A stretch of DNA of 64,000 bases from Bacillus sp. EB01 (GTDB lineage: Bacteria > Bacillota > Bacilli > Bacillales > Cytobacillaceae). The notes under the pieces were generated by a model, which saw only the letters and a list, made by a program, of their open reading frames with translations, made no database searches and was not told where the DNA came from. The stretch lies in contig NZ_HG964497.1 in assembly GCF_000613125.1 (NCBI RefSeq), positions 3,727,037-3,791,036 of the forward strand, given 5' to 3'. Below are positions 1-64,000 of the stretch, in pieces (positions within the stretch are counted from its first letter, which is position 1; the number at the start of each line of letters is the position of its first letter). Made by a program: the position numbers and the translations under genes.

Positions 1-32
1 AATCAAATAGACAATCTGTCATCGTTTTCCTA

Positions 33-85
33 TATAGGGAGTGCCCTATAAGCACATACTAACATTGAAACAGCTTGTCTGTTTC
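33..85. repeat. Two short inverted repeats upstream of the first small gene
   Basis: TATAGGG (33-39) is inverted at 44-50 with a 4-base loop, and GAAACAG (67-73) is inverted at 79-85 with a 5-base loop. Both lie in the likely leader of the small gene starting at 118. There is no obvious U-run, so they look like leader hairpins or an operator rather than a clear terminator. The function is unknown. Confidence 0.4.
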
Positions 86-117
86 AAACTGTAAGCTCAT
101 AAATGGAGGGATACCGA

Positions 118-264
118 ATGGGTCGACGATCAAGGCGTTTTGTAAAGCAAGGGTCGGATTCAGTATCGAGGCATAGCCAGCGCATCCCGTACCATATGAC
201 GTATGCCGAGGCCGAGGAACGCAAATTGGCAGATAACCGTGAGTCCTCGAACGGAGGTATATAA
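118..264 (+). CDS. Small basic hypothetical protein (48 aa)
   Basis: I read a 48-codon frame that starts ATG at 118, with a good ribosome site (TGGAGGG, about 103-109) eight bases upstream, and ends TAA at 262-264. The product begins MGRRSRRF, is rich in Arg, Ser and Glu, and has no membrane segment or recognisable motif. The next gene's ribosome site (CGGAGGT) lies inside its last codons and its ATG follows six bases after the stop, so the two are probably co-translated. I do not recognise the family. The ribosome site and the coupling are the main reasons for calling it real. Confidence 0.6.
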   Translation: MGRRSRRFVKQGSDSVSRHSQRIPYHMTYAEAEERKLADNRESSNGGI

Positions 265-267
265 CAC

Positions 268-453
268 ATGGCCAATCAGCTTTTTCAACAGGCAAGGCAT
301 TTTACAGCAGCTGCTCTGACTGCACCAACTGAAGGAAGGCAGGAAGCCATAGACAAAGCGAAAAACGCTCTTAGCTCTGCATATGCCAACTCCACCAGGG
401 CTGAGCAGATTCAGCTTGGCGAAATGCAATCAAGGCTTGATAACCTCGAATAA
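268..453 (+). CDS. yizC: DUF3813 family protein (YizC-like)
   Basis: This is a 61-residue soluble helical protein. It starts MANQLFQQARHF and ends in a heptad-like stretch (EQIQLGEMQSRL), which matches what I remember of the small Bacillus DUF3813 family. Its function is unknown. The start ATG at 268 follows GGAGGT by a normal spacing. It sits next to the BsuPI-type inhibitor and yitT genes, as yizC does near ipi in B. subtilis, and this synteny supports the assignment. A strong hairpin terminator follows 40 bases downstream. Confidence 0.7.
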   Translation: MANQLFQQARHFTAAALTAPTEGRQEAIDKAKNALSSAYANSTRAEQIQLGEMQSRLDNLE

Positions 454-494
454 CAGGATTGCATGATGCAGCTGTACGTCAACATGAGCGTAGG

Positions 495-523
495 AAAAGC
501 CAGGACATCCGTCCCGGCTTTTT
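495..523 (+). terminator. Rho-independent terminator after the DUF3813 gene
   Basis: AAAAGCC-A-GGAC, an ATCC loop and GTCC-C-GGCTTTTT form a stem with a terminal T-run in the plus direction, directly downstream of the two small genes. Confidence 0.8.
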
Positions 524-613
524 CTGTCTAGCTCCACAAGGAAATCTTCCCCAATATTGTATCGCACGAAATTACCCGTTAGCGTAATGAGGAGCGCCTA
601 GCCAGCGCTTTTC

Positions 614-1423
614 TTATTGATTGGCACCTTTAAATTGTTGAAGGACAACGGCTACAGGTTCACCTGTTATTGAACCTCCTGCATCCTTTTCATACAAGTT
701 TAGAATGAGTGTTCCGTTTTTGGGAAGCTGATTTGCTGGTATCTTCAGTGTTAATTCGAATTGTGCCCATTCAGGATATTTACTCCCCGAAACAACTTTC
801 ATCTCTTTAATCAGCTGATTGTGTCCATCCTCAACTGTATAAAAGAATTCCCCTGTCCGTGGCCTGGCCTTGCCAGAAACCGTATAACGGCCGTTTGAAC
901 CAGTTACATTAATAGTATGAAACACAGTGTTTTCTGACGGTTCTTCTGAACGGAGGTTGTCTCCGGTTCCTGGAACTTTAATTTCTGTTTGTGCCTTCAT
1001 ACCTTCAGGATTTACTTGCTTGCCATTGAACTTTACAGCTTTAATATGAACTGCTGCTTTATACAGTCCCTCTGGAACCCGTATTCCGTCCGCAGAATAA
1101 TTCCACGCATCCTTCCATTCCTTCGTCCCTCCTGCAGGAACTGTTACATACTGGAATGCCTGGAGAAAGGCTTTTCCTTTCGAGGAGGAGTACACTTCAC
1201 TTCCATTTTTATCGAGAACCACGACTTCATAAAACTCCGAGGTTGGAAATTCAAGTTTTGCTGGCCTGTCGGTAGGATTAAAGAGAATGATGCGGAATTG
1301 TGCAGCCTCCGCCCCAGGGTCGGCCTGGATTGATACTGTCACACCTGGTTCCGGGTTCTCTTGATTTTGGATAACTGGAATCCAGGCAGAAAGAAGCAGC
1401 CAGGAAGCGATTAGCAGATTCAT
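614..1423 (-). CDS. Exported BsuPI-type proteinase inhibitor with C-terminal Gmad2-like domain
   Basis: The product is 269 residues if started at ATG 1423, which has an ideal GGAGGG site. A longer frame upstream lacks a ribosome site. Residues 1-17 are a hydrophobic signal/anchor (MNLLIASWLLLSAWIPV). Residues about 25-140 resemble BsuPI, the intracellular proteinase inhibitor fold, with FNPTDRPAKLEF and EWKDAWNYSADG. Residues about 165-265 look like a Gmad2 immunoglobulin-like domain (SGKARPRTGEFFYTVEDG, then LILNLYEKDAGGSITGEP). B. subtilis Ipi is shorter and cytoplasmic, so this is an exported, two-domain relative. It lies downstream of yitT on the same strand (67-base gap) and may be co-transcribed. 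A surface role is inferred; target proteases are unknown. Confidence 0.7.
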   Translation of the reverse strand: MNLLIASWLLLSAWIPVIQNQENPEPGVTVSIQADPGAEAAQFRIILFNPTDRPAKLEFPTSEFYEVVVLDKNGSEVYSSSKGKAFLQAFQYVTVPAGGTKEWKDAWNYSADGIRVPEGLYKAAVHIKAVKFNGKQVNPEGMKAQTEIKVPGTGDNLRSEEPSENTVFHTINVTGSNGRYTVSGKARPRTGEFFYTVEDGHNQLIKEMKVVSGSKYPEWAQFELTLKIPANQLPKNGTLILNLYEKDAGGSITGEPVAVVLQQFKGANQ

Positions 1424-1490
1424 GATGTTCCCTCCATATTTTAAAATTGACACCATTCATAGGTTCTTTTTTTACCGGCTAAAAAATACA

Positions 1491-2333
1491 TCAGTCCCGC
1501 CGAAATAATCCCAGTACGGCGGTGGTGGGCATAATATTGGTAAAAGCATTAGGATCTATTTCTTTAATAATCCGTTCAAGATCGAATAGCTCATAACGGG
1601 TAATGACGACCATAAGAATCTGCTTCTGTTCATTTGTATAACTTCCTTTGGCTGGTATTTCTGTAACCCCACGGACCAACAAAGCCTGAATGGCTTTGCT
1701 TAAATCCTTGCTTTTTTTCGAAACAATTAGCGCCGTCAGCTTCTGGGCCCGGGTGTGAATCGCATCTATCACTCTTGTGGAGGCATAAAGATTCACAAGG
1801 GTATATAAGGCTTTTTCCCAGCCAAATAAATATCCAGCCGACAAAGTGATGATTGAATTTAAAGCGAATATATAGATTCCAACCGGTTTGTCCTTTACCC
1901 TGGAGAGGACCATCGCAATGATATCGAGTCCCCCTGTTGAAGCGCCCCATTTTAACGTAATGCCAATGCCAACTGCAGCAATGACTCCCCCGAAAACCGC
2001 ATTCAGGAGGATATCATTGGATATATGCCTTACCGGGATGAGTTCAAGGAAAAAAGACATAAGGACAACACTGATAAAGCTGTAAATCGTGAAGGACCTC
2101 CCTACCTTTTTCCAGGCAAGGATGGTAACAGGAATATTCAATATGAGTACCAATAAGCCTGTTGAGATTTCAAAAGGTGTAATTCCGGTAAGAATCCTTG
2201 AAAGCAGCTGTGCGGCACCAGTAAACCCAGAAGCATACACATCGGCTGGAATTAAAAACAAATTCATGCCGATTGCATTAAGTAAGGCACCGATGATGAC
2301 AATGAACAGTTTCTTTGTATGAAGCCAATTCAT
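1491..2333 (-). CDS. yitT: YitT family membrane protein (DUF2179)
   Basis: This 280-residue protein has five to six N-terminal membrane segments (residues about 8-165, including IVIIGALLNAIGMNLFL and VFGGVIAAVGIGI). It ends in a cytoplasmic DUF2179 domain of about 80 residues (KGSYTNEQKQILMVVITRYE). This is the standard YitT/YpjC architecture and length. Known members are uncharacterised membrane proteins of Firmicutes. It is divergent from the DegV gene, with a shared intergenic promoter region of about 130 bp. In B. subtilis yitS (DegV) and yitT are also neighbours. Confidence 0.9.
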   Translation of the reverse strand: MNWLHTKKLFIVIIGALLNAIGMNLFLIPADVYASGFTGAAQLLSRILTGITPFEISTGLLVLILNIPVTILAWKKVGRSFTIYSFISVVLMSFFLELIPVRHISNDILLNAVFGGVIAAVGIGITLKWGASTGGLDIIAMVLSRVKDKPVGIYIFALNSIITLSAGYLFGWEKALYTLVNLYASTRVIDAIHTRAQKLTALIVSKKSKDLSKAIQALLVRGVTEIPAKGSYTNEQKQILMVVITRYELFDLERIIKEIDPNAFTNIMPTTAVLGLFRRD

Positions 2334-2463
2334 TCGTTCAGCCCCTTTCCATACTTACCTGTATAGTTCCCGTTTTCAGCTAAATATGTCCAAACTTCAT
2401 TGTATTTTTTAGGTGAAACCGATAAACTGAAGTAAGAGAACAAGTTTGAAAGCAGGTGATAGT

Positions 2464-3327
2464 ATGGCAGTAAGACTATTTGCGGACAGCGCATGTGATT
2501 TGCCGCTGGCTTTTTATGAAGAGAATGGGGTCGGCCTTTTCCCATTGAAGGTCCTTCTGGACGGTGAAGAATACGAGGACGTGCGGACCATTTCCCCAAA
2601 AACAGTATTTGAAGCGATCCGAAACGGCAAGATGCCAAAGACATCCCAGGCCTCGCCTGCTGGTTTCGAAAAAGCATTTACCGAAATGGCAGAAAATAAG
2701 GAAGATGGAATATACATAGCGTTTTCATCCCAGCTCTCCGGTACTTACCAGACAGCAGTCATGGTCCTCGAACAGGTGAAAGAAAAATATCCTGATTTCA
2801 GACTGACTATCGTGGACACAAAAAATGCTTCTCTTGGTTATGGTCTTATTGTCCTTGGAGCGGCCAAACTCGCAGCGTCAGGGGCATCAAAAGAAGAAAT
2901 TCTTGCCGATGTAGAATTCCGAAGCAGGCATATGGAGAGCTTGTTTACAGTCGAAGACCTCGATCATTTGGCAAAGGGCGGCCGTGTTTCAAAAGCGTCA
3001 GCATTCCTTGGAGGGCTTTTGAATATTAAACCGCTGCTGAATGTTGAGGACGGCAAACTTGTCCCGATTGAAAAAATTCGCGGCAAGAAAAAGCTATTGC
3101 GCCGTGTCGTTGAAGTGATGGGAGAGCGCGGACAGAATTTGAATCAGCAGGTAATAGGGATCAGCCATGCCGATGACCTTGAAACCGCAACTGAAATGAA
3201 GCAAATGATTGTTGACGCATATAGCCCGCGGGAAGTCTATATTACCGACATCGGCTCGGCAGTGGGCGCGCATACAGGACCCGGAACTATTGCGATTTTC
3301 TTTCTGAATGAGCTTCGTCGTTCCTAA
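2464..3327 (+). CDS. DegV family fatty-acid-binding protein
   Basis: This 287-residue protein starts at ATG 2464 (MAVRLFADSACDLP), behind an AGGTGAT ribosome site. A TTG six codons upstream is less likely. The N-terminal DSACDLP motif, SQLSGTYQTA in the middle and the C-terminal IGSAVGAHTGPGTIA are diagnostic of DegV proteins, which bind a fatty acid chain between two lobes. In Firmicutes DegV-like proteins (FakB) present fatty acids to the kinase FakA. Whether this one does so is inference, since fakA is not in the window. It is probably the yitS orthologue, judging by its divergent placement with yitT. Confidence 0.88.
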   Translation: MAVRLFADSACDLPLAFYEENGVGLFPLKVLLDGEEYEDVRTISPKTVFEAIRNGKMPKTSQASPAGFEKAFTEMAENKEDGIYIAFSSQLSGTYQTAVMVLEQVKEKYPDFRLTIVDTKNASLGYGLIVLGAAKLAASGASKEEILADVEFRSRHMESLFTVEDLDHLAKGGRVSKASAFLGGLLNIKPLLNVEDGKLVPIEKIRGKKKLLRRVVEVMGERGQNLNQQVIGISHADDLETATEMKQMIVDAYSPREVYITDIGSAVGAHTGPGTIAIFFLNELRRS

Positions 3328-3408
3328 TTTTTTTGTAAAAGCGTTCTGCATACTCCTTTCCGGTTCTACAGACACTAAGTCTGTATTATCTGGAAAGGAG
3401 TTTTTACT

Positions 3409-3540
3409 ATGCCCCACACATCAGACAATGACAAAAAAGCAAAAGACAATAACGCGCTCCGCCACGAAAAAAACATGATGCGCGAAAAGAACCGGAAAGC
3501 CGGCAGGGATTCGTATTCCAAGAAGACCGATCATTTATAA
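3409..3540 (+). CDS. Small hydrophilic protein, probably DUF3941
   Basis: A 43-residue frame starts ATG at 3409, behind a perfect GGAAAGGAG site with seven bases of spacing, and stops at 3538-3540. The peptide is highly charged (DKKAKDNNALRHEKN, then SYSKKTDHL at the C-terminus) with no hydrophobic stretch. It resembles the short DUF3941 proteins of Bacillus, recalled from memory. A GC-rich terminator follows 11 bases after the stop, so it forms its own short transcript or the tail of the degV unit. Function unknown. Confidence 0.72.
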   Translation: MPHTSDNDKKAKDNNALRHEKNMMREKNRKAGRDSYSKKTDHL

Positions 3541-3550
3541 GTTAAGGAAG

Positions 3551-3576
3551 GGGCCCGGATATACGGGCCTTTTTAT
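3551..3576 (+). terminator. Terminator after the DUF3941-like gene
   Basis: GGCCCG and CGGGCC enclose a six-base loop (GATATA), followed by TTTTTATTTT. This is a classical intrinsic terminator on the plus strand. Confidence 0.85.
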
Positions 3577-3630
3577 TTTATAGGAATGTCGGACTTGGTT
3601 GATTTCAAGTTAAATGCTAATTAGGGTTAC

Positions 3631-4038
3631 ACTTTTTTACAAAAACCCAACTCAGCATGGCAATTTCTCACTAGCTGTACTCAGAGACTTACTAGTCATA
3701 CGCTATACAAATCTAGTAATACTCTGAGTAGTACTACAAAGTACTATTCATCAAAGCTGCACTTTTTTACTAAATCTAACCTGCAGGTGGGCAATTTTTC
3801 ACTAGTCATACTCAGAGACTCACTAGTCATATGGTATAAAAATCTAGTAATACTCTGAGTAGTACTAGAAAGTACTATTAATCAAAGCTCCACTTTTTCA
3901 CTACACCTAACCTGCACATAGCATTTTTTCACTAGTATTACTCAGAGACTCACTAGTTACCCACTCCGAAAATATAGTAACACTGAAAACATCACGCTGT
4001 ATTGTACTAATACCATACTGAATACAGCACTTTTTCAC
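3631..4038. repeat. Tandem ~130-bp palindromic repeat, cluster A (3 units)
   Basis: The 555-base gap between the convergent small gene and yitL holds three tandem units. They start at about 3631, 3761 and 3892, each with ACTTTTTTAC or ACTTTTTCAC. Each unit has two palindromic modules. One is CACTAG...TACTCAGAGACT(C/T)ACTAGT. The other is a 25-base near-perfect palindrome, CTAGTAATACTC-T-GAGTAGTACTAG (for example 3844-3868). The third unit is degenerate. No coding frame with a ribosome site is visible. The same family recurs near 20.0 and 51.0 kb. Confidence 0.85.
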
Positions 4039-4052
4039 CAACAATTATCCGT

Positions 4053-4084
4053 AAAAAAAACCGGACCCATGAATTGGATCCGGC
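4053..4084 (-). terminator. Terminator of yitL
   Basis: On the minus strand CCGGATCC and GGGTCCGG pair around a short AT-rich loop, followed by an eight-T run. It lies about 10 bases beyond the yitL stop. Confidence 0.8.
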
Positions 4085-4095
4085 TGCAATTGCAC

Positions 4096-4959
4096 TTATT
4101 GTTCCTTTTTATACGTCCAGGCGCCTTCCTGATACACTTTGCCATCCTTCATTAATTTTCCAAGCGCCCGCTTGAATGCGCCTTTGCTCATCCCGAAACG
4201 CTCCTTGATATCCTCGGGCTGGCTTTTATCGGTAAACGGCATCGCGCCATTTCGAGACAGCAGGTAATCAAAGATGGATTCCGCATCCTCTTCTAGTGAT
4301 TCCTGTTTCCGCGCAAGCAAGGATACATTCACGGAACCATCCTCTTTTACATCAATGATCCTCCCTTCAACTTTTTGCCCGAGACGCGGTTCTTCGGCAC
4401 GCTGTGATTCATGAATGAATCCCCTGAAACCTTCTAGCGTATGAATCCAGCTTCCTACCTTCGCGGTCCTGTAAATATGACCCAGGACATTTTTATTAAA
4501 ATCAGAGCGTGTTGCTTTTGCTGAAATCTCCTGGATAACTGGATCTGTTGCAAGCTTCGCATATAGCCTGTACTGGCGATTCACTCGGATTGTGGCATAA
4601 ACCATATCCCCCACTACCGGCCAGATGGACTTGTGAGCTGGCAAATCCTCTTCGCCCAGCAAAATGTCCTTCTGGATACCGATATCCAGGAACACACCAA
4701 TGCCTGGTTTTGTATCAACAACCTTCAGCCAGGCATACTCGCCTGCTTTAATCGACGGCATTTTAGACGTCGCGACCACCCGTCCATGAGCATCGGGATA
4801 TAGAAAAACCTCAACTTTGTCCCCTTCCTCATATTCTGACTCAGCCTCATTGCTGTGAAGCAGCACATCCTCTTCCCCATCAGTCAAAAAGAACCCATAA
4901 GCAGCTTTCCTTGCTACATCCAATGTTACTATTTGTCCTACCTGTTCAATTAAAGCCAT
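4096..4959 (-). CDS. yitL: CvfB/YitL family S1-domain RNA-binding protein
   Basis: The product is 287 residues from ATG 4959 ([15 protein letters not shown]), preceded by GGAGGTACAATA. A 28-codon upstream extension lacks a ribosome site. It has successive S1-like beta-barrel domains (about 1-60, 65-130 and 145-220, the last with [10 protein letters not shown]) and a C-terminal winged-helix ([23 protein letters not shown]). This is the layout of the conserved virulence factor B family, called YitL in B. subtilis. Family members bind RNA, and in staphylococci they affect virulence gene expression. Here a housekeeping RNA-binding role is inferred. It is divergent from the yajQ-type gene. Confidence 0.88.
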
Positions 4960-5111
4960 TATTGTACCTCCATCTATTTCTTCTGGGACCTGGTACGGAA
5001 CATATTCCACATTCCGTTTGGCACTATCCCTCTCTTTTGCCATCTATTGTTTCACCTTCTATATTCTACTATAATGGAACATGGAAAGAAAAATCGTATC
5101 GGAGGTATTTC

Positions 5112-5603
5112 ATGTCAAAAGATAGCTCATTTGATATTGTATCCAAAGTTGATTTTGAAGAAGTGAAAAACGCCTTAACTGCAACTGCCAAGGAAATCTC
5201 AACGCGCTATGACTTCAAAGGATCGAAAAGCCAGGTAACCCTGGATAAAGAAGAGCTTGTGCTTGTCTCTGACGATGAATACAAGCTGGGCCAACTGAAA
5301 GATGTTCTGATTAGCAAACTGATCAAGCGCGGCGTGCCGATCAAGAACCTTGATTATGGAAAAATCGAGGGTGCCTCTGGCGGTACAGTTCGCCAGCGTG
5401 CAAAGCTAGTTCAGGGTATCGACAAAGACAATGCCAAGAAAATCAATACGCTTATTAAAAATAGCGGCCTTAAGGTGAAAAGCCAAATTCAGGATGACCA
5501 AATCCGTGTAACGGCAAAAAGCCGTGATGACCTGCAACGGATCATTGCCGCGGTCAAGGAAGCAGACCTCACAGTTGATGTTCAGTTCCTTAACTACCGC
5601 TAA
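5112..5603 (+). CDS. YajQ family nucleotide-binding protein (UPF0234)
   Basis: This 163-residue protein starts at ATG 5112 behind GGAGGTATTTC. The N-terminus ([18 protein letters not shown]) and the [11 protein letters not shown] motif are hallmarks of YajQ proteins, which have two alpha/beta domains. Characterised members in Xanthomonas and Pseudomonas bind cyclic di-GMP and act as transcription cofactors. That function is not established for Bacillus. The presence of a c-di-GMP riboswitch elsewhere in the window makes it relevant but proves nothing. It is monocistronic, with its own terminator. Confidence 0.9.
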
Positions 5604-5613
5604 ATGTATTGTG

Positions 5614-5646
5614 AACAACCGGGATAAAATGTCCCGGTTGTTTTTA
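5614..5646 (+). terminator. Terminator of the yajQ-type gene
   Basis: CAACCGGGA and TCCCGGTTG enclose a seven-base loop followed by five or more T residues, about 12 bases after the stop codon. Confidence 0.88.
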
Positions 5647-5869
5647 TATTTTTGACCTGGAAGCGAGCAGTTTTTTTGGTTTTCCTTAAAGATCACTTTT
5701 TAGATCCCCTAAAGCAATTACTCCTTTAAATACCCCCAAAACTTTCCCTTCAATAGCCGATTTATTCAATGGTCCGAAATATCTTGAGTCCAACCCTCTA
5801 AAACCAGTCATTCCTTAGCACGAATACTAACTCAACCTCCCCTTCTTGATAAAGGATGGATAGCTTTGG

Positions 5870-5992
5870 TTTTTCCGCCTGTTCCCGACTTCATAAACCC
5901 AATGAAGGTGGGCAGCCCACTATTTTCCCGCTTGTTCCCATCTTCATAAGCCAATTGGAAACATGCTCACTCCTAAAATTAGGGTTCTTCCG
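5870..5992. repeat. Degenerate direct repeat in the yajQ-SDR intergenic gap
   Basis: The 460-base gap holds two imperfect copies of a unit containing CCGC(C/T)TGTTCCC followed by CTTCATAA(A/G)CC and an AATT/AATG end, spaced about 55 bases apart. In reverse orientation each reads TTATGAAG-x-GGGAACA. No gene with a ribosome site is visible in the gap. Confidence 0.5.
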
Positions 5993-6014
5993 TTTTTTTC
6001 CACGTTAGTATTTG

Positions 6015-6040
6015 CCTTAAAAAAGGAAATATGGGGGTAG
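6015..6040 (+). promoter_or_regulatory. Possible SigB-type promoter before the SDR gene
   Basis: CCTTAA (6015-6020) and GGGTAG (6035-6040), 14 bases apart, loosely match the general stress sigma-B pattern GTTTAA-N12-14-GGGTAT. The gene downstream resembles a known general stress protein, which is the only other support. Confidence 0.3.
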
Positions 6041-6064
6041 GACTAATTATAGGAGGCTGATACG

Positions 6065-6931
6065 ATGAACGAAGAAAAACTTCCAAAGAAGTTCCCGCCA
6101 CAGGAACAGGAACACCAGCCTGGGGTTGAAGGAAAAATGGATCCGGAACCGATTTCAGTTGACCCTAACTACAAGGGCAGCGGGAAATTGAAGGACAAAG
6201 CTATCCTGATTACCGGCGGCGATAGCGGTATTGGTAAATCAGCGGCGATTTATTTTGCCAAGGAAGGCGCGGATGTAGCGATTGTTTATCTCGATGAAAC
6301 ATCAGATGCCGATGATACACGGCGCCAGATTGAGGATGAAGGAAGAAAGTGCCTGCTTATCCCTGGTGATGTTGGCAATGAGTCCTTTTGTAAGGTCGCC
6401 GTTGAGAAAACAATTGAGACGTTCGGCAAGCTTGATGTCTTAGTGAACAATGCTGCGGAACAGCATCCGCAGGACAGCTTGATCGACATTTCATCGGAGC
6501 AGCTTGAAAAGACATTCCGTACCAATATTTTTTCAATGTTTTATTTAACTAAGGCAGCTCTGCCACACTTGAAAAAAGGAGCGTCCATTATTAATACTGC
6601 TTCTGTGACGGCTTATGAAGGAAATCCAACACTTATTGATTATTCATCCACAAAGGGCGCGATTGTTTCCTTTACCCGCGCACTATCCAATTCTGTTTCC
6701 AAAGATGGAATCCGTGTGAATGGTGTTGCGCCAGGTCCGATTTGGACGCCGCTTATCCCGGCAACATTCGATGCAGAAAAAGTTGCCAAGTTCGGGTCTG
6801 ATACGCCAATGGGCCGTGCAGGACAGCCATTTGAGCTTGCACCAGCCTATGTATTCCTTGCTTCCGATGATTCTTCCTATATTAGCGGACAAGTCATCCA
6901 TATTAACGGAGGAAAGGTCTTAAACGGATAA
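6065..6931 (+). CDS. SDR family oxidoreductase (general stress protein 39-like)
   Basis: This is a 288-residue classical short-chain dehydrogenase with a 40-residue N-terminal extension (MNEEKLPKKFPPQEQEHQPG), typical of the YdaD/GS39 subgroup. It has the Rossmann nucleotide motif TGGDSGIGKS at about 50-59, NNAAEQHPQ, the catalytic Ser in NTASVTAYE, YSSTK (Tyr and Lys of the active site) and the C-terminal SYISGQVIHINGG. The reaction is NAD(P)-dependent alcohol/carbonyl interconversion, and the substrate cannot be told from sequence. The start has an AGGAGGCTGATACG site. In B. subtilis the GS39 gene is SigB-controlled. Confidence 0.85.
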   Translation: MNEEKLPKKFPPQEQEHQPGVEGKMDPEPISVDPNYKGSGKLKDKAILITGGDSGIGKSAAIYFAKEGADVAIVYLDETSDADDTRRQIEDEGRKCLLIPGDVGNESFCKVAVEKTIETFGKLDVLVNNAAEQHPQDSLIDISSEQLEKTFRTNIFSMFYLTKAALPHLKKGASIINTASVTAYEGNPTLIDYSSTKGAIVSFTRALSNSVSKDGIRVNGVAPGPIWTPLIPATFDAEKVAKFGSDTPMGRAGQPFELAPAYVFLASDDSSYISGQVIHINGGKVLNG

Positions 6932-6942
6932 CCACTAATTCA

Positions 6943-6976
6943 CAAACAAGCCGCCCCACAAGGAGCGGCTTGTTTA
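6943..6976. terminator. Bidirectional terminator between the SDR gene and the LacI-type regulator
   Basis: AAACAAGCCGC and GCGGCTTGTTT flank a 10-base loop, with T-rich DNA on one side and A-rich on the other. It serves the convergent genes, and the regulator's stop codon lies inside the right arm. Confidence 0.8.
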
Positions 6977-8020
6977 TATTTTTGATAAAATAATTCTTTC
7001 CCCGCTCGGGCCAGCCGAGGAGCTTCTTTCGACCAGATGATGCTTGATAATAATCCGCTTCGTCGGTTCTTCTGGCTTTTTGATCATTTGAATCAAGCTT
7101 CTGGACGCCTGGAATCCGAGTTCGAAGATATTGATATCGACTGAAGTAAGCGGTGGCCGGGCCATTTCTGCCAAAAGGACATTGTTGAAGCTGACGACCG
7201 ATATATCCTCAGGAACCCGAACACCTAGCTCATCCAGCATATTGAGAACACCCAGTGCCATGAAATCATCGGCAACAAGCATGGCCGTTGGCTGGTCAGT
7301 GTGTTCCATTAGTTCACGGACTGCCTCCATGCCGCCTTCCCGGAGAAATTCTTCATGGGTAACAAATTCCTTCCTTAACTTAATGCCGAATTCCTCAAGA
7401 GCAAGCTTGTATCCATTCAAGCGGTCAATCGTGACAACGAGATCTTGGCTGCCTCCAATAAACGCTATTTTCTGGTGGCCGAGTTCAATCAGGAATTCTG
7501 TTGCCTGTTTAGCTGCCTGGACATTGTCATTGTCTACATGGGTGATCTGTCCAACGTCTTTATATGGCTTGCCGACAACCACAAACGGAAAATCACGTTC
7601 CCTTAGATAATTGATGACTTTGTCCTTCACCTTCGAATATAGAAGGACGACACCATCGACACGCTTTCCCTGTACCATATGAATTACCGCATCGAGGATT
7701 TCTTCATCCGTTCCTCCAGTGGTCATCTGAAGCGCATAATTTTTTGCCCTTGCCCCTTCGCTAATCCCTTGAAGGACGACAGGGAAAAATGGGTTCTGAA
7801 AACCAACATCAGCGGATGGCATGATTACACCTATTGCCTGGGTTGATTGGCTAGCCAGGCTCCTTGCGATAAAGTTTGGATGGTAGCCAAGCTTCTCCAT
7901 AGCTTCTTTTACTTTTTGCTTTGTCTTCTCACTAATTCTTGGATTGTTGGCAATTACCCTCGAAACGGTTGAAGGGGCCACATTTGCCATTTTGGCTACA
8001 TCTTTAATTGTAACGGCCAT
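6974..8020 (-). CDS. malR: LacI family transcriptional regulator of maltodextrin genes (MalR-like)
   Basis: The product is 348 residues from ATG 8020 (MAVTIKDVAKMANVAPST), with an AAAGGGGTGAG site. An upstream extension of 18 codons is not supported. The N-terminal helix-turn-helix and hinge (VAPSTVSRVIANN, then GYHPNFIARSLAS) occupy residues 1-60. A periplasmic-binding-protein-like effector domain follows (IGVIMPSADVGFQNPFFP; VDNDNVQAAKQAT; DDFMALGVLNML). It is the last gene of the maltodextrin cluster, which is the basis for calling it MalR. It probably binds GTG-N-AA-N-CG-N-TT-N-CAC sites such as those before malE. Effector (maltose or maltodextrin) is inferred. Confidence 0.85.
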   Translation of the reverse strand: MAVTIKDVAKMANVAPSTVSRVIANNPRISEKTKQKVKEAMEKLGYHPNFIARSLASQSTQAIGVIMPSADVGFQNPFFPVVLQGISEGARAKNYALQMTTGGTDEEILDAVIHMVQGKRVDGVVLLYSKVKDKVINYLRERDFPFVVVGKPYKDVGQITHVDNDNVQAAKQATEFLIELGHQKIAFIGGSQDLVVTIDRLNGYKLALEEFGIKLRKEFVTHEEFLREGGMEAVRELMEHTDQPTAMLVADDFMALGVLNMLDELGVRVPEDISVVSFNNVLLAEMARPPLTSVDINIFELGFQASRSLIQMIKKPEEPTKRIIIKHHLVERSSSAGPSGERIILSKI

Positions 8021-8090
8021 CTTACTCACCCCTTTCCAAAAGAAAATATCTAAAAATATACTATTTGCTGACAATACTATTTTTCAATAA

Positions 8091-10448
8091 TTATAAACGA
8101 AATGCTATCGTTTTTGCCGTTTCTTCAAAGGATTTTTTTATCTGGCCGTCCAAGTTCACCGTAACTTCACCTTCAATGCCATGGATAACCAATTCGATCT
8201 CATCCCAGACAGGTTTGAAGCTTCCCTCATCGGTAAAAGACACCGAAACAATATTATTCCTCTGCTCAAAGGCAAACCTGCGTTTTATATAGCAGCCTTC
8301 TTCATAACTGAATGTACTGCCATCATCATCGTAAACTTCCAATTCACTAGAAGAACCTTCCTTATAATAAAGATGGATAATAAGCCGCTGATCAGGAAGG
8401 GCTGCGGATAGCTTTGCATCCGTAAGAGCGAGAGCCGTTCCTTTTTTTATAAAAATCGGAAGTGTTTCAATCCCGGCGCTTACAAGATGATGTTTCCCGC
8501 CTTGAACAGGTTGGTCAGTCCAAAAATCCACCCATTCTCCTTCTGGCAGGTACACAGCCCTGCAAACGGCTCCCGGCTGCACGACTGGTGAAATAATGAC
8601 GTTGTTTCCAAGCATAAACTGGTCAGAAATATTCCAGGTTTGCGGGTCGTCCGGATATTCCATCAGCAACGGCCTCATGACAGGTACTCCCGTCGCGCTT
8701 GCCTCCGAAAACAAGGTGTAAAGCTGGGGCATCCACTCATAGCGAAGGCGGATATAGCTCTTAATGATCTCTTCATATTTTTCTCCGAATGACCATGGCT
8801 CCTGCCTGACCGATCCAAGAACAGAATGATTCCTAAAGTAAGGAGTAAAAGCGCCAACCTGCATCCATCGTGTCAGCAGTTCTCCATTTGAATCATGGGC
8901 AAACCCGCCAACATCCGGTCCGGCCAGCGGGACACCAGACAAGCCTAGATTCATGACCATAGGCAGAGACATTTGCAGATGCTCCCAAAAACTGCGGTTA
9001 TCCCCGGTCCAAACCGCGGCATAGCGCTGGATTCCGGCAAAGCCAGCTCTCGTCAGAATGAAGGTGCGCTTCCCCTTAAGCAGGTTTTTCATTCCATTAT
9101 AAGTAGCTTCCGCCATCCTTAATCCATACACATTATGAAGTTCTTTATGTGTTTTTGGAATTCCATCGTTCTTATGGATGACATTCAGGTCCATTGTTTT
9201 CGTCTCATTAAAGACGGCCGGCTCATTCATGTCGTTCCATATGCCTTCGATTCCTTTTTCAGTATAGAAATGATGCAGCTCTCCCCACCAGTCACGAACC
9301 TTTTTATCCGTAAAATCGGGGAATGCGCTTGTTCCTGGCCAAACATCGCCGAAGTAAATGTCACCTTCAATGTATTTGCAGAACTGATCCATCCGTACCC
9401 CTTCAGCATACACCCCATAGTCAGGATCCTTTTTTACCCCTGGGTCAACAATCGGGACAAGCTGGATGCCATCTGCCCGCAAATCATCAGCGAGTTTTTT
9501 CAAGTCTGGGAATCGCTCCTTGTCCGTTGTGAAAACTCTGTACTCATTCATATAATGTATATCCAGATAAATAGCATCAAGCGGAATGCCTTTTTCCTTA
9601 AATAGCTCAACAAGCCTTCTTACTTCCTGCTCGGATTCATAGCTATACCGGGATTGGTGATAGCCAATTGCCCATTTCGGCGGAAGCGGCATCCGCCCAG
9701 TCAATTTCGTATACTGTTCCATGACTTCTTTAGGAGTTGGCCCAGACAGTATATAATAGTCCAGCTGTCCCCCTTCGGCAGCAAATGAATAAGTTTCTCC
9801 ATCGGTACCAAGATCAAACATCGTTCTGAATGTATTATCAAAGTAAACACCAAACGCTTGGCCACCCGTTAAAACCATAAAAAATGGAATAGACTGATAG
9901 AGTGCATTGGTTTCAGGATTGTGTGGCGCAAAAACATCACTATTCCACATAACAAGCTTCTCACCACGCTTGTTGAGGTGGCCAGTTTTTTCGCCAAATC
10001 CATAAAACTGCGCATCTTCATTAAGCCTTTTCACACATTTAACTTCCTTATTATAAGAAGTAAACATTCCCCCTGGCGTTTCCTCGGCAAGCACTACGCC
10101 ATTCGAGTCCTCAACCTTAATCCTCAGCGGCGACTTTTCTATGATAATTTTCAATTCTGGAGTAGATAAGTTAAAACGCTCATCATCCTCGTTGCAGGTC
10201 ACGTTTGTTTCTTTGCCCTGGAAAGTTACGGCCGGACTTGTATCCTCTAACGCTTTATCGGAAAAGTTGGCAATGATTCGTACAATTTGTTCATTATAAA
10301 ATTTAATTTTCACAAACCCATTTTCAGCCTTCAAATCAAGCCCATGCTTCAATACTGTGTGCTCGACTACCTTACCGATATCGATGTTCTTAACAGCTAG
10401 TTCGGCCATTTTCTTACCTGGCTGTATTGCAAAACTTGTATCCAGCAT
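8091..10448 (-). CDS. GH31 alpha-glucosidase
   Basis: This 785-residue cytoplasmic enzyme has no signal peptide. ATG 10448 is chosen over an upstream TTG because GGGAG lies eight bases before it. The order is an N-terminal beta-sandwich (about 1-240), a (beta/alpha)8 barrel (about 250-590) and C-terminal beta domains. The GH31 nucleophile motif WNDMNEP is at about residues 404-410 with nucleophile Asp about 406. The acid/base Asp lies in VWTGDNRSFWEH. GH31 enzymes release glucose from the non-reducing end of maltodextrins. It follows the anchored amylase by 17 bases, so they are translationally linked, and precedes malR. Confidence 0.9.
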   Translation of the reverse strand: MLDTSFAIQPGKKMAELAVKNIDIGKVVEHTVLKHGLDLKAENGFVKIKFYNEQIVRIIANFSDKALEDTSPAVTFQGKETNVTCNEDDERFNLSTPELKIIIEKSPLRIKVEDSNGVVLAEETPGGMFTSYNKEVKCVKRLNEDAQFYGFGEKTGHLNKRGEKLVMWNSDVFAPHNPETNALYQSIPFFMVLTGGQAFGVYFDNTFRTMFDLGTDGETYSFAAEGGQLDYYILSGPTPKEVMEQYTKLTGRMPLPPKWAIGYHQSRYSYESEQEVRRLVELFKEKGIPLDAIYLDIHYMNEYRVFTTDKERFPDLKKLADDLRADGIQLVPIVDPGVKKDPDYGVYAEGVRMDQFCKYIEGDIYFGDVWPGTSAFPDFTDKKVRDWWGELHHFYTEKGIEGIWNDMNEPAVFNETKTMDLNVIHKNDGIPKTHKELHNVYGLRMAEATYNGMKNLLKGKRTFILTRAGFAGIQRYAAVWTGDNRSFWEHLQMSLPMVMNLGLSGVPLAGPDVGGFAHDSNGELLTRWMQVGAFTPYFRNHSVLGSVRQEPWSFGEKYEEIIKSYIRLRYEWMPQLYTLFSEASATGVPVMRPLLMEYPDDPQTWNISDQFMLGNNVIISPVVQPGAVCRAVYLPEGEWVDFWTDQPVQGGKHHLVSAGIETLPIFIKKGTALALTDAKLSAALPDQRLIIHLYYKEGSSSELEVYDDDGSTFSYEEGCYIKRRFAFEQRNNIVSVSFTDEGSFKPVWDEIELVIHGIEGEVTVNLDGQIKKSFEETAKTIAFRL

Positions 10449-10465
10449 TAACACCACTCCCAAAC

Positions 10466-11998
10466 TTAAACATTCTCTTGTTTTTTTCTACTTTTGATAA
10501 AAAGTAATGCCATACCAGTACCTAAAATGGCTGCAAAACCGATTAGATAAGGCGTGCTATTAAAGCTCTCCTCTTCCAATGAATACATTCCAGTTCCTCC
10601 ACTACCAACCGAGATGCTGTATCCATCGCTATCGGAAGAAATAGATTGGTTGTCGAGTAATCCTTGGAGGGATTTGGTTTCACCAAGCTTTTCAATAGGA
10701 ATTTTGACAGTTTGTTCACTGGATGTATTATTGATTGCTATAATAGTTGTTTCGTCATTGTATTGTCTTTTAAAAATTGCCATGCCGTCTTTCTCGTGTA
10801 ACTTTTCCAGGCTTCCTCTTGTAAGTGAAATACGTTCTTTCCTGAGTTCCCCGAGCCTGGTAATATAGTCAATCAGTCCATTTTCAACAGTGAAATCCAT
10901 TTGCCTGCGGTTGTCCGGATCATTCGTCCCATCTAAGGCTATTTCGCTGCCGTAGTAGATGATCGGGATTCCAGGTGCTGTATACATATAGGTAAGCGCC
11001 AGCTTCCATCGGGAAACCGGGTCTTCCTTTGCCAGCAATGCTTCTCGTGTAAAACGGACCATGTCATGATTATCAATGAAAGTTCCCATTAGAAATCGGT
11101 CTTCATACAATACTTTGTTTCTAGCGGCTGTTGAAAAAAGCCAGTCCAGCGTCTGATCCGGTTTGGCAAATGCCTCCCGAAGCTGCTCGTGAAGCGGGAA
11201 ATCAACGAACCCATCAATCCCAGCCTTATCATATTGGGCGATATAATTCGGATCATCCGTCCATACCTCGCCAATTAGATAGAAATCCTCTTTCTGCGCC
11301 TTTACTTCTTTTGAAAACTCTTCCCAGAAGCTGACGGGTACATGGCGGACCGTATCAAGGCGGTAGCCGTCGATCCCAGTTTCGGTAATCCACCATTTGG
11401 CTGCATCAAGCAAGTAGTTTTTAACAGCCGGGTTATCTTGATTAAAATCCGGAAGATCATACAGCCAATTATTCTCAAGCTCCTCCTGGCTTTCCCAATT
11501 AACAATAGGTTTCTTGTCATGGAACCAGTCTGCTTTATCCGGGTCGTTTTGCCATGGATGGCTTGGGCCGACATGGTTGACAACAAAACCAAGAATGATT
11601 TTGATATCACGCTTATGCGCTTCCTCTACCAGCTTCTTAAACTCACTAATCGTTCCGAAATGTTCATCGGTTTTGTAAAAGTCATTAATCCAATAGCCAT
11701 GGTAGCCACCTTCTTCATTATCAAAAACTGGTGTCAGCCAGATGGCTGTGAAACCCATATTCTTTATATAGTCAAGCTTGTCGATTATTCCTTTGAAGTC
11801 ACCGCCATGATAAGCCTTTGGGTCATCAAGATTTGCATTAAAATCATTATTGGCATCACCGTTGCTGAACCTGTCAACCATTAGGAAGTAAATAGTCTCG
11901 TCCTGCCACTGCCTGTCAATCTTTTGGGCAGCTTGAACCGGTAATGCACCAAGGGCAAAACAGATTGCCAGTAGCAGAATTGCTGCACTTTTCCCCAT
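10466..11998 (-). CDS. Membrane-anchored GH13 alpha-amylase (active paralogue)
   Basis: The product is 510 residues from ATG 11998 (MGKSAAILLL), with AGAGGAG upstream. There is a signal peptide (1-23, cleavage near VQAAQ), then a GH13 barrel, then a C-terminal beta domain. A single membrane helix with a positive tail (about 480-510, LIGFAAILGTGMALLFIKSRKK) implies an extracellular enzyme tethered to the membrane. All catalytic residues are present: nucleophile Asp215 in GYRLDTVRH, acid/base Glu244 in GEVW and Asp312 in FIDNHD. NH of region I is in VVNHVGP. It should cut starch or maltodextrins outside the cell for the adjacent importer. Its paralogue at 16452-17990 has lost these residues. 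Confidence 0.9.
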   Translation of the reverse strand: MGKSAAILLLAICFALGALPVQAAQKIDRQWQDETIYFLMVDRFSNGDANNDFNANLDDPKAYHGGDFKGIIDKLDYIKNMGFTAIWLTPVFDNEEGGYHGYWINDFYKTDEHFGTISEFKKLVEEAHKRDIKIILGFVVNHVGPSHPWQNDPDKADWFHDKKPIVNWESQEELENNWLYDLPDFNQDNPAVKNYLLDAAKWWITETGIDGYRLDTVRHVPVSFWEEFSKEVKAQKEDFYLIGEVWTDDPNYIAQYDKAGIDGFVDFPLHEQLREAFAKPDQTLDWLFSTAARNKVLYEDRFLMGTFIDNHDMVRFTREALLAKEDPVSRWKLALTYMYTAPGIPIIYYGSEIALDGTNDPDNRRQMDFTVENGLIDYITRLGELRKERISLTRGSLEKLHEKDGMAIFKRQYNDETTIIAINNTSSEQTVKIPIEKLGETKSLQGLLDNQSISSDSDGYSISVGSGGTGMYSLEEESFNSTPYLIGFAAILGTGMALLFIKSRKKQENV

Positions 11999-12085
11999 AG
12001 TGTTTCTCCTCTTTTTGCGCAACTTGTATGAAGAATGCTTATATGGTTCTGTAAAAATTCCTTGTCATTTAATTCAATCAGCTTT

Positions 12086-12118
12086 AAAAAAGGGAAGGAG
12101 GCTTCCCCCCTTCCCTTT
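12086..12118 (-). terminator. Intercistronic terminator between malG and the amylase gene
   Basis: On the minus strand AAAGGGAAGG and CCTTCCCTTT enclose a 10-base loop followed by T residues. It could reduce read-through from the transporter genes into the amylase and alpha-glucosidase genes. Confidence 0.65.
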
Positions 12119-12157
12119 CCATTAAAGGTGTCTGGCAGCCCAACTCGGCTGGCCTTA

Positions 12158-13000
12158 TTACCCTTTTGTTCCGCCTGCTGTCAGGCCGGATACGAAGAAA
12201 CGCTGGAAGGACAGGAACAATATCGCGATCGGTACCGCAATTAGTACAGCCCCGGCTGCAAATGTTGTAAACTCTGCGCCAAATTGCTTGGCTACCATGT
12301 CGTAAAGCCCAACAGCAAGGGTATATTTTGTTTCAGTCCTAAGCAGGATACTCGCGATGATAAAGTCACCGAATGGGGCAATAAAAGCGAAAAGAGCAAC
12401 AACTGCAATAATTGGAGTTGCCAGCGGCATGACAATCTGGGCGAATATTCTCATATGTCCCGCACCGTCAATTTTCGCTGATTCATCCAGCTCTTTCGGA
12501 ATGGTGTCAAGATAACCCTTCATTAACCACGTATTCATTGGAATCTGTCCACCGGCATATACAAGTACAAGTCCAAGATGTGTATCTAAAAGCCCAGTCA
12601 GCTGTGCCAGGATGAAGATAGCTATCAGCGCTGCAAAATTCGGAATCATCTGCAGGACAAGGAAAGTCATTAAGCTGTTCTTCCTTCCAACAAACCGGTA
12701 GCGGGAGAACGAATAGGCAGTAAAGCTGACAAGGACAACAGTTAGCACCATTGTCATCACACTGACCTTCAATGAATTCCAGTACCAGTGCAAGTAATTG
12801 CTTTGACTAAGATCGAATAGCTCGCGATAGTGGGCCGTGGTTGCGTTTTTAGGGATAATCGATGATCCTGAAAGACTCTGGCCGGGATTGAAGGATGAAC
12901 CGACAATCCAGGCGAGCGGGTACAAAATAATTACAAACATGATTGCAACGACTAAATACGTTAGGGACAAACGGATTATTTTTTGTTTTTTCATATTCAT
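12158..13000 (-). CDS. malG: Maltodextrin ABC transporter permease, MalG type
   Basis: This 280-residue protein has six membrane segments (LTYLVVAIMFVIILYPLAWIV at the N-terminus). It carries the ABC sugar permease EAA loop (ELDESAKIDGAGHMRIFAQIVMP), which contacts the ATPase. The end (RFFVSGLTAGGTKG) is typical of MalG. Its start is two bases after the malF stop, with the ribosome site (AGAGGA) inside malF. No ATPase gene lies in the cluster. In Bacillus a shared ATPase (MsmX) normally energises such importers, so dependence on an unlinked ATPase is inferred. Confidence 0.9.
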   Translation of the reverse strand: MNMKKQKIIRLSLTYLVVAIMFVIILYPLAWIVGSSFNPGQSLSGSSIIPKNATTAHYRELFDLSQSNYLHWYWNSLKVSVMTMVLTVVLVSFTAYSFSRYRFVGRKNSLMTFLVLQMIPNFAALIAIFILAQLTGLLDTHLGLVLVYAGGQIPMNTWLMKGYLDTIPKELDESAKIDGAGHMRIFAQIVMPLATPIIAVVALFAFIAPFGDFIIASILLRTETKYTLAVGLYDMVAKQFGAEFTTFAAGAVLIAVPIAILFLSFQRFFVSGLTAGGTKG

Positions 13001-13002
13001 AG

Positions 13003-14283
13003 CTACATCATATCCTCTTCCTGGAATGACTTCGTTTTCTTAAACTGCCACACGGCTACTGTAATAACGATGAGAGATAACAGAAGTGTAATGGCTGCCG
13101 CTTTTGAATACTGCGCTGATGTCATTGTCAGGCGGTAAATCCAAGAAATCAAAATATCGGTACCACCGGCATTTTGGCCTGTGATTGCAGGGCCTCCGCC
13201 ATTGAACAGATAAATGATATTAAAGTTATTGAAATTAAACGTGTATTGCGTAATCAAAATAGGCGCGGTCGCAAACAATACAAGCGGAAGTGTGATGTTC
13301 CTAAACTTCTGCCAAATGGATGCCCCGTCAACAGTTGCCGCCTCGTACAGTTCGTTCGGGATTGCCTGGAGTACCCCAGTTGTCATTGCAAAGATGAACG
13401 GGAAGCCCAGCCATGTTTGGATCAGAATTAATGCGAGCCTTGTGAAGAATGGCTCAGTCATCCAAGGAACATTTTCAATTCCAAAGAATGCTAGAATATG
13501 AATGTTGATTGTACCGAATGATTCATTGAACATACCCGCGAAAACCAGGATAGAAACGAAAGCAGGTACCGCCCAAGGCAAGATGAACACAGTACGAATG
13601 ATTGCTTTGCCTTTCAAGTCCTTTTGATTAATCAGGATTGCCAGGAAAATTCCCAATGCAACCTGGAAGGTCGTGGCAATGAATGTCCATACAATCGTCC
13701 AGCCAAATACGGAGAAGAATGTCTGTCTCCAAATATCAACTTTGAAAATATCAAAAAAGTTTTTAAATCCTACCCAATCGACTAGCTTTGCAGGAGGCGA
13801 GTGATAAAGGTCATAGTTTGTGAATGCAAGCAGCACGACAAAAATAATCGGGAAAATAACCACGAACACTAACAGCATAAATCCCGGTGACATAATCAGG
13901 TATGGGAAACCATTGTCAATCAGATTTTTGTATTGCTCCCTGATTGTGCTGATCGGTTCATTTTGATCCCGTCTTCTTCCTATTTTATAGGCATCATTCA
14001 GGTTGAAGATATAAAAGGCTAGCCCGAAAACGGTAACAATAATGGCAAGGATGCCATATACCATATAAAAAATCGAATGATGTTCAAATGGAATTTCGCC
14101 GAGAGTGAAAATCCCCCAAAAACCGTAATTCAGTAAATTTCCGAATACAATAAAGAATGACACTGCCAGGATAAGGAAAGCACTTCCCTTAAGGGCCTGT
14201 TTATTGTAAAACTGGCCTAACCCCGGAATAATTGATAATAGTAGTGCGGTTTTGCGGTGCTTGGTTGAATAGGAATCAGACAT
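13003..14283 (-). CDS. malF: Maltodextrin ABC transporter permease, MalF type
   Basis: This 426-residue permease has an extended N-terminus with a small two-helix module (LSIIPGLGQFYNKQALKG, about residues 15-60) before the six-helix ABC core. The EAA loop reads ELYEAATVDGASIWQKFRNI at about 330. The extra N-terminal segments are usual in Bacillus MalF/AmyD-type proteins. The start ATG 14283 follows an AAAGGGGAATAGAGG site. It pairs with MalG to form the channel and receives maltodextrin from the MalE lipoprotein encoded 470 bases upstream. A repeat element and a hairpin separate it from malE. Confidence 0.9.
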   Translation of the reverse strand: MSDSYSTKHRKTALLLSIIPGLGQFYNKQALKGSAFLILAVSFFIVFGNLLNYGFWGIFTLGEIPFEHHSIFYMVYGILAIIVTVFGLAFYIFNLNDAYKIGRRRDQNEPISTIREQYKNLIDNGFPYLIMSPGFMLLVFVVIFPIIFVVLLAFTNYDLYHSPPAKLVDWVGFKNFFDIFKVDIWRQTFFSVFGWTIVWTFIATTFQVALGIFLAILINQKDLKGKAIIRTVFILPWAVPAFVSILVFAGMFNESFGTINIHILAFFGIENVPWMTEPFFTRLALILIQTWLGFPFIFAMTTGVLQAIPNELYEAATVDGASIWQKFRNITLPLVLFATAPILITQYTFNFNNFNIIYLFNGGGPAITGQNAGGTDILISWIYRLTMTSAQYSKAAAITLLLSLIVITVAVWQFKKTKSFQEEDMM

Positions 14284-14308
14284 CCTCTATTCCCCTTTCT
14301 TTTTCTCT

Positions 14309-14491
14309 AGGCTGTGTTAAACAAGGGGGTTGATTTGCGCTCCAGGTGCTTCGCTTTCCGCGGGCGGCCTGGGAGCCTCCTCGGCGCAGGCGCCTGTGGG
14401 GTCTCCCACTGACCTTTTCTCCCGCGGGAGTCTTCGCACCTTACGCTCCAATCAACATTGTTAATATCAACAATCTCCTTTAAAACAGCCT
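14309..14491. repeat. MITE-like Bacillaceae interspersed repeat between malE and malF
   Basis: This 183-base GC-rich element starts AGGCTGTGTTAAACAAGG and ends with TTTAAAACAGCCT, giving imperfect terminal inverted repeats. Internally GTTGATTTGCGCTCC near the left end is inverted as GGAGCG...AATCAAC near the right end. The core (CTTCGCTTTCCGCGGGCGG, CGGCGCAGGCGCC, CCCGCGGGAGTCTTCGC) is one I recognise from many Bacillus intergenic regions. No frame looks coding. CTCT occurs on both flanks and could be a target duplication, though this is weak. The rest of the gap (14492-14700) shows nothing recognisable. Confidence 0.75.
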
Positions 14492-14703
14492 CTCTCTAAA
14501 AACTAACTGCTTACTAGACTTGAATCTTCGTAGTAAAGACTCATGCTCTGCCGAAGTGGCCTTCTGGTGTTTTTTCTGCCGGCTAGGCATCCCGGGGCGT
14601 CCAAACTGTTTTCAAGTTCAGAGGCTTGCTCAGAAAAAGAATTTACTTCTCTTTCTCAACAAGCATCTAAGGAATATTCTGGTATTGCTATTTTCTTAAA
14701 AAG

Positions 14704-14737
14704 ATAGCAGTATCCCCTTGCAAGGGGATACCGCTAT
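14704..14737 (-). terminator. Hairpin between malE and malF (probable partial terminator)
   Basis: ATAGC-x-GTATCCCC and GGGGATAC-x-GCTAT enclose TTGCAA. On the minus strand the stem is followed by CTTTTTAAG. It lies 13 bases past the malE stop, so it should terminate or protect the malE message and give more binding protein than permease. Confidence 0.75.
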
Positions 14738-14750
14738 TCTGCTAAAAACA

Positions 14751-16025
14751 TTACTTAGAGTGATTAGCCTCAATGTTTTTGTTGATTTGGTCAACTGCAG
14801 ACTTCATTGCAGCGTCTGGCTTACTCTTGCCAGTTGCGATTGTTTGAAGTGCGTCAGCCATTGGCTTCCAAACTTCTCCCATTTCCGGAATATTTGGCAT
14901 TGGGATAGCAACTTGTGTTTGAAGGGCAACAGCTTGTGCACCCGGGTCGTTCTTAATTGCTTCATCTTCAACAAGCGCTACGTTTGTTGGAACTTCAGCA
15001 GTTTGTTCAAAACGGTATTTTGCATTTTCATCGTTCGTGATGAACTCAAGGAATTTAGTTGCATACTCTTTGTTTTTGGAGTGTGAAGATACATGCCAGC
15101 CTTTAACACCCATGAAAGTTGTCATAGGAGTGCCATCAGCAAACTTTGGCAGTGGAGCAATACCGATATCGATGCCTGCATCCTTATAAGGGCCGAATGA
15201 CCATGGTCCGCTCATAACCGCATAAGCATTGCCATCCTGGAACAATCCATCCAATGCAGAACCGCCGGACTCACCAACGATACCTGCCGGGAACAGCTTT
15301 TCAGAATACCATTTAGAGATATATTCAGCACCTTTGATTGCGCCTTCGTTAGCAAGGCCTACATCCTTAGGATCAAGCGTGCCGCCATTGTCTTTGAATA
15401 CATAACCGCCGTTGCCGCCGATTACTGCATGTGCAAAGTAGTAGTTATCCCAAGTAGCTAGGAAACCATATTTGCTGCCTTTAGTGTTTGCCTTTGCAAA
15501 TTCATAAAGATCTTCCATTGTCGCAGGAACTTCAGTCATAAGAGCTTTATTGTAAATAAGAACTGGTGTTTCAGCTGATTTTGGCAGTCCATACAGCTTG
15601 CCATCATATGTTTGGGCAGCAATGGATGATTCAGAGAAAGTTCCCTTTACAGCATCACTAACTTCAAGTGGAGCAATGAGGCCTTCAGTAGCTACCTGGC
15701 CGATTTGGTCATGCGGAAGAGTCACGATGTCTGGGCCAGTTCCAGCAGGGCCGTCAAGGCGAAGCTGGTCACGCATTTTAGTTGCCATCTCTACTTCTTT
15801 GAATTCAATCTTAACGCCTTCTTTTGCTTCGAAATCTGCAGCTACCTTTTTAAGCCAGCCGGATTTGTCTTTATCTTCCCAAACAACTAGCTTTTCAGGC
15901 TTTTCAGATGCTTCTTCCTTCTTCTTGCCAGTGTCTGTGCCTCCGGTTGTTTCTTTAGGTCCGCAAGCTGCTAGGGCGCCGAGCACAAGAACGACCATTA
16001 AAAGCATGGATAAAGCTTTTTTCAT
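14751..16025 (-). CDS. malE: Maltodextrin-binding lipoprotein, MalE type
   Basis: This 424-residue solute-binding protein has a lipoprotein signal peptide (MKKALSMLLMVVLVLGALAACG). The lipobox ALAAC puts the lipidated Cys at residue 21, followed by a short Gly/Thr/Lys linker. The mature part follows the family 1 binding-protein pattern (KLVVWEDKDKSGWLKKVAADFE; GPDIVTLPHDQIGQ; AYAVMSGPWSFGPYKDAGID). It is the ligand receptor for MalFG on the outer face of the membrane. Strong ribosome site CAGGAGGGG. It is the first gene of the transporter unit, with a long regulated upstream region. Confidence 0.92.
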   Translation of the reverse strand: MKKALSMLLMVVLVLGALAACGPKETTGGTDTGKKKEEASEKPEKLVVWEDKDKSGWLKKVAADFEAKEGVKIEFKEVEMATKMRDQLRLDGPAGTGPDIVTLPHDQIGQVATEGLIAPLEVSDAVKGTFSESSIAAQTYDGKLYGLPKSAETPVLIYNKALMTEVPATMEDLYEFAKANTKGSKYGFLATWDNYYFAHAVIGGNGGYVFKDNGGTLDPKDVGLANEGAIKGAEYISKWYSEKLFPAGIVGESGGSALDGLFQDGNAYAVMSGPWSFGPYKDAGIDIGIAPLPKFADGTPMTTFMGVKGWHVSSHSKNKEYATKFLEFITNDENAKYRFEQTAEVPTNVALVEDEAIKNDPGAQAVALQTQVAIPMPNIPEMGEVWKPMADALQTIATGKSKPDAAMKSAVDQINKNIEANHSK

Positions 16026-16110
16026 TTGAACCCCTCCTGGAATTTCTTCCTATGTTTTAATAGATTGTCCAACCATTTTCTCAGGGATAGAATTAAAACG
16101 GTTACATTTA

Positions 16111-16126
16111 GTGAAAACGATTGCAC
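16111..16126. promoter_or_regulatory. LacI-family operator or cre-like site upstream of malE
   Basis: GTGAAAACGATTGCAC is a CG-centred imperfect palindrome of the LacI/CcpA type. Its inner 14 bases match the B. subtilis cre consensus at all but one specified position. It lies 86 bases upstream of the malE start. It could be bound by the cluster's own regulator, by CcpA, or by both. Confidence 0.6.
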
Positions 16127-16317
16127 AACTTAATTTTAATTATAGAGCATTTGGACAATTTGACAACTAATTTTTTTAAAAAATGTTAGCTTTTTACTTT
16201 AGTTAGAATACTCATTCTAATTTTGTAATAGTATAAACTCACTACTAACAAGAACTTTTTTGCCAATTCAATATAAATTAAGAGGTTTCCCAGCTCATAA
16301 ATGAATCAAGTATTGTT

Positions 16318-16333
16318 AGGCACGCGATTGCAC
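16318..16333. promoter_or_regulatory. Second LacI-type half-conserved site upstream of malE
   Basis: The right half (CGATTGCACAA) is identical to that of the site at 16111, while the left half is divergent. A third, weaker copy with ACGAAAGCGATG lies at about 16374-16389, beside a TATAAT on the minus strand. Two or three spaced sites suggest cooperative or looping repression of malE. Confidence 0.45.
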
Positions 16334-16408
16334 AAAAGTCTTAAATCTTGAATACAATTTATCTATTATACTAACGAAAGCGATGCTGTATTACTGAGTG
16401 ATATAAAT

Positions 16409-16433
16409 AAAGGGCGACCCTCCTGGATCGCCC
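16409..16433 (-). terminator. Terminator of the second amylase gene
   Basis: GGGCGA and TCGCCC enclose a 10-base loop. On the minus strand the stem is followed by TTTATTTA. It isolates the pseudoamylase gene from malE, so malE must use its own promoter in the 380 bases between. The rest of the gap 16026-16408 is AT-rich with no gene. Confidence 0.75.
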
Positions 16434-16451
16434 CCACCTTGCTGTATTGCC

Positions 16452-17990
16452 TTATTCCTGATTAGTTTTCTTCCTGCTGCGTTTGGCAAGGATAATTAAA
16501 AACACCGCAAATCCTATCCAAACAAGTGCAACAGAACCCATCAAGGCCAAATTCAGTCCTTGCTTTTCAGACAGGACATATACTTCACTTTCCTCACGGT
16601 CAAGAATAAGCGTATAGCCTTCGTCGCTTCCTTCTGACTCATCGCCCTTCAGCAAGCCTCTTAGCTCCATTCCTTCACTTTCAACCTGTTCGGGTGCGAG
16701 CTTTATTTCCCTGGTTTTACTCGAGTTATTTATTGCAATGATCGTTGTTTCATCATCAAATACCCTTTTGAAAACAGCGATACCATCCTGCTCATACAGC
16801 TTTTCCATTGTCCCTCTAGTAAGCGAAGGCAGCATTTGCCGCAAATCACTCAATTTACCGATGTGGTCTATCAATTCTTTGTCGGATCGAAAATTCATCA
16901 GCTTTCGATTGTCCGGTGCCTCTCCCCCATCAAGGGCGATTTCACTTCCATAGTAGACAATCGGAATGCCCGGTGTTGTATACATATACGTGAGTGCCTG
17001 CTTCCAGGGAGTGCCCGGGAAGATATTATTTGAAATGATTTCCCTTGTAAACCTGACTGTATCCTGATGATCCATGAAGGTCCCAGTCTCATAAGGATTA
17101 TCGCTGTTAACTTGAGCCTGTTCCCATTTTGTAAAAATACCGCCTAGGTCCCCATCAGGCTGTGAGAATGCCTTCCTAATTTCATCAAAGGAAGTATAGT
17201 CATAGTATCCATTAAAACCAGCATTTCTGTATTCTTTAAGAAGTTCAGAGTCCGATGTACCAAAATCGGCAATCAGGTAGACATTCTCCTTTTCAGTCTT
17301 TACCGCTTTTGAAAACTCGCTCCAGAAATCCGCAGGTACTTTATCAGCATCACTTAACCTGTAACCATCAATATCCGTTTCGGAAATCCACCACTTTCCA
17401 GCATCAATCAAGTAATCTTGAACATCTGGATTTTCATGGGCCAGGTCAGGAAGGCCATCCTGCCAGCCATTCAACTGCTGTTGCCGGTTGCCATCGCTTC
17501 CCGCCTCTTGTTCAGCATGAAACCAGTCTTGCCCTTTTTCCTGAACAAGCTTGCTGTTTTTGCCAACATTGTTTGCCGGAAAATCAATTATTACTTTCAT
17601 ATCGAGGCTATGTGCCTCACTGACAAGCTCTTTAAACTTTTTTACAGAACCGAAATGCTCTTCCGTTTTAAAATAATCGTCCACCCAGTAACCGTGGTAG
17701 CCATTTTCCACATTTTCAAAAATCGGCGAGAGCATAATGGCTGTGAATCCCATATCCTTTATGTAGCCAAGACGATCAATTATTCCCTGGAAGTCGCCTC
17801 CGTTATAAGCGAGGGGATCTTTTGCATTTATGCCAGCGGTATCCTTGCTGCTATTGTTAAAGCGGTCTATCATGATCGAATATACCATTTCGTCCTGCCA
17901 AAGCCTTGCTTCTCTTTCGAATCCCTGTACCGGCAATGCCCATATAAGCAGAAACGGTATCAGGAAGAATGCCGCCAATTTGCCTTTCAT
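16452..17990 (-). CDS. Membrane-anchored GH13 amylase paralogue lacking catalytic residues
   Basis: This 512-residue protein has the same plan as the amylase at 10466: signal peptide (1-23), GH13 barrel, C-terminal beta domain and a final membrane helix (LALMGSVALVWIGFAVFLIILA) with a basic tail. It aligns almost without gaps with that paralogue, yet key residues differ. GYRLD becomes GYRLS (Ser213 for the nucleophile), GEVW becomes ADFG (Asp242 for the acid/base Glu), region I VVNH becomes PANN, YHGGDF becomes YNGGDF and FIDNHD becomes FMDHQD. Only the last Asp (310) stays. The frame is intact and well conserved elsewhere, so it looks like a maintained pseudoenzyme, perhaps a carbohydrate-binding or accessory surface protein. 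That role is inference. It has its own promoter region and terminator. Confidence 0.85.
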   Translation of the reverse strand: MKGKLAAFFLIPFLLIWALPVQGFEREARLWQDEMVYSIMIDRFNNSSKDTAGINAKDPLAYNGGDFQGIIDRLGYIKDMGFTAIMLSPIFENVENGYHGYWVDDYFKTEEHFGSVKKFKELVSEAHSLDMKVIIDFPANNVGKNSKLVQEKGQDWFHAEQEAGSDGNRQQQLNGWQDGLPDLAHENPDVQDYLIDAGKWWISETDIDGYRLSDADKVPADFWSEFSKAVKTEKENVYLIADFGTSDSELLKEYRNAGFNGYYDYTSFDEIRKAFSQPDGDLGGIFTKWEQAQVNSDNPYETGTFMDHQDTVRFTREIISNNIFPGTPWKQALTYMYTTPGIPIVYYGSEIALDGGEAPDNRKLMNFRSDKELIDHIGKLSDLRQMLPSLTRGTMEKLYEQDGIAVFKRVFDDETTIIAINNSSKTREIKLAPEQVESEGMELRGLLKGDESEGSDEGYTLILDREESEVYVLSEKQGLNLALMGSVALVWIGFAVFLIILAKRSRKKTNQE

Positions 17991-18160
17991 GTGCCCATCC
18001 CCTTATTTTCAGGCAGTTGAACTGCCACTATGTATTAAAATCCATCTTATTCTCCCATAGTATTTTACCATACTATGAACCTTTGTCACTTTCGCTTAAA
18101 ATTGATTTTTCTAAAGCCGTTTAGTACCCTGAATCTATTGGTAATAAGTATATAGTTTAA

Positions 18161-19942
<1,782 letters not shown>

Positions 19943-20020
19943 ATTGAACCCTCCATCAGTAGGTCTATTGTCCATTCCCTACTGGTGTACTACTCGGATT
20001 ACTACTATTTTTTTAGGATT

Positions 20021-20385
20021 TGCTAGTGAGTCTCTAAGTAGCCCTAGTGATAAGTTACCATGTTCCACATGCATCTAGTAAAAAAGAGTTATCTTCGGGA
20101 AATAGCACTTTTAGTAGTACTCTGAGTACTACTAGTTTTTACAGCGAGTTTGCTAGTGAGTCTCCGGGTAGCACTAGTGATAAGTTGCCATGTTCCACAT
20201 GCATCTAGTAAAAAAGAATTACCTTCGGGATATAGCACTTTTAGTACTACTCTGAGTACAACTAGTTTTTACAGAAAGTTTGCTAGTGAGTCTCTAAGTA
20301 GCACTAGTGATAAGTTGCCATGTTCCGCATACACCTAATAAAAAAGAGTTACCTTCGGGATATAGCCTTTTAGTACTACTAGTTT
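20021..20385. repeat. Tandem ~130-bp palindromic repeat, cluster B (3 units, inverted)
   Basis: In the 529-base gap between the convergent neopullulanase and asnO genes, TGCTAGTGAGTCTC starts at 20021, 20151 and 20281, an exact 130-base period. Each unit also holds CACTAGTGATAAGTT-like and TACCTTCGGGATATAGC segments, and a palindrome. The palindrome at 20112-20134 is perfect over 23 bases around a central T. The reverse complement matches clusters A and C. Between 19943 and 20020 more degenerate repeat-like sequence is present. No coding frame is supported. Confidence 0.85.
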
Positions 20386-20416
20386 TCCAGTGGGTCCCTA
20401 AGAGTGGGATAAATAA

Positions 20417-20445
20417 CAAACGCCAACCGTTTCGGTTGGCGTTTG
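20417..20445. terminator. Bidirectional terminator between cluster B and asnO
   Basis: CAAACGCCAACCG and CGGTTGGCGTTTG pair perfectly over 13 bp with a three-base loop. It is followed by a weak T-run on the plus strand and TTATTTAT on the minus strand. It lies 27 bases past the asnO stop. Confidence 0.8.
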
Positions 20446-20471
20446 AATATTTCCTCGGAAATTGTTGAAAA

Positions 20472-22319
20472 TTAGCATTCTACTACATTTACATTATACT
20501 TCTTGAACCAGGAATGCATCTGGACAAAATGAGCCAGCAGCTGCGGGCCTGCCATCAATTGGCCGAAGAATGGTTCCGTAAAAGAATTGCCTCCGCTTTC
20601 CACCAAATCCTCAAGCTGCTTTTTATCAAAGAATTCATATAAAGCAGATGACCGGTCAGAAAGAGCTTCACTTGCAAGCTTTTGGACAGCTTCAGTATAT
20701 GCAGGATGATGCGTCTTTGGATAAGGACTTTTTTTCCGATATAGGACATCAGCGGGGAGAATTCCGTCCATTGCCTTCCGAAGAATTCCCTTCTCACGGT
20801 TGCCATGCATTTTCATTTCCCAAGGGATGTTCCATACATATTCCACAAGCCGATGGTCAGCAAATGGAACACGCACTTCAAGGCTCGCTCCCATACTCAT
20901 CCGATCCTTCCTGTCGAGCAGCGCTGTCATGAACCAGACCATATTCAGGTAAAATAATTCCCGTCTCCTCGCATCCTCCATGCTTTCTCCTTCAAGTGCC
21001 GGCGTTTCTTTGACAGTATCCAAATACCTTTCCATTAAATAATCATTGATTTTCAACTTTTTCCGCCAATCTTCTTTTAGGAGCGAAAGCCTCATATCGG
21101 TTGAGCGCATCCATGGAAATCCTTCGCGCTCAAAATCCGCCTTACGATGGAACCAGGGATACCCGCCAAAAATCTCATCTGCACATTCCCCCGATAAACT
21201 TACCGTGTACTCTTTCTTAATCTCACGGCAAAACCATAGCAAGGATGAATCAATATCCGCCATTCCTGGGAGATCGCGGACCTCCATTGCCTCTTTTAGC
21301 TCTTCTGCTAATTGTTTCTGGGAAATGATGCTCTTTACATGATGCGTCTGGAAGGAGCTGCTCATCAGGTTAATCCAGAACTCGTCAGAATCGGGCTGAA
21401 ATTCATTGGATGCAAAGAAATGCTGGTTGTCTTCATAGTCAATCGAAAAAGTTCGAAGCGGGGCAAGATTTGTTCCTTGATACTCGTTGGCAGCAATTGC
21501 GGTAATGATGCTTGAGTCAAGCCCTCCGGAGAGGAACGTACAAAGCGGCACATCGGACACAAGCTGCCGTTTCACGGCATCATCGACGAGAAAGCGCACC
21601 TTTTCCGCAGTTTCATCAAGACTTTCTGAATGCGTTTGGCTTTTCACATTCCAGTACCGCCAAATTTTCAAGCCGTTCCGGGAAAATGTGAGCGCGTGGC
21701 CGGGCCGCAGCTCCTTGATTCCCTTGAATACGCCCGCACCCGGCGTTCTGGATGGAGCCATACCAAATAGTTCAGCAAGCCCTTCCCGATCCAGTTCTGC
21801 TTTCATCTCGGGGTGAGCGAGCAGAGCCTTAAGCTCAGAGCCGAAAATAAAGCCCTGCTTTTCACTATAAAATGCCGGCTTCACCCCCAGCCTGTCACGT
21901 GCAAAAAATAATTTTTCCGCGGCGCTGTCCCAAACTGCAAAAGCAAAAATTCCGTTCAGCCTGTCTACGCACTCTTCTTTCCATTCCATATAAGAAGCGA
22001 GCAGCACTTCTGTATCAGAATGACCACTAAAAGAATATCCTTTAAGGAGGAGTTCTTTACGCAAATCTTCTGTGTTGTAAAGTTCACCATTGTAGCAAAT
22101 TGTATAATTGCTGCCTACGCCTTTTTTTGTCATCGGCTGCCTGCCACCAGCGATATCCACTACCGCAAGGCGCTTATGGCCAAATCCGGCGTCGCGATCG
22201 GTCCAAATATTTGTGTCATCCGGACCTCGTTTTGATAATGTATCTGCCATTTTTTCAAGAATTATTTTCTCTTTTTCCATATCCCGACGAAAATCAACCC
22301 AGCCGGCAATCCCGCACAT
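20472..22319 (-). CDS. asnO: Asparagine synthase (glutamine-hydrolysing), AsnO type
   Basis: The product is 615 residues from ATG 22319, so that Cys2 of MCGIAGW becomes the N-terminal glutaminase nucleophile after Met removal. GGAGGAG precedes it. The N-terminal class II glutaminase domain (about 1-210; CYNGELYN, GHSDTEVLL) is followed by the ATP-dependent synthetase domain with the SGGLDSS pyrophosphate loop at about 265. It converts aspartate, ATP and glutamine to asparagine. B. subtilis AsnO is of the same size and is linked to sporulation, and the neighbouring yisL and yisK genes match that genome. It has an 84-base leader with no clear riboswitch. Confidence 0.92.
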   Translation of the reverse strand: MCGIAGWVDFRRDMEKEKIILEKMADTLSKRGPDDTNIWTDRDAGFGHKRLAVVDIAGGRQPMTKKGVGSNYTICYNGELYNTEDLRKELLLKGYSFSGHSDTEVLLASYMEWKEECVDRLNGIFAFAVWDSAAEKLFFARDRLGVKPAFYSEKQGFIFGSELKALLAHPEMKAELDREGLAELFGMAPSRTPGAGVFKGIKELRPGHALTFSRNGLKIWRYWNVKSQTHSESLDETAEKVRFLVDDAVKRQLVSDVPLCTFLSGGLDSSIITAIAANEYQGTNLAPLRTFSIDYEDNQHFFASNEFQPDSDEFWINLMSSSFQTHHVKSIISQKQLAEELKEAMEVRDLPGMADIDSSLLWFCREIKKEYTVSLSGECADEIFGGYPWFHRKADFEREGFPWMRSTDMRLSLLKEDWRKKLKINDYLMERYLDTVKETPALEGESMEDARRRELFYLNMVWFMTALLDRKDRMSMGASLEVRVPFADHRLVEYVWNIPWEMKMHGNREKGILRKAMDGILPADVLYRKKSPYPKTHHPAYTEAVQKLASEALSDRSSALYEFFDKKQLEDLVESGGNSFTEPFFGQLMAGPQLLAHFVQMHSWFKKYNVNVVEC

Positions 22320-22475
22320 ACTTTCACTCCTCCGTACGGTTCCCTTATTAAGCCATTGGGAACTCGAATTCACTCTATCTTCAATCTATTTTTGAGTGGT
22401 TATAGTGTATGCAGGTTTTAAAGATGGGTTAATTGTCCCGGGAATTATTAAAAGGAGTTATAAAAGGGAGTGTTT

Positions 22476-22517
22476 ATGTCTACAAAGGAAATAGCACCAT
22501 TCACGGAGGTAAAGTGA
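22476..22517 (+). CDS. Possible 13-residue leader peptide
   Basis: ATG at 22476 behind GGGAG opens a 13-codon frame (MSTKEIAPFTEVK). Its TGA overlaps the ATG of the next gene by one base. The next gene's GGAGGT ribosome site lies within this frame, so translation of the mini-frame could couple to or modulate the downstream gene. The short spacing to GGGAG (five bases) makes its own start only moderate. Confidence 0.35.
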   Translation: MSTKEIAPFTEVK

Positions 22518-23083
22518 TGAATCGACAGCAGCGCGAAAAAATATACGAAGACCAGGAAAGAGCCTATACCGAAGGGTCAGTTGAACAAATAAATGGCCAA
22601 TGGGTGTTTTTTGATGAAGAAACGGAAGAAGCCTCGCTGCTTGATGACTATCTGCTTCAGGAAGTGGAAGTATTGAAATTGAACCGCTGGAAAAAAGGGT
22701 TATTGGTTGAGCCAGGTAAGCTAACGTTCAATGACGATAGCCTGTTGCTCCGCGACCATGACCAGATCAGGGTGAGGAAGCATTTAATCTATTCACTTGA
22801 AAGACTGCTCGAACAAATCAATGACGACGCATTCTTCCAATTTATCACTACTCTCAACTCACTTAACTTTTCTATTTTTGATTGCCTGTATTGCTATAAC
22901 CACCTGAATTTTTTAAATGACCAAACCAAACGGAATGGCGTCAATATTATGATTTTTGATAATCAGGACGAGATTTGCAGTGTCCAGCATCATTTCACCT
23001 ATTATGAAAAGGAAAGTGACCGGTTCGAGTTTACCCTTAACACCGGAAAAAGGCTTATCATTGAAAAGCTAGCATCCCCATAG
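22517..23083 (+). CDS. DUF2777-like conserved hypothetical protein
   Basis: The product is 188 residues from ATG 22517 (MNRQQREKIYEDQERAYTEG), behind CACGGAGGTAAAGTG. Longer upstream starts lack a ribosome site. It is soluble, acidic and Phe/Tyr-rich (GQWVFFDEETEEASLLDDY; FSIFDCLYCYNHLNFL). It resembles the DUF2777 proteins of Bacillus as I recall them. Function is unknown. It is divergent from asnO and ends at a bidirectional terminator shared with yisL. Confidence 0.65.
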   Translation: MNRQQREKIYEDQERAYTEGSVEQINGQWVFFDEETEEASLLDDYLLQEVEVLKLNRWKKGLLVEPGKLTFNDDSLLLRDHDQIRVRKHLIYSLERLLEQINDDAFFQFITTLNSLNFSIFDCLYCYNHLNFLNDQTKRNGVNIMIFDNQDEICSVQHHFTYYEKESDRFEFTLNTGKRLIIEKLASP

Positions 23084-23101
23084 GAATCTTCCTGCAAACA
23101 C

Positions 23102-23127
23102 AAAAAGCTGCCGATTGGCAGCTTTTT
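23102..23127. terminator. Bidirectional terminator between the DUF2777-like gene and yisL
   Basis: AAAAAGCTGCC and GGCAGCTTTTT pair perfectly with a GATT loop, giving T-runs in both directions between convergent genes. Confidence 0.88.
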
Positions 23128-23133
23128 ATCATT

Positions 23134-23490
23134 TTAAAACCAATCAAAGCCCATTGGCATGCTGAATCCAAGAAGCAGGATAAGTACAAAGGCAATGACA
23201 AACTGAATCCAAAGAACCTTTGCATCTGCCTTTTTCCCTGTCTTGATTAGCAGCATTTCCATGATGGCAATGACCCACAATCCGACAGCGGTTTTTAGAA
23301 TATAAAGTAGTCCAATTTTAGGTATCGAGAATAAAATCATGAATCCTGTAATTAAAATAAGAATATACATTACCCTAAGAATCATGTGGGTGATTTTAGC
23401 CCCTTTTTCATTGCCGCCTTTATACAGGTTAAGCGCAACGAAAAATAAAATCGCACCTAGAACCCACGTTGTAATATGAGCGTGTGTCAA
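23134..23490 (-). CDS. yisL: YisL family membrane protein (DUF1516)
   Basis: This 118-residue protein has four membrane helices (ITTWVLGAILFFVAL; ILILITGFMILFSI; TAVGLWVIAIMEMLLI; FVIAFVLILLLGFSM). The length and layout match B. subtilis YisL. It starts at TTG 23490 behind GGAGGG. Function is unknown. It lies downstream of yisK with a 93-base gap. The yisK-yisL-asnO neighbourhood agrees with B. subtilis. Confidence 0.88.
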   Translation of the reverse strand: MTHAHITTWVLGAILFFVALNLYKGGNEKGAKITHMILRVMYILILITGFMILFSIPKIGLLYILKTAVGLWVIAIMEMLLIKTGKKADAKVLWIQFVIAFVLILLLGFSMPMGFDWF

Positions 23491-23583
23491 ACCGTTTCCC
23501 TCCTCTATCTATTTCGCACTTATCATACCATAGCCACAGTGTAAATCCTAAAAATTAAGAGAAATTTAATAACTATATGGCTA

Positions 23584-24480
23584 TTAAGATACAGTGTTTT
23601 TCAATACCCCGATTCCTTCTATCATAATCTCGATCGTATCACCAGACTTAAGGAACTTAGGCGGCTTAAAGCCTTTACCTACACCAGCTGGCGTGCCAGT
23701 CGCAATGATGTCTCCAGGTTCTAGTGTCATTCCCTTCGACAAATCTTCAATCAGCTGCTCAATCGGAAATATCAGATGCTTTGTATTGGAATCCTGTCTT
23801 ATTTCTCCGTTTACCTTTGTCTGTATACCGAGGTTCCCATGATGAGGAATTTCATCCTTTGTAACAATCCATGGGCCCATTGGAGCTGAACCGTCGAGTC
23901 CTTTTCCAAGGAAGTATTGCTTATGCCGCTTTTGCAAATCGCGGGCCGTGACATCATTCAAAATTGTATAGCCAAATACATAGTCTTTTGCTTCTTCCTT
24001 TGTAATCCCCGTTCCCTTTTTACCGATAATGACAGCCAGTTCCCCTTCATAATCAAGCTGGTCAGTAATTTCTGAATGAGATGGGATTGCTTTATCAGGT
24101 CCAATAACTGCCGTTGGAGGCTTTGTAAATACCATGACATGCTCCGGAATATCATCCGCGCTTCCCATTTCAATCGCATGCTCGGCATAGTTCTTGCCGA
24201 TGCACATGACATTTTTGGCTGGCCGTGGTATTGGGGCAAGAAGTTCAACGTCGCTAATTGGAATCCAAAGCGCCTTAGCTTCCTCAGCACTTTCTGCCCA
24301 CTGAGCAAAGGACTTCGCCTTTTCATAAAAAGAATTTCCTTCTTCTAAGCATCCCAAAAGTGTAACCGGAAACTCTACTCCTATGGATGATGCCTCCTTA
24401 AGCGGCAAAACAGCCTGCCCATCCGCGCTAACCAAAACTGCAAGCGTTTCTTCCTTATGTATCATGGTTCCAAGTTTCAT
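23584..24480 (-). CDS. yisK: YisK: fumarylacetoacetate hydrolase-family oxaloacetate decarboxylase
   Basis: This 298-residue protein has an N-terminal segment (1-95) and a C-terminal FAH domain from NVMCIGKNYAEHAIEMG. Metal ligands lie in DYEGELAVIIGKKG, and VTARDLQKRHKQYFLGKGLDG and ATGTPAGVGKGF are conserved. B. subtilis YisK is reported to decarboxylate oxaloacetate and to interact with the cytoskeletal protein Mbl. Close similarity and synteny suggest the same activity here. The start ATG 24480 has an AAGGGGCG site. Confidence 0.88.
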   Translation of the reverse strand: MKLGTMIHKEETLAVLVSADGQAVLPLKEASSIGVEFPVTLLGCLEEGNSFYEKAKSFAQWAESAEEAKALWIPISDVELLAPIPRPAKNVMCIGKNYAEHAIEMGSADDIPEHVMVFTKPPTAVIGPDKAIPSHSEITDQLDYEGELAVIIGKKGTGITKEEAKDYVFGYTILNDVTARDLQKRHKQYFLGKGLDGSAPMGPWIVTKDEIPHHGNLGIQTKVNGEIRQDSNTKHLIFPIEQLIEDLSKGMTLEPGDIIATGTPAGVGKGFKPPKFLKSGDTIEIMIEGIGVLKNTVS

Positions 24481-24524
24481 TCATTTTCGCCCCTTCCATC
24501 CACTTTCTTCTAGTATACAAAAAG

Positions 24525-24551
24525 AGCCCCTCCTGGATAAAGGAAAGGGCT
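24525..24551 (-). terminator. Terminator of the Tad pilus operon
   Basis: On the minus strand AGCCCTTTCCT and AGGAGGGGCT form an imperfect stem followed by CTTTTTG, 24 bases past the tadC-type stop. Confidence 0.65.
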
Positions 24552-24575
24552 TGCATTTAAACTAATTAAATTGTT

Positions 24576-25493
24576 TTAAAAACCATTTATTAATGAGATT
24601 ACCACTGGTCCAAGAAGAACAATAAATAAACTTGGGAAAATAAACAAAACTAGGGGAAACAACATCTTGATAGGTGCCTTCATGGCAGCCTCTTCAGCTC
24701 TTTGCTTCCTTTGCTCACGCACCTCGACGGATTGGGCACGTAGGACCTGGACCATCCCTATCCCAAGTTTTTCAGCCTGGAGAATGCTGCTAATGAAGTT
24801 TTTTACCGCATCTACGCCTTCGAGTCTGTCCTTAATGCCGCCTAAAGCTTCTCGGCGGACTTTTCCAAGTCTCATTTCCTCTAATGAACGTTGGAATTCA
24901 TCAGCAAGGACACCCTCTTTTTTGGACACGAGCTTGCTGATAGCGGCGTCAAATCCCAAGCCGGCTTCTAGGCTAACTGTCAGCAGGTCTAGCGTATCAG
25001 GCAGCTCCTTCAGTGCCTGTTTTTCCCGCACCTTTGTTTTTTGCTTTAGGTAAAAATGTGGCAAAATCGTCCCAAATGTCAGCCCAAAAACTACCGCAAA
25101 GAAAATTGCTGATGAACCGAGTCTCAACAAGGCCGCGTATCCTGCAAAAACACCTGGAAGTATTACAGCCGAACCTGCCTGGAAAAGACGAAAATCAATC
25201 GGCATCATGCCAAATGGGTTGCCAGCACGCTGAAGCTTTAATTCCAGCTTTGCCTCTTTTTCCCCAGGCATTCTCTTTTTAAAGCTCTTTTTAAAATCAT
25301 TTACTACGGGCTTAAAAAATCGCTGGTAAAAGGAAATTTGTTCTTCTTTTTCCTTACCAGGATCCTTATCGTCTTGATTTCTGGTAATATAGACCGATAC
25401 ACGTTTTTCCACAGTTGATTTTTTATTTGTTTTGCCCATAAATAAGCTTAAAACAAAGAGCGAAATCGTCAGAAAAAATGTTAGATAAATCAA
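24576..25493 (-). CDS. tadC: Tad pilus platform protein, TadC type
   Basis: This 305-residue type II secretion F-family membrane protein has an N-terminal helix (LTFFLTISLFVLSLFMG), a middle helix pair (about 105-150) and the GspF core (DTLDLLTVSLEAGLGFDAAI; ILQAEKLGIGMVQVLRAQS). A C-terminal helix (LVLFIFPSLFIVLLGPVVI) follows. With TadB it forms the inner-membrane platform that the TadA ATPase drives during pilus assembly. It is the last gene of the operon, three bases after TadB. Confidence 0.88.
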   Translation of the reverse strand: MIYLTFFLTISLFVLSLFMGKTNKKSTVEKRVSVYITRNQDDKDPGKEKEEQISFYQRFFKPVVNDFKKSFKKRMPGEKEAKLELKLQRAGNPFGMMPIDFRLFQAGSAVILPGVFAGYAALLRLGSSAIFFAVVFGLTFGTILPHFYLKQKTKVREKQALKELPDTLDLLTVSLEAGLGFDAAISKLVSKKEGVLADEFQRSLEEMRLGKVRREALGGIKDRLEGVDAVKNFISSILQAEKLGIGMVQVLRAQSVEVREQRKQRAEEAAMKAPIKMLFPLVLFIFPSLFIVLLGPVVISLINGF

Positions 25494-25496
25494 CCA

Positions 25497-26465
25497 TTAC
25501 ACCTCAATCTGCGTTATTTTCCTAATCAAAATGAAGCCAATAACGCCTGAAGTAACTCCAGCCGCTACCATTCCGATCCCGACTGGATGAGTAAATAAAG
25601 GTGAAATAAAATCTGGCTGAATAAAATAAAGGACTATACCAAGAAAAAGCGGGAGCAAGGCGATGACCATTCCTGACATTCGCCCTTGGGCTGTCAGGGT
25701 TTTAATTTGGCGCTGAATTTTGGTCCGGTCTCTAATTGTTTCAACAATTTTCTCCAGGACTGTTGCCAGATTCCCGCCAACCTGTCGTTGAATAAGAATG
25801 GCTTGAATCATCAAATCCAAATCATCACTCGGCATGCGTTCCTTTAGTTCATTAAGAGCCTCTTCGACACTACTTCCGTATTGCATGGATTTTATAACCG
25901 ATTCAATTTCTTCTTTGATGGGTGAATCGGATTCCTCCGCAACAGATTTCAGTGCCTGTGGGAAACTGAAACCCGCTCTTAATGAACCGATTATTGTCGA
26001 AATCATATCGGCAAGTCCTTCATTAAACTTCTCCACTCGCTCTTTTTCTTTCTTTTTCAAAATAAAACCTGGCAATAAATAACCCGCGATTCCCCCGGGG
26101 ACTGCACATAACCAATGAGTGAACAATAGAACCATCAAAATCCCGAAAAAACCAGTCGCTATCCATTGGAAAGTAACATATTCATCAGGCTTTAGGGGCA
26201 CTCCTGACCTCGCAAGCATCGTTTCGAGTTTACTATTTTTCTTTTTCGTCACAAACCTTTTTGTGAGATTTTTGCGGGCTGCCGCATAGCGTGCAAACAA
26301 GTCAATATCATTATCGTCCACTTCAACCTTCTCAGGTGAAGCCAAATACCTTTCCATCCTTTTTTCAATCTTCTGGCTGCGGGAAAAAAAACTAGATAAA
26401 ACTGCGTAGAACATTAAAAAGGAAGAACAGAGTATAAGTGCCAGGAAAATAAGCTTCATAGTCAA
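25497..26465 (-). CDS. tadB: Tad pilus platform protein, TadB type
   Basis: This 322-residue protein has an N-terminal helix, a central helix pair (about 105-150) and the GspF domain (LADMISTIIGSLRAGFSFPQ; QRQVGGNLATVLEKIVETIR). C-terminal helices (MVIALLPLFLGIVLYF; GIGMVAAGVTSGVIGFILI) end the chain. It is the partner of TadC and overlaps the end of the ATPase gene by four bases (ATGA), which shows tight translational coupling. Confidence 0.88.
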   Translation of the reverse strand: MTMKLIFLALILCSSFLMFYAVLSSFFSRSQKIEKRMERYLASPEKVEVDDNDIDLFARYAAARKNLTKRFVTKKKNSKLETMLARSGVPLKPDEYVTFQWIATGFFGILMVLLFTHWLCAVPGGIAGYLLPGFILKKKEKERVEKFNEGLADMISTIIGSLRAGFSFPQALKSVAEESDSPIKEEIESVIKSMQYGSSVEEALNELKERMPSDDLDLMIQAILIQRQVGGNLATVLEKIVETIRDRTKIQRQIKTLTAQGRMSGMVIALLPLFLGIVLYFIQPDFISPLFTHPVGIGMVAAGVTSGVIGFILIRKITQIEV

Positions 26466-27892
26466 TCCTCCCTTTCAATGAAGACATTAGGAGGAATGTG
26501 AATCCCTGAATTCTCAAGCCGTTCATAAAACTTAGGGCGCACGCCAGTCGGCACAAGCCTTCCGACATACTTTCCGGCTTCATTTAATCCGGTCTGTTCA
26601 TATACAAAGATGTCCTGTAGAACAATGACGTCTCCTTCCATCCCCTGAACCTCAGTGATATTGGTTATTTTTCTTGAGCCGTCCTTTAGCCGGGACTGCT
26701 GGATGATGACATCGAGTGCTCCCGAGATTTGTTCGCGGATCGCTTTGATAGGAAGTTCAACTCCACCGAGCAGCACCATGGTTTCTAACCTGGAAATCAT
26801 ATCTCTTGGCGAATTGGAATGGCCGGTTGCCAATGAACCATCATGGCCAGTATTCATTGCTTGGAGCATGTCCAATGCTTCCGCGCCCCTGACCTCCCCG
26901 ATGACGACACGGTCGGGCCTCATCCGGAGAGAATTCCGGACAAGATCGCGTATTGTAATGGCGCCTTTACCTTCTATATTGGGCGGTCTAGACTCAAGTG
27001 AAACAACATGGTCCTGGCCAAGCTGTAGTTCAGCCGCATCCTCAATAGTAACAATACGCTCGTCATTCGGAATAAAATTCGAAAGTACGTTGAGCGTTGT
27101 CGTTTTACCTGACCCTGTTCCTCCACTTACGAAAATGTTCAGCCTCGCTTTTACGCAAGCATCAAGAAAAATTGCCATCTCCTTCGTGATTGTTCCAAAA
27201 TTAATCAAGTCTTCAATTTGAAAAGGGTCTTTTGAGAACTTACGGATTGTGATTGTCGGGCCGTTCAATGCTAGAGGAGGAATGATTGCATTTACCCTTG
27301 ACCCGTCCGGAAGCCTTGCATCAACCATCGGTGAACTCTCATCAATCCTTCTGCCGATTGGGGCAACAATTTTTTCAATAACGTTCATGACATGCTCATT
27401 ATCGCGAAAAGTAATGTCTGTCAGGATTAGCTTCCCTTTTCTTTCACAGTAAACCTGATTGGGTCCATTTACCATCACTTCCGAAACTTCTTCATCCAGG
27501 AGGAGGGGATTGATCGGGCCAAATCCTGTAAGGTCATTGATCAATTCTTCCACAACTAACTTACGGTCAACGATTCCCCGGAAAGAATCATCATCTTTAA
27601 TAGCCTCCAGCGCCATTCCATCCAACTTTGGAATGATAACCTCAACTTCTTCATCCTTCAGTTCCTGAAGAATGCGTTTATGAAGGATACTTTTTAATTC
27701 CTGTTGTTTGTCCGCCTGCTTCTTGCGGATTGGTTGAATTGCATGCTCTCTGGGAAGTTCAATGGTTTTATGATTTTCTAATATTTCGGTCTTCATGGCC
27801 GGGATTGATGAATTGGAGGTCTCCATTGGCTGAGGCCCGAGATCGAATGGAGCTGGATTATTTTTTTGATTAATACGATCCAGAAGCTTCAT
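26462..27892 (-). CDS. tadA: Tad pilus assembly ATPase, TadA/CpaF type
   Basis: This 476-residue secretion ATPase has an N-terminal extension (about 1-100), an N-terminal domain with EEVSEVMVNGPNQVYCE and a RecA-like domain. The Walker A motif (SGGTGSGKTTTLN) is at about 258-270, the Asp-box is ERIVTIEDAAELQL and the Walker B region is RPDRVVIGEVRGAEALDML. It hydrolyses ATP at the cytoplasmic face to drive Flp pilus assembly. It overlaps the TadZ-type gene by four bases. Confidence 0.92.
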   Translation of the reverse strand: MKLLDRINQKNNPAPFDLGPQPMETSNSSIPAMKTEILENHKTIELPREHAIQPIRKKQADKQQELKSILHKRILQELKDEEVEVIIPKLDGMALEAIKDDDSFRGIVDRKLVVEELINDLTGFGPINPLLLDEEVSEVMVNGPNQVYCERKGKLILTDITFRDNEHVMNVIEKIVAPIGRRIDESSPMVDARLPDGSRVNAIIPPLALNGPTITIRKFSKDPFQIEDLINFGTITKEMAIFLDACVKARLNIFVSGGTGSGKTTTLNVLSNFIPNDERIVTIEDAAELQLGQDHVVSLESRPPNIEGKGAITIRDLVRNSLRMRPDRVVIGEVRGAEALDMLQAMNTGHDGSLATGHSNSPRDMISRLETMVLLGGVELPIKAIREQISGALDVIIQQSRLKDGSRKITNITEVQGMEGDVIVLQDIFVYEQTGLNEAGKYVGRLVPTGVRPKFYERLENSGIHIPPNVFIERED

Positions 27893-28722
27893 TTAGCTGT
27901 TCCCCCTTTTTTTCTCCAAGGAAATATCGAAATTGATTTTCCCTTTTTCTTAATAGCTGTACCGGAATCATTGGATCCGATTATTTCAGCCATTTTAAAA
28001 ATGGATTTCGCAATCTCCGATTTGGAATGGCTTATAACAAAGGGGGTTCCCATATTCAATGATTTAGAACAAATTTGAAAATCATTCGGAATATAAATAG
28101 GCGCCTCTTCACCTAGAATTTTAGCTCCGTCCTCTGCTTTAATGACACTCTCCATATTAGCCCTGTTCAGAACAACTCTCACTTTGTCGCGCAAACCGAG
28201 GATGCCGAGTGTTTCCAGTAAGAGCTTCGTGTTCTTCATCGCTGCCATCTCGAGAGTGGCAATGACTAGGATTTCATCTGCTTTCTCAATCAGATTCAGC
28301 GTCTGCTCATTTAAACCGGCTCCTGTGTCACATACAACAAAATCGTTTCTACTTAAAAGAAAATCCACCATTTTTGAAACTGATTCCTTTGTAAGAAGAT
28401 CAGCAAATTCAGGACGGTCGGGTGCCGGAAGAACACGTACCCCGCTGGTATGTCTAGTCATGTATTCCTCTAACCTGTGTTCATCGAGGGAAGCGATACT
28501 TTCCACAGCCTCCTTAATTGTAAAGCTATGCTGGAGGTCCATCGCAAGGGACACATCGCCGAACTGGAAATCACCATCGAGAATGGCGACAGTATTGTTC
28601 CCTTTAGATAATGATACGGCTAGATTGACTGAAAGGATTGTACGGCCGATACCACCCTTTGCACTACAAACGGCTATCATCCTGCCATGGGCTCCCGGAG
28701 AGTTTCTTTCTAAAGTTGTCAT
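27889..28722 (-). CDS. tadZ: TadZ/CpaE-like MinD/ParA-family ATPase
   Basis: The product is 277 residues from ATG 28722 (MTTLERNSPGAHG), preceded by GGGAGGGTAGAGAAA. An upstream TTG is less likely. It has a deviant Walker A (CSAKGGIGRTILSVNLA, Arg in place of the usual Lys before Thr), the ILDGDFQFGDVSLAMDL segment and CDTGAGLNEQ. It lacks the long N-terminal receiver domain of CpaE, so it is a short form. In other systems TadZ locates the pilus machine, and a positioning role is inferred here. Confidence 0.82.
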   Translation of the reverse strand: MTTLERNSPGAHGRMIAVCSAKGGIGRTILSVNLAVSLSKGNNTVAILDGDFQFGDVSLAMDLQHSFTIKEAVESIASLDEHRLEEYMTRHTSGVRVLPAPDRPEFADLLTKESVSKMVDFLLSRNDFVVCDTGAGLNEQTLNLIEKADEILVIATLEMAAMKNTKLLLETLGILGLRDKVRVVLNRANMESVIKAEDGAKILGEEAPIYIPNDFQICSKSLNMGTPFVISHSKSEIAKSIFKMAEIIGSNDSGTAIKKKGKSISIFPWRKKGGTAK

Positions 28723-28758
28723 TTTCTCTACCCTCCCATTAAAATGATTACCAATCAA

Positions 28759-29490
28759 TTAGCCTTCATTTTCATTCTCCAAAGGGCTTCCGTCGTCGTT
28801 CATTGCCGGCCGTGTATGAAGGATAAAGTGTATTTTTCCTTCTTCCGAAGAATTGATAAGGTTAAATGCATCGTCCGGTTTTAATTCTAACGTAACCGTT
28901 GTATATTCCTCAGGCTGTTCTCCCTCTTTTTTCTCTTCCTCTGGAATGATCAATTTACGACCAACTGCAAGGACCCTTGCATTTTTCAGAAGCACTTTCG
29001 TATTTACTTTTGGTTTATCAGCTTTTGCTTCCTTATCCTCTTTGGAAAAAATGACATCGACTCTGTCTTCAGCTTCAATCAGATTGGATACGGATTGAGG
29101 AAGATTTACCGAAACAGCAACCGCCCGATAGCCTTCCCTTACTTTACGGGATACATATACGGTTTCATCCTTTTGCGAAAGGAGGCGGTGGGCGAGGATC
29201 GGTTCGCCTTTGTCAATTTTGGCCCCCGCCAGCTTCCCTTCCGCTTCCGAAACCGTTTTTAGCGGCTGCCAAGTTACACTTTGCTGAGGCACTTCTACAA
29301 CCTCAAGTTTCTCAGCTGTAATTTTCTCATTTTTATTGATGATATCCTTTGCAACAAGTATTTCTTCCATTGGTACAGAAGCTCCTGAAGCCGTTTCCTG
29401 TGTTTCATACTTGGACATGTATTGAAAAAATAATGCTGTCGTGATAACGCCCATCACGAGAGACAGCAGCATGATTGTTTTTGAACGCAT
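28759..29490 (-). CDS. cpaB: CpaB/RcpC-like Flp pilus assembly protein with SAF domain
   Basis: This 243-residue protein has one N-terminal membrane helix (IMLLSLVMGVITTALFFQYM). Its SAF domain (about 40-110; EEILVAKDIINKNEKITAEKL, then GEPILAHRLL) is followed by the RcpC/CpaB domain (REGYRAVAVSVNLPQSVSNL). The C-terminal tail is acidic. In Gram-negative bacteria this partners the secretin. No secretin is needed or seen here, so it probably acts in the wall or membrane as a pilus-associated factor. Confidence 0.85.
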   Translation of the reverse strand: MRSKTIMLLSLVMGVITTALFFQYMSKYETQETASGASVPMEEILVAKDIINKNEKITAEKLEVVEVPQQSVTWQPLKTVSEAEGKLAGAKIDKGEPILAHRLLSQKDETVYVSRKVREGYRAVAVSVNLPQSVSNLIEAEDRVDVIFSKEDKEAKADKPKVNTKVLLKNARVLAVGRKLIIPEEEKKEGEQPEEYTTVTLELKPDDAFNLINSSEEGKIHFILHTRPAMNDDGSPLENENEG

Positions 29491-29500
29491 TTTCTCTCAC

Positions 29501-30406
29501 CTACTCTGTTAACCGGATGATATAAGCACCTTTATCTAGGCTTCCTACTTCAGAAAAACCTGTACCTGCTCTTTTTATGAACATGCCGGTGATGGATGTG
29601 TCATTGCTACTCATTGGCTGTGTAATATAGAAATATGCAAAACCAGTGACCTGTACAGCTTTCAGCTGGTTGGAAGTTTTATCGTACTCTTTATAGACAG
29701 GGATAAGAATAATTCGGGAACAATTTCTTTCACTTACATCTTCAGGGAGGTAAGTACACCCTTTGACCAGTTCATTGACGACTGATATTGTTTTCCCGGC
29801 AATATTACCGGTTTCCGTGTTTAGAATAGCCCCAACTTTAATTTCATCCCTGTAACCATATTGGAGATTTTCTTCATATGTCCTCGCACCCGGTCCACCT
29901 AGAGCCAGGATCCCAAAGTTTCCGCTTGAAACACCCGTTTCATCTGTTTTTAATTTATATTCTTTATAGTATTCAAGAGGGACTCTCTCATCGATGCCAA
30001 GCGGGGCAGCACCTACAGCCCTGCCCATCGGTGCAATTGAGGCCGCAGCGGCCGCTTTTACATCCACAGCTTGAAAGCCCAAAAGCCCTGCAAACGATAA
30101 TGGCATTCTTTTTGATAGATTTACTTGCACTTTCTTTTTCTCCAGAATTGCCAAGCCTTCTAAAGAATCTGGTTCTTTATGGGAAGTTAAAATATTGTTT
30201 ACAACCTTTGTTACCTTTTCTTCAGTATTCGTTAACTCCTGCGCCCCTGACAAAGCTGCTGCATTCGCGACTTTTTGGAGTTTGCTTTTTGTCATATACA
30301 GCATGCTACCGTCAATTGCAAGCCCGGTTATACAAAGCAAAGCTACCATTGAGAGCGCTACAAGAACAATCGCACTTCCTTTTTCGTCCCTGCGAAATTT
30401 TCTCAT
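29501..30406 (-). CDS. tadG: TadG-like pilus assembly protein
   Basis: This 301-residue protein has an N-terminal pilin-like helix (RRDEKGSAIVLVALSMVALLCITGLAIDGS) that matches the TadG-like N-terminal (Flp assembly) domain. KLQKVANAAALSGAQEL is also typical. The C-terminal exported part has two Cys (KGCTYLPEDVSERNC) that could form a disulfide. In Tad systems TadG is a minor pilin-like or anchoring component. It sits between cpaB (10-base gap) and tadE (14-base gap). Confidence 0.82.
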   Translation of the reverse strand: MRKFRRDEKGSAIVLVALSMVALLCITGLAIDGSMLYMTKSKLQKVANAAALSGAQELTNTEEKVTKVVNNILTSHKEPDSLEGLAILEKKKVQVNLSKRMPLSFAGLLGFQAVDVKAAAAASIAPMGRAVGAAPLGIDERVPLEYYKEYKLKTDETGVSSGNFGILALGGPGARTYEENLQYGYRDEIKVGAILNTETGNIAGKTISVVNELVKGCTYLPEDVSERNCSRIILIPVYKEYDKTSNQLKAVQVTGFAYFYITQPMSSNDTSITGMFIKRAGTGFSEVGSLDKGAYIIRLTE

Positions 30407-30420
30407 CTCTGTATCCCTCC

Positions 30421-30840
30421 TTACTCAACCCGGATCGTTGACTCTGTTTCGGCATATAACGGAGATGGGAAGAGGCTTGATAATAAAGGAGTGTATAACT
30501 TTAAAGGATATTTAAGCTTAACTTTTATATAATTCCCTGATTTTCCTTTTGTACCAGGCGCAACTGCAACTGGTTGTAAGGTGTTATCCGAAAGATAAGA
30601 GATTTCGACAATCAGCTTGCTGGAATCTCCAAGATGTACATAGTTTTTGGCAAATGAAGTGATTTCGACATCCGTCTTGCCAAGACCGCCCTTCCTGACA
30701 GTTTCCTGGGCTGCCATTTGAAGATGGGCATAGGAATACGTGACACGGCCAAAATCAAGAATTCCTACAATTAACAGCAACAAAAGGGGCAAAACAAGCG
30801 CTGTTTCCACTAAGGATTGGCCGCGCTCATCCTTTCTCAT
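30421..30840 (-). CDS. tadE: TadE-like minor pseudopilin
   Basis: This 139-residue protein has the N-terminus MRKDERGQSLVETALVLPLLLLL, the TadE signature: a short basic leader, Gly, then a hydrophobic helix with Glu at +5 of the mature protein. The prepilin peptidase encoded next would process it. Its beginning overlaps the end of the peptidase gene by four bases. Confidence 0.88.
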   Translation of the reverse strand: MRKDERGQSLVETALVLPLLLLLIVGILDFGRVTYSYAHLQMAAQETVRKGGLGKTDVEITSFAKNYVHLGDSSKLIVEISYLSDNTLQPVAVAPGTKGKSGNYIKVKLKYPLKLYTPLLSSLFPSPLYAETESTIRVE

Positions 30841-31352
30841 AGCAGCATTCCTGCCCGGAAGAATTGTATGACTGCCCCTGCTGCGATCGCTACACCGTAT
30901 GGGTAGGTAGCTTTCATGGAATCTTTATCAATCAGAACAGGAATCTTAAAACCATTTACTCTCCCTATTAGTGAAAAGAACAGGTTTTTTATCAACTGTT
31001 TAGGGCTTTTTTTAACTGCAATAATTAGCAGAGCGAATAGTCCTCCTGCAATTGCCATGTAAATAGCAGACAATGCCACAAACTTAGCCCCCATCAGCGC
31101 GCCAATCACTGCAAGCAATTTGACATCCCCGGCGCCCATCCCTCCCATCAAGTACGGGATCAACAAAATTCCGAAACCAACAAACGTTCCAAACAAGGCC
31201 ATTTCAAGCCCGTCCCATCCGCTTGTTATCCCGTTTACCAGGAAGGCAATTATTAAGAAAGGCAAAAGAACCTTATTATAAATCCTGCGCTCTCTAATAT
31301 CAGTGATTGTACAAATTAGCAGAAGCAGGAAAAGCAAAATCGCTTGAATCAT
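30837..31352 (-). CDS. tadV: Prepilin peptidase, A24A family (TadV/CpaA)
   Basis: The product is 171 residues from ATG 31352 (MIQAILLFLLLLICTITDIR) behind AGAGGG. The frame stays open for 62 codons upstream but runs through the pilin terminator, so the long start is rejected. It is a polytopic membrane protease with the two catalytic Asp motifs TDIRERRIYN and GMGAGDVKLLA. It cleaves the leaders of Flp and TadE. It lacks the N-methyltransferase domain, as expected for TadV. Confidence 0.88.
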   Translation of the reverse strand: MIQAILLFLLLLICTITDIRERRIYNKVLLPFLIIAFLVNGITSGWDGLEMALFGTFVGFGILLIPYLMGGMGAGDVKLLAVIGALMGAKFVALSAIYMAIAGGLFALLIIAVKKSPKQLIKNLFFSLIGRVNGFKIPVLIDKDSMKATYPYGVAIAAGAVIQFFRAGMLL

Positions 31353-31390
31353 AGGAAACCCTCTTTTCTTGCAGATGCTTTGATTTAAAA

Positions 31391-31422
31391 AAGCCCCACG
31401 TTTTAAAACAAACGCAAGGCTT
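31391..31422 (-). terminator. Hairpin between the Flp pilin gene and tadV
   Basis: On the minus strand AAGCC...CGTTT pairs with AAACG...GGCTT, followed by TTTTTT. It lies 58 bases after the pilin stop and is likely a leaky terminator, letting pilin message exceed that of the assembly genes. Confidence 0.65.
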
Positions 31423-31479
31423 TTCCTTTTAACAACAACAAAAACATTCGAATTGAAAATATAGAAAGAGATTTCTTTA

Positions 31480-31665
31480 TTACTCAGTCCTAGTATCTGC
31501 ATCTGTAAGAGCAGTTTTGGCATCTTCAAATAGATCAACTATTTTTTCTCTAAAACCAACTAGTACAGCAACAACACCCAGCGCAATTACACCCAAAACC
31601 AAACCGTACTCAGTCATACCTTGTCCTTGTTCTTCTGTAAGCAATGCTTTCATTTTTTTCATCAT
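31480..31665 (-). CDS. flp: Flp family type IVb pilin
   Basis: This pilin has 61 residues from ATG 31665, chosen for its nine-base spacing to GGGAG. It has a short basic leader (MMKKMKALLTEEQG), a predicted cleavage after Gly, then QGMTEYGLVLGVIALGVVAVL. The Glu-Tyr pair sits at +5/+6 of the mature protein, the Flp hallmark. The remaining 25 residues are charged. This is the structural subunit of the pilus. Confidence 0.92.
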   Translation of the reverse strand: MMKKMKALLTEEQGQGMTEYGLVLGVIALGVVAVLVGFREKIVDLFEDAKTALTDADTRTE

Positions 31666-31698
31666 TCTCAAAAACTCCCTTTTTAGTTATATTTGTAA

Positions 31699-32040
31699 TT
31701 AATTAATAGATAAATAATGACCAACTTTCAGTTCTGCATTCCGTATTGTCCCGGATGGAAGCTCGAGCACCGATTTTGATTTTCGGTGTACTTTTCCAAT
31801 CTTTGCAGGATTCATGTCTTCATCCAGGCCGACTATTTCGTTGTTTCCGTCCAAATACACAACGTCGATTGGATATTTCATGAAGAATGTGTGGATCGAT
31901 TGGCAGGGCTTGATCAACAGGCCGTGTCCTGCTGGCAGATTTTTTGTAAACATCAGCCCCTTCAGCCTTTTGAAAAAGCTATCGGCGCATCCAATGTTGT
32001 CTGCAATTTCCGTCCCGTTCGACAGATTCACGACCTTCAA
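31699..32040 (-). CDS. DUF192 family protein at the head of the Tad operon
   Basis: The product is 113 residues from TTG 32040, eight bases after GGAGG. A GTG three codons upstream overlaps that site and is rejected. It contains RLKGLMFTKNLPAGHGLLI, SIHTFFMKYPIDVVYLD, and the ending LELPSGTIRNAELKVGHYL, all typical of DUF192, a small beta-barrel of unknown function. Members are often secreted; this one has no signal peptide. It is the first gene after the riboswitch and lies 34 bases before the pilin, so it belongs to the pilus operon. Confidence 0.85.
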   Translation of the reverse strand: MKVVNLSNGTEIADNIGCADSFFKRLKGLMFTKNLPAGHGLLIKPCQSIHTFFMKYPIDVVYLDGNNEIVGLDEDMNPAKIGKVHRKSKSVLELPSGTIRNAELKVGHYLSIN

Positions 32041-32055
32041 TATTTTCACCTCCGA

Positions 32056-32095
32056 AAAAATAAAATGACCCCGCCTTTACCGAAAGGGGGATCAT
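32056..32095 (-). terminator. Expression-platform terminator of the c-di-GMP riboswitch
   Basis: On the minus strand ATGATCCCCCTTT and AAAGGCGGGGTCAT pair around CGGT, followed by TTTATTTTTT. It ends 15 bases before the first gene's start codon. Its upper stem and loop (complement of 32077-32086) are exactly complementary over 10 bases to the aptamer 3' strand (complement of 32125-32134), giving a competing antiterminator. Confidence 0.8.
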
Positions 32096-32114
32096 GGGAA
32101 GACATACCTATGGT

Positions 32115-32221
32115 GCACCCTGATCTTTCGGTAACTGGCTGGCATAGTACTTAAGTACCTTAGCCCCTTTAGCTTTGCGTCACTGATTTTCATCAGCTTT
32201 GCCTTTATCGAGATACAGTGC
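32115..32221 (-). ncRNA. Cyclic-di-GMP-I (GEMM) riboswitch aptamer
   Basis: Read on the minus strand, the leader shows the conserved GEMM elements in order. These are AAAGGCAAAGC, a GAAA-tetraloop hairpin (CTGAT-GAAA-ATCAG), TGACGCAAAGC, GGGGCTAAGG, a stem-loop of variable length, then ATGCCAGCCAGTTACCG. P1 is formed by GCAC..ATCT-CG and CG..AGAT..GTGC at the two ends. Class I aptamers bind one c-di-GMP between these helices. It lies upstream of the DUF192 and Tad genes on the same strand, followed by an intrinsic terminator. This assignment is from sequence pattern only. Confidence 0.85.
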
Positions 32222-32330
32222 AATTCTTGTCGACTGTTCTCTTACACTCATAGTAAATCGTTTATGGGGGTATTAGAATCAGACTTTTTCACTATTTTTC
32301 AGGAAAAATTACTAGTGAAAAACACCTATT

Positions 32331-32837
32331 TTATCTTATAACCCTCAGAAATTCAATTGTTTCCTCTTTGCCTTTTAAAATATGGATATCATTACCAGTT
32401 GTTGCACTAAGCTTTTCTAGCAGTTCCGGCGCTTTTTTTCTATTAAATTCGGCAACCCATTTAACAAATGCCCATTCGAGTTTTTCAGGACATCCTTCAC
32501 CAATATCAGGGCGTGATTTCCCATGGTACTGAATCCTTCTCCTAATAATCCCGTATAGGCATCGGAGTGTTGAGTAATGAAGAAAGATAATTGTATCTGC
32601 CTTTTCCAGCCGGGCGTCCATTGTTCCACTGAAGTTTCCATCAATAATCCAACAATCCTCTGCTAGAATACTATTTTGGATTTGCTGAAATTCCTCTCTG
32701 TCGGTTGGAACCCAGCCAGGCTTCCAAAATAACGTGTCTAGATGATGCACTGGAATACCAAGCTTTCTGCCGAGTTCTTTGGCAAGAGTACTTTTACCGG
32801 CTCCGCCACTTCCGATAATCATAATTTTCTTCTTCAT
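32331..32837 (-). CDS. P-loop kinase-like protein (DNA topology modulation/FlaR type)
   Basis: The product is 168 residues from ATG 32837 (MKKKIMIIGSGGAGKST), behind GGGGGAAAGGGC. The Walker A motif is GSGGAGKST at residues 9-17. The HHLDTLFWKPGW and CWIIDGNFSGTMDARL segments are the usual pattern of small adenylate-kinase-like proteins annotated as topology modulation proteins. The real substrate is unknown. It overlaps the DUF418 gene by four bases (ATGA), so the two are coupled. Confidence 0.8.
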   Translation of the reverse strand: MKKKIMIIGSGGAGKSTLAKELGRKLGIPVHHLDTLFWKPGWVPTDREEFQQIQNSILAEDCWIIDGNFSGTMDARLEKADTIIFLHYSTLRCLYGIIRRRIQYHGKSRPDIGEGCPEKLEWAFVKWVAEFNRKKAPELLEKLSATTGNDIHILKGKEETIEFLRVIR

Positions 32838-34018
32838 GCCCTTTCCCCCTTGCGTATTTTTTGCCGGGATAAATACGTAAAACTTCTCCAAACCCATTCA
32901 ACCGGGCCAAACCTGAATTTCTGCAGCCATAACCTGCTTAAAAATACCTGAAGCAAATAGACTGCTATGACAATCAATACACCTTGAAAAAGTGTTACCT
33001 TTCCATACAATCCAAGGCCGTAGCCATAAAAGATAGTTGTTGATACAAGAGATTGGAAAAGATAGTTAGACATCGACATCCGCCCGACATTTGAAACAAA
33101 CCCTTTCCCAGCGCCTCTTTTTTCAGTATAAAGTGCCACAAGCCCGGCATAGGCGAATGCCAGTAGAGGCCCGCCAAAGAAATCCTGGAAAAATTCAGCT
33201 GGATAGCTGCCAGGTATAAAATAAGGAAGCAGCTTAATTAGCAAGCCGATGAATAAAGCTATAAAGGTCACTATCCTCAATTTATTTAACTGTTTAGACG
33301 CTTCTTCAAGCCATTTTAATTTTGAAATCGCCGCTCCTATCAGGAACAACGGAAGGAGAGAAAACAGCAAAATTGGAGCTGTTTCAGGATTGTTGTTGGA
33401 AAGCCACTCTTCCGTTCTCATCCGGGTTATTTCAAGGAAAGAGCCTTGCCCATAGATGCTTAACGCCTTTTCCGCTTCTTCCGGCTCATATGAAACGGCA
33501 GCCCCAGGACTAAATAAATCGGCCACCACTAACAACAAGCCCAGCATAAGGTTAGGAATGGCATACATACCAATCCCCACAGCGAGCAACGCCTTTCCAC
33601 TCAAGCGAAGAAAAAATAATGATAAAAAGCCGATAACTGCGTATGTAATTAAAATATCGCCTGGCCAGATAAAGAAGGCATGGATAACTCCCACAACTAA
33701 TAAGAACAATAATCTTCTTAAAGCAAGGCTGGAAAAACTGCCGCCCCTTTCAAGTACGCGCTCCCTTGTCAATTCGAGCCCAAAGCCGAACAGCATTGAG
33801 AAAAGCGGATAGAAGCTAGCCTGGGCAAATATATCAATTCCGATATAGACAATTCGGTCAAGACCGCTCTCCCACCATTCCAAAGGATCAATGAACATGA
33901 ATGGAGAATGGAAGGACATCATATTGACGAAATAGATACCTAGAATCGCCAGACCTCTCATTGCATCCAATGATGCTATTCTCCCCTTTTCCCTAGTAGG
34001 TCTCATTAAGTCTTTCAT
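32834..34018 (-). CDS. DUF418 family polytopic membrane protein (YeiB-like)
   Basis: This 394-residue protein has about ten membrane helices. The N-terminal motif RIASLDAMRGLAILGIYFVNM matches the acyltransferase-3/YeiB-like heparan-alpha-glucosaminide fold. The C-terminal DUF418 part includes LAFAYAGLVALYTEKR, GRMSMSNYLFQSLVST and FGPVEWVWRSFTY. Function is unknown in the family. It is transcribed divergently from gerP and is followed by the P-loop gene. Confidence 0.88.
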   Translation of the reverse strand: MKDLMRPTREKGRIASLDAMRGLAILGIYFVNMMSFHSPFMFIDPLEWWESGLDRIVYIGIDIFAQASFYPLFSMLFGFGLELTRERVLERGGSFSSLALRRLLFLLVVGVIHAFFIWPGDILITYAVIGFLSLFFLRLSGKALLAVGIGMYAIPNLMLGLLLVVADLFSPGAAVSYEPEEAEKALSIYGQGSFLEITRMRTEEWLSNNNPETAPILLFSLLPLFLIGAAISKLKWLEEASKQLNKLRIVTFIALFIGLLIKLLPYFIPGSYPAEFFQDFFGGPLLAFAYAGLVALYTEKRGAGKGFVSNVGRMSMSNYLFQSLVSTTIFYGYGLGLYGKVTLFQGVLIVIAVYLLQVFLSRLWLQKFRFGPVEWVWRSFTYLSRQKIRKGERA

Positions 34019-34111
34019 TCATCCATCCCCTTGCAGCTTCATATAATAAGTTTTCATTATACCGGAAAAAACATCCATTGGAACACCTTAGTAAAAATCG
34101 GGCAAATTGCT

Positions 34112-34139
34112 CACATATACTGCCCATGTACATAGGATA
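34112..34139 (+). promoter_or_regulatory. SigK-type promoter of the gerP operon
   Basis: CATAGGATA at 34131-34139 fits the sigma-K -10 pattern CATANNNTA. An AC-containing -35 (CACA, 34112-34115) lies 16 bases upstream. B. subtilis gerP is transcribed in the mother cell by SigK, which supports the reading. Confidence 0.65.
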
Positions 34140-34170
34140 AAAAGAAGAATGATGAAAAAGGGTGTAGTCC

Positions 34171-34392
34171 ATGCCAGCAATTGTTGGAGTTGTCCAAGTC
34201 ATTTCACTTGGAAGCAGTTCAATTTTCAATATCGGTGATGTATATAGCATATCCCCGGTTTCAAACGCAAAGACGTTTGCAGGTGCCGGCTCGTTCAATA
34301 CAGGTGATGCCATCCAAAACCTCAACCATATAAGCTCGACAAATGTTAATGACACCGAAGGAATTGACCAGCCAATTACATTCAATGTCTAA
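34171..34392 (+). CDS. gerPA: Spore germination protein GerPA
   Basis: This 73-residue protein (MPAIVGVVQVISLGSSSIFNIGDVY) is related to GerPF. First gene of the operon, as in B. subtilis. GerP proteins sit in the spore coat and let germinants pass to the inner receptors. The C-terminal half (AKTFAGAGSFNTGDA) is shared with gerPF at 35963, showing an ancient duplication. Confidence 0.92.
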   Translation: MPAIVGVVQVISLGSSSIFNIGDVYSISPVSNAKTFAGAGSFNTGDAIQNLNHISSTNVNDTEGIDQPITFNV

Positions 34393-34404
34393 GGAGGCCG
34401 GTAA

Positions 34405-34641
34405 ATGAATATCTATATCCAGCAATCCATCCATATCCAAAGCATTCGAATCGGAGGGATTTCGAACTCCTCCGTCTTTCAAATTGGCAGTTCCGGCATC
34501 ATTAAGCCTGCATCCTATCTTTCCAATACAGGCGGCTTTACGGGTCCTGCTCCCAAGGCTCAAAAGCCATTCCAGCCTGCGCCGCAACAGGACACAGGCG
34601 GCCATCTACCTATATCGCAAACGCCAGCGGTTCCTCTTTAA
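34405..34641 (+). CDS. gerPB: Spore germination protein GerPB
   Basis: This 78-residue protein begins MNIYIQQSIHIQSIRIGG, has an Ile/Ser-rich N-terminal half (ISNSSVFQIGSSGIIK) and a Pro/Gln-rich tail. It is the second gene of the operon, 12 bases after gerPA behind AAGGAGGCCGG. Size, order and pattern match GerPB, a coat-associated factor needed for germinant permeability. Confidence 0.9.
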   Translation: MNIYIQQSIHIQSIRIGGISNSSVFQIGSSGIIKPASYLSNTGGFTGPAPKAQKPFQPAPQQDTGGHLPISQTPAVPL

Positions 34642-34675
34642 ATACTTGAATATACAGAAAAGTTGAGGTGTGACC

Positions 34676-35359
34676 ATGGATCTTTATCAGGCCCTTCAAT
34701 GGATGCAGGGACAATTGCAAGTATTCAATCAAAGAATTGCCGTTTTGGAGGAATCGCTCCGCTGCGCTGAAGAGGAGATTAGACTCCTGAAGGAGAAGCC
34801 TACTATCCAGGTTGGCACTATTCAATATAAATTTGACCAGTTGAAAGTAGAATCACTAGAGGGCACCTTAAGTATCGGCTTGAACCCGAATGACCTACAG
34901 GGGATCGAGGAAATGGCAATTGCTGAGGGTCAAAATGGATTTCCAGGTCAGCCTGGGTCACCAGGGGATTTTGCTTCACCCGGCCAGCAGCGATTCGAAG
35001 GAAATCCCGGATATAATCCACAACCAATTCAGCCCATCGATCCAACCAACTTCATGCAGAGAAGCACAGAAATTAATGATGCAATCCATACGTATCTCGA
35101 GCAAGAGCTTCCATCCAGACTTGGGCATCTCCAGGAAGAATTGGGGCTCCCCAAATCCGATGACTATCTTTCATTTATAAAAAGTGACGTAAAAAAACAG
35201 CTTCCCGGAAGAATTGAATCACATATAAGACGGGCAAGTGCTACAGGCCAAGAGGTTGAAAATGAGATGATCCTCTCTGCTTTGAAACAGGAAATTGAAA
35301 ACGGAATCCGGACATTCCTTGCTAATCTACCCGATCAATTGAAAGGCGGATCCTTATGA
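34676..35359 (+). CDS. gerPC: Spore germination protein GerPC
   Basis: The product is 227 residues from ATG 34676 (MDLYQALQWMQGQLQVFNQR), behind GAGGTG. A GTG two codons earlier overlaps the site. An N-terminal coiled coil (about 5-45) is followed by a beta segment (IQVGTIQYKFDQLKVESLEGTL) with the motif shared by other GerP proteins. A Gly/Pro/Gln-rich linker (about 85-120) and a helical C-terminal domain complete it. It is the largest GerP subunit and overlaps gerPD by four bases. Confidence 0.9.
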   Translation: MDLYQALQWMQGQLQVFNQRIAVLEESLRCAEEEIRLLKEKPTIQVGTIQYKFDQLKVESLEGTLSIGLNPNDLQGIEEMAIAEGQNGFPGQPGSPGDFASPGQQRFEGNPGYNPQPIQPIDPTNFMQRSTEINDAIHTYLEQELPSRLGHLQEELGLPKSDDYLSFIKSDVKKQLPGRIESHIRRASATGQEVENEMILSALKQEIENGIRTFLANLPDQLKGGSL

Positions 35360-35538
35360 TTTTTCAAGTCTATAATAAAGAACTGGCGGTGGGCAGCATT
35401 AAGGTTTTAGGTGTGTCAAGTTCATCGATTCTTTTGGTTGGGGATGCCCAAACAATCCTGCTTGCCTCCGCTTTTGATACCCCTCCAGAATCGTTAATTA
35501 TTGGCCCATTCGTCCCGCTTGCTCCAGAGGGAAGCTAA
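35356..35538 (+). CDS. gerPD: Spore germination protein GerPD
   Basis: This 60-residue protein (MIFQVYNKELAVGSIKVLGV) has the recurring GerP core SSSSILLVGDAQTILLAS. The start overlaps the gerPC stop (ATGA), so no separate ribosome site is needed. Its stop overlaps the gerPE start by one base. Confidence 0.9.
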   Translation: MIFQVYNKELAVGSIKVLGVSSSSILLVGDAQTILLASAFDTPPESLIIGPFVPLAPEGS

Positions 35539-35918
35539 TGTTACAGCGGTCGTCCTCTGTAAACAGTATTATTGTTGAATCAGTCCAATATTCCTCAACG
35601 GTTCAACTAGGAGACACATCGATGATAGATGGGATATCAAGAGCCCTCGCTGTTCACAGGGAGCAAGAAATTTTTTTTAGTAGCGAAGGGGAATTCACTA
35701 AATTTCCTGTATTTTACAAAGAAATTCCACTTCCGCTTATTGATGAGCCGATTCAACTCCTTTCTTTTAATGAAAATCCAATTATTAAAGTCGGATCCAT
35801 AAAAATAAACGGTATTTCGTCAAGCTCCTTCCTCCATGTTGGTAATGTTAATCACATTAGCCTGGAGGGAAGAGTAAAACATATCCGCCAGCTTGAAGAG
35901 CGCGATGATTACCAGTAA
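35538..35918 (+). CDS. gerPE: Spore germination protein GerPE
   Basis: This 126-residue protein holds two copies of the GerP beta motif: VNSIIVESVQYSSTVQLGD at the N-terminus and VGSIKINGISSSSFLHVGN near the C-terminus. It is therefore an internal duplication of the small GerP unit. Position, overlap with gerPD and length agree with B. subtilis GerPE. Confidence 0.9.
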   Translation: MLQRSSSVNSIIVESVQYSSTVQLGDTSMIDGISRALAVHREQEIFFSSEGEFTKFPVFYKEIPLPLIDEPIQLLSFNENPIIKVGSIKINGISSSSFLHVGNVNHISLEGRVKHIRQLEERDDYQ

Positions 35919-35962
35919 GGCCAGCAGTAAAATCAAACATGACAGTAAAGTGAGGCGATCCT

Positions 35963-36181
35963 ATGCCAGCACTCATTGGTCCTATTCACATCAATAATGT
36001 CAGTGGAGGGACAGTTCACTTTGGTGACGCCCTAAATATTTCACCGAAAAGCTCTTCAAAATCCTTTACAGGGGCAGGCAGTGCTAATACCGGTGTGTTA
36101 ATTGGAACAGGAAGTGCTGTAAGCGGCACAAACGTCCTTGATACAAAATTGCTAGACCAGCCGATGACAGGAAACAAATAA
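35963..36181 (+). CDS. gerPF: Spore germination protein GerPF
   Basis: This 72-residue protein (MPALIGPIHINNVSGGTVHFGD) is paralogous to GerPA, with SKSFTGAGSANTGVL and the DQP ending. It is the last gene of the operon, 44 bases after gerPE behind GTGAGGCG. A 28-base perfect palindrome forms the terminator immediately downstream. Confidence 0.92.
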   Translation: MPALIGPIHINNVSGGTVHFGDALNISPKSSSKSFTGAGSANTGVLIGTGSAVSGTNVLDTKLLDQPMTGNK

Positions 36182-36209
36182 ATGGCATGAACCAATTGGT
36201 TCATGCCAT
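36182..36209 (+). terminator. Palindromic terminator of gerP and convergent yisB
   Basis: Positions 36182-36209 are a perfect 28-base palindrome (ATGGCATGAACCAA and its inverse) followed by TACCTTTTT on the plus strand. It touches the stop codon of the convergent yisB gene. Confidence 0.85.
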
Positions 36210-36502
36210 TACCTTTTTCTCCTGGCTGACTTGCTTACTCTCGGAAGGCGGCTAGCCGGCTGTTTTTTAATCCATTTTAAAAATTTGGCTATCTCGGGGT
36301 CAGCCTTCAATCGCTCAATTGTAGATAACCTTGCCGCTAGTTCTTCATTAGAATAGAGAGCGTGAATCTGTTTATGGCATGCTTTGCATAGGTCTGCAGT
36401 AGGCATGAAGGTTCCGCCCATCTCTCTTGGTGTCAGATGATGAACCGTTGTTTCAACTTCCTTACGCAAACAAAGCTCGCATTGGCCGATTGCAGATTTC
36501 AT
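36209..36502 (-). CDS. yisB: HNH endonuclease-like protein YisB
   Basis: The product is 97 residues from ATG 36502, with seven-base spacing to GGAGG. A GTG one codon upstream is too close. The Cys pairs CELC and CKAC with VHHLTP and CHKQIHALYSNEEL form a compact HNH/zinc-finger motif. The natural role is unknown. It is the third gene of addB-addA-yisB and sits next to gerP as in B. subtilis. Its link to AddAB repair is by position only. Confidence 0.88.
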   Translation of the reverse strand: MKSAIGQCELCLRKEVETTVHHLTPREMGGTFMPTADLCKACHKQIHALYSNEELAARLSTIERLKADPEIAKFLKWIKKQPASRLPRVSKSARRKR

Positions 36503-36528
36503 CACACGCCCTCCATCCTTATGACTTA

Positions 36529-39500
36529 CTACAAGCCTTCCCTTTCAAGCTTTAATATATGGGCTCCATCAAAGAAAAACAGATACCGTTCATCAACTTG
36601 GCGGCGCCAGATTTTTTCAAGCGCTTTGGTATATAGCTCAATCTGCAGCCTGTAACGCTCTTCAAGGATTGGAGCCGCACCTGCCCAGCCGCTATGGAAT
36701 CGGCCGGTAATCCGATCCGATTTGAAATCAAGCATAACAAGCCCCTGGCTATCTTCAAATACGCAGTCAATAATACCCTGGATGAAAATTTGCTCATTTT
36801 CATCCTTCCAGCCGGGATAAACCTCTTGCGCCTGAAGTGAAGCGGTGAACGGAACCTCACGATAAAGTTTATCTGCTGAAATCATCCGTTTTCCGATTTC
36901 AGTTTCAAAAAAGCGGACAACAAGCTGCGGGTCGATGACTTCGGCCTGTTCCTCAGTAAGAAATTCTTCTGAAACCATACGCTTAACGAGCTCTCTCACC
37001 GATTCATCCGTAATTGGTTCTGCAAGATTAACGTGCTGCATAACACTGTGAAGGGCTGTGCCTCGTTCAGCAGGGCTAAGTGACTTTTCCTGCATGAACC
37101 TCGGTCTGTCAAGGATCGTCTTTCTCGTTTTTCTAAGGATTTCAGTACCACTTTGCTCATCAGCAATTTCCCGGTTGCGCTTCATTTCCGATACGGTCTG
37201 TTTCGCCCTGTGGCTGGAGGCATCTTTAAAGGCATACTCCCAGGTTAGCCTGCCGACGACTTCTGTTTCCTTTTGTGACGTAATCGGGACAGGGCGCATC
37301 TCCTTGACTGCTTCAAGCATACCGTCATTTTCCAGGCTGTTTTGTTCCGTCTCCAGCTGGATGTCGTCAGCTTCAATTATTTGCACTGCCCATTTGGAAG
37401 AATCCCTGCATATGCTTTCATCCACCTCAGGGCCAATCTCCTTCCTGCGCAGCTGAAGGCAATCGGCATGGCGGACAAGCGCTGGACCTATCCAGTCAAA
37501 GTAGCCATTGGCAGCGGCCCTTTCGGAGTCACTGAGCAGCCAGTCGCGATGGACGGTAATATCTTCCCATTGTTCAAGTTTTTTGTTTACATCCATGATT
37601 GTCGCAACCATATAGAGCTTTTCTTTTGCCCGTGTCATCGCTACATATAGGACGCGCATTTCCTCAGCAAGCATTTCCATTCTCTTTTTCCGCTTAAAAG
37701 CAAGCTGCGGGAGTGATGGGTAGGCAATCCGTTTATTAGGATTGATGTGTTTTGTGGCAAACCCGAACTCCTTGTCAAGCATATAGGAACTGCGGATATC
37801 CATCATGTTGAAATTCCTGCCTAGCCCCGCAATGAAAACAGCAGGGAATTCGAGTCCCTTGCTTGAGTGGATTGTCATAATCCGGATAACATCTTCCTGT
37901 TCACCCAGCGCCCTCGCCGCACCGAGGTCATCTCCCCGGTCCATCATACGTTCAATGAATCTCAGGAACCTGAACAATCCCCTGAATGAAGTCTCTTCAT
38001 ATTGCCTTGCTCTGTCATAAAGGGCGCGCAGGTTTGCCTGGCGCTGTTTTCCACCCGGCAATCCTCCAGCAAAGTCATAAAAGCCTGTATCGCGGTAGAG
38101 CTGCCAAATCAGTTCCGAAAGCGAGCCTTGTCTTGCCAGCGACCGCCAGTCTTCAAGACGTTGACTGAAGCGGCGGATTTTCTCATGCATCTCCTCTCGC
38201 CCTGTTGGAGAAGCTTTTTTGCAAAAAGCAATCACGCTGTCCCAATAAGAGCCTTTCTTATCCTGGATTTTAATAAATGCGAGCTCTTCTTCATTCAGTC
38301 CAATAATTGGAGAGCGCAGTACCGCAGCAAGCGGAACATCTTGATACGGGTTATCAATGACCCTTAGCAAAGACATCATGATTGCGACTTCAGTTGCTTG
38401 GAAGTAGCCTGTCGACAAATTCGCGTAGATTGGCAGACCTTGCTGTTTGAACTCTTCCATGATTTGCGGTGCCCATGTCATTGAGCGGAGCAGGATAACG
38501 ATGTCACGATAACGGATGGGCCTTGATGTGTCTGTTTTTGCATCGTAGACAGGCCGGCCTGATGCAATCATTTCCTTAATTTTCGCAGCCATCACCCTGG
38601 CCTCAAGCTGCGATTGCTCAAGATCTTCAGCATCAAGCAACTCACCATCAAACTCTTCCACTGTGTCTTCTTTATCACTTTTCGCGCCTTGATCTATGAC
38701 GAGTAACTCAACCGGGAATGGCTCCGCAGGATACTTCGCGCCCTCCTTGAGTTCAGCTGACTCATCATAGACAATCTCGCCAACTTTTTCACCCATGATT
38801 TGCCTGAACAGATAATTGGTCGCATCCAGGACTTCCCGACGGCTCCGGAAGTTTCGGGCAAGGTCAATCCGCAAGCCTTCGGATAAGGTACCTTCTTTTG
38901 AAAAACGGTTATACTTTCCAAGAAACAAATTGGGCTCAGCAAGCCGGAACCGGTAAATGGACTGCTTTACATCGCCGACCATAAACAGGTTGCCTGATTG
39001 TCCACGGCCTCCGGAAACGAGCTGCAGGATCGTCTCCTGAACCATATTTGTATCCTGGTATTCATCAACCAGGACTTCACGGAACCGCTCTTTGTAAGCA
39101 AGTGCCGCTGCTGAAGGAATCCTGTTCCCTTCTTCGGTTTCCCCTTGCCCAAGGATATCAAGGCAATAATGCTCGAGGTCAGAGAAATCGACCAAACCTC
39201 TTTCCCTCTTGGCTGCTTCAAACCGGACGGCAAATTTCGCCACGAGCGAAACCAGGGTTTCAATGACCGGTTTCATATCAGCCATGTCCCGGAGGAAGCT
39301 TTCAGGCCTTCTTGAAAAAAGTTCATCTCGAAGGTCGTTGACAATTTTTTTAGCCTTATCTCTGAACTTACCGGCTTTTTTCTTTAATTCATCATCAACT
39401 GTTCCCTTCCTGATCGAACTTGCCTTAGCAAAGGTATAGGATTGCATGGCTACATAAAGCGCATCCCATGAATCGCTTACAGCCAGCATTGAATCAATCA

Positions 39501-40302
39501 GGTTTATATCTTGAACAAACGCCTCGGCATGGGGCGCCGGCCCATCAGGAAGCTTTGAAACCGCCAAAGCCTTTTCCGCAAAATGCCTTGCACTTTTTAG
39601 CTGAAGCTTAATGTCGAACAAAAGTGCGTCAATGAAAGGCAGTTCCTCTACCTTTGATGTATTTGAAGTATCGTACATTGATACAATGGCCTCAAGATAG
39701 CGTTCAGGATTTGGATTTGACCGCGCAAAATCAAACATGTCAGAAACGATTTCCAGAAGTGCTTCGTCAGTCCTGTCCGAGGTAAACGTGTCAACAAGAT
39801 GGAAAAATGGTTCATTGCCCTTTGTGCCATATTCCTCTTCAAGCATCGCGTCCATCACTTCATCCCTTAAAAGCTGGGCTTCTGTGTCATCGGCAATCCT
39901 GAAACCGGGGTCAACATCTATCAGGTAATAATATTTCCTTACAACATCGAGGCAGAAGGAGTGAAGTGTTGATATCGACGCTTTGTTCAGCAGGCTGAAC
40001 TGCTTGCGAAGATGGCGGGATTCCGGATTTTCATTTATCGCCTTTTCAAGCGCATCACCAATTCGGTGGCGCATTTCAGCAGCAGACGCATTGGTGAAGG
40101 TTACGACAAGAAGCTGGTCAACATCAATGGGATCGTCTGGTGAGATGATTTTGTTGATAATCCTTTCAACGAGGACAGCAGTTTTTCCAGAACCTGCCGC
40201 CGCCGCAACAAGGATATCGGTATCACCGGCCATAATGGCCTTCCACTGGTCATTCGTCCATTTCAGCCCTTGTGGCATCGGCGGTATGACAACCTTACTC
40301 AT
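36529..40302 (-). CDS. addA: ATP-dependent helicase/nuclease subunit A (AddA)
   Basis: This 1257-residue protein has UvrD/Rep-type helicase motifs: Q-motif region WTNDQWKAIMAG, Walker A AAAAGSGKTAVLVERI at about 33-48, motif II VDEYQDTN, motif V IHSSKGLEFPAVF and motif VI RVLYVAMTRAKEKLY. The C-terminal RecB-type nuclease has VMLDFKSDRI. AddAB resects double-strand breaks to a chi site for RecA loading. It starts ATG 40302 behind AAGGAGG and overlaps addB by eight bases. Length is normal for the family. Confidence 0.95.
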   Translation of the reverse strand: MSKVVIPPMPQGLKWTNDQWKAIMAGDTDILVAAAAGSGKTAVLVERIINKIISPDDPIDVDQLLVVTFTNASAAEMRHRIGDALEKAINENPESRHLRKQFSLLNKASISTLHSFCLDVVRKYYYLIDVDPGFRIADDTEAQLLRDEVMDAMLEEEYGTKGNEPFFHLVDTFTSDRTDEALLEIVSDMFDFARSNPNPERYLEAIVSMYDTSNTSKVEELPFIDALLFDIKLQLKSARHFAEKALAVSKLPDGPAPHAEAFVQDINLIDSMLAVSDSWDALYVAMQSYTFAKASSIRKGTVDDELKKKAGKFRDKAKKIVNDLRDELFSRRPESFLRDMADMKPVIETLVSLVAKFAVRFEAAKRERGLVDFSDLEHYCLDILGQGETEEGNRIPSAAALAYKERFREVLVDEYQDTNMVQETILQLVSGGRGQSGNLFMVGDVKQSIYRFRLAEPNLFLGKYNRFSKEGTLSEGLRIDLARNFRSRREVLDATNYLFRQIMGEKVGEIVYDESAELKEGAKYPAEPFPVELLVIDQGAKSDKEDTVEEFDGELLDAEDLEQSQLEARVMAAKIKEMIASGRPVYDAKTDTSRPIRYRDIVILLRSMTWAPQIMEEFKQQGLPIYANLSTGYFQATEVAIMMSLLRVIDNPYQDVPLAAVLRSPIIGLNEEELAFIKIQDKKGSYWDSVIAFCKKASPTGREEMHEKIRRFSQRLEDWRSLARQGSLSELIWQLYRDTGFYDFAGGLPGGKQRQANLRALYDRARQYEETSFRGLFRFLRFIERMMDRGDDLGAARALGEQEDVIRIMTIHSSKGLEFPAVFIAGLGRNFNMMDIRSSYMLDKEFGFATKHINPNKRIAYPSLPQLAFKRKKRMEMLAEEMRVLYVAMTRAKEKLYMVATIMDVNKKLEQWEDITVHRDWLLSDSERAAANGYFDWIGPALVRHADCLQLRRKEIGPEVDESICRDSSKWAVQIIEADDIQLETEQNSLENDGMLEAVKEMRPVPITSQKETEVVGRLTWEYAFKDASSHRAKQTVSEMKRNREIADEQSGTEILRKTRKTILDRPRFMQEKSLSPAERGTALHSVMQHVNLAEPITDESVRELVKRMVSEEFLTEEQAEVIDPQLVVRFFETEIGKRMISADKLYREVPFTASLQAQEVYPGWKDENEQIFIQGIIDCVFEDSQGLVMLDFKSDRITGRFHSGWAGAAPILEERYRLQIELYTKALEKIWRRQVDERYLFFFDGAHILKLEREGL

Positions 40303-43300
40303 TTTCGTTTACCTCCTTTCGGATCAACTCAATTGCTTCCTTGTCATTCTTCGGAACAAGCCTGCGGAACTTCGAACCTTCAATCGACTCATCGAATTGG
40401 CAGACAGGCTTATAGGAACAGAACTGGCATGGATTTTTATCCTTCATCCTGTACGGGTCTATTCCAACTTCTCCAGAAATAATTGCGTTACCTGTATCTT
40501 CGTATACTTTACGGACAAATTTCCGCAAATCCTGAATCTCATCAGCTGTGGCCGTTTTTGAACCACTTCTGATTGAGCCGTCTGCTTTAATGCCCGCGGA
40601 AATGATATGGGACGTGCCGGTCTCAAGGCTCTTATCCATAAGCCTGATAACTTCCGCATCCTCAAGGACAAGGCCGCTCATTTTGAATTGTTTAAGTATC
40701 TCCTGTTCAAGCTCATCTTCGTCCATATTTTTCTTGGCTGAAATCATCGGGTTATGGACGTGGAAATAGAACACCCCTGCAGGCTCGGCATCCCTTCTCG
40801 TAAGCTCGGCTGAATTCGAAATGGCAATATCGAGATAGGTGAGCATCTGCAATGCTATACCGTAGTAGACTTCAGAGAGATTTAATCCTCTGCTGCTGGA
40901 CTTGTAATCAATGACCCTTAAAAACAGCTCTCCGTTTTTCCCTTCGCCGCTGTCAATCCGGTCAATCCGGCCTGCAAGCTCCATCCTGCGGCCATTTTTC
41001 AGGCCAAATGTCAACGGAGGCAGCTGCCCGCCGCGGCCGAAGCCCACTTCAAGGCCGATTGGCTCAAATTCACTCAGTTTTGAATGCTCGCTTAAGACTA
41101 GCGACGCCCTGGTGATAATTTGTTCAAGCTTCCTTTTAATATAGTGATGCCTCTCTGAACTTAGCAATATCTCATTCTGAAGCCTTGGGGCAATTGCCTC
41201 AACAGCCTGTTTTGCCAGCCTTTCGCATTGTCCCCTGGAAAGCTGGGCCCAGGCAATGTTCTGTTCTTTGACTGTTTCTGCTATATACTTTAATGCCGCA
41301 TGAAACAGCTCGCCAATATCCGGTGCCTCCAGCCGATAAATCTGTCTTTCACGAAGCTTCAGGCCATGCTGGATGTAATGAGAGAACGGACAGCTGTTGA
41401 ACAGCTCCATTCTCGAAACACTTCCCTGGATATCTTCTCCGTACAGCTCTTCGGCAAGTTCCGGCGGCAGGCTGACTGTCCTGTTTGTGTAAAAAAGGCT
41501 TGATAGAACTGAGCGCGCCCGGTCTCTCCAGACCGGATTTTCAGCAAAATAATTATAAACATCCCACCAGAAGGTATATACAGGGTAATTTCTTTGCTTC
41601 TGCTGAAGCTGTGAAGTGAGGTATGACAACGCTGTACCCTTGTTTGAAACGAAGGCAAGCTGGTCGTCTTCAAGCTGGTCAGCAGGGTCTGCAGCATACA
41701 CGCATTCCCTCGCATCCGGAAACAAATCTATTATCCTGGAAATATAGGAAGATGGGATAAGCGATTTACCTTCCGCGTTCGCTAGCGGATAGCTCACATA
41801 AAGCGCATCAGCCGGTGTTACAAATGCCTTGTATGCCAGGAAGTTTTCATCAAGAAGACGCTCGGTGCTGCTAGGCCCGAGTTTCAGCCCTGTACCAAGA
41901 AGCAGCTGCCTTTCGGTGTCGCCGATTATGCCGTCGTCACTGATTTTTGCAGGAAGAACACCATCATTCAAACCTATGACAAAGGCAACCTTGATTTCTG
42001 CCAATCTTGATTTATCAAGATTGGCCACCATGACCTGATCAATAGCCGGGGGAATCAAAGAAAATTCAAGTGCTTCTATCCCCGCATCCAGAATCGTTGC
42101 AAACTGCTGGGAGGTGACTTTTTCATCCCCCAGCATTTCGACATACTGGTCCAGGAGGTCAATAACCGCATTCCATACCTGGTCATGCTCTCGTCCCTTA
42201 ATCAAGTTCCCTTCCCTTTCAGCTTCAGCCTTCCATCTTTCAAGCTTTGCAGGAATGTCGAGTTCTTCTAACAGCAAATAAACGGCTTCGCACATCTTCC
42301 GTCCCGAGTCGGCTCTTTTCAGGCGCCTTGACAGCCTCATCAGTGGAGCCGAAATAATCAGCCGAAGCTCATTTAACTCCCGTTCAATCCTGATTTCCTC
42401 ATCGGTCTGTGTTTGTGAAATAAACTCGAGTCCGCGCACTCTTCTGTATTTCCAGCGGTCCTTCTTTGTCCATTTGCTTCCCTGGATACCGTGTGACAAG
42501 ACATAATTCTCAAGCCTGTCCATCTGCCTGCGCGTGAAATCCGCATTGATTTCCAACGGGAAAAGCAGTTCGGTTTTGACTGCGCGAAAAACAGGCTCAT
42601 AACGCCAATTGCCATTTACAGTTTCAAGCGCGGAGCGGATAAACTCGACAAGCGGATGGTTAAGCATCGTCCGCTTCTGGTCTATGAAATAAGGAATCTC
42701 GTAATCAAAGAATACCGGATCAATTGTTTCATGATATTCACGGCCGTTCCGGACAAGCACAGCGATATCTTTGTACCGATATCCCTTTTCCCTTGTAAGA
42801 GTCCTGATTTCCCTCGCAATTCCTTCAATTTCCGCCCGGCGGTTTACTGCCTGGATGATGGTTACATCGGGTACTCCATCAAAAGTGGCTGCGGGCCGGG
42901 AATCGAACTGGGCTTCAAGGTGCCGGAGCGACGGATTATTAAAGCGCTTTTGGCCTCCAAGGATAACCGGCTCTTCCATTTCAATATTTTCGTTTCTAGC
43001 CAGATCAAAGAAGGTCTTGCAAGCATTCCCCGACATCCTGAATAAATTCAGCTCATCCGGGGCCCTATCCGAACACGGCTTATCAAGGGTCAGGGTGACT
43101 GTCACCCTTTTACACACCTTCAGGAGCTCACTGATAACCCTGTACTCCTGCGGTGTAAAGCTGTAAAAACCGTCGATGTAGATTTCAGCATTTTTCAGGT
43201 AGGCGGACTGGGCAGTCTTCTCGGCCAGAAGGTGGAAATAATCCTCCGAATCTATGTACTTCCCGGATGCTGCCTCTTCAAAATGTTTATAAATGATTTC

Positions 43301-43792
43301 CAAATCGTGCATTTTATCCGCCAGTGATTTAGCATCAGTGCGGTTGGCATTCATCTGGGAACGCCCTTCAGCAAGCTTTTCAGGATCTATTAAATATCGT
43401 TTAAACTCAATGAGCATGTCTTCAACCTGAGAGATGAAGCCATTTTTATCCGCGGCGCGGCGAAACAGGATCAATTGGTCTTTTTGCTCTTCGATAATTT
43501 TCCGGATCAGCATGTTCAATCCGACACTGCTTAAATGGTATCGGCTTGAGCCTCCCGTTTCCCCTAGCACTCTCCAGGCGAGCCTTGAAAAACTATAAAC
43601 CTGGGCACGAATCATACCTCCGATTGCCTCATCTGTTGCCAGCCTGTACTCCGACAAGAACGTCATTTGCTCTGGAACCAGATATATGATTGCGGGCCCC
43701 TCCGGACTCTCGATCAGCTTAGATTTAATTTCATCCAGGCAGGTCAATGTCTTCCCGCTCCCGGCTCTTCCAATCAGCATTCGTAGCGACAT
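40295..43792 (-). CDS. addB: ATP-dependent helicase/nuclease subunit B (AddB)
   Basis: This 1165-residue protein has an N-terminal nucleotide motif GRAGSGKTLTCLDEI, a degenerate helicase body used for chi recognition in the family, and a C-terminal nuclease (LRVIDYKSSS). The four iron-sulfur Cys are visible: FNSCPFSHY at about 810 and PCQFCSYKPVC near the C-terminus. It is the first gene of addB-addA-yisB, starting ATG 43792 behind GGAGG. Confidence 0.95.
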   Translation of the reverse strand: MSLRMLIGRAGSGKTLTCLDEIKSKLIESPEGPAIIYLVPEQMTFLSEYRLATDEAIGGMIRAQVYSFSRLAWRVLGETGGSSRYHLSSVGLNMLIRKIIEEQKDQLILFRRAADKNGFISQVEDMLIEFKRYLIDPEKLAEGRSQMNANRTDAKSLADKMHDLEIIYKHFEEAASGKYIDSEDYFHLLAEKTAQSAYLKNAEIYIDGFYSFTPQEYRVISELLKVCKRVTVTLTLDKPCSDRAPDELNLFRMSGNACKTFFDLARNENIEMEEPVILGGQKRFNNPSLRHLEAQFDSRPAATFDGVPDVTIIQAVNRRAEIEGIAREIRTLTREKGYRYKDIAVLVRNGREYHETIDPVFFDYEIPYFIDQKRTMLNHPLVEFIRSALETVNGNWRYEPVFRAVKTELLFPLEINADFTRRQMDRLENYVLSHGIQGSKWTKKDRWKYRRVRGLEFISQTQTDEEIRIERELNELRLIISAPLMRLSRRLKRADSGRKMCEAVYLLLEELDIPAKLERWKAEAEREGNLIKGREHDQVWNAVIDLLDQYVEMLGDEKVTSQQFATILDAGIEALEFSLIPPAIDQVMVANLDKSRLAEIKVAFVIGLNDGVLPAKISDDGIIGDTERQLLLGTGLKLGPSSTERLLDENFLAYKAFVTPADALYVSYPLANAEGKSLIPSSYISRIIDLFPDARECVYAADPADQLEDDQLAFVSNKGTALSYLTSQLQQKQRNYPVYTFWWDVYNYFAENPVWRDRARSVLSSLFYTNRTVSLPPELAEELYGEDIQGSVSRMELFNSCPFSHYIQHGLKLRERQIYRLEAPDIGELFHAALKYIAETVKEQNIAWAQLSRGQCERLAKQAVEAIAPRLQNEILLSSERHHYIKRKLEQIITRASLVLSEHSKLSEFEPIGLEVGFGRGGQLPPLTFGLKNGRRMELAGRIDRIDSGEGKNGELFLRVIDYKSSSRGLNLSEVYYGIALQMLTYLDIAISNSAELTRRDAEPAGVFYFHVHNPMISAKKNMDEDELEQEILKQFKMSGLVLEDAEVIRLMDKSLETGTSHIISAGIKADGSIRSGSKTATADEIQDLRKFVRKVYEDTGNAIISGEVGIDPYRMKDKNPCQFCSYKPVCQFDESIEGSKFRRLVPKNDKEAIELIRKEVNENE

Positions 43793-43948
43793 TGCTCATC
43801 CTCCGTCCTTTTTCTGCATACTCACTATTTTACCACAAAAAGGGTACAAATGTTTGCATTACACTATCCTGTTTGATACCAATTACTAGGATATTAAAAT
43901 CCCAGCCAAACCGCTATTTCCTCAACCGCTGCAATCATGCCAACACAA

Positions 43949-43972
43949 AAAACCCAGCCACAGCCGGGTTTT
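43949..43972 (-). terminator. Terminator of the signal peptidase gene
   Basis: On the minus strand AACCCGGC and GCTGGGTT pair (one mismatch) around a short loop, followed by TTTTTGTG. It separates sipV from addB. Confidence 0.7.
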
Positions 43973-43991
43973 AAATCAATCAATATACTAA

Positions 43992-44543
43992 TTAGGGCGA
44001 AATTGCGACATCCTTGATTGGCCAATACAATAGATTAACCTTTCCAACTACCTGTTCAGCGGGAATAAAACCAAAATGGCGGCTATCCCAACTTTCGAGG
44101 CGATTATCGCCCATTACAAATAGCTTACCTTTAGGGACTTTCTTTTTGCCGGTCAAGTCGGTCAAGGTGAAATCCCCTGTCAGCGGCTGTCCAGGATATA
44201 CTTGCCTGAATCTGTCCAGATAAGGCTCCTCGTATTCCTTCCCATTAATATAAAGCCTGTCATCCTTATATTCAATCTGATCACCAGGCAATCCGATAAT
44301 CCGTTTGACATAATCTTCACGCTCATTAGCATGGAAAACGATTACGTCAAACCGTCCCAGGTCCCCTATTTGATAACCGATCTTATTGACCACAAGCTTA
44401 TTTCCATCCTTCAACGTCGGCATCATTGATTCTCCTTCAACTACATAATTGGAAAAGAAGAAGGACCTAATGAAAATAAATATGACCATACCGACAGCAA
44501 AGGCTTTTAGCCATTCAAATGCTTCCTTTTTCCAGCCTGTCAA
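43992..44543 (-). CDS. sipV: Type I signal peptidase (SipV-like)
   Basis: This 183-residue protein has one N-terminal membrane helix (AFAVGMVIFIFIRSFFF). The catalytic Ser lies in VEGESMMPTL and the Lys in REDYVKRIIGLPGD. Box E is FVMGDNRLESWDSRHFG. This is the SipS/T/U/V size and form. It cleaves signal peptides of exported proteins outside the membrane. It starts TTG 44543 behind GGGGGCG. It follows the yhjE-type gene, as sipV does in B. subtilis. Confidence 0.9.
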   Translation of the reverse strand: MTGWKKEAFEWLKAFAVGMVIFIFIRSFFFSNYVVEGESMMPTLKDGNKLVVNKIGYQIGDLGRFDVIVFHANEREDYVKRIIGLPGDQIEYKDDRLYINGKEYEEPYLDRFRQVYPGQPLTGDFTLTDLTGKKKVPKGKLFVMGDNRLESWDSRHFGFIPAEQVVGKVNLLYWPIKDVAISP

Positions 44544-44564
44544 CTTAATCGCCCCCGCGCAAAA

Positions 44565-45173
44565 TCAATCCTGCTTTTCGCTGGCAATCGTCAATCTTCG
44601 TTCAATCTGTTTCCCTGCCAGCCACAGGATGAAAATGACTATCAACACAATGAGTGTTCTGAGCGGCTGAGTGAATAGGGAACGAATATCAGCTCCGATA
44701 AAGCTAATCATAAAAATCATCGCCATTTTTCCGGCAACAACAGCGAGCATATACTGTTTGGTGCTGACGTTTGAAAGGCCGGCGACTATATTAACGACCG
44801 CTGAAGGAGTAAATGGAAAACACAGCAGCAAAAACAATGGTCCAAATCCATGTCGTTCCACCCATTTCATCAACTTCCTGACAGTTGAATGCTTTTGCAG
44901 AAATGACAGGAATCGCCTTTGTCCGTATTTCCTAAATATAAAGAATACAAGAAATGCCCCAATGCACGCTCCTACCCAGGAGTATAAAAAGCCCAGCCAC
45001 AGGCCGAAAGCACTTGCATTGGCCATGACAAATAGAAACAAAGGCAGAAATGGCAGAAACGCCTCAAGCATTGGTAATACAATCCCGGGTATAGGCCCGA
45101 AAGACTTGTATTCACGGATCAATTCCATGATATTCTCAAGTGTAAACCATGATTTTAATAATTCAGCATCCAT
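44565..45173 (-). CDS. yhjE: TVP38/TMEM64 (DedA-like) membrane protein YhjE
   Basis: This 202-residue protein has about five to six membrane segments. The SNARE-associated/VTT motif runs through FLVFFIFRKYGQRRFLSFLQKH and GFGPLFLLLCFPFTPSAVVNIVAGLS. VTT proteins are lipid scramblases or small-ion linked in some organisms, and the role in Bacillus is unclear. It starts ATG 45173 behind AAGGAG, 21 bases before sipV, so the two are one operon. Confidence 0.88.
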   Translation of the reverse strand: MDAELLKSWFTLENIMELIREYKSFGPIPGIVLPMLEAFLPFLPLFLFVMANASAFGLWLGFLYSWVGACIGAFLVFFIFRKYGQRRFLSFLQKHSTVRKLMKWVERHGFGPLFLLLCFPFTPSAVVNIVAGLSNVSTKQYMLAVVAGKMAMIFMISFIGADIRSLFTQPLRTLIVLIVIFILWLAGKQIERRLTIASEKQD

Positions 45174-45292
45174 TTGAAACTCCTTATTGCCAGCTTTCTT
45201 TTTTATATCCTTTTTGGGGCATATTTAATCTTTTTTAAAAAAACTTAACCATTTTGTAATATCGTTTTTAAATTCACCACAACTTCTAACGC

Positions 45293-46228
45293 CTATTTTT
45301 GAATGAATTCATGAAGGGCTTGTTTGTTTTTTTCCAAATCCAGTTGCAGGACCAACCCATCGCCGCTTACTCTTGCATCGGTATAACCGTTCTTGACTGG
45401 AATTCGAAGAGTTTCAATAGTACCTCTCCCGCCTTTCACAAAATCCATTGCCATAGAAATCATATCTCCCGTGTTCACATTCGTGTTGACAAAGGGCTGG
45501 ACGACCCCAATCAGTTTTGGAAGCTTTGGAAGCATTTCAATGCTGGACAATTCCCCAGCTACCTTGCTCACAACCTTTTGCTGGCGTTCGACTCTGCCAA
45601 AATCGCCGACCGCATCATTCCTGAATCTGACATAGCCGAGTAAATGCTTTCCATCAAGCCTTTGCACGCCTGGCTCAAGCGTAACGCCAATGTATTTTTC
45701 CATTCTTTTTTCCACATCGATTTCTACACCTTGGGGGAATGCTTCATCAATAAGCTGGACGAACCCCTCAAAATCCACAATCGCATAATATTGCAAATCA
45801 ATATCAAAGTTTTCCTTAATGGTTTGCCGCATCAACTCCGGGCCGCCCTCAAGAAAGGCCCTGTTAATTTTATGCTTACCGTGTCCTGGTATTTCCACAT
45901 AACTGTCCCGCATTATCGATGTTAGCTTATATGTGCCTTTGTCCTCATTGTAATGGGCAATCATGATCGTATCCGCCCTAGAGTTTTCATCTCCGCGTGC
46001 GTCGCTGCCCAATAGAAGGATATTCGTTCCCCCATACTGGTCTTTTTTACCGGAAAATTTATATTCTACTTTTTCTTTATTGCCGATTTTCTCTAACGAT
46101 TGATTGACGCCCTGCCTATATTGAATATACGAATATGCCGCAATACTAACAAAAAGAAGGAGCAGGACGGTTAAAAACGGCTTCCAAAAACGCTTCTTTT
46201 TTTGACCGTGCCTCTGTTCATACCTCAT
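45293..46228 (-). CDS. LytR-CpsA-Psr family cell wall ligase
   Basis: This 311-residue protein has an N-terminal cytoplasmic basic segment and a membrane helix (FLTVLLLLFVSIAAYSYIQY). The extracellular LCP domain has ILLLGSDARGDENSRADTIMI, SIMRDSYVEIPGHGKHKINRAF and GYVRFRNDAVGDFGRVERQQ. The Asp and Arg residues that bind the polyprenyl pyrophosphate are all present. Such enzymes attach wall teichoic acid or other glycopolymers to peptidoglycan. Which LCP paralogue it is (TagT/U/V type) cannot be told. Confidence 0.9.
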   Translation of the reverse strand: MRYEQRHGQKKKRFWKPFLTVLLLLFVSIAAYSYIQYRQGVNQSLEKIGNKEKVEYKFSGKKDQYGGTNILLLGSDARGDENSRADTIMIAHYNEDKGTYKLTSIMRDSYVEIPGHGKHKINRAFLEGGPELMRQTIKENFDIDLQYYAIVDFEGFVQLIDEAFPQGVEIDVEKRMEKYIGVTLEPGVQRLDGKHLLGYVRFRNDAVGDFGRVERQQKVVSKVAGELSSIEMLPKLPKLIGVVQPFVNTNVNTGDMISMAMDFVKGGRGTIETLRIPVKNGYTDARVSGDGLVLQLDLEKNKQALHEFIQK

Positions 46229-46369
46229 TAAGACCCCACCATTCCAGAAAAATGATTGTCTCCCTTATTAGGGGCTATAGGTCCATTCTATCAATTATTG
46301 TTGCTGTTTGCCTAATTTAGGCGAATGATGGCAGGATTCAGGCTTTTTTTTGAAGGTCTTCAAAGGTAA

Positions 46370-46391
46370 AAAGCCGCAAATGTGCGGCTTT
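46370..46391 (-). terminator. Terminator of the S9 peptidase gene
   Basis: AAAAGCCGCA and TGCGGCTTTC form a stem around a short loop, and the minus strand continues TTTTTACC. It lies 12 bases beyond the stop. Confidence 0.75.
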
Positions 46392-46402
46392 CTGCAATCT
46401 TC

Positions 46403-48385
46403 TTATTTTAGATATTGGTCAAACCAGTCAGCGATATAATTGAGCCGCGCAATTCTCAAATTGGGTTTGCCGCTCCTTGACAGCTCATGGTTAGATTCAG
46501 GGAAACGGACGAATTTAGCTTCTTTGCCAAGCCGCTTCATTGCGATGAAAAGCTGCTCGGCCTGCTCAATTGGGCACCGGTAATCTTTTTCACTATGAAG
46601 AATCAATAAAGGTGTTTCAATATTTTTGACATAGGCAAGCGGTGAATGTTTCCATAGCTTCTCAATATCCTCAAGACCGGAACCGATTTGCCACTCAGTG
46701 AAATAGTAGCCAATATCGCTGACACCGTAAAAGCTGACCCAGTTAGAAATCGAACGCTGGGTCACAGCAGCCTTAAAGCGGTTTGTCTGACCGACAATCC
46801 AGTTCGTCATGAAGCCGCCATAGCTTCCTCCGGTTACTCCCAGCCTGTTTTCATCAATAAAATCATATGTTTCAAGTGCATAATCAACTGCCGCCATTAC
46901 ATCCTGGTAATCTCCGCCGCCATAGTCGCCGCGCACTGCATTAACATGCTCCTGGCCATAGCCATGGCTTCCACGAGGATTTATGTAAAGAACAGCGTAT
47001 CCTCTCGAAGAAAGGATTTGGAATTCATTCATATAGGAGTTCCCATACATTGCATGCGGTCCGCCATGGATTTCAAGGATAAGCGGATATTTTTTTCCTT
47101 CCTCAAAGCCTGCCGGTTTCATAATCCAGCCGTTCAGGAAGTGGCCTTCACTTCCTTCAAACGTGAGCGGTTCCGCTTTTGAGAGAGTCCTACCCGTAAG
47201 GAATGACTCATTTACAGACGTCAGTCTTATGAGAGTGCCATCCGTTATCGTGAGCATGAACAAATCCCCTGGCTCGTGCGGCTTGCTGATGGCAACTGCA
47301 GCCCGCTGGTTTTTACTGTCTACTGACAGGCCATATACATGCTGGTCACCAAGCAGCGCCGGGTACAGTTCGCCTTCTGTATTCCCATAATAAACAACTG
47401 TATTGCCAAGGTCGCTTGCGATAAAATAAAAACTGCTGTTATCGTCAGCCCAGATAAAGCCGGGCGACACTGCACCCTGATGGAAATCGGCAGCTACGGT
47501 ATCACTAGCCGTGGCGTCAAGCCCCTCAGTCATGCAGGTAAATACCTTTGTTTCCAAGTCATACACCCAGACGCGAGCGAGTGTTGCATTTTGGAACGTT
47601 CTTCCCTGGCCAATCAATCCAAGCTTCCGGCCATCCGGAGACCAGGATGCTTGCCAGAATGAAACATCCCCTGTCTCCAGCTGTGTTAATTCCGCTGTTT
47701 CAATATTGAAAAGATATAGCCCGAGCGTAAAAGATTGATCCTTGTCTTCGGTGAGATCAGCACCTATTGCCAATGTTTTGCCGTCCGGCGACCAGCAGTG
47801 GAGGTGATAATCTTCCTTACCGTCGGTCATCTGGCTGACTTCACCTGTCTCTACATCAACAACCGCAATTTGCGAATAATTCCCCTTCCAGAATCCAGAA
47901 GAATCGGACTTGTACTTCATTCTCGTTACTTCAAGAGGCTCCAATTCCTTTTCTTTTTTCTCATCTTGCTTGTCAGTTGCTTTCTTTCCTGTTTCAACCG
48001 ACACCTGAAAGGCAATCCTGGTACCATCGGGTGACCATACCGGTCTGCCCGCGCCATTTTCAAGGTCGGTCAGCATTCTTGCTTCCCCTCCAGCTGCGTT
48101 GACAACATATAATTGATTTTTGCCGCTTCGGTTTGAAACAAAAGCCAGCTTTGTCCCATCTGGTGACCAGCGTGGCGAATGATCCCTATGCTTTCCATAA
48201 GTCCATTGAACAGGGCTGGCTTGTCCCTCCGTGCCCACTATAAAAATATTTGAGTAATACTCTTTCTTTTCACTGCATATTCCGGTTTCTGTATAGGCGC
48301 ATAGCGTCCCATCTGGTGAAAGCTGCGGGTCAACCGCCGATTTAAGTTCAAGTAAATCCTCTGATTTAATACCTGTAAAGCCCAT
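46403..48385 (-). CDS. S9 family prolyl oligopeptidase-type serine peptidase (YuxL-like)
   Basis: The product is 660 residues from ATG 48385 (MGFTGIKSEDLLELKSAVDP), with GAAGGTGGG upstream. The N-terminal beta-propeller has repeated WSPDG motifs (SPRWSPDGTKLAF and others). The C-terminal alpha/beta hydrolase has nucleophile Ser in TGGSYGGFMTNW, the Asp in LILHSEKDYRCP and the His in PESNHELSRSG. No signal peptide, so it is cytoplasmic. It cleaves acylaminoacyl- or prolyl-type peptides by family analogy. Confidence 0.9.
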   Translation of the reverse strand: MGFTGIKSEDLLELKSAVDPQLSPDGTLCAYTETGICSEKKEYYSNIFIVGTEGQASPVQWTYGKHRDHSPRWSPDGTKLAFVSNRSGKNQLYVVNAAGGEARMLTDLENGAGRPVWSPDGTRIAFQVSVETGKKATDKQDEKKEKELEPLEVTRMKYKSDSSGFWKGNYSQIAVVDVETGEVSQMTDGKEDYHLHCWSPDGKTLAIGADLTEDKDQSFTLGLYLFNIETAELTQLETGDVSFWQASWSPDGRKLGLIGQGRTFQNATLARVWVYDLETKVFTCMTEGLDATASDTVAADFHQGAVSPGFIWADDNSSFYFIASDLGNTVVYYGNTEGELYPALLGDQHVYGLSVDSKNQRAAVAISKPHEPGDLFMLTITDGTLIRLTSVNESFLTGRTLSKAEPLTFEGSEGHFLNGWIMKPAGFEEGKKYPLILEIHGGPHAMYGNSYMNEFQILSSRGYAVLYINPRGSHGYGQEHVNAVRGDYGGGDYQDVMAAVDYALETYDFIDENRLGVTGGSYGGFMTNWIVGQTNRFKAAVTQRSISNWVSFYGVSDIGYYFTEWQIGSGLEDIEKLWKHSPLAYVKNIETPLLILHSEKDYRCPIEQAEQLFIAMKRLGKEAKFVRFPESNHELSRSGKPNLRIARLNYIADWFDQYLK

Positions 48386-48607
48386 TCCAGTTCCCACCTT
48401 CTTTGTTGGTTACAAAATTATTTCGACAACAGAAATAGTTTTCCTGCAAAAATAATTCGTAATTTTAAATTTTTCTGCATACTCTAACAGAAAACAACTA
48501 TAACGGAAGCGAATCAAGATATATTCATCATTTCCTTATTGCGAATTCATCTTGAATTTCGTATGATAAATACGAACAAATGTTCCGTTTTTGAAGGAGG
48601 TGCCCAG

Positions 48608-49051
48608 ATGACAAGAATACCTGAAAAAGACCGTGATATCATGGAACTGGCCATTTATTTGCCAATGGTACTGACAATTCTTAACAGAGATCTAGGTGTT
48701 ATTGAAAATAGCCCATTCAAGCTTAAAAAGCCTTATAAGGAATTCGTTGAGGAAACAATGAAGGCTGTCCAGAAAGAACTTTCCGGGGTAAAAGCATACA
48801 TGAAGGCAAACAATCTGAAGGTGATGGAGACGAAACGGGACGAGGCATTTACCATGTTCCTGTTCCTTTACAATGGCTATGAAGAATACCATAACTATTT
48901 TAATCCCCGCATCCGAAATAGGGTACAGGAGTTAATGGAGTATTATTTTATTGGCAGACATCGTTCTGGCGAAGAGGCCGCAGCTAAACAGCATACTGGG
49001 AGCCCATCCGTCCAAGGGCCAAGCAGGTCAGGAATTTCAAGGGCTAAATAG
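48608..49051 (+). CDS. Conserved hypothetical protein (YhjD-like, tentative)
   Basis: The product is 147 residues from ATG 48608 (MTRIPEKDRDIMELAIYLPM), behind GGAGG with seven-base spacing. Longer starts have no ribosome site. It is mostly helical with conserved-looking aromatic positions (FLYNGYEEYHNYFNPRIRN). The last 30 residues are low-complexity (Gly, Ser, Gln, Ala). In B. subtilis yhjD lies between comK and yhjE, the same neighbourhood, but I assign it only by position and rough size. Convergent with comK. Confidence 0.6.
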   Translation: MTRIPEKDRDIMELAIYLPMVLTILNRDLGVIENSPFKLKKPYKEFVEETMKAVQKELSGVKAYMKANNLKVMETKRDEAFTMFLFLYNGYEEYHNYFNPRIRNRVQELMEYYFIGRHRSGEEAAAKQHTGSPSVQGPSRSGISRAK

Positions 49052-49061
49052 TTGGAGATAT

Positions 49062-49622
49062 CTATTCAATAAACTGGCCATATCTGCGATGCTGTTCAGA
49101 CGCTTCAAGGTGTCTCGGTCTATGCACTACATAATATGATTTTCGTTCCATTTGTTCAATTCGCTGCATAAGTTTTGTTCTGAGCAGGGCTGTTCGCAGA
49201 AGCTGATTTTTGAAGGAACTATAGGATACTGGAAGCGGATAGGACTGCTTGTTTTGAAATGTCACAACTGTATCGCCAACCGCGGTTCGTTCATGGTGCA
49301 TAACATGTTCATGGGATATCCAAATACATTCAGGGCGGCTTGGCGATGTTGTAGGGAAAAGGTAAATGAAATTAGTGGGGTCAACAACTATGGGGACTTT
49401 GTGGGTAATACCGATCAATTGCCTCGTTCCCTCCCTCCTGCCGTCAAAGGAACTCCCGAAATACTCGCAGCTTTTCCTGACAATTTCAAGCGGCTTGAAG
49501 GGAGAGATGAATTCATCTTCGAGTTCGAAAATTTGTGAATACACCTTGCTTCCATACACAAATGGCTTAATAAACATTGTGCACGGGTTAATCTCATATT
49601 CTTCTATTTGCTTCTGTTTCAC
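49062..49622 (-). CDS. comK: Competence transcription factor ComK
   Basis: This 186-residue protein matches ComK in length and pattern: EYEINPCTMFIKPFVYGSKVYSQI at the N-terminus, SCEYFGSSFDGRREGTRQLIG and FPTTSPSRPECIWISHEHV in the middle. In B. subtilis ComK is the master activator of DNA-uptake genes and binds AAAA-N5-TTTT boxes as a tetramer. The frame is intact, so competence is possible. It is divergent from the yhzC-like gene across an AT-rich 196-base region. Confidence 0.93.
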   Translation of the reverse strand: MKQKQIEEYEINPCTMFIKPFVYGSKVYSQIFELEDEFISPFKPLEIVRKSCEYFGSSFDGRREGTRQLIGITHKVPIVVDPTNFIYLFPTTSPSRPECIWISHEHVMHHERTAVGDTVVTFQNKQSYPLPVSYSSFKNQLLRTALLRTKLMQRIEQMERKSYYVVHRPRHLEASEQHRRYGQFIE

Positions 49623-49727
49623 ACTTTCAGCTCCTCGCTATTATGGATACTTGTCCATCATATCATTTCTTTTCCAAAATTTATCAAAACTAAAAGAAAG
49701 TTGCGAATTTATACACAATATCTATTT

Positions 49728-49740
49728 AAAAATATATTTT
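49728..49740. promoter_or_regulatory. Possible ComK AT-box in the comK upstream region
   Basis: AAAAATATATTTT fits the ComK AT-box AAAA-N5-TTTT. ComK needs two such boxes at set spacing, and I see only this one clearly, about 106 bases upstream of comK, so autoregulation is only suggested. Confidence 0.35.
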
Positions 49741-49818
49741 TCTGAAAATTAAAAATAATTAGTTGATTTTGATCCCCCCAACCAATATAATAAAAAAAAG
49801 CAGCAGGGAGGATTAAAA

Positions 49819-50052
49819 ATGAACGAAAAATCCTATACGGAATTAATGAAAATCGGCGCCATGAAAAAGGAAAAGGCTGAAGGATCACTCCAGGAAATGT
49901 ATGTTGAGATGCTGCTGAATGAAATCCAGCTAAACATTGAAAAGGAAAAATTGATGAAAAAGATCGATGAGTCACTGGAACAGCGTAACAAACTTGTATT
50001 TCTGGACTTAACTGGAAGCTTGAAGGAACTGAACAAACGATACGGAGCATAA
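49819..50052 (+). CDS. yhzC: IDEAL domain protein YhzC-like
   Basis: This 77-residue protein is mostly helical (MNEKSYTELMKIGAMKKEKAEG; YVEMLLNEIQLNIEKEKLMKKID). The middle MLLNEIQ...LMKKIDESLEQRNKLVF fits the IDEAL domain found in small Bacillus proteins and in ComK-neighbourhood genes. B. subtilis yhzC sits beside comK, as here. Function is unknown; related IDEAL proteins act in protein-protein contacts. Confidence 0.82.
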   Translation: MNEKSYTELMKIGAMKKEKAEGSLQEMYVEMLLNEIQLNIEKEKLMKKIDESLEQRNKLVFLDLTGSLKELNKRYGA

Positions 50053-50079
50053 AAGGCAGCCAATTTAGAGAATAAACGT

Positions 50080-50110
50080 AAATCCGCCTCAGGATTGGGG
50101 CGGATTTTTT
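50080..50110 (+). terminator. Terminator of the yhzC-like gene
   Basis: AAATCCGCC and GGCGGATTT enclose a 10-base loop and end in TTTTTT on the plus strand, 28 bases after the stop. Confidence 0.82.
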
Positions 50111-50202
50111 CTGACCTATTAGTAGCTTATTACTGAATCTGAATGACAGGTACTAAACTACGAAGTGCCATTCCCGCAAGTGGTTAATTTTTGCCTATAA
50201 GA

Positions 50203-50871
50203 TTATTTACTGTTCAGCGGCAATATGATTTCTCTGTCTTCATTCCTCGCCGAGTTTACAAGAGTTGAGACCTCGTAAAAATCAATTTTATTAGATGGAA
50301 ATGGTGTAAGCAGTGATGTTAATTCAAGCGGGTTGTCTACTGCCGGGTCTAGCCAAATTTTCTGCTGCTCCGGTTCGAGGATTGCTGGCATTCTATCATG
50401 GATGGCGGCTGTTTTTTCGTTTGCCTCTGTAGTAATGATCGTGCATGAAAAAATGGTTTTTCCATCCTTGTCCCAGCGGTCAAAGAGACCCGCAAAAGCA
50501 AACGGGACTGTATCCTTGCTGACAAACCGGTAAGGCTGCTTGGTTTTCCCCTCCCGTTTCCATTCAAAATAGCCATCCGCCGGGATTATGCATCTTCTCG
50601 TCTTCAAGGGATTTTTAAAACTTGGCTTCTCATGGACTGATTCAGCCCGGGCATTGATCATTTTATAGCCTATTTTTTCGTCATTTGCCCAATATGGAAT
50701 CAGGCCCCAGCGAAAATCCATCCCAACCCGCTTGCCGCCTCTGTTTACGATCGCAAGGATATCTGTTCCCGGCGCAATATTGTAACGCGGGTTCAAATCC
50801 CCGTCAAACTCGAAATCAAACTGCTGCATTAACGAATATACCTCAGTAATTAGCGAGAAACGTCCGCACAT
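50203..50871 (-). CDS. SOS response-associated protein (SRAP/YedK family)
   Basis: This 222-residue protein keeps the invariant N-terminus MCGRFSL, whose Cys2 becomes the catalytic residue that crosslinks to abasic sites in single-stranded DNA. The conserved NARAES and DRMPAIL (His in AAIHDRMP) segments and GYFEWKREG are also present. It protects abasic DNA in the HMCES/YedK family. No LexA box was recognised upstream. Confidence 0.9.
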   Translation of the reverse strand: MCGRFSLITEVYSLMQQFDFEFDGDLNPRYNIAPGTDILAIVNRGGKRVGMDFRWGLIPYWANDEKIGYKMINARAESVHEKPSFKNPLKTRRCIIPADGYFEWKREGKTKQPYRFVSKDTVPFAFAGLFDRWDKDGKTIFSCTIITTEANEKTAAIHDRMPAILEPEQQKIWLDPAVDNPLELTSLLTPFPSNKIDFYEVSTLVNSARNEDREIILPLNSK

Positions 50872-50934
50872 GGTACCTCATCCCCCATTCATGTTGCAAA
50901 AATTTTAACATGAATAAGTCCGAGAATGAAAGAA

Positions 50935-50957
50935 AACCCCTCAAGTGATGAGGGGTT
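50935..50957. terminator. Hairpin upstream of the SRAP gene
   Basis: AACCCCTC and GAGGGGTT pair around a short loop, with TTTTC following on the minus strand. It may stop transcription entering from the repeat region. Confidence 0.55.
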
Positions 50958-51042
50958 CAATCTATTTCCACTAACCCAGTGCATGAGTGTGGGCGGAATG
51001 GGCTTGGTTTCAATAAGCATCTCTAAATTAATTCTCTAATCA

Positions 51043-51560
51043 CACTTTTTCACCAAACAAATGAATCAGTTATAGTACTTTTCACTAGCCGGTCTCTGAG
51101 TAGTACTAGTGAACCCGAGGATGGTACTACTCAGAGTAGTACTAGAAATGACTATGCCGCTGCATCACACTTTTTCACCAAATGCATGAATCAGTCATAG
51201 CACTTTTCACTAGCCGGTCTCTGAGTAGTACTAGTGAACTCGAGGTGATAAATAGTAATACTCAGAGTAGTACTAGAAATGACTATGCCACCGCACAACA
51301 CTTTTTCACCAAACACACGGGTCAGTTATAGTACTTTTCACTAGCCAGTCTCTGAGTAGTACTAGTAAACTCGAAATGATATATAGTAATACTCAGAGTA
51401 GTACTAGAAATGACTATGCCGCCAAATCACACTTTTTCACCAAATACATGAAACAGTCATAGCACTTTTCACTAGCCGGTCTCGGAGTAGTACTGTGAAC
51501 TTGAGGTGACAAATAGTAATACTCAAAGTAAAACTAAAAACAACTCATAGCAGTAGCAAC
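51043..51560. repeat. Tandem ~130-bp palindromic repeat, cluster C (4 units)
   Basis: The 724-base gap between the SRAP and M14 genes holds four units beginning CACTTTTTCACC at 51043, 51168, 51299 and 51430 (periods 125, 131 and 131). Each has CACTAGCC-GGTCTCTGAGTAGTACTAGTGAAC, then a palindrome GTACTACTC-A-GAGTAGTAC or its variant, then AAATGACTATGCC. The fourth unit is degenerate. The remaining sequence at 50960-51040 shows nothing recognisable. No coding frame is supported. Confidence 0.88.
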
Positions 51561-51595
51561 TTTCTTTAACTATGCTGAACCCAGTAGACGACCTT

Positions 51596-52786
51596 TTACA
51601 AATACAACCCCGCAAGGAAGATTCCAAGGCTTTCTTCATAAATCTCATTGAATTGCTCAAGTGGAAGAGGATTCACCCCGCTGCCAAGCTCGACCGTAAA
51701 GCCAGGCCGACGCCAATCCTGGATGAACCAATCCTTGTAGCCTGCATAGCTCTCGATGGTTTTAACAGGTTCATAGCCGCTGACTCTTGCAAACTCGTTC
51801 ACCATAGTCTCGGATATAGCAGGCTCCAAATCTTCAAATCCCCAATAAATGACCTCTCCTTGGGTGTGGAAGGCTAGCACCCATGCAAAATCACGCCTCC
51901 TCGTCAGGTTGGCCATCGCAATAGCTTCAGGCTCGGATAATGGGCTTTCCCCACCGTAATCCCTTGGACCTGGTACCTTCGGATTCCGTGCGCGTTCCAG
52001 TTCCCATCTCGCTGGGAACTGGTCATTTAAATCAACACCCCGTAAATTGGCTTTCCAGTTTGAAAAGTCCGTGCTTCCATTGTTCCAGCCAACCACCCTG
52101 CTGTACCACGGGTCATTTGGCGGCAGCCCGTTGATGACCAGATGGACGCCATCCGGATTGACCATTGGAACCATCGAAAGGGTCGATTGCTGGTATAACG
52201 GAAAAACCGAAAGGCCGCGAATTCCCGTTTCATTTGTCAGAGCCAATAAATAGTCATTCAAAAAGGTCATTAGAACAGGCGTCGTAATCCATTCATTTGC
52301 GTGGAAAGATCCATTGTAATGAACCCGCTTGCTGCCATTTCCAATCAGCACCTCCGGTAGGCTCCGGCCGGCAACTGAATTGCCAATTGAAGAAACGCGG
52401 AAAAAAGGATAAACATTTTGCAGCCTTGAAAGATCGTTCATCATCGCTCCATGGTCATACTCTCGCCTGCCTTGGACAAGTCTCCATGTAATCCTGAGGG
52501 GAAGGAAAATGGTCTGTCCGACTAGAAGCCGGTTCGGATTCAGGCCTGGATTTACAAGCAGGATGGCATCGAGTGAAAGGTTTCTGCTCTGCGCAATTCG
52601 CCATAACGTATCTCCCGCCCTGATTTGATACCCGGTGGCAACAAAGCCTGGAATCCTGATTCTTTGCCCGACAGACAGGGCATCTGTGTTTATCCCTCTA
52701 TTCGAGTCAACAATAAGTTGCAGGGTAATTCTGAATAGCTGGCTGTAATACCAGAGTGTATCGCCTCTCCTAACCGTTACCTCCAT
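51596..52786 (-). CDS. LysM-M14 zinc peptidase (gamma-D-glutamyl-diamino acid endopeptidase type)
   Basis: The product is 396 residues from ATG 52786 (MEVTVRRGDTLWYYSQ), behind AAGGTGGGAAGAGG. Two LysM repeats (about 2-45 and 50-98, each starting with the GDTLW motif) precede an M14 carboxypeptidase domain. The zinc ligands are His/Glu of FHANEW and His of AFHTQGEV, and the catalytic Glu is in TVELGSG. Related Bacillus enzymes (endopeptidase I, YqgT-like) cut the stem peptide of spore or cell-wall peptidoglycan. No signal peptide is visible. Confidence 0.87.
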   Translation of the reverse strand: MEVTVRRGDTLWYYSQLFRITLQLIVDSNRGINTDALSVGQRIRIPGFVATGYQIRAGDTLWRIAQSRNLSLDAILLVNPGLNPNRLLVGQTIFLPLRITWRLVQGRREYDHGAMMNDLSRLQNVYPFFRVSSIGNSVAGRSLPEVLIGNGSKRVHYNGSFHANEWITTPVLMTFLNDYLLALTNETGIRGLSVFPLYQQSTLSMVPMVNPDGVHLVINGLPPNDPWYSRVVGWNNGSTDFSNWKANLRGVDLNDQFPARWELERARNPKVPGPRDYGGESPLSEPEAIAMANLTRRRDFAWVLAFHTQGEVIYWGFEDLEPAISETMVNEFARVSGYEPVKTIESYAGYKDWFIQDWRRPGFTVELGSGVNPLPLEQFNEIYEESLGIFLAGLYL

Positions 52787-52893
52787 GCCTCTTCCCACCT
52801 TTAAAAACATGCATTCCCCAAACTATATGTGTGAATTTCGCGAATTATCCCCGTTACCGAAAGGGCATAGGCAGGGTGCATTTTTCTAAAATA

Positions 52894-52919
52894 GAAAAAG
52901 GCCGAGTTAGCCCCGGCCC
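52894..52919 (-). terminator. Terminator of the M48 peptidase gene
   Basis: On the minus strand GGCCG and CGGCC pair around AGTTAGCCC-like loop sequence, followed by TTTTTC. It lies just beyond the M48 stop. Confidence 0.7.
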
Positions 52920-52924
52920 AAACT

Positions 52925-54199
52925 TTATTCGTTCTTCTTATGCTTGATTTCATATTCCTCAAGCATGGTAATGCGCTCTAACATGGTCGGATGACCATAT
53001 CGAAATATCTTGACCAGAAATGGAGGGTTTACCTGGCTAAGTCCGCTGCGGGTCAGTTCCTGGAAGCTGCCGATTGCTGCCTGAGGATTTTTTGTCATAT
53101 TGATCGCATACGTATCTGCCCGGTTTTCCTGATAACGGGAAACGGCATTTGAGACGGGGCTCGAAATGAACATCAGCATCGACAGGATGACGAGGATGAG
53201 CGGCAGGCTGCGAATATCATCTGCTGATGAAATCTTCACTTCATTGCCCCATTTTTCTAGTACCCGCTTCATAATAACCTGAACAAGGTATAAACCGAAA
53301 AGCGATAGAAGCAAGTATCCCGCTATTCCAATATACAGATGCTTCTCGACATAGTGGGCCATTTCATGGGCCATTATGAAGAGAATTTGGTCATCATCAA
53401 GGCGGTTAAGCGTCGTATCCCAGAGGACGATCCGCGAATTGGACCCAATCCCGTTAACGTATGCATTCATTGCGTTCGTTTTTTCCGCCATATTCACTTC
53501 GTACACATGCTCGGCGGGTATATGGGCCTGGCTTGCCAGATTAAGGATTTTGGCTTCGAGATCTTTGTTTTTAAGCGGATAGAAATCATTGTATAACGGA
53601 TCAATGATCACAGGCTGCAGGAACATCATGAACAGCGTAAATGGAATGGTCAGAAGCCATGCCGGCAGCCACCAGCGCTTCGGAAATTTTTTTAACAAAA
53701 AGTAAAGTACCGGGATGATAATCAATAGGGTTGCATAGTTGACCCAAAAATCAATCAATTCGTCCTTCATCCAGGATGGAATGGTTTGGGTTGAAATATT
53801 ATAGGTCCTTGACAGCTTGTAACCAATATAGCTTAGCGGAAGCGCGGCTGCATACCCTGCAAGCGATAACCAGAACAAGTAAATCGGTGTTCTTAGAAAC
53901 TTTCTTGGAGCGGATTCGTCAGCCCAGCGTTTAAAGCAGGTATTGAGCCCTGTCAGCATAATTAAAATGTAAAATAGCCATTCCCATGGGGATGCCAGGA
54001 AAAACAGCATATTCCTTATCTTTGAATACTCTTCAGTCAATTCAAGTTCGCGTCCATTCAGGAATGTCGCGGGGTCCGCACTTGTCCCCTGGTATTCAAA
54101 CGGAAGGGCAGAACTTGAAAAATGGAACAAGTACCAATAAAAGAAAAGCCCGTAGAGCGCAAAAGCCAGGATTGCAAATGCCCCCATTTTCCTTGCCAT
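52925..54199 (-). CDS. yhfN: M48 family membrane metallopeptidase (YhfN/Ste24 type)
   Basis: This 424-residue protein has about seven membrane helices. The zinc-binding motif HEMAH lies in FIMAHEMAHYVEKH at about 280, and the third ligand Glu is in YQENRADTYAINM. The layout matches CAAX-type Ste24 proteases and B. subtilis YhfN. Substrate unknown. It starts ATG 54199 behind AAGGAGG. Confidence 0.9.
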   Translation of the reverse strand: MARKMGAFAILAFALYGLFFYWYLFHFSSSALPFEYQGTSADPATFLNGRELELTEEYSKIRNMLFFLASPWEWLFYILIMLTGLNTCFKRWADESAPRKFLRTPIYLFWLSLAGYAAALPLSYIGYKLSRTYNISTQTIPSWMKDELIDFWVNYATLLIIIPVLYFLLKKFPKRWWLPAWLLTIPFTLFMMFLQPVIIDPLYNDFYPLKNKDLEAKILNLASQAHIPAEHVYEVNMAEKTNAMNAYVNGIGSNSRIVLWDTTLNRLDDDQILFIMAHEMAHYVEKHLYIGIAGYLLLSLFGLYLVQVIMKRVLEKWGNEVKISSADDIRSLPLILVILSMLMFISSPVSNAVSRYQENRADTYAINMTKNPQAAIGSFQELTRSGLSQVNPPFLVKIFRYGHPTMLERITMLEEYEIKHKKNE

Positions 54200-54330
54200 A
54201 GTGTGTCCTCCTTTTTGTACAGCCTCTCTCTTATTAGTTTAGTATAAAAGTCTTTGTTTAGAACGAGGTTCCCCTCAACTTTAGGAACATGTTCCAATTA
54301 TTCCAGAAAAAGCAGCCTGCCATACAGAAG

Positions 54331-54480
54331 AAAAGCGGAAGCGCCTTGTCCAGCGCCGTATGGACTGGAGGGCCTCGAAGGAGATAAAGGAAACACGATG
54401 AGTGCAAGCGAGTCGATGTTGACTTATCGTAACGAGGGGACCGAAGTACACTAGGCGCTAGGCGCTGGAGCTAGACAGCT
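54331..54480. repeat. Bacillaceae interspersed repeat upstream of yhfN
   Basis: This 150-base element starts AAAAGCGGAAGCGCCTTG and ends AGGCGCTGGAGCTAGACAG. The ends pair as AGCGCCT with AGGCGCT. The interior GGAGATAAAGGAAACACGATG and GTCGATGTTGACTTATCG is a block I recognise from many Bacillus intergenic regions. It contains ATG triplets but no supported gene. A short possible remnant of its end lies at 524-610 (CTGTCTAGCTCC ... GAGCGCCTAG). The remaining bases of the gap, 54200-54541, show nothing else. Confidence 0.75.
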
Positions 54481-54541
54481 CTCAAAAAAAATCTAATTTC
54501 TGGTGATTATAAGAAAAACCGCCCCCACAAAGGGACGGCAC

Positions 54542-54847
54542 TTAAAGTATTCCTGATATGACGGACAGGACAGCAATGCTTCCGATCACCACAATAATTA
54601 CATTTGCCCCAAGGAATGCTATGATAAACGCCGAGGCTGCACCAATCAGCCCAAATCTCAAATCTTCATGGATTGATAGAATCCCTGGAAAGATCAGCGC
54701 TCCAAGTGTTGCGAATGGAACATTTTTCAGAATCCCCTGCAGGAAAGGCGGAAGTTCCTTTCCCTTGAAAAGGACAAATGGCAGCATTCTCGGAATGTAG
54801 GTAACAATCCCCATGCCGATGATCATCCAAACGATTTCACTTTTCAT
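54542..54847 (-). CDS. azlD: AzlD family branched-chain amino acid exporter subunit
   Basis: This 101-residue protein has four hydrophobic segments (MIIGMGIVTYIPRMLPFVLF; IVVIGSIAVLSVIS). It is the small AzlD-type partner of AzlC. Together they export branched-chain amino acids or analogues such as azaleucine. Its ATG 54847 lies inside the end of azlC (11-base overlap), behind AGAGGG, so the two are one transcript. Confidence 0.88.
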   Translation of the reverse strand: MKSEIVWMIIGMGIVTYIPRMLPFVLFKGKELPPFLQGILKNVPFATLGALIFPGILSIHEDLRFGLIGAASAFIIAFLGANVIIVVIGSIAVLSVISGIL

Positions 54848-55571
54848 CGCTGGCCACCCTCTTTCCCCTCACATATACGATAGCTTCAGCAATGAACGCA
54901 GAAAGCAGTGTTGCAGTGACAATCGACCAACCGGCTTCAAGCACCCCGCTCATTGTAAAAATGGTATTGAAGGCGGCAGCCATTGCGGCCAGATATACAA
55001 CCTTCGCATTGCCTTTTATCGAAGGAACCAGAAGACCAATAAACATTGCATACAAAGCGACAGCCATACCATCCTGGAGCGTTTGCGGCAGATTGGAGCC
55101 AATCACATGGCCGATTCCTGAAAAAACTACCCAACTCGCATAAGAAATCAGAATGAGGCCGAACATATACCCCTTCCTGACCTCCCCTTCCTTCGTTGCG
55201 GCAACCGAAAAGGTTTCATCAGTCAAACCAAAGGAATAAATGGCTTTCGCACCAATATCGCCCTCGGGCGTTTTTTCATTCAAGGAAGTTGCCATCAGAA
55301 AGTGCCTGATATTAAGAATGAACGTAGTCAGGACAATTTCAAAGATACCAGTCCCTAGACTTAAAAGGCTTAGTGATATGTATTGGGCTGCTCCTGCAAA
55401 GACTATCAGGCTCATCAACAGCGTCTCGCTTATTGATAGTCCCGCTGATTTTGCTAAAAGCCCGAACGTTAGTGCAATCGGAAAATAGCCGATTGCGATA
55501 CTGATGCCTGCCTGCAAACCGGATCTAAAATCTGTTGAAATTGTCATTTTTCCTGCTACTGTTTCTGCCAT
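54837..55571 (-). CDS. azlC: AzlC family branched-chain amino acid exporter
   Basis: The product is 244 residues from ATG 55571 (MAETVAGKMTISTDFRSGLQ) behind AAGGGGGATG. A 23-codon longer frame lacks a site. It has about six to seven membrane segments, with the AzlC motif GFQ/GLQAGISIAIGYFPIAL and FAGAAQYISLSLL. It pairs with AzlD. B. subtilis azlBCD is a separate locus, so this is a paralogue without the azlB regulator. Confidence 0.88.
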   Translation of the reverse strand: MAETVAGKMTISTDFRSGLQAGISIAIGYFPIALTFGLLAKSAGLSISETLLMSLIVFAGAAQYISLSLLSLGTGIFEIVLTTFILNIRHFLMATSLNEKTPEGDIGAKAIYSFGLTDETFSVAATKEGEVRKGYMFGLILISYASWVVFSGIGHVIGSNLPQTLQDGMAVALYAMFIGLLVPSIKGNAKVVYLAAMAAAFNTIFTMSGVLEAGWSIVTATLLSAFIAEAIVYVRGKRVASDEK

Positions 55572-55744
55572 TTTCCATCCCCCTTGCCATGCAAAATCTC
55601 TATAAGGATAGATTTTACCAAAAATTCTGTCGTTCGGCATCCTATATTTTACGGGTTATGAAGTTTTTTCATGTTCCGCGGTATAATGGAATGTGGGGAC
55701 CGGGTAGTTTGGCTGCTTTCCCCATTTCTCTACGGTAATTCACC

Positions 55745-55903
55745 TTACACTGTCGGCGGACCGGGTTTGTCCTGAATATGCGAAAATCTGTCCTGAATCG
55801 TTTGGGAAATGTCCTGAATCAGCCGGGAAATGTCCTGAATATCTTGAAATTTGTCCTGTATATTAAAAAAGTTGTCCTGATCGGTATAGCGATAAAAGGA
55901 CAT
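55745..55903 (-). other. Open frame of heptapeptide repeats in a 21-bp array (not certain to be coding)
   Basis: The minus strand of the 21-bp repeat carries an ATG-initiated 52-codon frame. Its product is largely IQD-x4 heptads (IQDISRL, IQDISQT, IQDRFSH, IQDKPG). There is no ribosome site upstream of the ATG, so translation is doubtful. It is recorded because the 21-base period keeps the frame open. It lies directly after the enoyl-CoA hydratase gene terminator. Confidence 0.25.
55768..55893. repeat. Exact 21-bp periodic array of TGTCCTGAAT
   Basis: TGTCCTGAAT or its close variants start at 55768, 55789, 55810, 55831, 55852 and 55873, exactly 21 bases apart, that is two helical turns or seven codons. 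The 11 bases between vary (some carry GGGAAA). The last two copies are degenerate. A further AGGACAT block follows in the hairpin at 55921. The rest of the gap 55572-55740 shows no gene. Confidence 0.85.
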
Positions 55904-55920
55904 AACGCGTTTCGAAATGT

Positions 55921-55955
55921 AAAAATGTCCTTGAGCATACCGCTCAAGGACATTT
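55921..55955 (-). terminator. Terminator of the enoyl-CoA hydratase gene
   Basis: AAATGTCCTTGAGC and GCTCAAGGACATTT pair perfectly over 14 bases around ATACC, with TTTTTACATTT following on the minus strand. It lies 74 bases beyond the gene's stop codon. Confidence 0.8.
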
Positions 55956-56029
55956 CGATAGATGTTGTTAGGGAGGAGAAATACCCTTCCCTGCTTCGCC
56001 AGCCTCTAAATAAATCAAAAATACTAAAC

Positions 56030-56806
56030 TTACTTTCCCTTAAAGTTTGGCTTTCGCTTTTCGCTGAACGCGACAAGCGCTTCTACCCTGTCCTCGGTCG
56101 GGATCAATTCCTCGTAAGCTTCCCGCTCGATTTTCAGCCCAGTCTGCAAATCAGTTTCCATTCCCCGTTTGATGGCGAACTTTGCCTGTCTTAAAGCAAT
56201 CGGGCCGTTCCCCAAAAGCCTCTCGGCGAATTCAAGACTAGACTCCATCACTTTGCCTTCCTCCGCAAGCCTGGTCAGCAGTCCATATTGGTCTGCTTCT
56301 CCTGCTGTAAGCCTGTGGGCGCCAAGAATAAGTTCCAGAGCCTTAGCCTGTCCAATCAGCCTTGGCAGGCGCTGCGTACCGCCAGCTCCGGGGATAATCG
56401 CAAGACTCGTCTCGGTCAACCCGAGCTGGATGCCCTGTTCGGCAATCCTGAAGTCACATGCCAACGCGAGCTCCATACCACCGCCAAATGCGAACCCGTT
56501 AATCGCAGCAATTGTTGGCTGCGGCATCCCATCGACAAGATTGAAGACTTCACTTATTTTTCCGACGTTCCGTAAAACCTGCTCGACGCTCAGCGTTTTC
56601 CTTTCCTTCAAGTCAGCACCTACGCTGAAAGCCTTCTCCCCCGCCCCTGTAAAAATGACTACCCTGATTGTCTGGTCGGCACTAACCTCCTCAACTACTT
56701 CCTGAAGCCGAAGCAAGGTTTCATAATTGAAAGCATTCATTACTTCTGGCCTATTAATCGTTATAATCGCAATGTGGTTTTTTTTCTCTAACAAAATCTG
56801 ATCCAA
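56030..56806 (-). CDS. Enoyl-CoA hydratase/isomerase family protein
   Basis: This 258-residue crotonase-fold enzyme has the CoA-binding oxyanion loop FAFGGGMELALACDFRI at about 105-120. The Glu of ETSLAIIPGAGGTQRLPRL is likely catalytic, and GADLKERK is conserved. It hydrates trans-2-enoyl-CoA in fatty acid breakdown or isomerises double bonds. It starts TTG 56806 behind GAGGTG, 115 bases after lcfB, so the two probably form a fatty-acid catabolic operon. Confidence 0.88.
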   Translation of the reverse strand: MDQILLEKKNHIAIITINRPEVMNAFNYETLLRLQEVVEEVSADQTIRVVIFTGAGEKAFSVGADLKERKTLSVEQVLRNVGKISEVFNLVDGMPQPTIAAINGFAFGGGMELALACDFRIAEQGIQLGLTETSLAIIPGAGGTQRLPRLIGQAKALELILGAHRLTAGEADQYGLLTRLAEEGKVMESSLEFAERLLGNGPIALRQAKFAIKRGMETDLQTGLKIEREAYEELIPTEDRVEALVAFSEKRKPNFKGK

Positions 56807-56921
56807 TCTTTAACACCTCAATTCTTTACAGTGGAAAGGGCAGGTTTCATCTCCTGCCCCCTTGTTACTTTATTTCCTCTCAAGCTCACTTAGTCAAACG
56901 TTCTCGTTACTAACCTCTTCT

Positions 56922-58490
56922 TTACTTTTTTGTTGCTTCCGCCACCTGGGTACGCAGCGCCCTGCGCAGAATCTTCCCAGTCGTATTCTTCGGAAGTTCT
57001 TCCAGGAATTCAATTGTTTTCGGCACCTTATACTTAGCCAGGTGGGCGGCACAGAACTCGCGAAGTTCCTCTTCACCCAGCGCCGGATTTTTAGTTACAA
57101 CATAGGCAACAACAGCCTCGCCGAAGTCAGGGTCAGGGACACCAAGGACCGCGGCTTCAACAATCTCAGGATGGTCGTATAGAACCTCTTCAACCTCACG
57201 GGGATACACATTGTAGCCTCCGACGAGGACCATATCCTTTTTCCGGTCAACGATGTAGAAGTATCCCTCCTCATCCATCCTGGCCAGGTCTCCTGTATAC
57301 AGCCAGCCGTCCTTGATAGCCGCAGCAGATTCTTCAGGCATCTTGTAATAGCCCTTCATCACGTTCGGGCCGCGGACAATCAGTTCACCGACCTGTCCTG
57401 GAGGCAGCACCTCGCCAAGTTCATTGACCACCCGGTTCTCAACATTGAGGATCGAAGTGCCAATCGAACCCGGCTTCCTTTCACGGTCGAGTGGATTGAA
57501 GCAGGTGACCGGTGATGCTTCTGACAAACCATAGCCTTCAGAAATCCTAACATTGAATGTTTTTTCAAAGTTATACAAGAGAGCGACCGGCATCGATGCT
57601 CCTCCTGATACAGAAAGCCGTAAATGCTTAAAGTCCTCAACATTGCCGCCAGCTCCAGCGAATTGGAGAAGGAAGTTGTACATGGTCGGTACTCCAGCAA
57701 AAATCGTTGCCTCGTAATCACGAGCCAAATCATAAATTTCCTTCGGGCTAAAGCGAGGCGCAATCAGCATCGTCGCCCCGCTCATTAGCGGAGCATTCAA
57801 AGCAACTGTCAGGCAAAAAACATGAAACATCGGAAGCGTCGTAATAATACGATCGTTTTCATCCATTTTTAAATAACTGCCGACATCAATAGCATTGCTG
57901 TAAATATTTTTGTGGGTCAGCATAGCCCCCTTCGGCTTTCCCGTTGTTCCTGAGGTATACAAAATAATTGCCGTATCGTCTTCGGCAAGGTTGGGGCCTA
58001 TGTAATCAAGACGGCCGGAAGCCAGCACCTCTGTAAACGGTTTCAATTTTGGGTAAATCGATAGCTCCTCTGCCTTTATTGCCGCAGCTTCAGGCTGGTT
58101 GGAGTCACAAATGATATAATGTTCAATTTTAGGAAGCAGGTTGTGGGACTTTTCTGCGACCGGCAGCAGCAAATCCAATGATACAACAGCCTTTACATCC
58201 CCATTGGTAAGGATATAACCGATTTCATCGGCACTATAGAGTGGATTAACCGGAATGACGGTGGCACCGAGCCGAAGTGCCCCATATAAGCTGATAACAA
58301 AATATGGCGAATTACCTAGCAGAAGGGCAATATTATCCCCTTTTTTAATCCCCAGCTGCTCAAGGCCCGACGCAAATTTAGTAATGGCGGCATCCAGCTC
58401 CCCATAGGCAGTCGGTTTTCCCATGAAATAGTATGCTGGCTTGCCAGGTACAGTCTGAGCTGTCTCATGCAACTTTGCTGATATGTTCAA
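56922..58490 (-). CDS. lcfB: Long-chain fatty-acid-CoA ligase (LcfB/YhfL)
   Basis: This 522-residue AMP-forming enzyme has the ATP motif [18 protein letters not shown] at about 175-192, [31 protein letters not shown] and the C-terminal Lys in [11 protein letters not shown]. It activates fatty acids to acyl-CoA with AMP release. The TTG start (58490) gives [11 protein letters not shown], which aligns with YhfL; the ribosome site is very close to it. A FadR-type operator lies 26 bases upstream. Confidence 0.9.
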
Positions 58491-58515
58491 CTCCTTTTCC
58501 CCCTTGTTCGAAAAA

Positions 58516-58533
58516 TGAATGGCTGTTCATTCA
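58516..58533. promoter_or_regulatory. FadR-type operator upstream of lcfB
   Basis: TGAATGGCTGTTCATTCA matches the B. subtilis FadR consensus TGAATGAMTANTCATTCA at all but two positions. FadR (FadR/YsiA) represses fatty acid degradation genes and is relieved by long-chain acyl-CoA. Position just before the lcfB start fits repression of the lcfB-echA unit. Confidence 0.75.
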
Positions 58534-58738
58534 TTATTCTTTAAAATTTAAAATATTCTAAATACATTATAGAGCCATCGTCAACCCCCTTCAAGTTTAA
58601 GCCAACCAAATTATATATAAAAAGAGAATAACGGCTTATGGAAAAATTGACACTAGTGAAGATTAGCAGTGTGTGAGTCTGAAAGTGGGCAGTTCATCTT
58701 TATTTGCAAAAATTCACTCGGGATTGCCTTGAAGCCTA

Positions 58739-58885
58739 TTGGTGACGTTTCTCCTTAAATCCTGCTTCCAAATGTCACCAAGACGCTCTATTGGTTACAT
58801 TTCGCCTTAAATCTTCTCTCAAAATGTTACCAATACACATTGTTGGTTACGTTTCTCCCGTAAATCTATTCCAAAACGTATCCAA
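58739..58885. repeat. Three hairpin repeats with 52-bp period
   Basis: Units start TTGGT(G/T)AC at 58739, 58791 and 58843, exactly 52 bases apart. Each ends in a near-complement of its start (AATGTCACCAA, AATGTTACCAA, AACGTATCCAA), so each can fold as a hairpin of about 12 bp with the middle (CTCCTTAAAT or similar) as loop. The changes are partly paired. The rest of the gap 58534-58957 has no gene, though GGCTATGTTAAACAA at about 58906 resembles the left end of the 14309 element. Confidence 0.75.
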
Positions 58886-58957
58886 GACTCGACTTCCCTT
58901 TTAACAAGGCTATGTTAAACAATGTTGTTGATTTCGAACATCCAACAATGCTTTTTC

Positions 58958-59008
58958 AAAAAAAGCTCCCCAAAAAGGTCGCAAGCTCAATGACCTTTTG
59001 GAAAGCCT
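58958..59008 (-). terminator. Terminator of lplJ
   Basis: On the minus strand GCTTTCCAAAAGGTC and GACCTTTTTGGGGAGC form a long stem followed by TTTTTTT. It begins just past the lplJ stop. Confidence 0.8.
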
Positions 59009-59013
59009 TTTTA

Positions 59014-60003
59014 TTAATATACTAGCCCAATGAACTCTTCCTTTGTCACGTTGCCGAAATAGTGCTTGATATCAACGTCCTTCAGAGCCTTTTCAATCTC
59101 AGAGCGCTCATAGCGGAGGCCTTTTAGCTTCTCCTCAATTTCGTTAACGTCGCCAACTCCAAAGAAATCGCCGTAAATTTTACAGTTTTCAATCTTTCCT
59201 CTGTCAACTTCGAGCCTAAGGTCGATTGACCCGACAGGGAAACGATGTGAACGCTGAAGATTGAACTTAGGGGACTTGCCATAATTCCAATCCCAATTCT
59301 GGTAGCGTTCCTTAGATAGTTGATGGATTTTTTCCCAATCGCTATCGGTTAGTTTATATTCCGGAATATGATCGGCACCATCAAAGATATAGTTCAATAG
59401 CAGAGAGCGGAATTCCTCCATAGTAATTTTCTTGTCCAGAAACTCGGAAATATTGGCTACCCGGCTGCGGACAGACTTAATGCCCTTGGATTCAATCTTG
59501 TCCTTTTTCACCTTTAAGGCAGAAACGACCGCATCAATTTCCGAATCCAGCATGAGCGTTCCATGGCTGAACATCCTGCCCCTGGTTGAGAACATCGCAT
59601 TTCCTGAAATTTTCCGGCCATCAACGACCAGATCATTCCTGCCGCTTAATTCAGCATTGACACCAAGCCGGTTAAGGGCCGCGACGACAGGCTCAGTGAA
59701 CTTCCTGAAGTTATGGAAGCTTTCACCATCGTCCTTCGTGATGAAGCTGAAATTCAGGTTGCCGAGATCGTGATAGACCGCCCCTCCGCCTGAAAGCCTG
59801 CGGACAACATGAATTCCGTTTGCCTCTACGTAATCTGTATTGATTTCTTCAACGGTGTTTTGGTTCTTTCCAATGATAATCGATGGCCCGTTTATGTAAA
59901 AAAGCAAGTACGTTTCGTTGATGTCGAGGTTTTTTAAGGCGTATTCCTCAATTGCCAAATTGATTCGGGGATCTGTGATACCCTGATTATCGATAAACAG
60001 CAT
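59014..60003 (-). CDS. lplJ: Lipoate-protein ligase LplJ
   Basis: This 329-residue protein starts ATG 60003 behind AAGGAG. The catalytic domain has RRLSGGGAVYHDLGNLNFSFI, GRNDLVVDGRKISGNAMF and FSHGTLMLD. A C-terminal accessory domain follows. It activates lipoate with ATP and attaches it to the E2 and GcvH lipoyl domains. B. subtilis LplJ (YhfJ) has the same size and is next to yhfI, as here (43-base gap). Confidence 0.92.
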   Translation of the reverse strand: MLFIDNQGITDPRINLAIEEYALKNLDINETYLLFYINGPSIIIGKNQNTVEEINTDYVEANGIHVVRRLSGGGAVYHDLGNLNFSFITKDDGESFHNFRKFTEPVVAALNRLGVNAELSGRNDLVVDGRKISGNAMFSTRGRMFSHGTLMLDSEIDAVVSALKVKKDKIESKGIKSVRSRVANISEFLDKKITMEEFRSLLLNYIFDGADHIPEYKLTDSDWEKIHQLSKERYQNWDWNYGKSPKFNLQRSHRFPVGSIDLRLEVDRGKIENCKIYGDFFGVGDVNEIEEKLKGLRYERSEIEKALKDVDIKHYFGNVTKEEFIGLVY

Positions 60004-60045
60004 GTTACATTCTCCTTTTTCAGCCTAAAAAGGCTAGTATTGTAT

Positions 60046-60780
60046 TTAGATTTCTACAGCCATGAATTCGTATGCCAGGCTGATAGGCCCGTCCCATTCT
60101 TCTGAAGCCTGAGCAACTAGGTCATCAATATTTCCATAATGGGGAAGATGTGTGAGAATGAGTTTTTTGACTTCGGCCCTGCGAGCGAAGATTCCGCATT
60201 CCTTACTATTCATATGGCCGGCACCTTTACCTGATTGATTTGAGTAAAAATTACATTCCGAAAGCAGCACATCCGCATGCCTGGAAAACTCGACAAACTC
60301 CTCTTTAAAGGAGCTGTCAGCCGTATAGACGAAGGACTTTCCGCCCGCCTCAAACTTCATCGCAAAGCAAGGTACGGGATGAGCAGTTTTAAGAAAGGTT
60401 ACTTTAAATGGTCCAATTTCCAAGGTCCGAGTTGGGTCGTAGGCAACACCCCTGGTCTTATCATCATGTGTCAGCTTAGCGAATTCAGCCTGGTCCTCCC
60501 TATGCGCGTAAATAGGCAGAACTGGCAGCTTGCCAACAAGGAAGCTTTGAATCAGTCTGGCATGGTAGAGAACTCCAATATCTGCAATATGGTCAGGGTG
60601 GTAATGCGACAGGATAACCGCATCCAGCTCCTCAGGTTTTACAACATGCGGCATTTTGGCAAGTACACCGCTGCCGCAATCGATTAACAGCTTGAACCCG
60701 TCATGCTCCAATAAATACCCTGAGCTTGCCCCATCCTTTTTTGGGTATCCGCCCCAAAAACCTATCACCGTTAGTTTCAT
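60046..60780 (-). CDS. yhfI: MBL-fold metallohydrolase YhfI
   Basis: This 244-residue metallo-beta-lactamase-fold protein has the metal motif SHYHPDHIADIG at about 55-66, the HPVPCFAMKFEAGGKSFVYTADS segment and a final His in LTHLPHYGNI. It resembles the RNase Z/YhfI hydrolase group. The substrate is not known. It is the first gene of a yhfI-lplJ unit (43-base gap), with its start ATG 60780 behind AGGTGGGAAC. Confidence 0.88.
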   Translation of the reverse strand: MKLTVIGFWGGYPKKDGASSGYLLEHDGFKLLIDCGSGVLAKMPHVVKPEELDAVILSHYHPDHIADIGVLYHARLIQSFLVGKLPVLPIYAHREDQAEFAKLTHDDKTRGVAYDPTRTLEIGPFKVTFLKTAHPVPCFAMKFEAGGKSFVYTADSSFKEEFVEFSRHADVLLSECNFYSNQSGKGAGHMNSKECGIFARRAEVKKLILTHLPHYGNIDDLVAQASEEWDGPISLAYEFMAVEI

Positions 60781-60937
60781 TTGTTCCCACCTCGTTTAAA
60801 TAGGATTCACTTAGTATTAACTATACTGAAAATATCAATATTTTTCATGCTTTGGACCTGCAAAAACGGAACCCACTTGTGGAGCTCAACGTAGATATGT
60901 TTTATAAGAATATCTTGCCACTTTTCAAAACACCTAT

Positions 60938-60966
60938 AAAAAACCCGCGCCGATTTGGAGCGGGTA
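60938..60966 (-). terminator. Terminator of the hemH-hemY operon
   Basis: ACCCGC and GCGGGT pair around an 11-base loop, and the minus strand continues TTTTTTATAGG. The surrounding gap 60781-61086 (306 bases) shows no gene and no other recognised element. Confidence 0.78.
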
Positions 60967-61086
60967 GAGTGAATCAAGTTATATTACAATGAACCAATTA
61001 GTTTAATTTTTACTCCAGGTGTGATCGTATTCCGGAAAGTCTGGCACGCCATCTATTCCAGTTAAACAGATTTAGTCCAACCTATA

Positions 61087-62514
61087 TTAGCTTTGCAATC
61101 CTAAAAAGTTCAGGACATCCCTGACAGCCGCTTCTCCCTGGTCGATGCAATCCGGGAGCCCGACTCCTTCATAAGAGGCTCCGGCGAGATACACACCGGG
61201 AAGTTCGGTTGCCAAATGCCGCTTTAGTGTTTCGAGCCTCTGCTTATGGCCGACCGTATATTGTGGCATCGAATCTTTCCAGCGGGAGATGATCACAAAT
61301 TCGGGCCTTGCTTGAATATTCATCGCTTTTCTCAAGTCTTCGAGGACAATCTCAGTAATTTTGTCATCGGACAAATCGACTACTGTATCATCTCCAGCCC
61401 GTCCGACATAGCAGCGCAATAGTGCTTTCCCTTCCGGTGCAGCATGTGCCCACTTTTTGTGAGTCCACGTGCAGGCCGTAATAGAATAATCACCATTCCT
61501 GGAAACCAGAAATCCAGTACCATTAATATCGTCCTTAATCACACTTTCCGGGAATGCCATCGCTACTGTCGCAACAGAGGTAGACGGCATGCTTTTTAGC
61601 GGTTCAAAAAAACTGTACTCGGAAAAAATCGAATGAGCGACATGGTGAGGCACCGCCGAAATAATGCAGTCAGCAATCAGAGGTTCCCCGTTAAAAAGAT
61701 TTATTTCATAAAATCCGTCTTCTTTGACGACGTTCTTGACTTTGTACCCTTTTAGGATCGTGTTTGGATTGAGTTTTGACTCAATTGCATCAGCAAACGA
61801 CTGGAATCCGGTACGAAATGCAAGAAATCCTCCGCCCTTATTCTTGGAGCCTTGCTGACTCTGCGGCGTCTTCGGTGCTGGTGTGGTTTTTTTCATCCCA
61901 ACAATCAAACTTCGGTGATTTTGCTCCACCTCATAAAATTGCGGAAAAGTAGACATTAGACTTAGTTGATAAATATCTCCAGCGTAAATCCCGGACAAGA
62001 GCGGTTCAATCAGGTTTTCGACAACCTCCCCGCCGAGCCGCCTTTTAAAGAATTTTCCCAGTGATTGGTCTTTTCCCTCCGGCGACTTTGGCAAAATGAA
62101 ATCGGCCGCAGCCCTGAGCTTCCCTGGAACAGAAAACAAACCAGTTGTAAGAAAAGGCGCAATCTGAGTCGGTATGCCCATGATGGAGCCCCCCGGCATC
62201 GGGTGGAGCTTATCATTCACGAGTACATAAGATTGTCCAGTGGAATTGCTGACCAGCTTATCGTCCATCCCAACTTCAGCCGCAAGTCGCGACATACTGG
62301 TTTTGCGAGCCAGAAACGAATCTGGCCCCCGCTCGATTACGAAGCCATCCCGTACTATAGTCTGCATTTTTCCACCAAGACGGTGAGAAGCCTCTACGAG
62401 CAAAACCTCTACAGGCAATTCCTGCTCCCGGACGGCTTTCTGAAGATAGTAAGCTGCCGTAAGGCCCGCGATTCCACCTCCCATGATGATTACTCTTTTC
62501 TTGGCTTGCTCCAC
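61087..62514 (-). CDS. hemY: Protoporphyrinogen/coproporphyrinogen III oxidase (HemY/CgoX)
   Basis: This 475-residue FAD enzyme has the dinucleotide motif VIIMGGGIAGLTAAYYLQ at residues 8-25, VEASHRLGGKM and IERGPDSFLARK. The C-terminal GVGLPDCIDQGEAAV binds FAD. In Firmicutes it oxidises coproporphyrinogen III to coproporphyrin III in the coproporphyrin-dependent heme pathway. It starts GTG 62514 behind TGAGGCG, 10 bases after hemH. Confidence 0.93.
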   Translation of the reverse strand: MEQAKKRVIIMGGGIAGLTAAYYLQKAVREQELPVEVLLVEASHRLGGKMQTIVRDGFVIERGPDSFLARKTSMSRLAAEVGMDDKLVSNSTGQSYVLVNDKLHPMPGGSIMGIPTQIAPFLTTGLFSVPGKLRAAADFILPKSPEGKDQSLGKFFKRRLGGEVVENLIEPLLSGIYAGDIYQLSLMSTFPQFYEVEQNHRSLIVGMKKTTPAPKTPQSQQGSKNKGGGFLAFRTGFQSFADAIESKLNPNTILKGYKVKNVVKEDGFYEINLFNGEPLIADCIISAVPHHVAHSIFSEYSFFEPLKSMPSTSVATVAMAFPESVIKDDINGTGFLVSRNGDYSITACTWTHKKWAHAAPEGKALLRCYVGRAGDDTVVDLSDDKITEIVLEDLRKAMNIQARPEFVIISRWKDSMPQYTVGHKQRLETLKRHLATELPGVYLAGASYEGVGLPDCIDQGEAAVRDVLNFLGLQS

Positions 62515-62524
62515 ATCTATCGCC

Positions 62525-63475
62525 TCATTTATTGAATGTTATTGTCCCCCCGAGCTTTTTCAAAATCACTTCGGATAGGGCATCTATGAACTCTGGCTGG
62601 CTATTCGGCATATCTGGGCGATAATAGGCAGCGCCTACTTCATCGCAGACTACTTTGCATTCGTAATCGTTATCATAAAGTACTTCAAGATGCTCGGCAA
62701 CGAAACCGGCAGGCACATAGACAAACGCTTTATAGCCATGCTCGGCATGGAGATCCCGTGTCAGGTCCTGTACATCCGGCCCAAGCCATGGCTCTGGAGT
62801 CTGGCCGGCACTTTGCCAGCCGACTGCATAATCCTTTATACCCGCTTCCCTGGCAATCAACTCTGCAGTCTCCTTCAGCTGGTTTGGATATGGGTCACCA
62901 AATTGAAGGATTTTTTCCGGAAGGCTGTGTGCCGAAACGATAAGGACTGCATGATCACGCTGCTCAGCAGGCATTTCTGCAAATGTATTCCTCACACGGT
63001 CCGCCCAGTATGTGATGAATTTCGGCTCTTCATACCAGCTTTCGACGGAAACAATAGTCGGGCCGCCAAGCTTGTCAGCCTCTTCCTTTGCACGTCCATT
63101 ATAGGATTTCACGCTGAACGTTGAAAAGTGGGGAGCCAGAACGATGCTTACAGCTTCCTCTATGCCATCTGCATGCATTTGCTGGACTGCATCTTCAATG
63201 AATGGATCGATATGCTTAAGCCCAAGATACATCTTGAACTCAATTTCATTCTGGATTTCATTTAAGCGTGCTTCAAGCCCTCTTGCCTGCTTTTCTGTTA
63301 TGTCAGCCAATGGTGAAATACCGCCAATCGCCTCATAGCGGCTCCGTAAATCCTCCAGCAATTCCTCAGAAGGCTTTCGGCCATGGCGTATATGAGTATA
63401 ATAGCGTTCAAGATCATCTAATGTATGGGGTGTCCCGTAGGCCATTACAAGTAGGCCCATTTTCTTTCTTTCCAT
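62525..63475 (-). CDS. hemH: Coproporphyrin/protoporphyrin ferrochelatase (HemH/CpfC)
   Basis: The product is 316 residues from ATG 63475 ([16 protein letters not shown]), behind AGAGGTG. A GTG three codons upstream overlaps the site. The metal-insertion residues are in [12 protein letters not shown] (the conserved His) and [20 protein letters not shown] (the conserved Glu). It inserts ferrous iron into coproporphyrin III. Middle gene of hemE-hemH-hemY. Confidence 0.93.
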
Positions 63476-63542
63476 TTTCCACACCTCTTAATCTCCCGGC
63501 CTAGCCGGGCATTTGTCTCGTGTAAGTGTTTTCAACCTTAAA

Positions 63543-63564
63543 CGGCAGGGATTTCTCCCTGCCG
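63543..63564 (-). terminator. Hairpin between hemE and hemH
   Basis: CGGCAGGGA and TCCCTGCCG pair perfectly over nine bases around a four-base loop, with a short TTTAAG tail on the minus strand. It may be a weak terminator or message-stability element within the operon. Confidence 0.6.
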
Positions 63565-63628
63565 ATGCGAGTTCCATACTATTTTGCCAAATAATCGGCC
63601 ACTATACCACTATTTAGACTCGTTCTAA

Positions 63629-64000
63629 TTAACGGCTTAGTTTAGAAGCCGAATATTCGTGGACAAAGCTAGTCAATTTTTTCAACACATCAGGATTAAC
63701 TGATGGGAAGACCCCATGGCCAAGGTTGAAGATATAGCCAGGACGAGCCATTCCTTGATCAAGAATTGCCTTCGTCCGCTCTTCAATAACTTCCCATGGA
63801 GCTAGCAGGATTGCCGGGTCAAGATTGCCCTGAACCGTTTTATTGATTCCCATTGCCCTCGCCTCGCTGATTGGGAGGCGCCAATCTAGGCCGACAACAT
63901 CAAGCGGCAGATCGTGCCATTCAAGTGCGAGATGGCTCGCGCCGACACCGAACATGATTAAAGGTACATTCTCTTCACGGAGCTCGGAAAAAATCCTTTC
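63629..64000 (-). CDS. hemE: Uroporphyrinogen decarboxylase HemE (C-terminal part, start outside window)
   Basis: Only the C-terminal 123 codons are in the window. The frame continues unbroken beyond position 64000, so it is cut by the window, not truncated in the genome. The visible part (VDWR-type [43 protein letters not shown]) is the conserved end of HemE. The enzyme makes coproporphyrinogen III from uroporphyrinogen III. It is the first gene of hemEHY. Confidence 0.93.

Follow-up and report, generated by a model that had tools for sequence, protein, structure and literature searches.

c-di-GMP is usually tied to more adhesion. What, then, should be made of a c-di-GMP aptamer that stands, with a transcription terminator behind it, ahead of a pilus operon: would the ligand turn the genes on, turn them off, or leave them much as they are? 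The locus lies within a stretch of 64,000 nucleotides from Bacillus sp. EB01 (contig NZ_HG964497.1, positions 3,727,037 to 3,791,036), here called the window. An earlier note, made from the letters alone, took it for an OFF switch on a Tad pilus operon. All of the window features described below are on the minus strand.

The aptamer, at 32127-32213, is the sole Rfam match at the gathering threshold across the 64-kb window. The covariance model RF01051 (c-di-GMP-I, or GEMM-I), which the earlier note had proposed as a check, covers it over model positions 1-87 of 87 and scores 88 bits against a gathering threshold of 35 (E 4.6e-16). The GEMM core elements are all present in the order first described: GGCAAAGC (32196-32203); the GAAA-capped hairpin CTGAT-GAAA-ATCAG (32183-32196); TGACGCAAAGC (32172-32182); and ATGCCAGCCAGTTACCG (32129-32145). 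The Rfam alignment shows a complete conserved pocket (GGC, the GAAA tetraloop, GACGCAAA, and the ACC 3' end) and no P1 helix directly beside it. By covariance model, the leader aptamer belongs to the c-di-GMP-I riboswitches, and ligand binding is predicted. The window aptamer carries G at what we take to be the ligand-discriminating position of the pocket (GGC), where cGAMP types presumably have A. Available passages of one paper describe c-AMP-GMP variants as told apart by a pocket position (PMC9481103).

What the aptamer precedes can be read from the genes alone: a Tad locus, arranged as one operon. A Shine-Dalgarno sequence, GGAGGTG (32047-32053), sets the inferred TTG start (32038-32040) of the first gene, which encodes a DUF192 protein (31699-32040; PF02643, 74.3 bits). 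There follow a 63-aa Flp pilin (31480-31671; Flp_Fap, 20.5 bits, E 4.3e-4, below the Pfam cut-off of 32.2); the TadV prepilin peptidase (30837-31538; Peptidase_A24, 74.9 bits), whose true start is probably further in; TadE (30421-30840; PF07811, 54 bits); a TadG-like Tad protein (29501-30406; PF13400, 43.6 bits); RcpC/CpaB (28759-29490; PF16976, 87.3 bits); a TadZ/CpaE-like ATPase (27889-28758; AAA_31/ParA), called TadZ from its operon position; the TadA/CpaF ATPase (26462-27892; T2SSE, 231.1 bits); and, named by operon order, TadB (25497-26465; T2SSF, 81.5 bits) and TadC (24576-25493; T2SSF, 60.9 bits). The operon proteins that were tested include no secretin. Between the listed DUF192 and Flp frames there are 27 nt, which makes a promoter there unlikely, although internal promoters are possible.

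The association of leader and operon extends well beyond the window. The leader is present in all eight genomes of the window's genus that were examined, and a survey of the family found a leader match at E <= 0.001 in 152 of 193 genomes, many of them to the aptamer part only. The 55 strongest leader loci (down to 129 bits) all precede Tad genes and are spread over 8 of the family's 25 genera; their first gene encodes DUF192 in 32 (a partial match in L156) and a TadA-type ATPase in 23. Starting from the operon gives the same picture: 32 genomes have a TadZ match with 48% identity or more, a cut that was chosen after the list had been seen and that leaves out the matches at 42% and below. In 30 of these the aptamer lies upstream, and contig breaks intervene in the other two. 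The distance to the TadZ match is roughly 3.4-4.5 kb, on the same contig and strand in 30/30 assessable genomes. Together with the Pfam matches, this linkage bears out the Tad operon as the target first named.

Two of the individual loci deserve mention. In genome G111, one of the 30, the tad-upstream aptamer (L193:4043-4128) was found only by Rfam; its pocket reads AGC, A replacing the G of GGC, which we take to be a mark of cGAMP-responsive variants, and a selenocysteine tRNA (L193:2447-2539) lies about 1.5 kb upstream of it. In G162 (G162:C1:1287098-1287909), TadZ was matched in two adjacent pieces, so the tad locus there may be broken or misassembled.

Beyond this type of tad locus, 14 of 80 loci were scanned for the aptamer. 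Among seven Bacillales loci it lies upstream of tad in Fredinandcohnia onubensis, Neobacillus muris, and Bacillus sp. FJAT-27245, and was not found upstream of tad in Alteribacillus, Virgibacillus senegalensis, or Salinicoccus hispanicus; at the seventh, Mesobacillus campisalis (L019), the sequence ahead of tadA is just 1.4 kb long, too short for a judgement. At seven loci from Clostridia and unnamed Firmicutes there was no c-di-GMP-I match (for one of them, L014, the upstream sequence is limited to 1.1 kb). In Fredinandcohnia the locus begins with Flp, and its terminator is unrelated to that of the window; by eye, the terminator loop CUUUCGG can pair with CCGAAA of the aptamer, and at equilibrium the terminator wins both free and bound. 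No clear terminator was seen by eye in the Neobacillus muris leader.

Fifty-four leaders were aligned: the 55 Tad leaders minus L145, with the 3' ends of L132, L138, and L165 set by hand. Aptamer pairing holds in 98.3% of cells, and six pairs have changed on both sides. The leader set apart, L145 (G150:C1:546058-548197), belongs to a tadA-first locus and keeps the aptamer and the 5' hairpin described below, with a Shine-Dalgarno-like sequence right after the aptamer; a terminator was looked for in this leader and none was found. A translational OFF switch was considered for it and found no support: binding does not hide the Shine-Dalgarno sequence (mean unpaired 0.84 bound and 0.68 free).

Transcription probably starts at about 32242-32243, a promoter assignment inferred from a −10-like box, TACTAT (32250-32255), which reads TATgAT in most relatives and is conserved at 87-98% in five of its six positions among 55 upstream regions. 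No σA-like −35 sequence was seen upstream of this box. The 55 sequences do share a block, GtagGATaTT, at −42 to −33 and AAAA at −56 to −53, counted from the 5' hairpin (32275-32298 in the window); conservation is weaker in the window's own genus. The GtagGATaTT block lies near the −35 position and is unlike a σA −35, and it is possibly the site of an activator or of another σ factor.

Directly ahead of the aptamer core, and apparently at the very 5' end of the RNA, is that hairpin, P0 (32210-32241), with arms at 32233-32241 and 32210-32219 (GAGAACAGU/ACUGUAUCUC). In the alignment, 97.1% of its cells are paired, with two-sided change in 2 pairs and 9 cells; the best slid control reaches 61.5%. 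P0 exceeds a probability of 0.5 in 48 of the 54 free full-length ensembles. Its 3' arm has a second possible partner: the strand CTGTATCT (32211-32218) can pair with AGATCAG (32120-32126) behind the aptamer, to form a distal helix, P1'. Here 94.9% of cells are paired. Both sides have changed in 3 pairs and in 24 cells, where slid controls give 5 cells or fewer. In a tree from which the P1' columns were left out, the central P1' pair changed on 13 branches; 11 of these end paired, and three show a simultaneous change on the two sides. The segment described in the earlier note stops short of the P0 5' arm, and P0 and its rivalry with P1' were missed there.

These patterns suggest, with moderate confidence, a strand exchange. 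In the ligand-free leader P0 would hold the 5' flank; alternatively, the flank would join AGAUCAG behind the aptamer as P1', and the exchange may set the switching threshold. There is an appreciable, if smaller, chance that P0 plays no part in switching and simply guards the 5' end of the mRNA, P1' being a by-product of a repeated motif. P0 is energetically dominant, with P1' exceeding 0.5 in none of the 54 free and 4 of the 54 bound full-length ensembles; P1' is thus not energetically favoured and would need ligand. Moreover, the P0 5' arm and the P1' strand are near-repeats, so that the ability of both to pair with one strand comes partly free. Against this, alignment column 64, which is unpaired in P0 as drawn, covaries with the P1' strand (UA 20, AU 17, GU 3, GC 2, unpaired 10, gap 2), and the three same-branch double changes at the central pair also speak for P1' as a helix in its own right. 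In addition, the bound fold of L193, whose 5' flank is different, has a short UCCC/GGGA pairing in the corresponding position.

At the other end of the leader, folds show the intrinsic terminator that had been proposed: a 27-nt stem-loop, GATCCCCCTTT-CGGT-AAAGGCGGGGTC (32067-32093), with a bulged C at 32073, followed by the T tract ATTTTATTTTTT (32055-32066). A simple consensus scan of the window flagged no terminator, probably because of the bulge in this stem; the absence that such a scan would imply is ruled out by the hairpin visible in the folds. Among the 54 leaders, 95.4% of terminator cells are paired, the closing pair has changed on both sides between AU and GC in 11 cells, and each of the loop bases CGGU is kept in 48-54 leaders.

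Part of the aptamer can pair with this terminator. The antiterminator 5' strand, TTACCGAAAG (32125-32134), is the 3' end of the aptamer and the perfect complement of CTTTCGGTAA (32077-32086), which comprises the top of the terminator 5' arm, the loop, and the start of the 3' arm. The earlier note's perfect ten-base complementarity is real and exceeds chance: comparison of the 17-nt aptamer 3'-end strand UUACCGAAAGAUCAGGG with the terminator hairpin gives a Watson-Crick run of 10 nt, and a run of at least 10 nt arose in only 6 of 20,000 shuffles in which stem pairs were permuted and flipped and the loop was permuted, and in 17 of 20,000 when the pyrimidine strand bias was kept. Chance complementarity can accordingly be set aside. 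The run is at least 7 nt long in 50 of the 54 Tad leaders (10 in 31, 9 in 11, 8 in 5, and 7 in 3) and 4-5 nt in the other four; the linker between the complementary strand and the terminator varies in length. The antiterminator helix is paired in 94.6% of cells. Two-sided covariation was found in none of its pairs among the 54 Tad leaders (500 of 500 shuffles score at least as high as observed), so that conservation and complementarity, not covariation, support it.

The earlier note understated the extent of the antiterminator. Its ten-base pairing stands, and a strand of aptamer stem P3 is also used: in the ligand-free minimum-energy fold the helix is longer than 10 nt at both ends, GCC of the P3 3' strand (32137-32139) pairing with GGC in the terminator 3' arm (32073-32075). 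Each of these three pairs occurs in 54/54 leaders (47 GC and 7 GU at the bulge). The terminator bulge base at 32073 is C in 47 leaders and U in 7; in the antiterminator it is matched by a G that never varies. This base, although unpaired in the terminator, is thus a pyrimidine in every aligned leader, and its best explanation would seem to be that it is needed in the antiterminator. In the window leader, AUCA and GGG add upstream antiterminator pairs; the AUCA extension is not general, its pairs being kept in 9, 28, 14, and 43 of the 54 leaders. How much the P3 strand counts can be gauged from the isolated 80-nt stretch from UUACCGAAAG to the T tract, which lacks it: here the terminator prevails (0.76 versus 0.19 for the antiterminator), and single folds give the terminator in three parameter sets and the antiterminator in one. 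The OFF prediction therefore leans on the P3 extension.

The direction of control was examined in ViennaRNA ensembles at 37 °C, for the transcript from the inferred start at 32243 to the T tract; the resulting probabilities describe equilibrium, not kinetics. The bound state was represented by enforcing the aptamer pairs and keeping two ligand-contacting bases unpaired, so its outcome is partly built in. For the ligand-free window leader, the antiterminator has a probability of 0.92 and the terminator one of 0.00, and forcing the terminator costs 3.6 kcal/mol. In the bound state the terminator rises to 0.95, with a free-bound difference of 5.3 kcal/mol. Before the terminator 3' arm has been made, part of the antiterminator still pairs in the bound leader (0.53). 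When the Shine-Dalgarno sequence was included and P0 omitted, the antiterminator fell to 0.78 and the terminator stood at 0.15; the Shine-Dalgarno bases in that fold are transcribed after the switch decision. The window leader plus Shine-Dalgarno sequence does not fold with unusual stability (z −1.28).

The sign follows from the strands themselves. In the one energy model used, the terminator lies outside the aptamer and can coexist with it, and the antiterminator, which takes the aptamer 3' strand, excludes both; this mutual exclusion underlies the OFF direction, which holds in silico as the earlier note had predicted. We consider it likely that the leader is a transcriptional c-di-GMP OFF riboswitch that would gate the Tad pilus operon. 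Without ligand, the aptamer 3' strand (P3 GCC, UUACCGAAAG, and GGG) would pair across the terminator 5' arm, loop, and 3' arm; this antiterminator would form as the terminator emerges, and RNA polymerase would read through. With c-di-GMP bound, P3 and the binding pocket would hold on to the same strand, the terminator GAUCCCCCUUU-CGGU-AAAGGCGGGGUC would fold, and transcription would end in the T tract before the Shine-Dalgarno sequence.

The relatives behave similarly. In 40 of the 54 leaders, which come from 8 genera, binding raises the terminator by more than 0.2, and in none does it lower it; alternative energy parameter sets gave identical outputs in this calculation, which therefore represents one energy model and no test of robustness. 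L013 and L193, the two most divergent of the tad leaders that were folded, have a dominant terminator both free and bound. Indeed, the terminator already exceeds 0.5 without ligand in 11 of the 54 leaders at equilibrium, and this is what would be expected if the aptamer binds c-di-GMP while the operon is hardly regulated, either as a decayed switch or because promoter signals dominate. There is a precedent in Bc1 of B. thuringiensis, which, according to the available text of PMC11218506, binds c-di-GMP and leaves downstream expression unchanged. Such an idle aptamer is unlikely here: 8 genera have preserved the complementary strand together with the loop and bulge of the terminator, although the linker varies in length, and the window leader gives a clean two-state prediction.

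The type IV pilus c-di-GMP riboswitch of C. difficile is an ON switch, and c-di-GMP is usually linked with adhesion. An ON switch, by which c-di-GMP would raise Tad expression, is nonetheless highly improbable in this model: despite the known pilus ON switch pilM of Geobacter (PMC9262584, available part) and reference titles that name a c-di-GMP riboswitch for C. difficile type IV pili, an ON design needs the aptamer 3' strand inside the terminator, whereas in the Tad leader the two are separate and coexist, and binding lowers the terminator in 0/54 leaders. The same procedure does yield the opposite sign where the strands are so arranged. At an ON-type site in the window's own genome (G000:C1:484530), one arm of the terminator is formed by the aptamer 3' strand, and the terminator goes from 0.98 free to 0.32 bound; this reversal indicates no more than that the method does not dictate the sign. 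At another site, 1967311, the terminator stands at 1.00 both free and bound.

A leader related to the predicted OFF-type Tad leader also stands ahead of flagellar operons. Eight further loci (L166-L173) carry a leader of the Tad type and show no Tad match. At all eight, the first two genes encode a 104-aa open reading frame and a glucosaminidase, and FlgB comes next in the six genomes with enough downstream DNA (G127, G142, G148, G151, G152, and G160); in G152, Pfam identifies a basal-body rod pair (FlgB and FlgC by order), FliE, and FliF. The Tad operons and the flagellar operons of these species thus have related leaders, and it is flagellar genes that Cd1 precedes in C. difficile (PMC9262584). 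In L169 and L170, the antiterminator has changed from G-C to A-U on both strands (CCAAAAG/CUUUUGG), and the terminator partner of the changed pair lies in the loop. L166 has the loop change and lacks the matching change on the other strand. L171 has a different terminator together with a matching strand, whose duplex is worth −17.2 kcal/mol, against a median of −8.8 with Tad terminators. The strand has no specificity for its own terminator in L167, L168, L172, and L173: its duplexes there span −14.9 to −16.8, and those with Tad terminators −14.8 to −17.4. (The automatic terminator finder chose the wrong hairpin for L169 and L141; the L169 terminator was read separately.) Another type of c-di-GMP-I leader, at L174, L175, and L177, has an unrelated strong terminator and an open reading frame of about 293-295 aa next, which by eye resembles what we take to be a flagellar switch protein.

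The window's own genome (5.28 Mb, one contig) offers further context. It holds 12 RF01051 matches, two of which score better as the sister family RF03167, and 17 GGDEF-domain matches, so that c-di-GMP signalling is probably present. None of the 12 aptamers lies near flagellin genes; the flgB gene of this genome was not located. Those at G000:C1 1487474, 1486718, and 1525382 (L183, L184) each precede, by eye, a CxxC mini-gene of about 31 codons, one of which was tested and gave no Pfam match; those at 2806100 and 1668890 each precede another mini-gene, of about 50 codons. The ON-type leader at 484530 (L182) precedes a 744-aa protein with a match to the LPXTG anchor (Pfam, 23.4 bits), so that this leader and the Tad leader have opposite predicted signs within one genome. 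The aptamer at G000:C1:1816596 (L188; RF03167, c-di-GMP-I-GGC) precedes a SinI anti-repressor (Pfam SinI, 42.4 bits); a c-di-GMP riboswitch is reported for B. methanolicus sinI in the available passages of PMC4342826.

What would an OFF switch on Tad pili mean? Presumably, the pili serve a motile or first-contact phase. A broader proposal, for and against which we see about equal grounds, is that, within this branch of the Bacillaceae, one OFF-type leader module made up of 5' hairpin, aptamer, antiterminator, and terminator serves both the flgB and the Tad operons, that Tad pili belong to the motile phase and go off with the flagella, and that P0/P1' tunes the threshold. If so, Tad pili would be first-contact organelles that are shut down alongside flagella once cells commit to the surface, and an OFF switch of flagellar-like design, conserved over genera, would group these pili with motility. 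It would also offer a genetic handle on the role of Tad pili in Gram-positives, and the 54 aligned leaders would serve as natural variants for studies of terminator/antiterminator design.

A search of titles, abstracts, and passages, with subscription literature thinly covered, found no published description of a c-di-GMP riboswitch on a Tad operon. The target looks new, and the sign looks unusual for a pilus riboswitch. Three known systems, each as described in the available parts of the papers, provide comparisons. The pilM GEMM riboswitch of Geobacter metallireducens resembles the window leader in its GEMM-type aptamer, its pilus genes, and its transcriptional control; it is an ON switch that responds to cGAMP (PMC9262584), whereas the window leader is predicted to be OFF and has a GGC pocket. 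Bc2, ahead of cap in Bacillus thuringiensis, shares the aptamer class, transcription termination, a surface adhesin as target, and a Bacillus host; it is an ON switch (PMC4933901), again opposite to the sign predicted here. Cd1, from the flgB operon of Clostridioides difficile, is a transcriptional OFF switch whose platform is described as T+H for the terminator and T+A+H for the antiterminator (PMC9262584). The predicted design of the window leader resembles it in aptamer class and OFF type: aptamer and terminator coexist, and a rival antiterminator takes the aptamer 3' strand. Cd1 shows no P1 helix beside the pocket; for the window leader the Rfam alignment has none there, but a distal P1' has covariation in its favour and energy against it. 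The window leader differs in its Tad pilus target and in its conserved P0 and distal P1'; the flgB-linked related leaders that were found belong to other genomes of the family. Finally, in Caulobacter, Tad pili mediate initial reversible adherence, and a c-di-GMP spike marks the next step (PMC13234629, in the passages available). By analogy, a shut-off of Tad expression at high c-di-GMP would fit this order of events.
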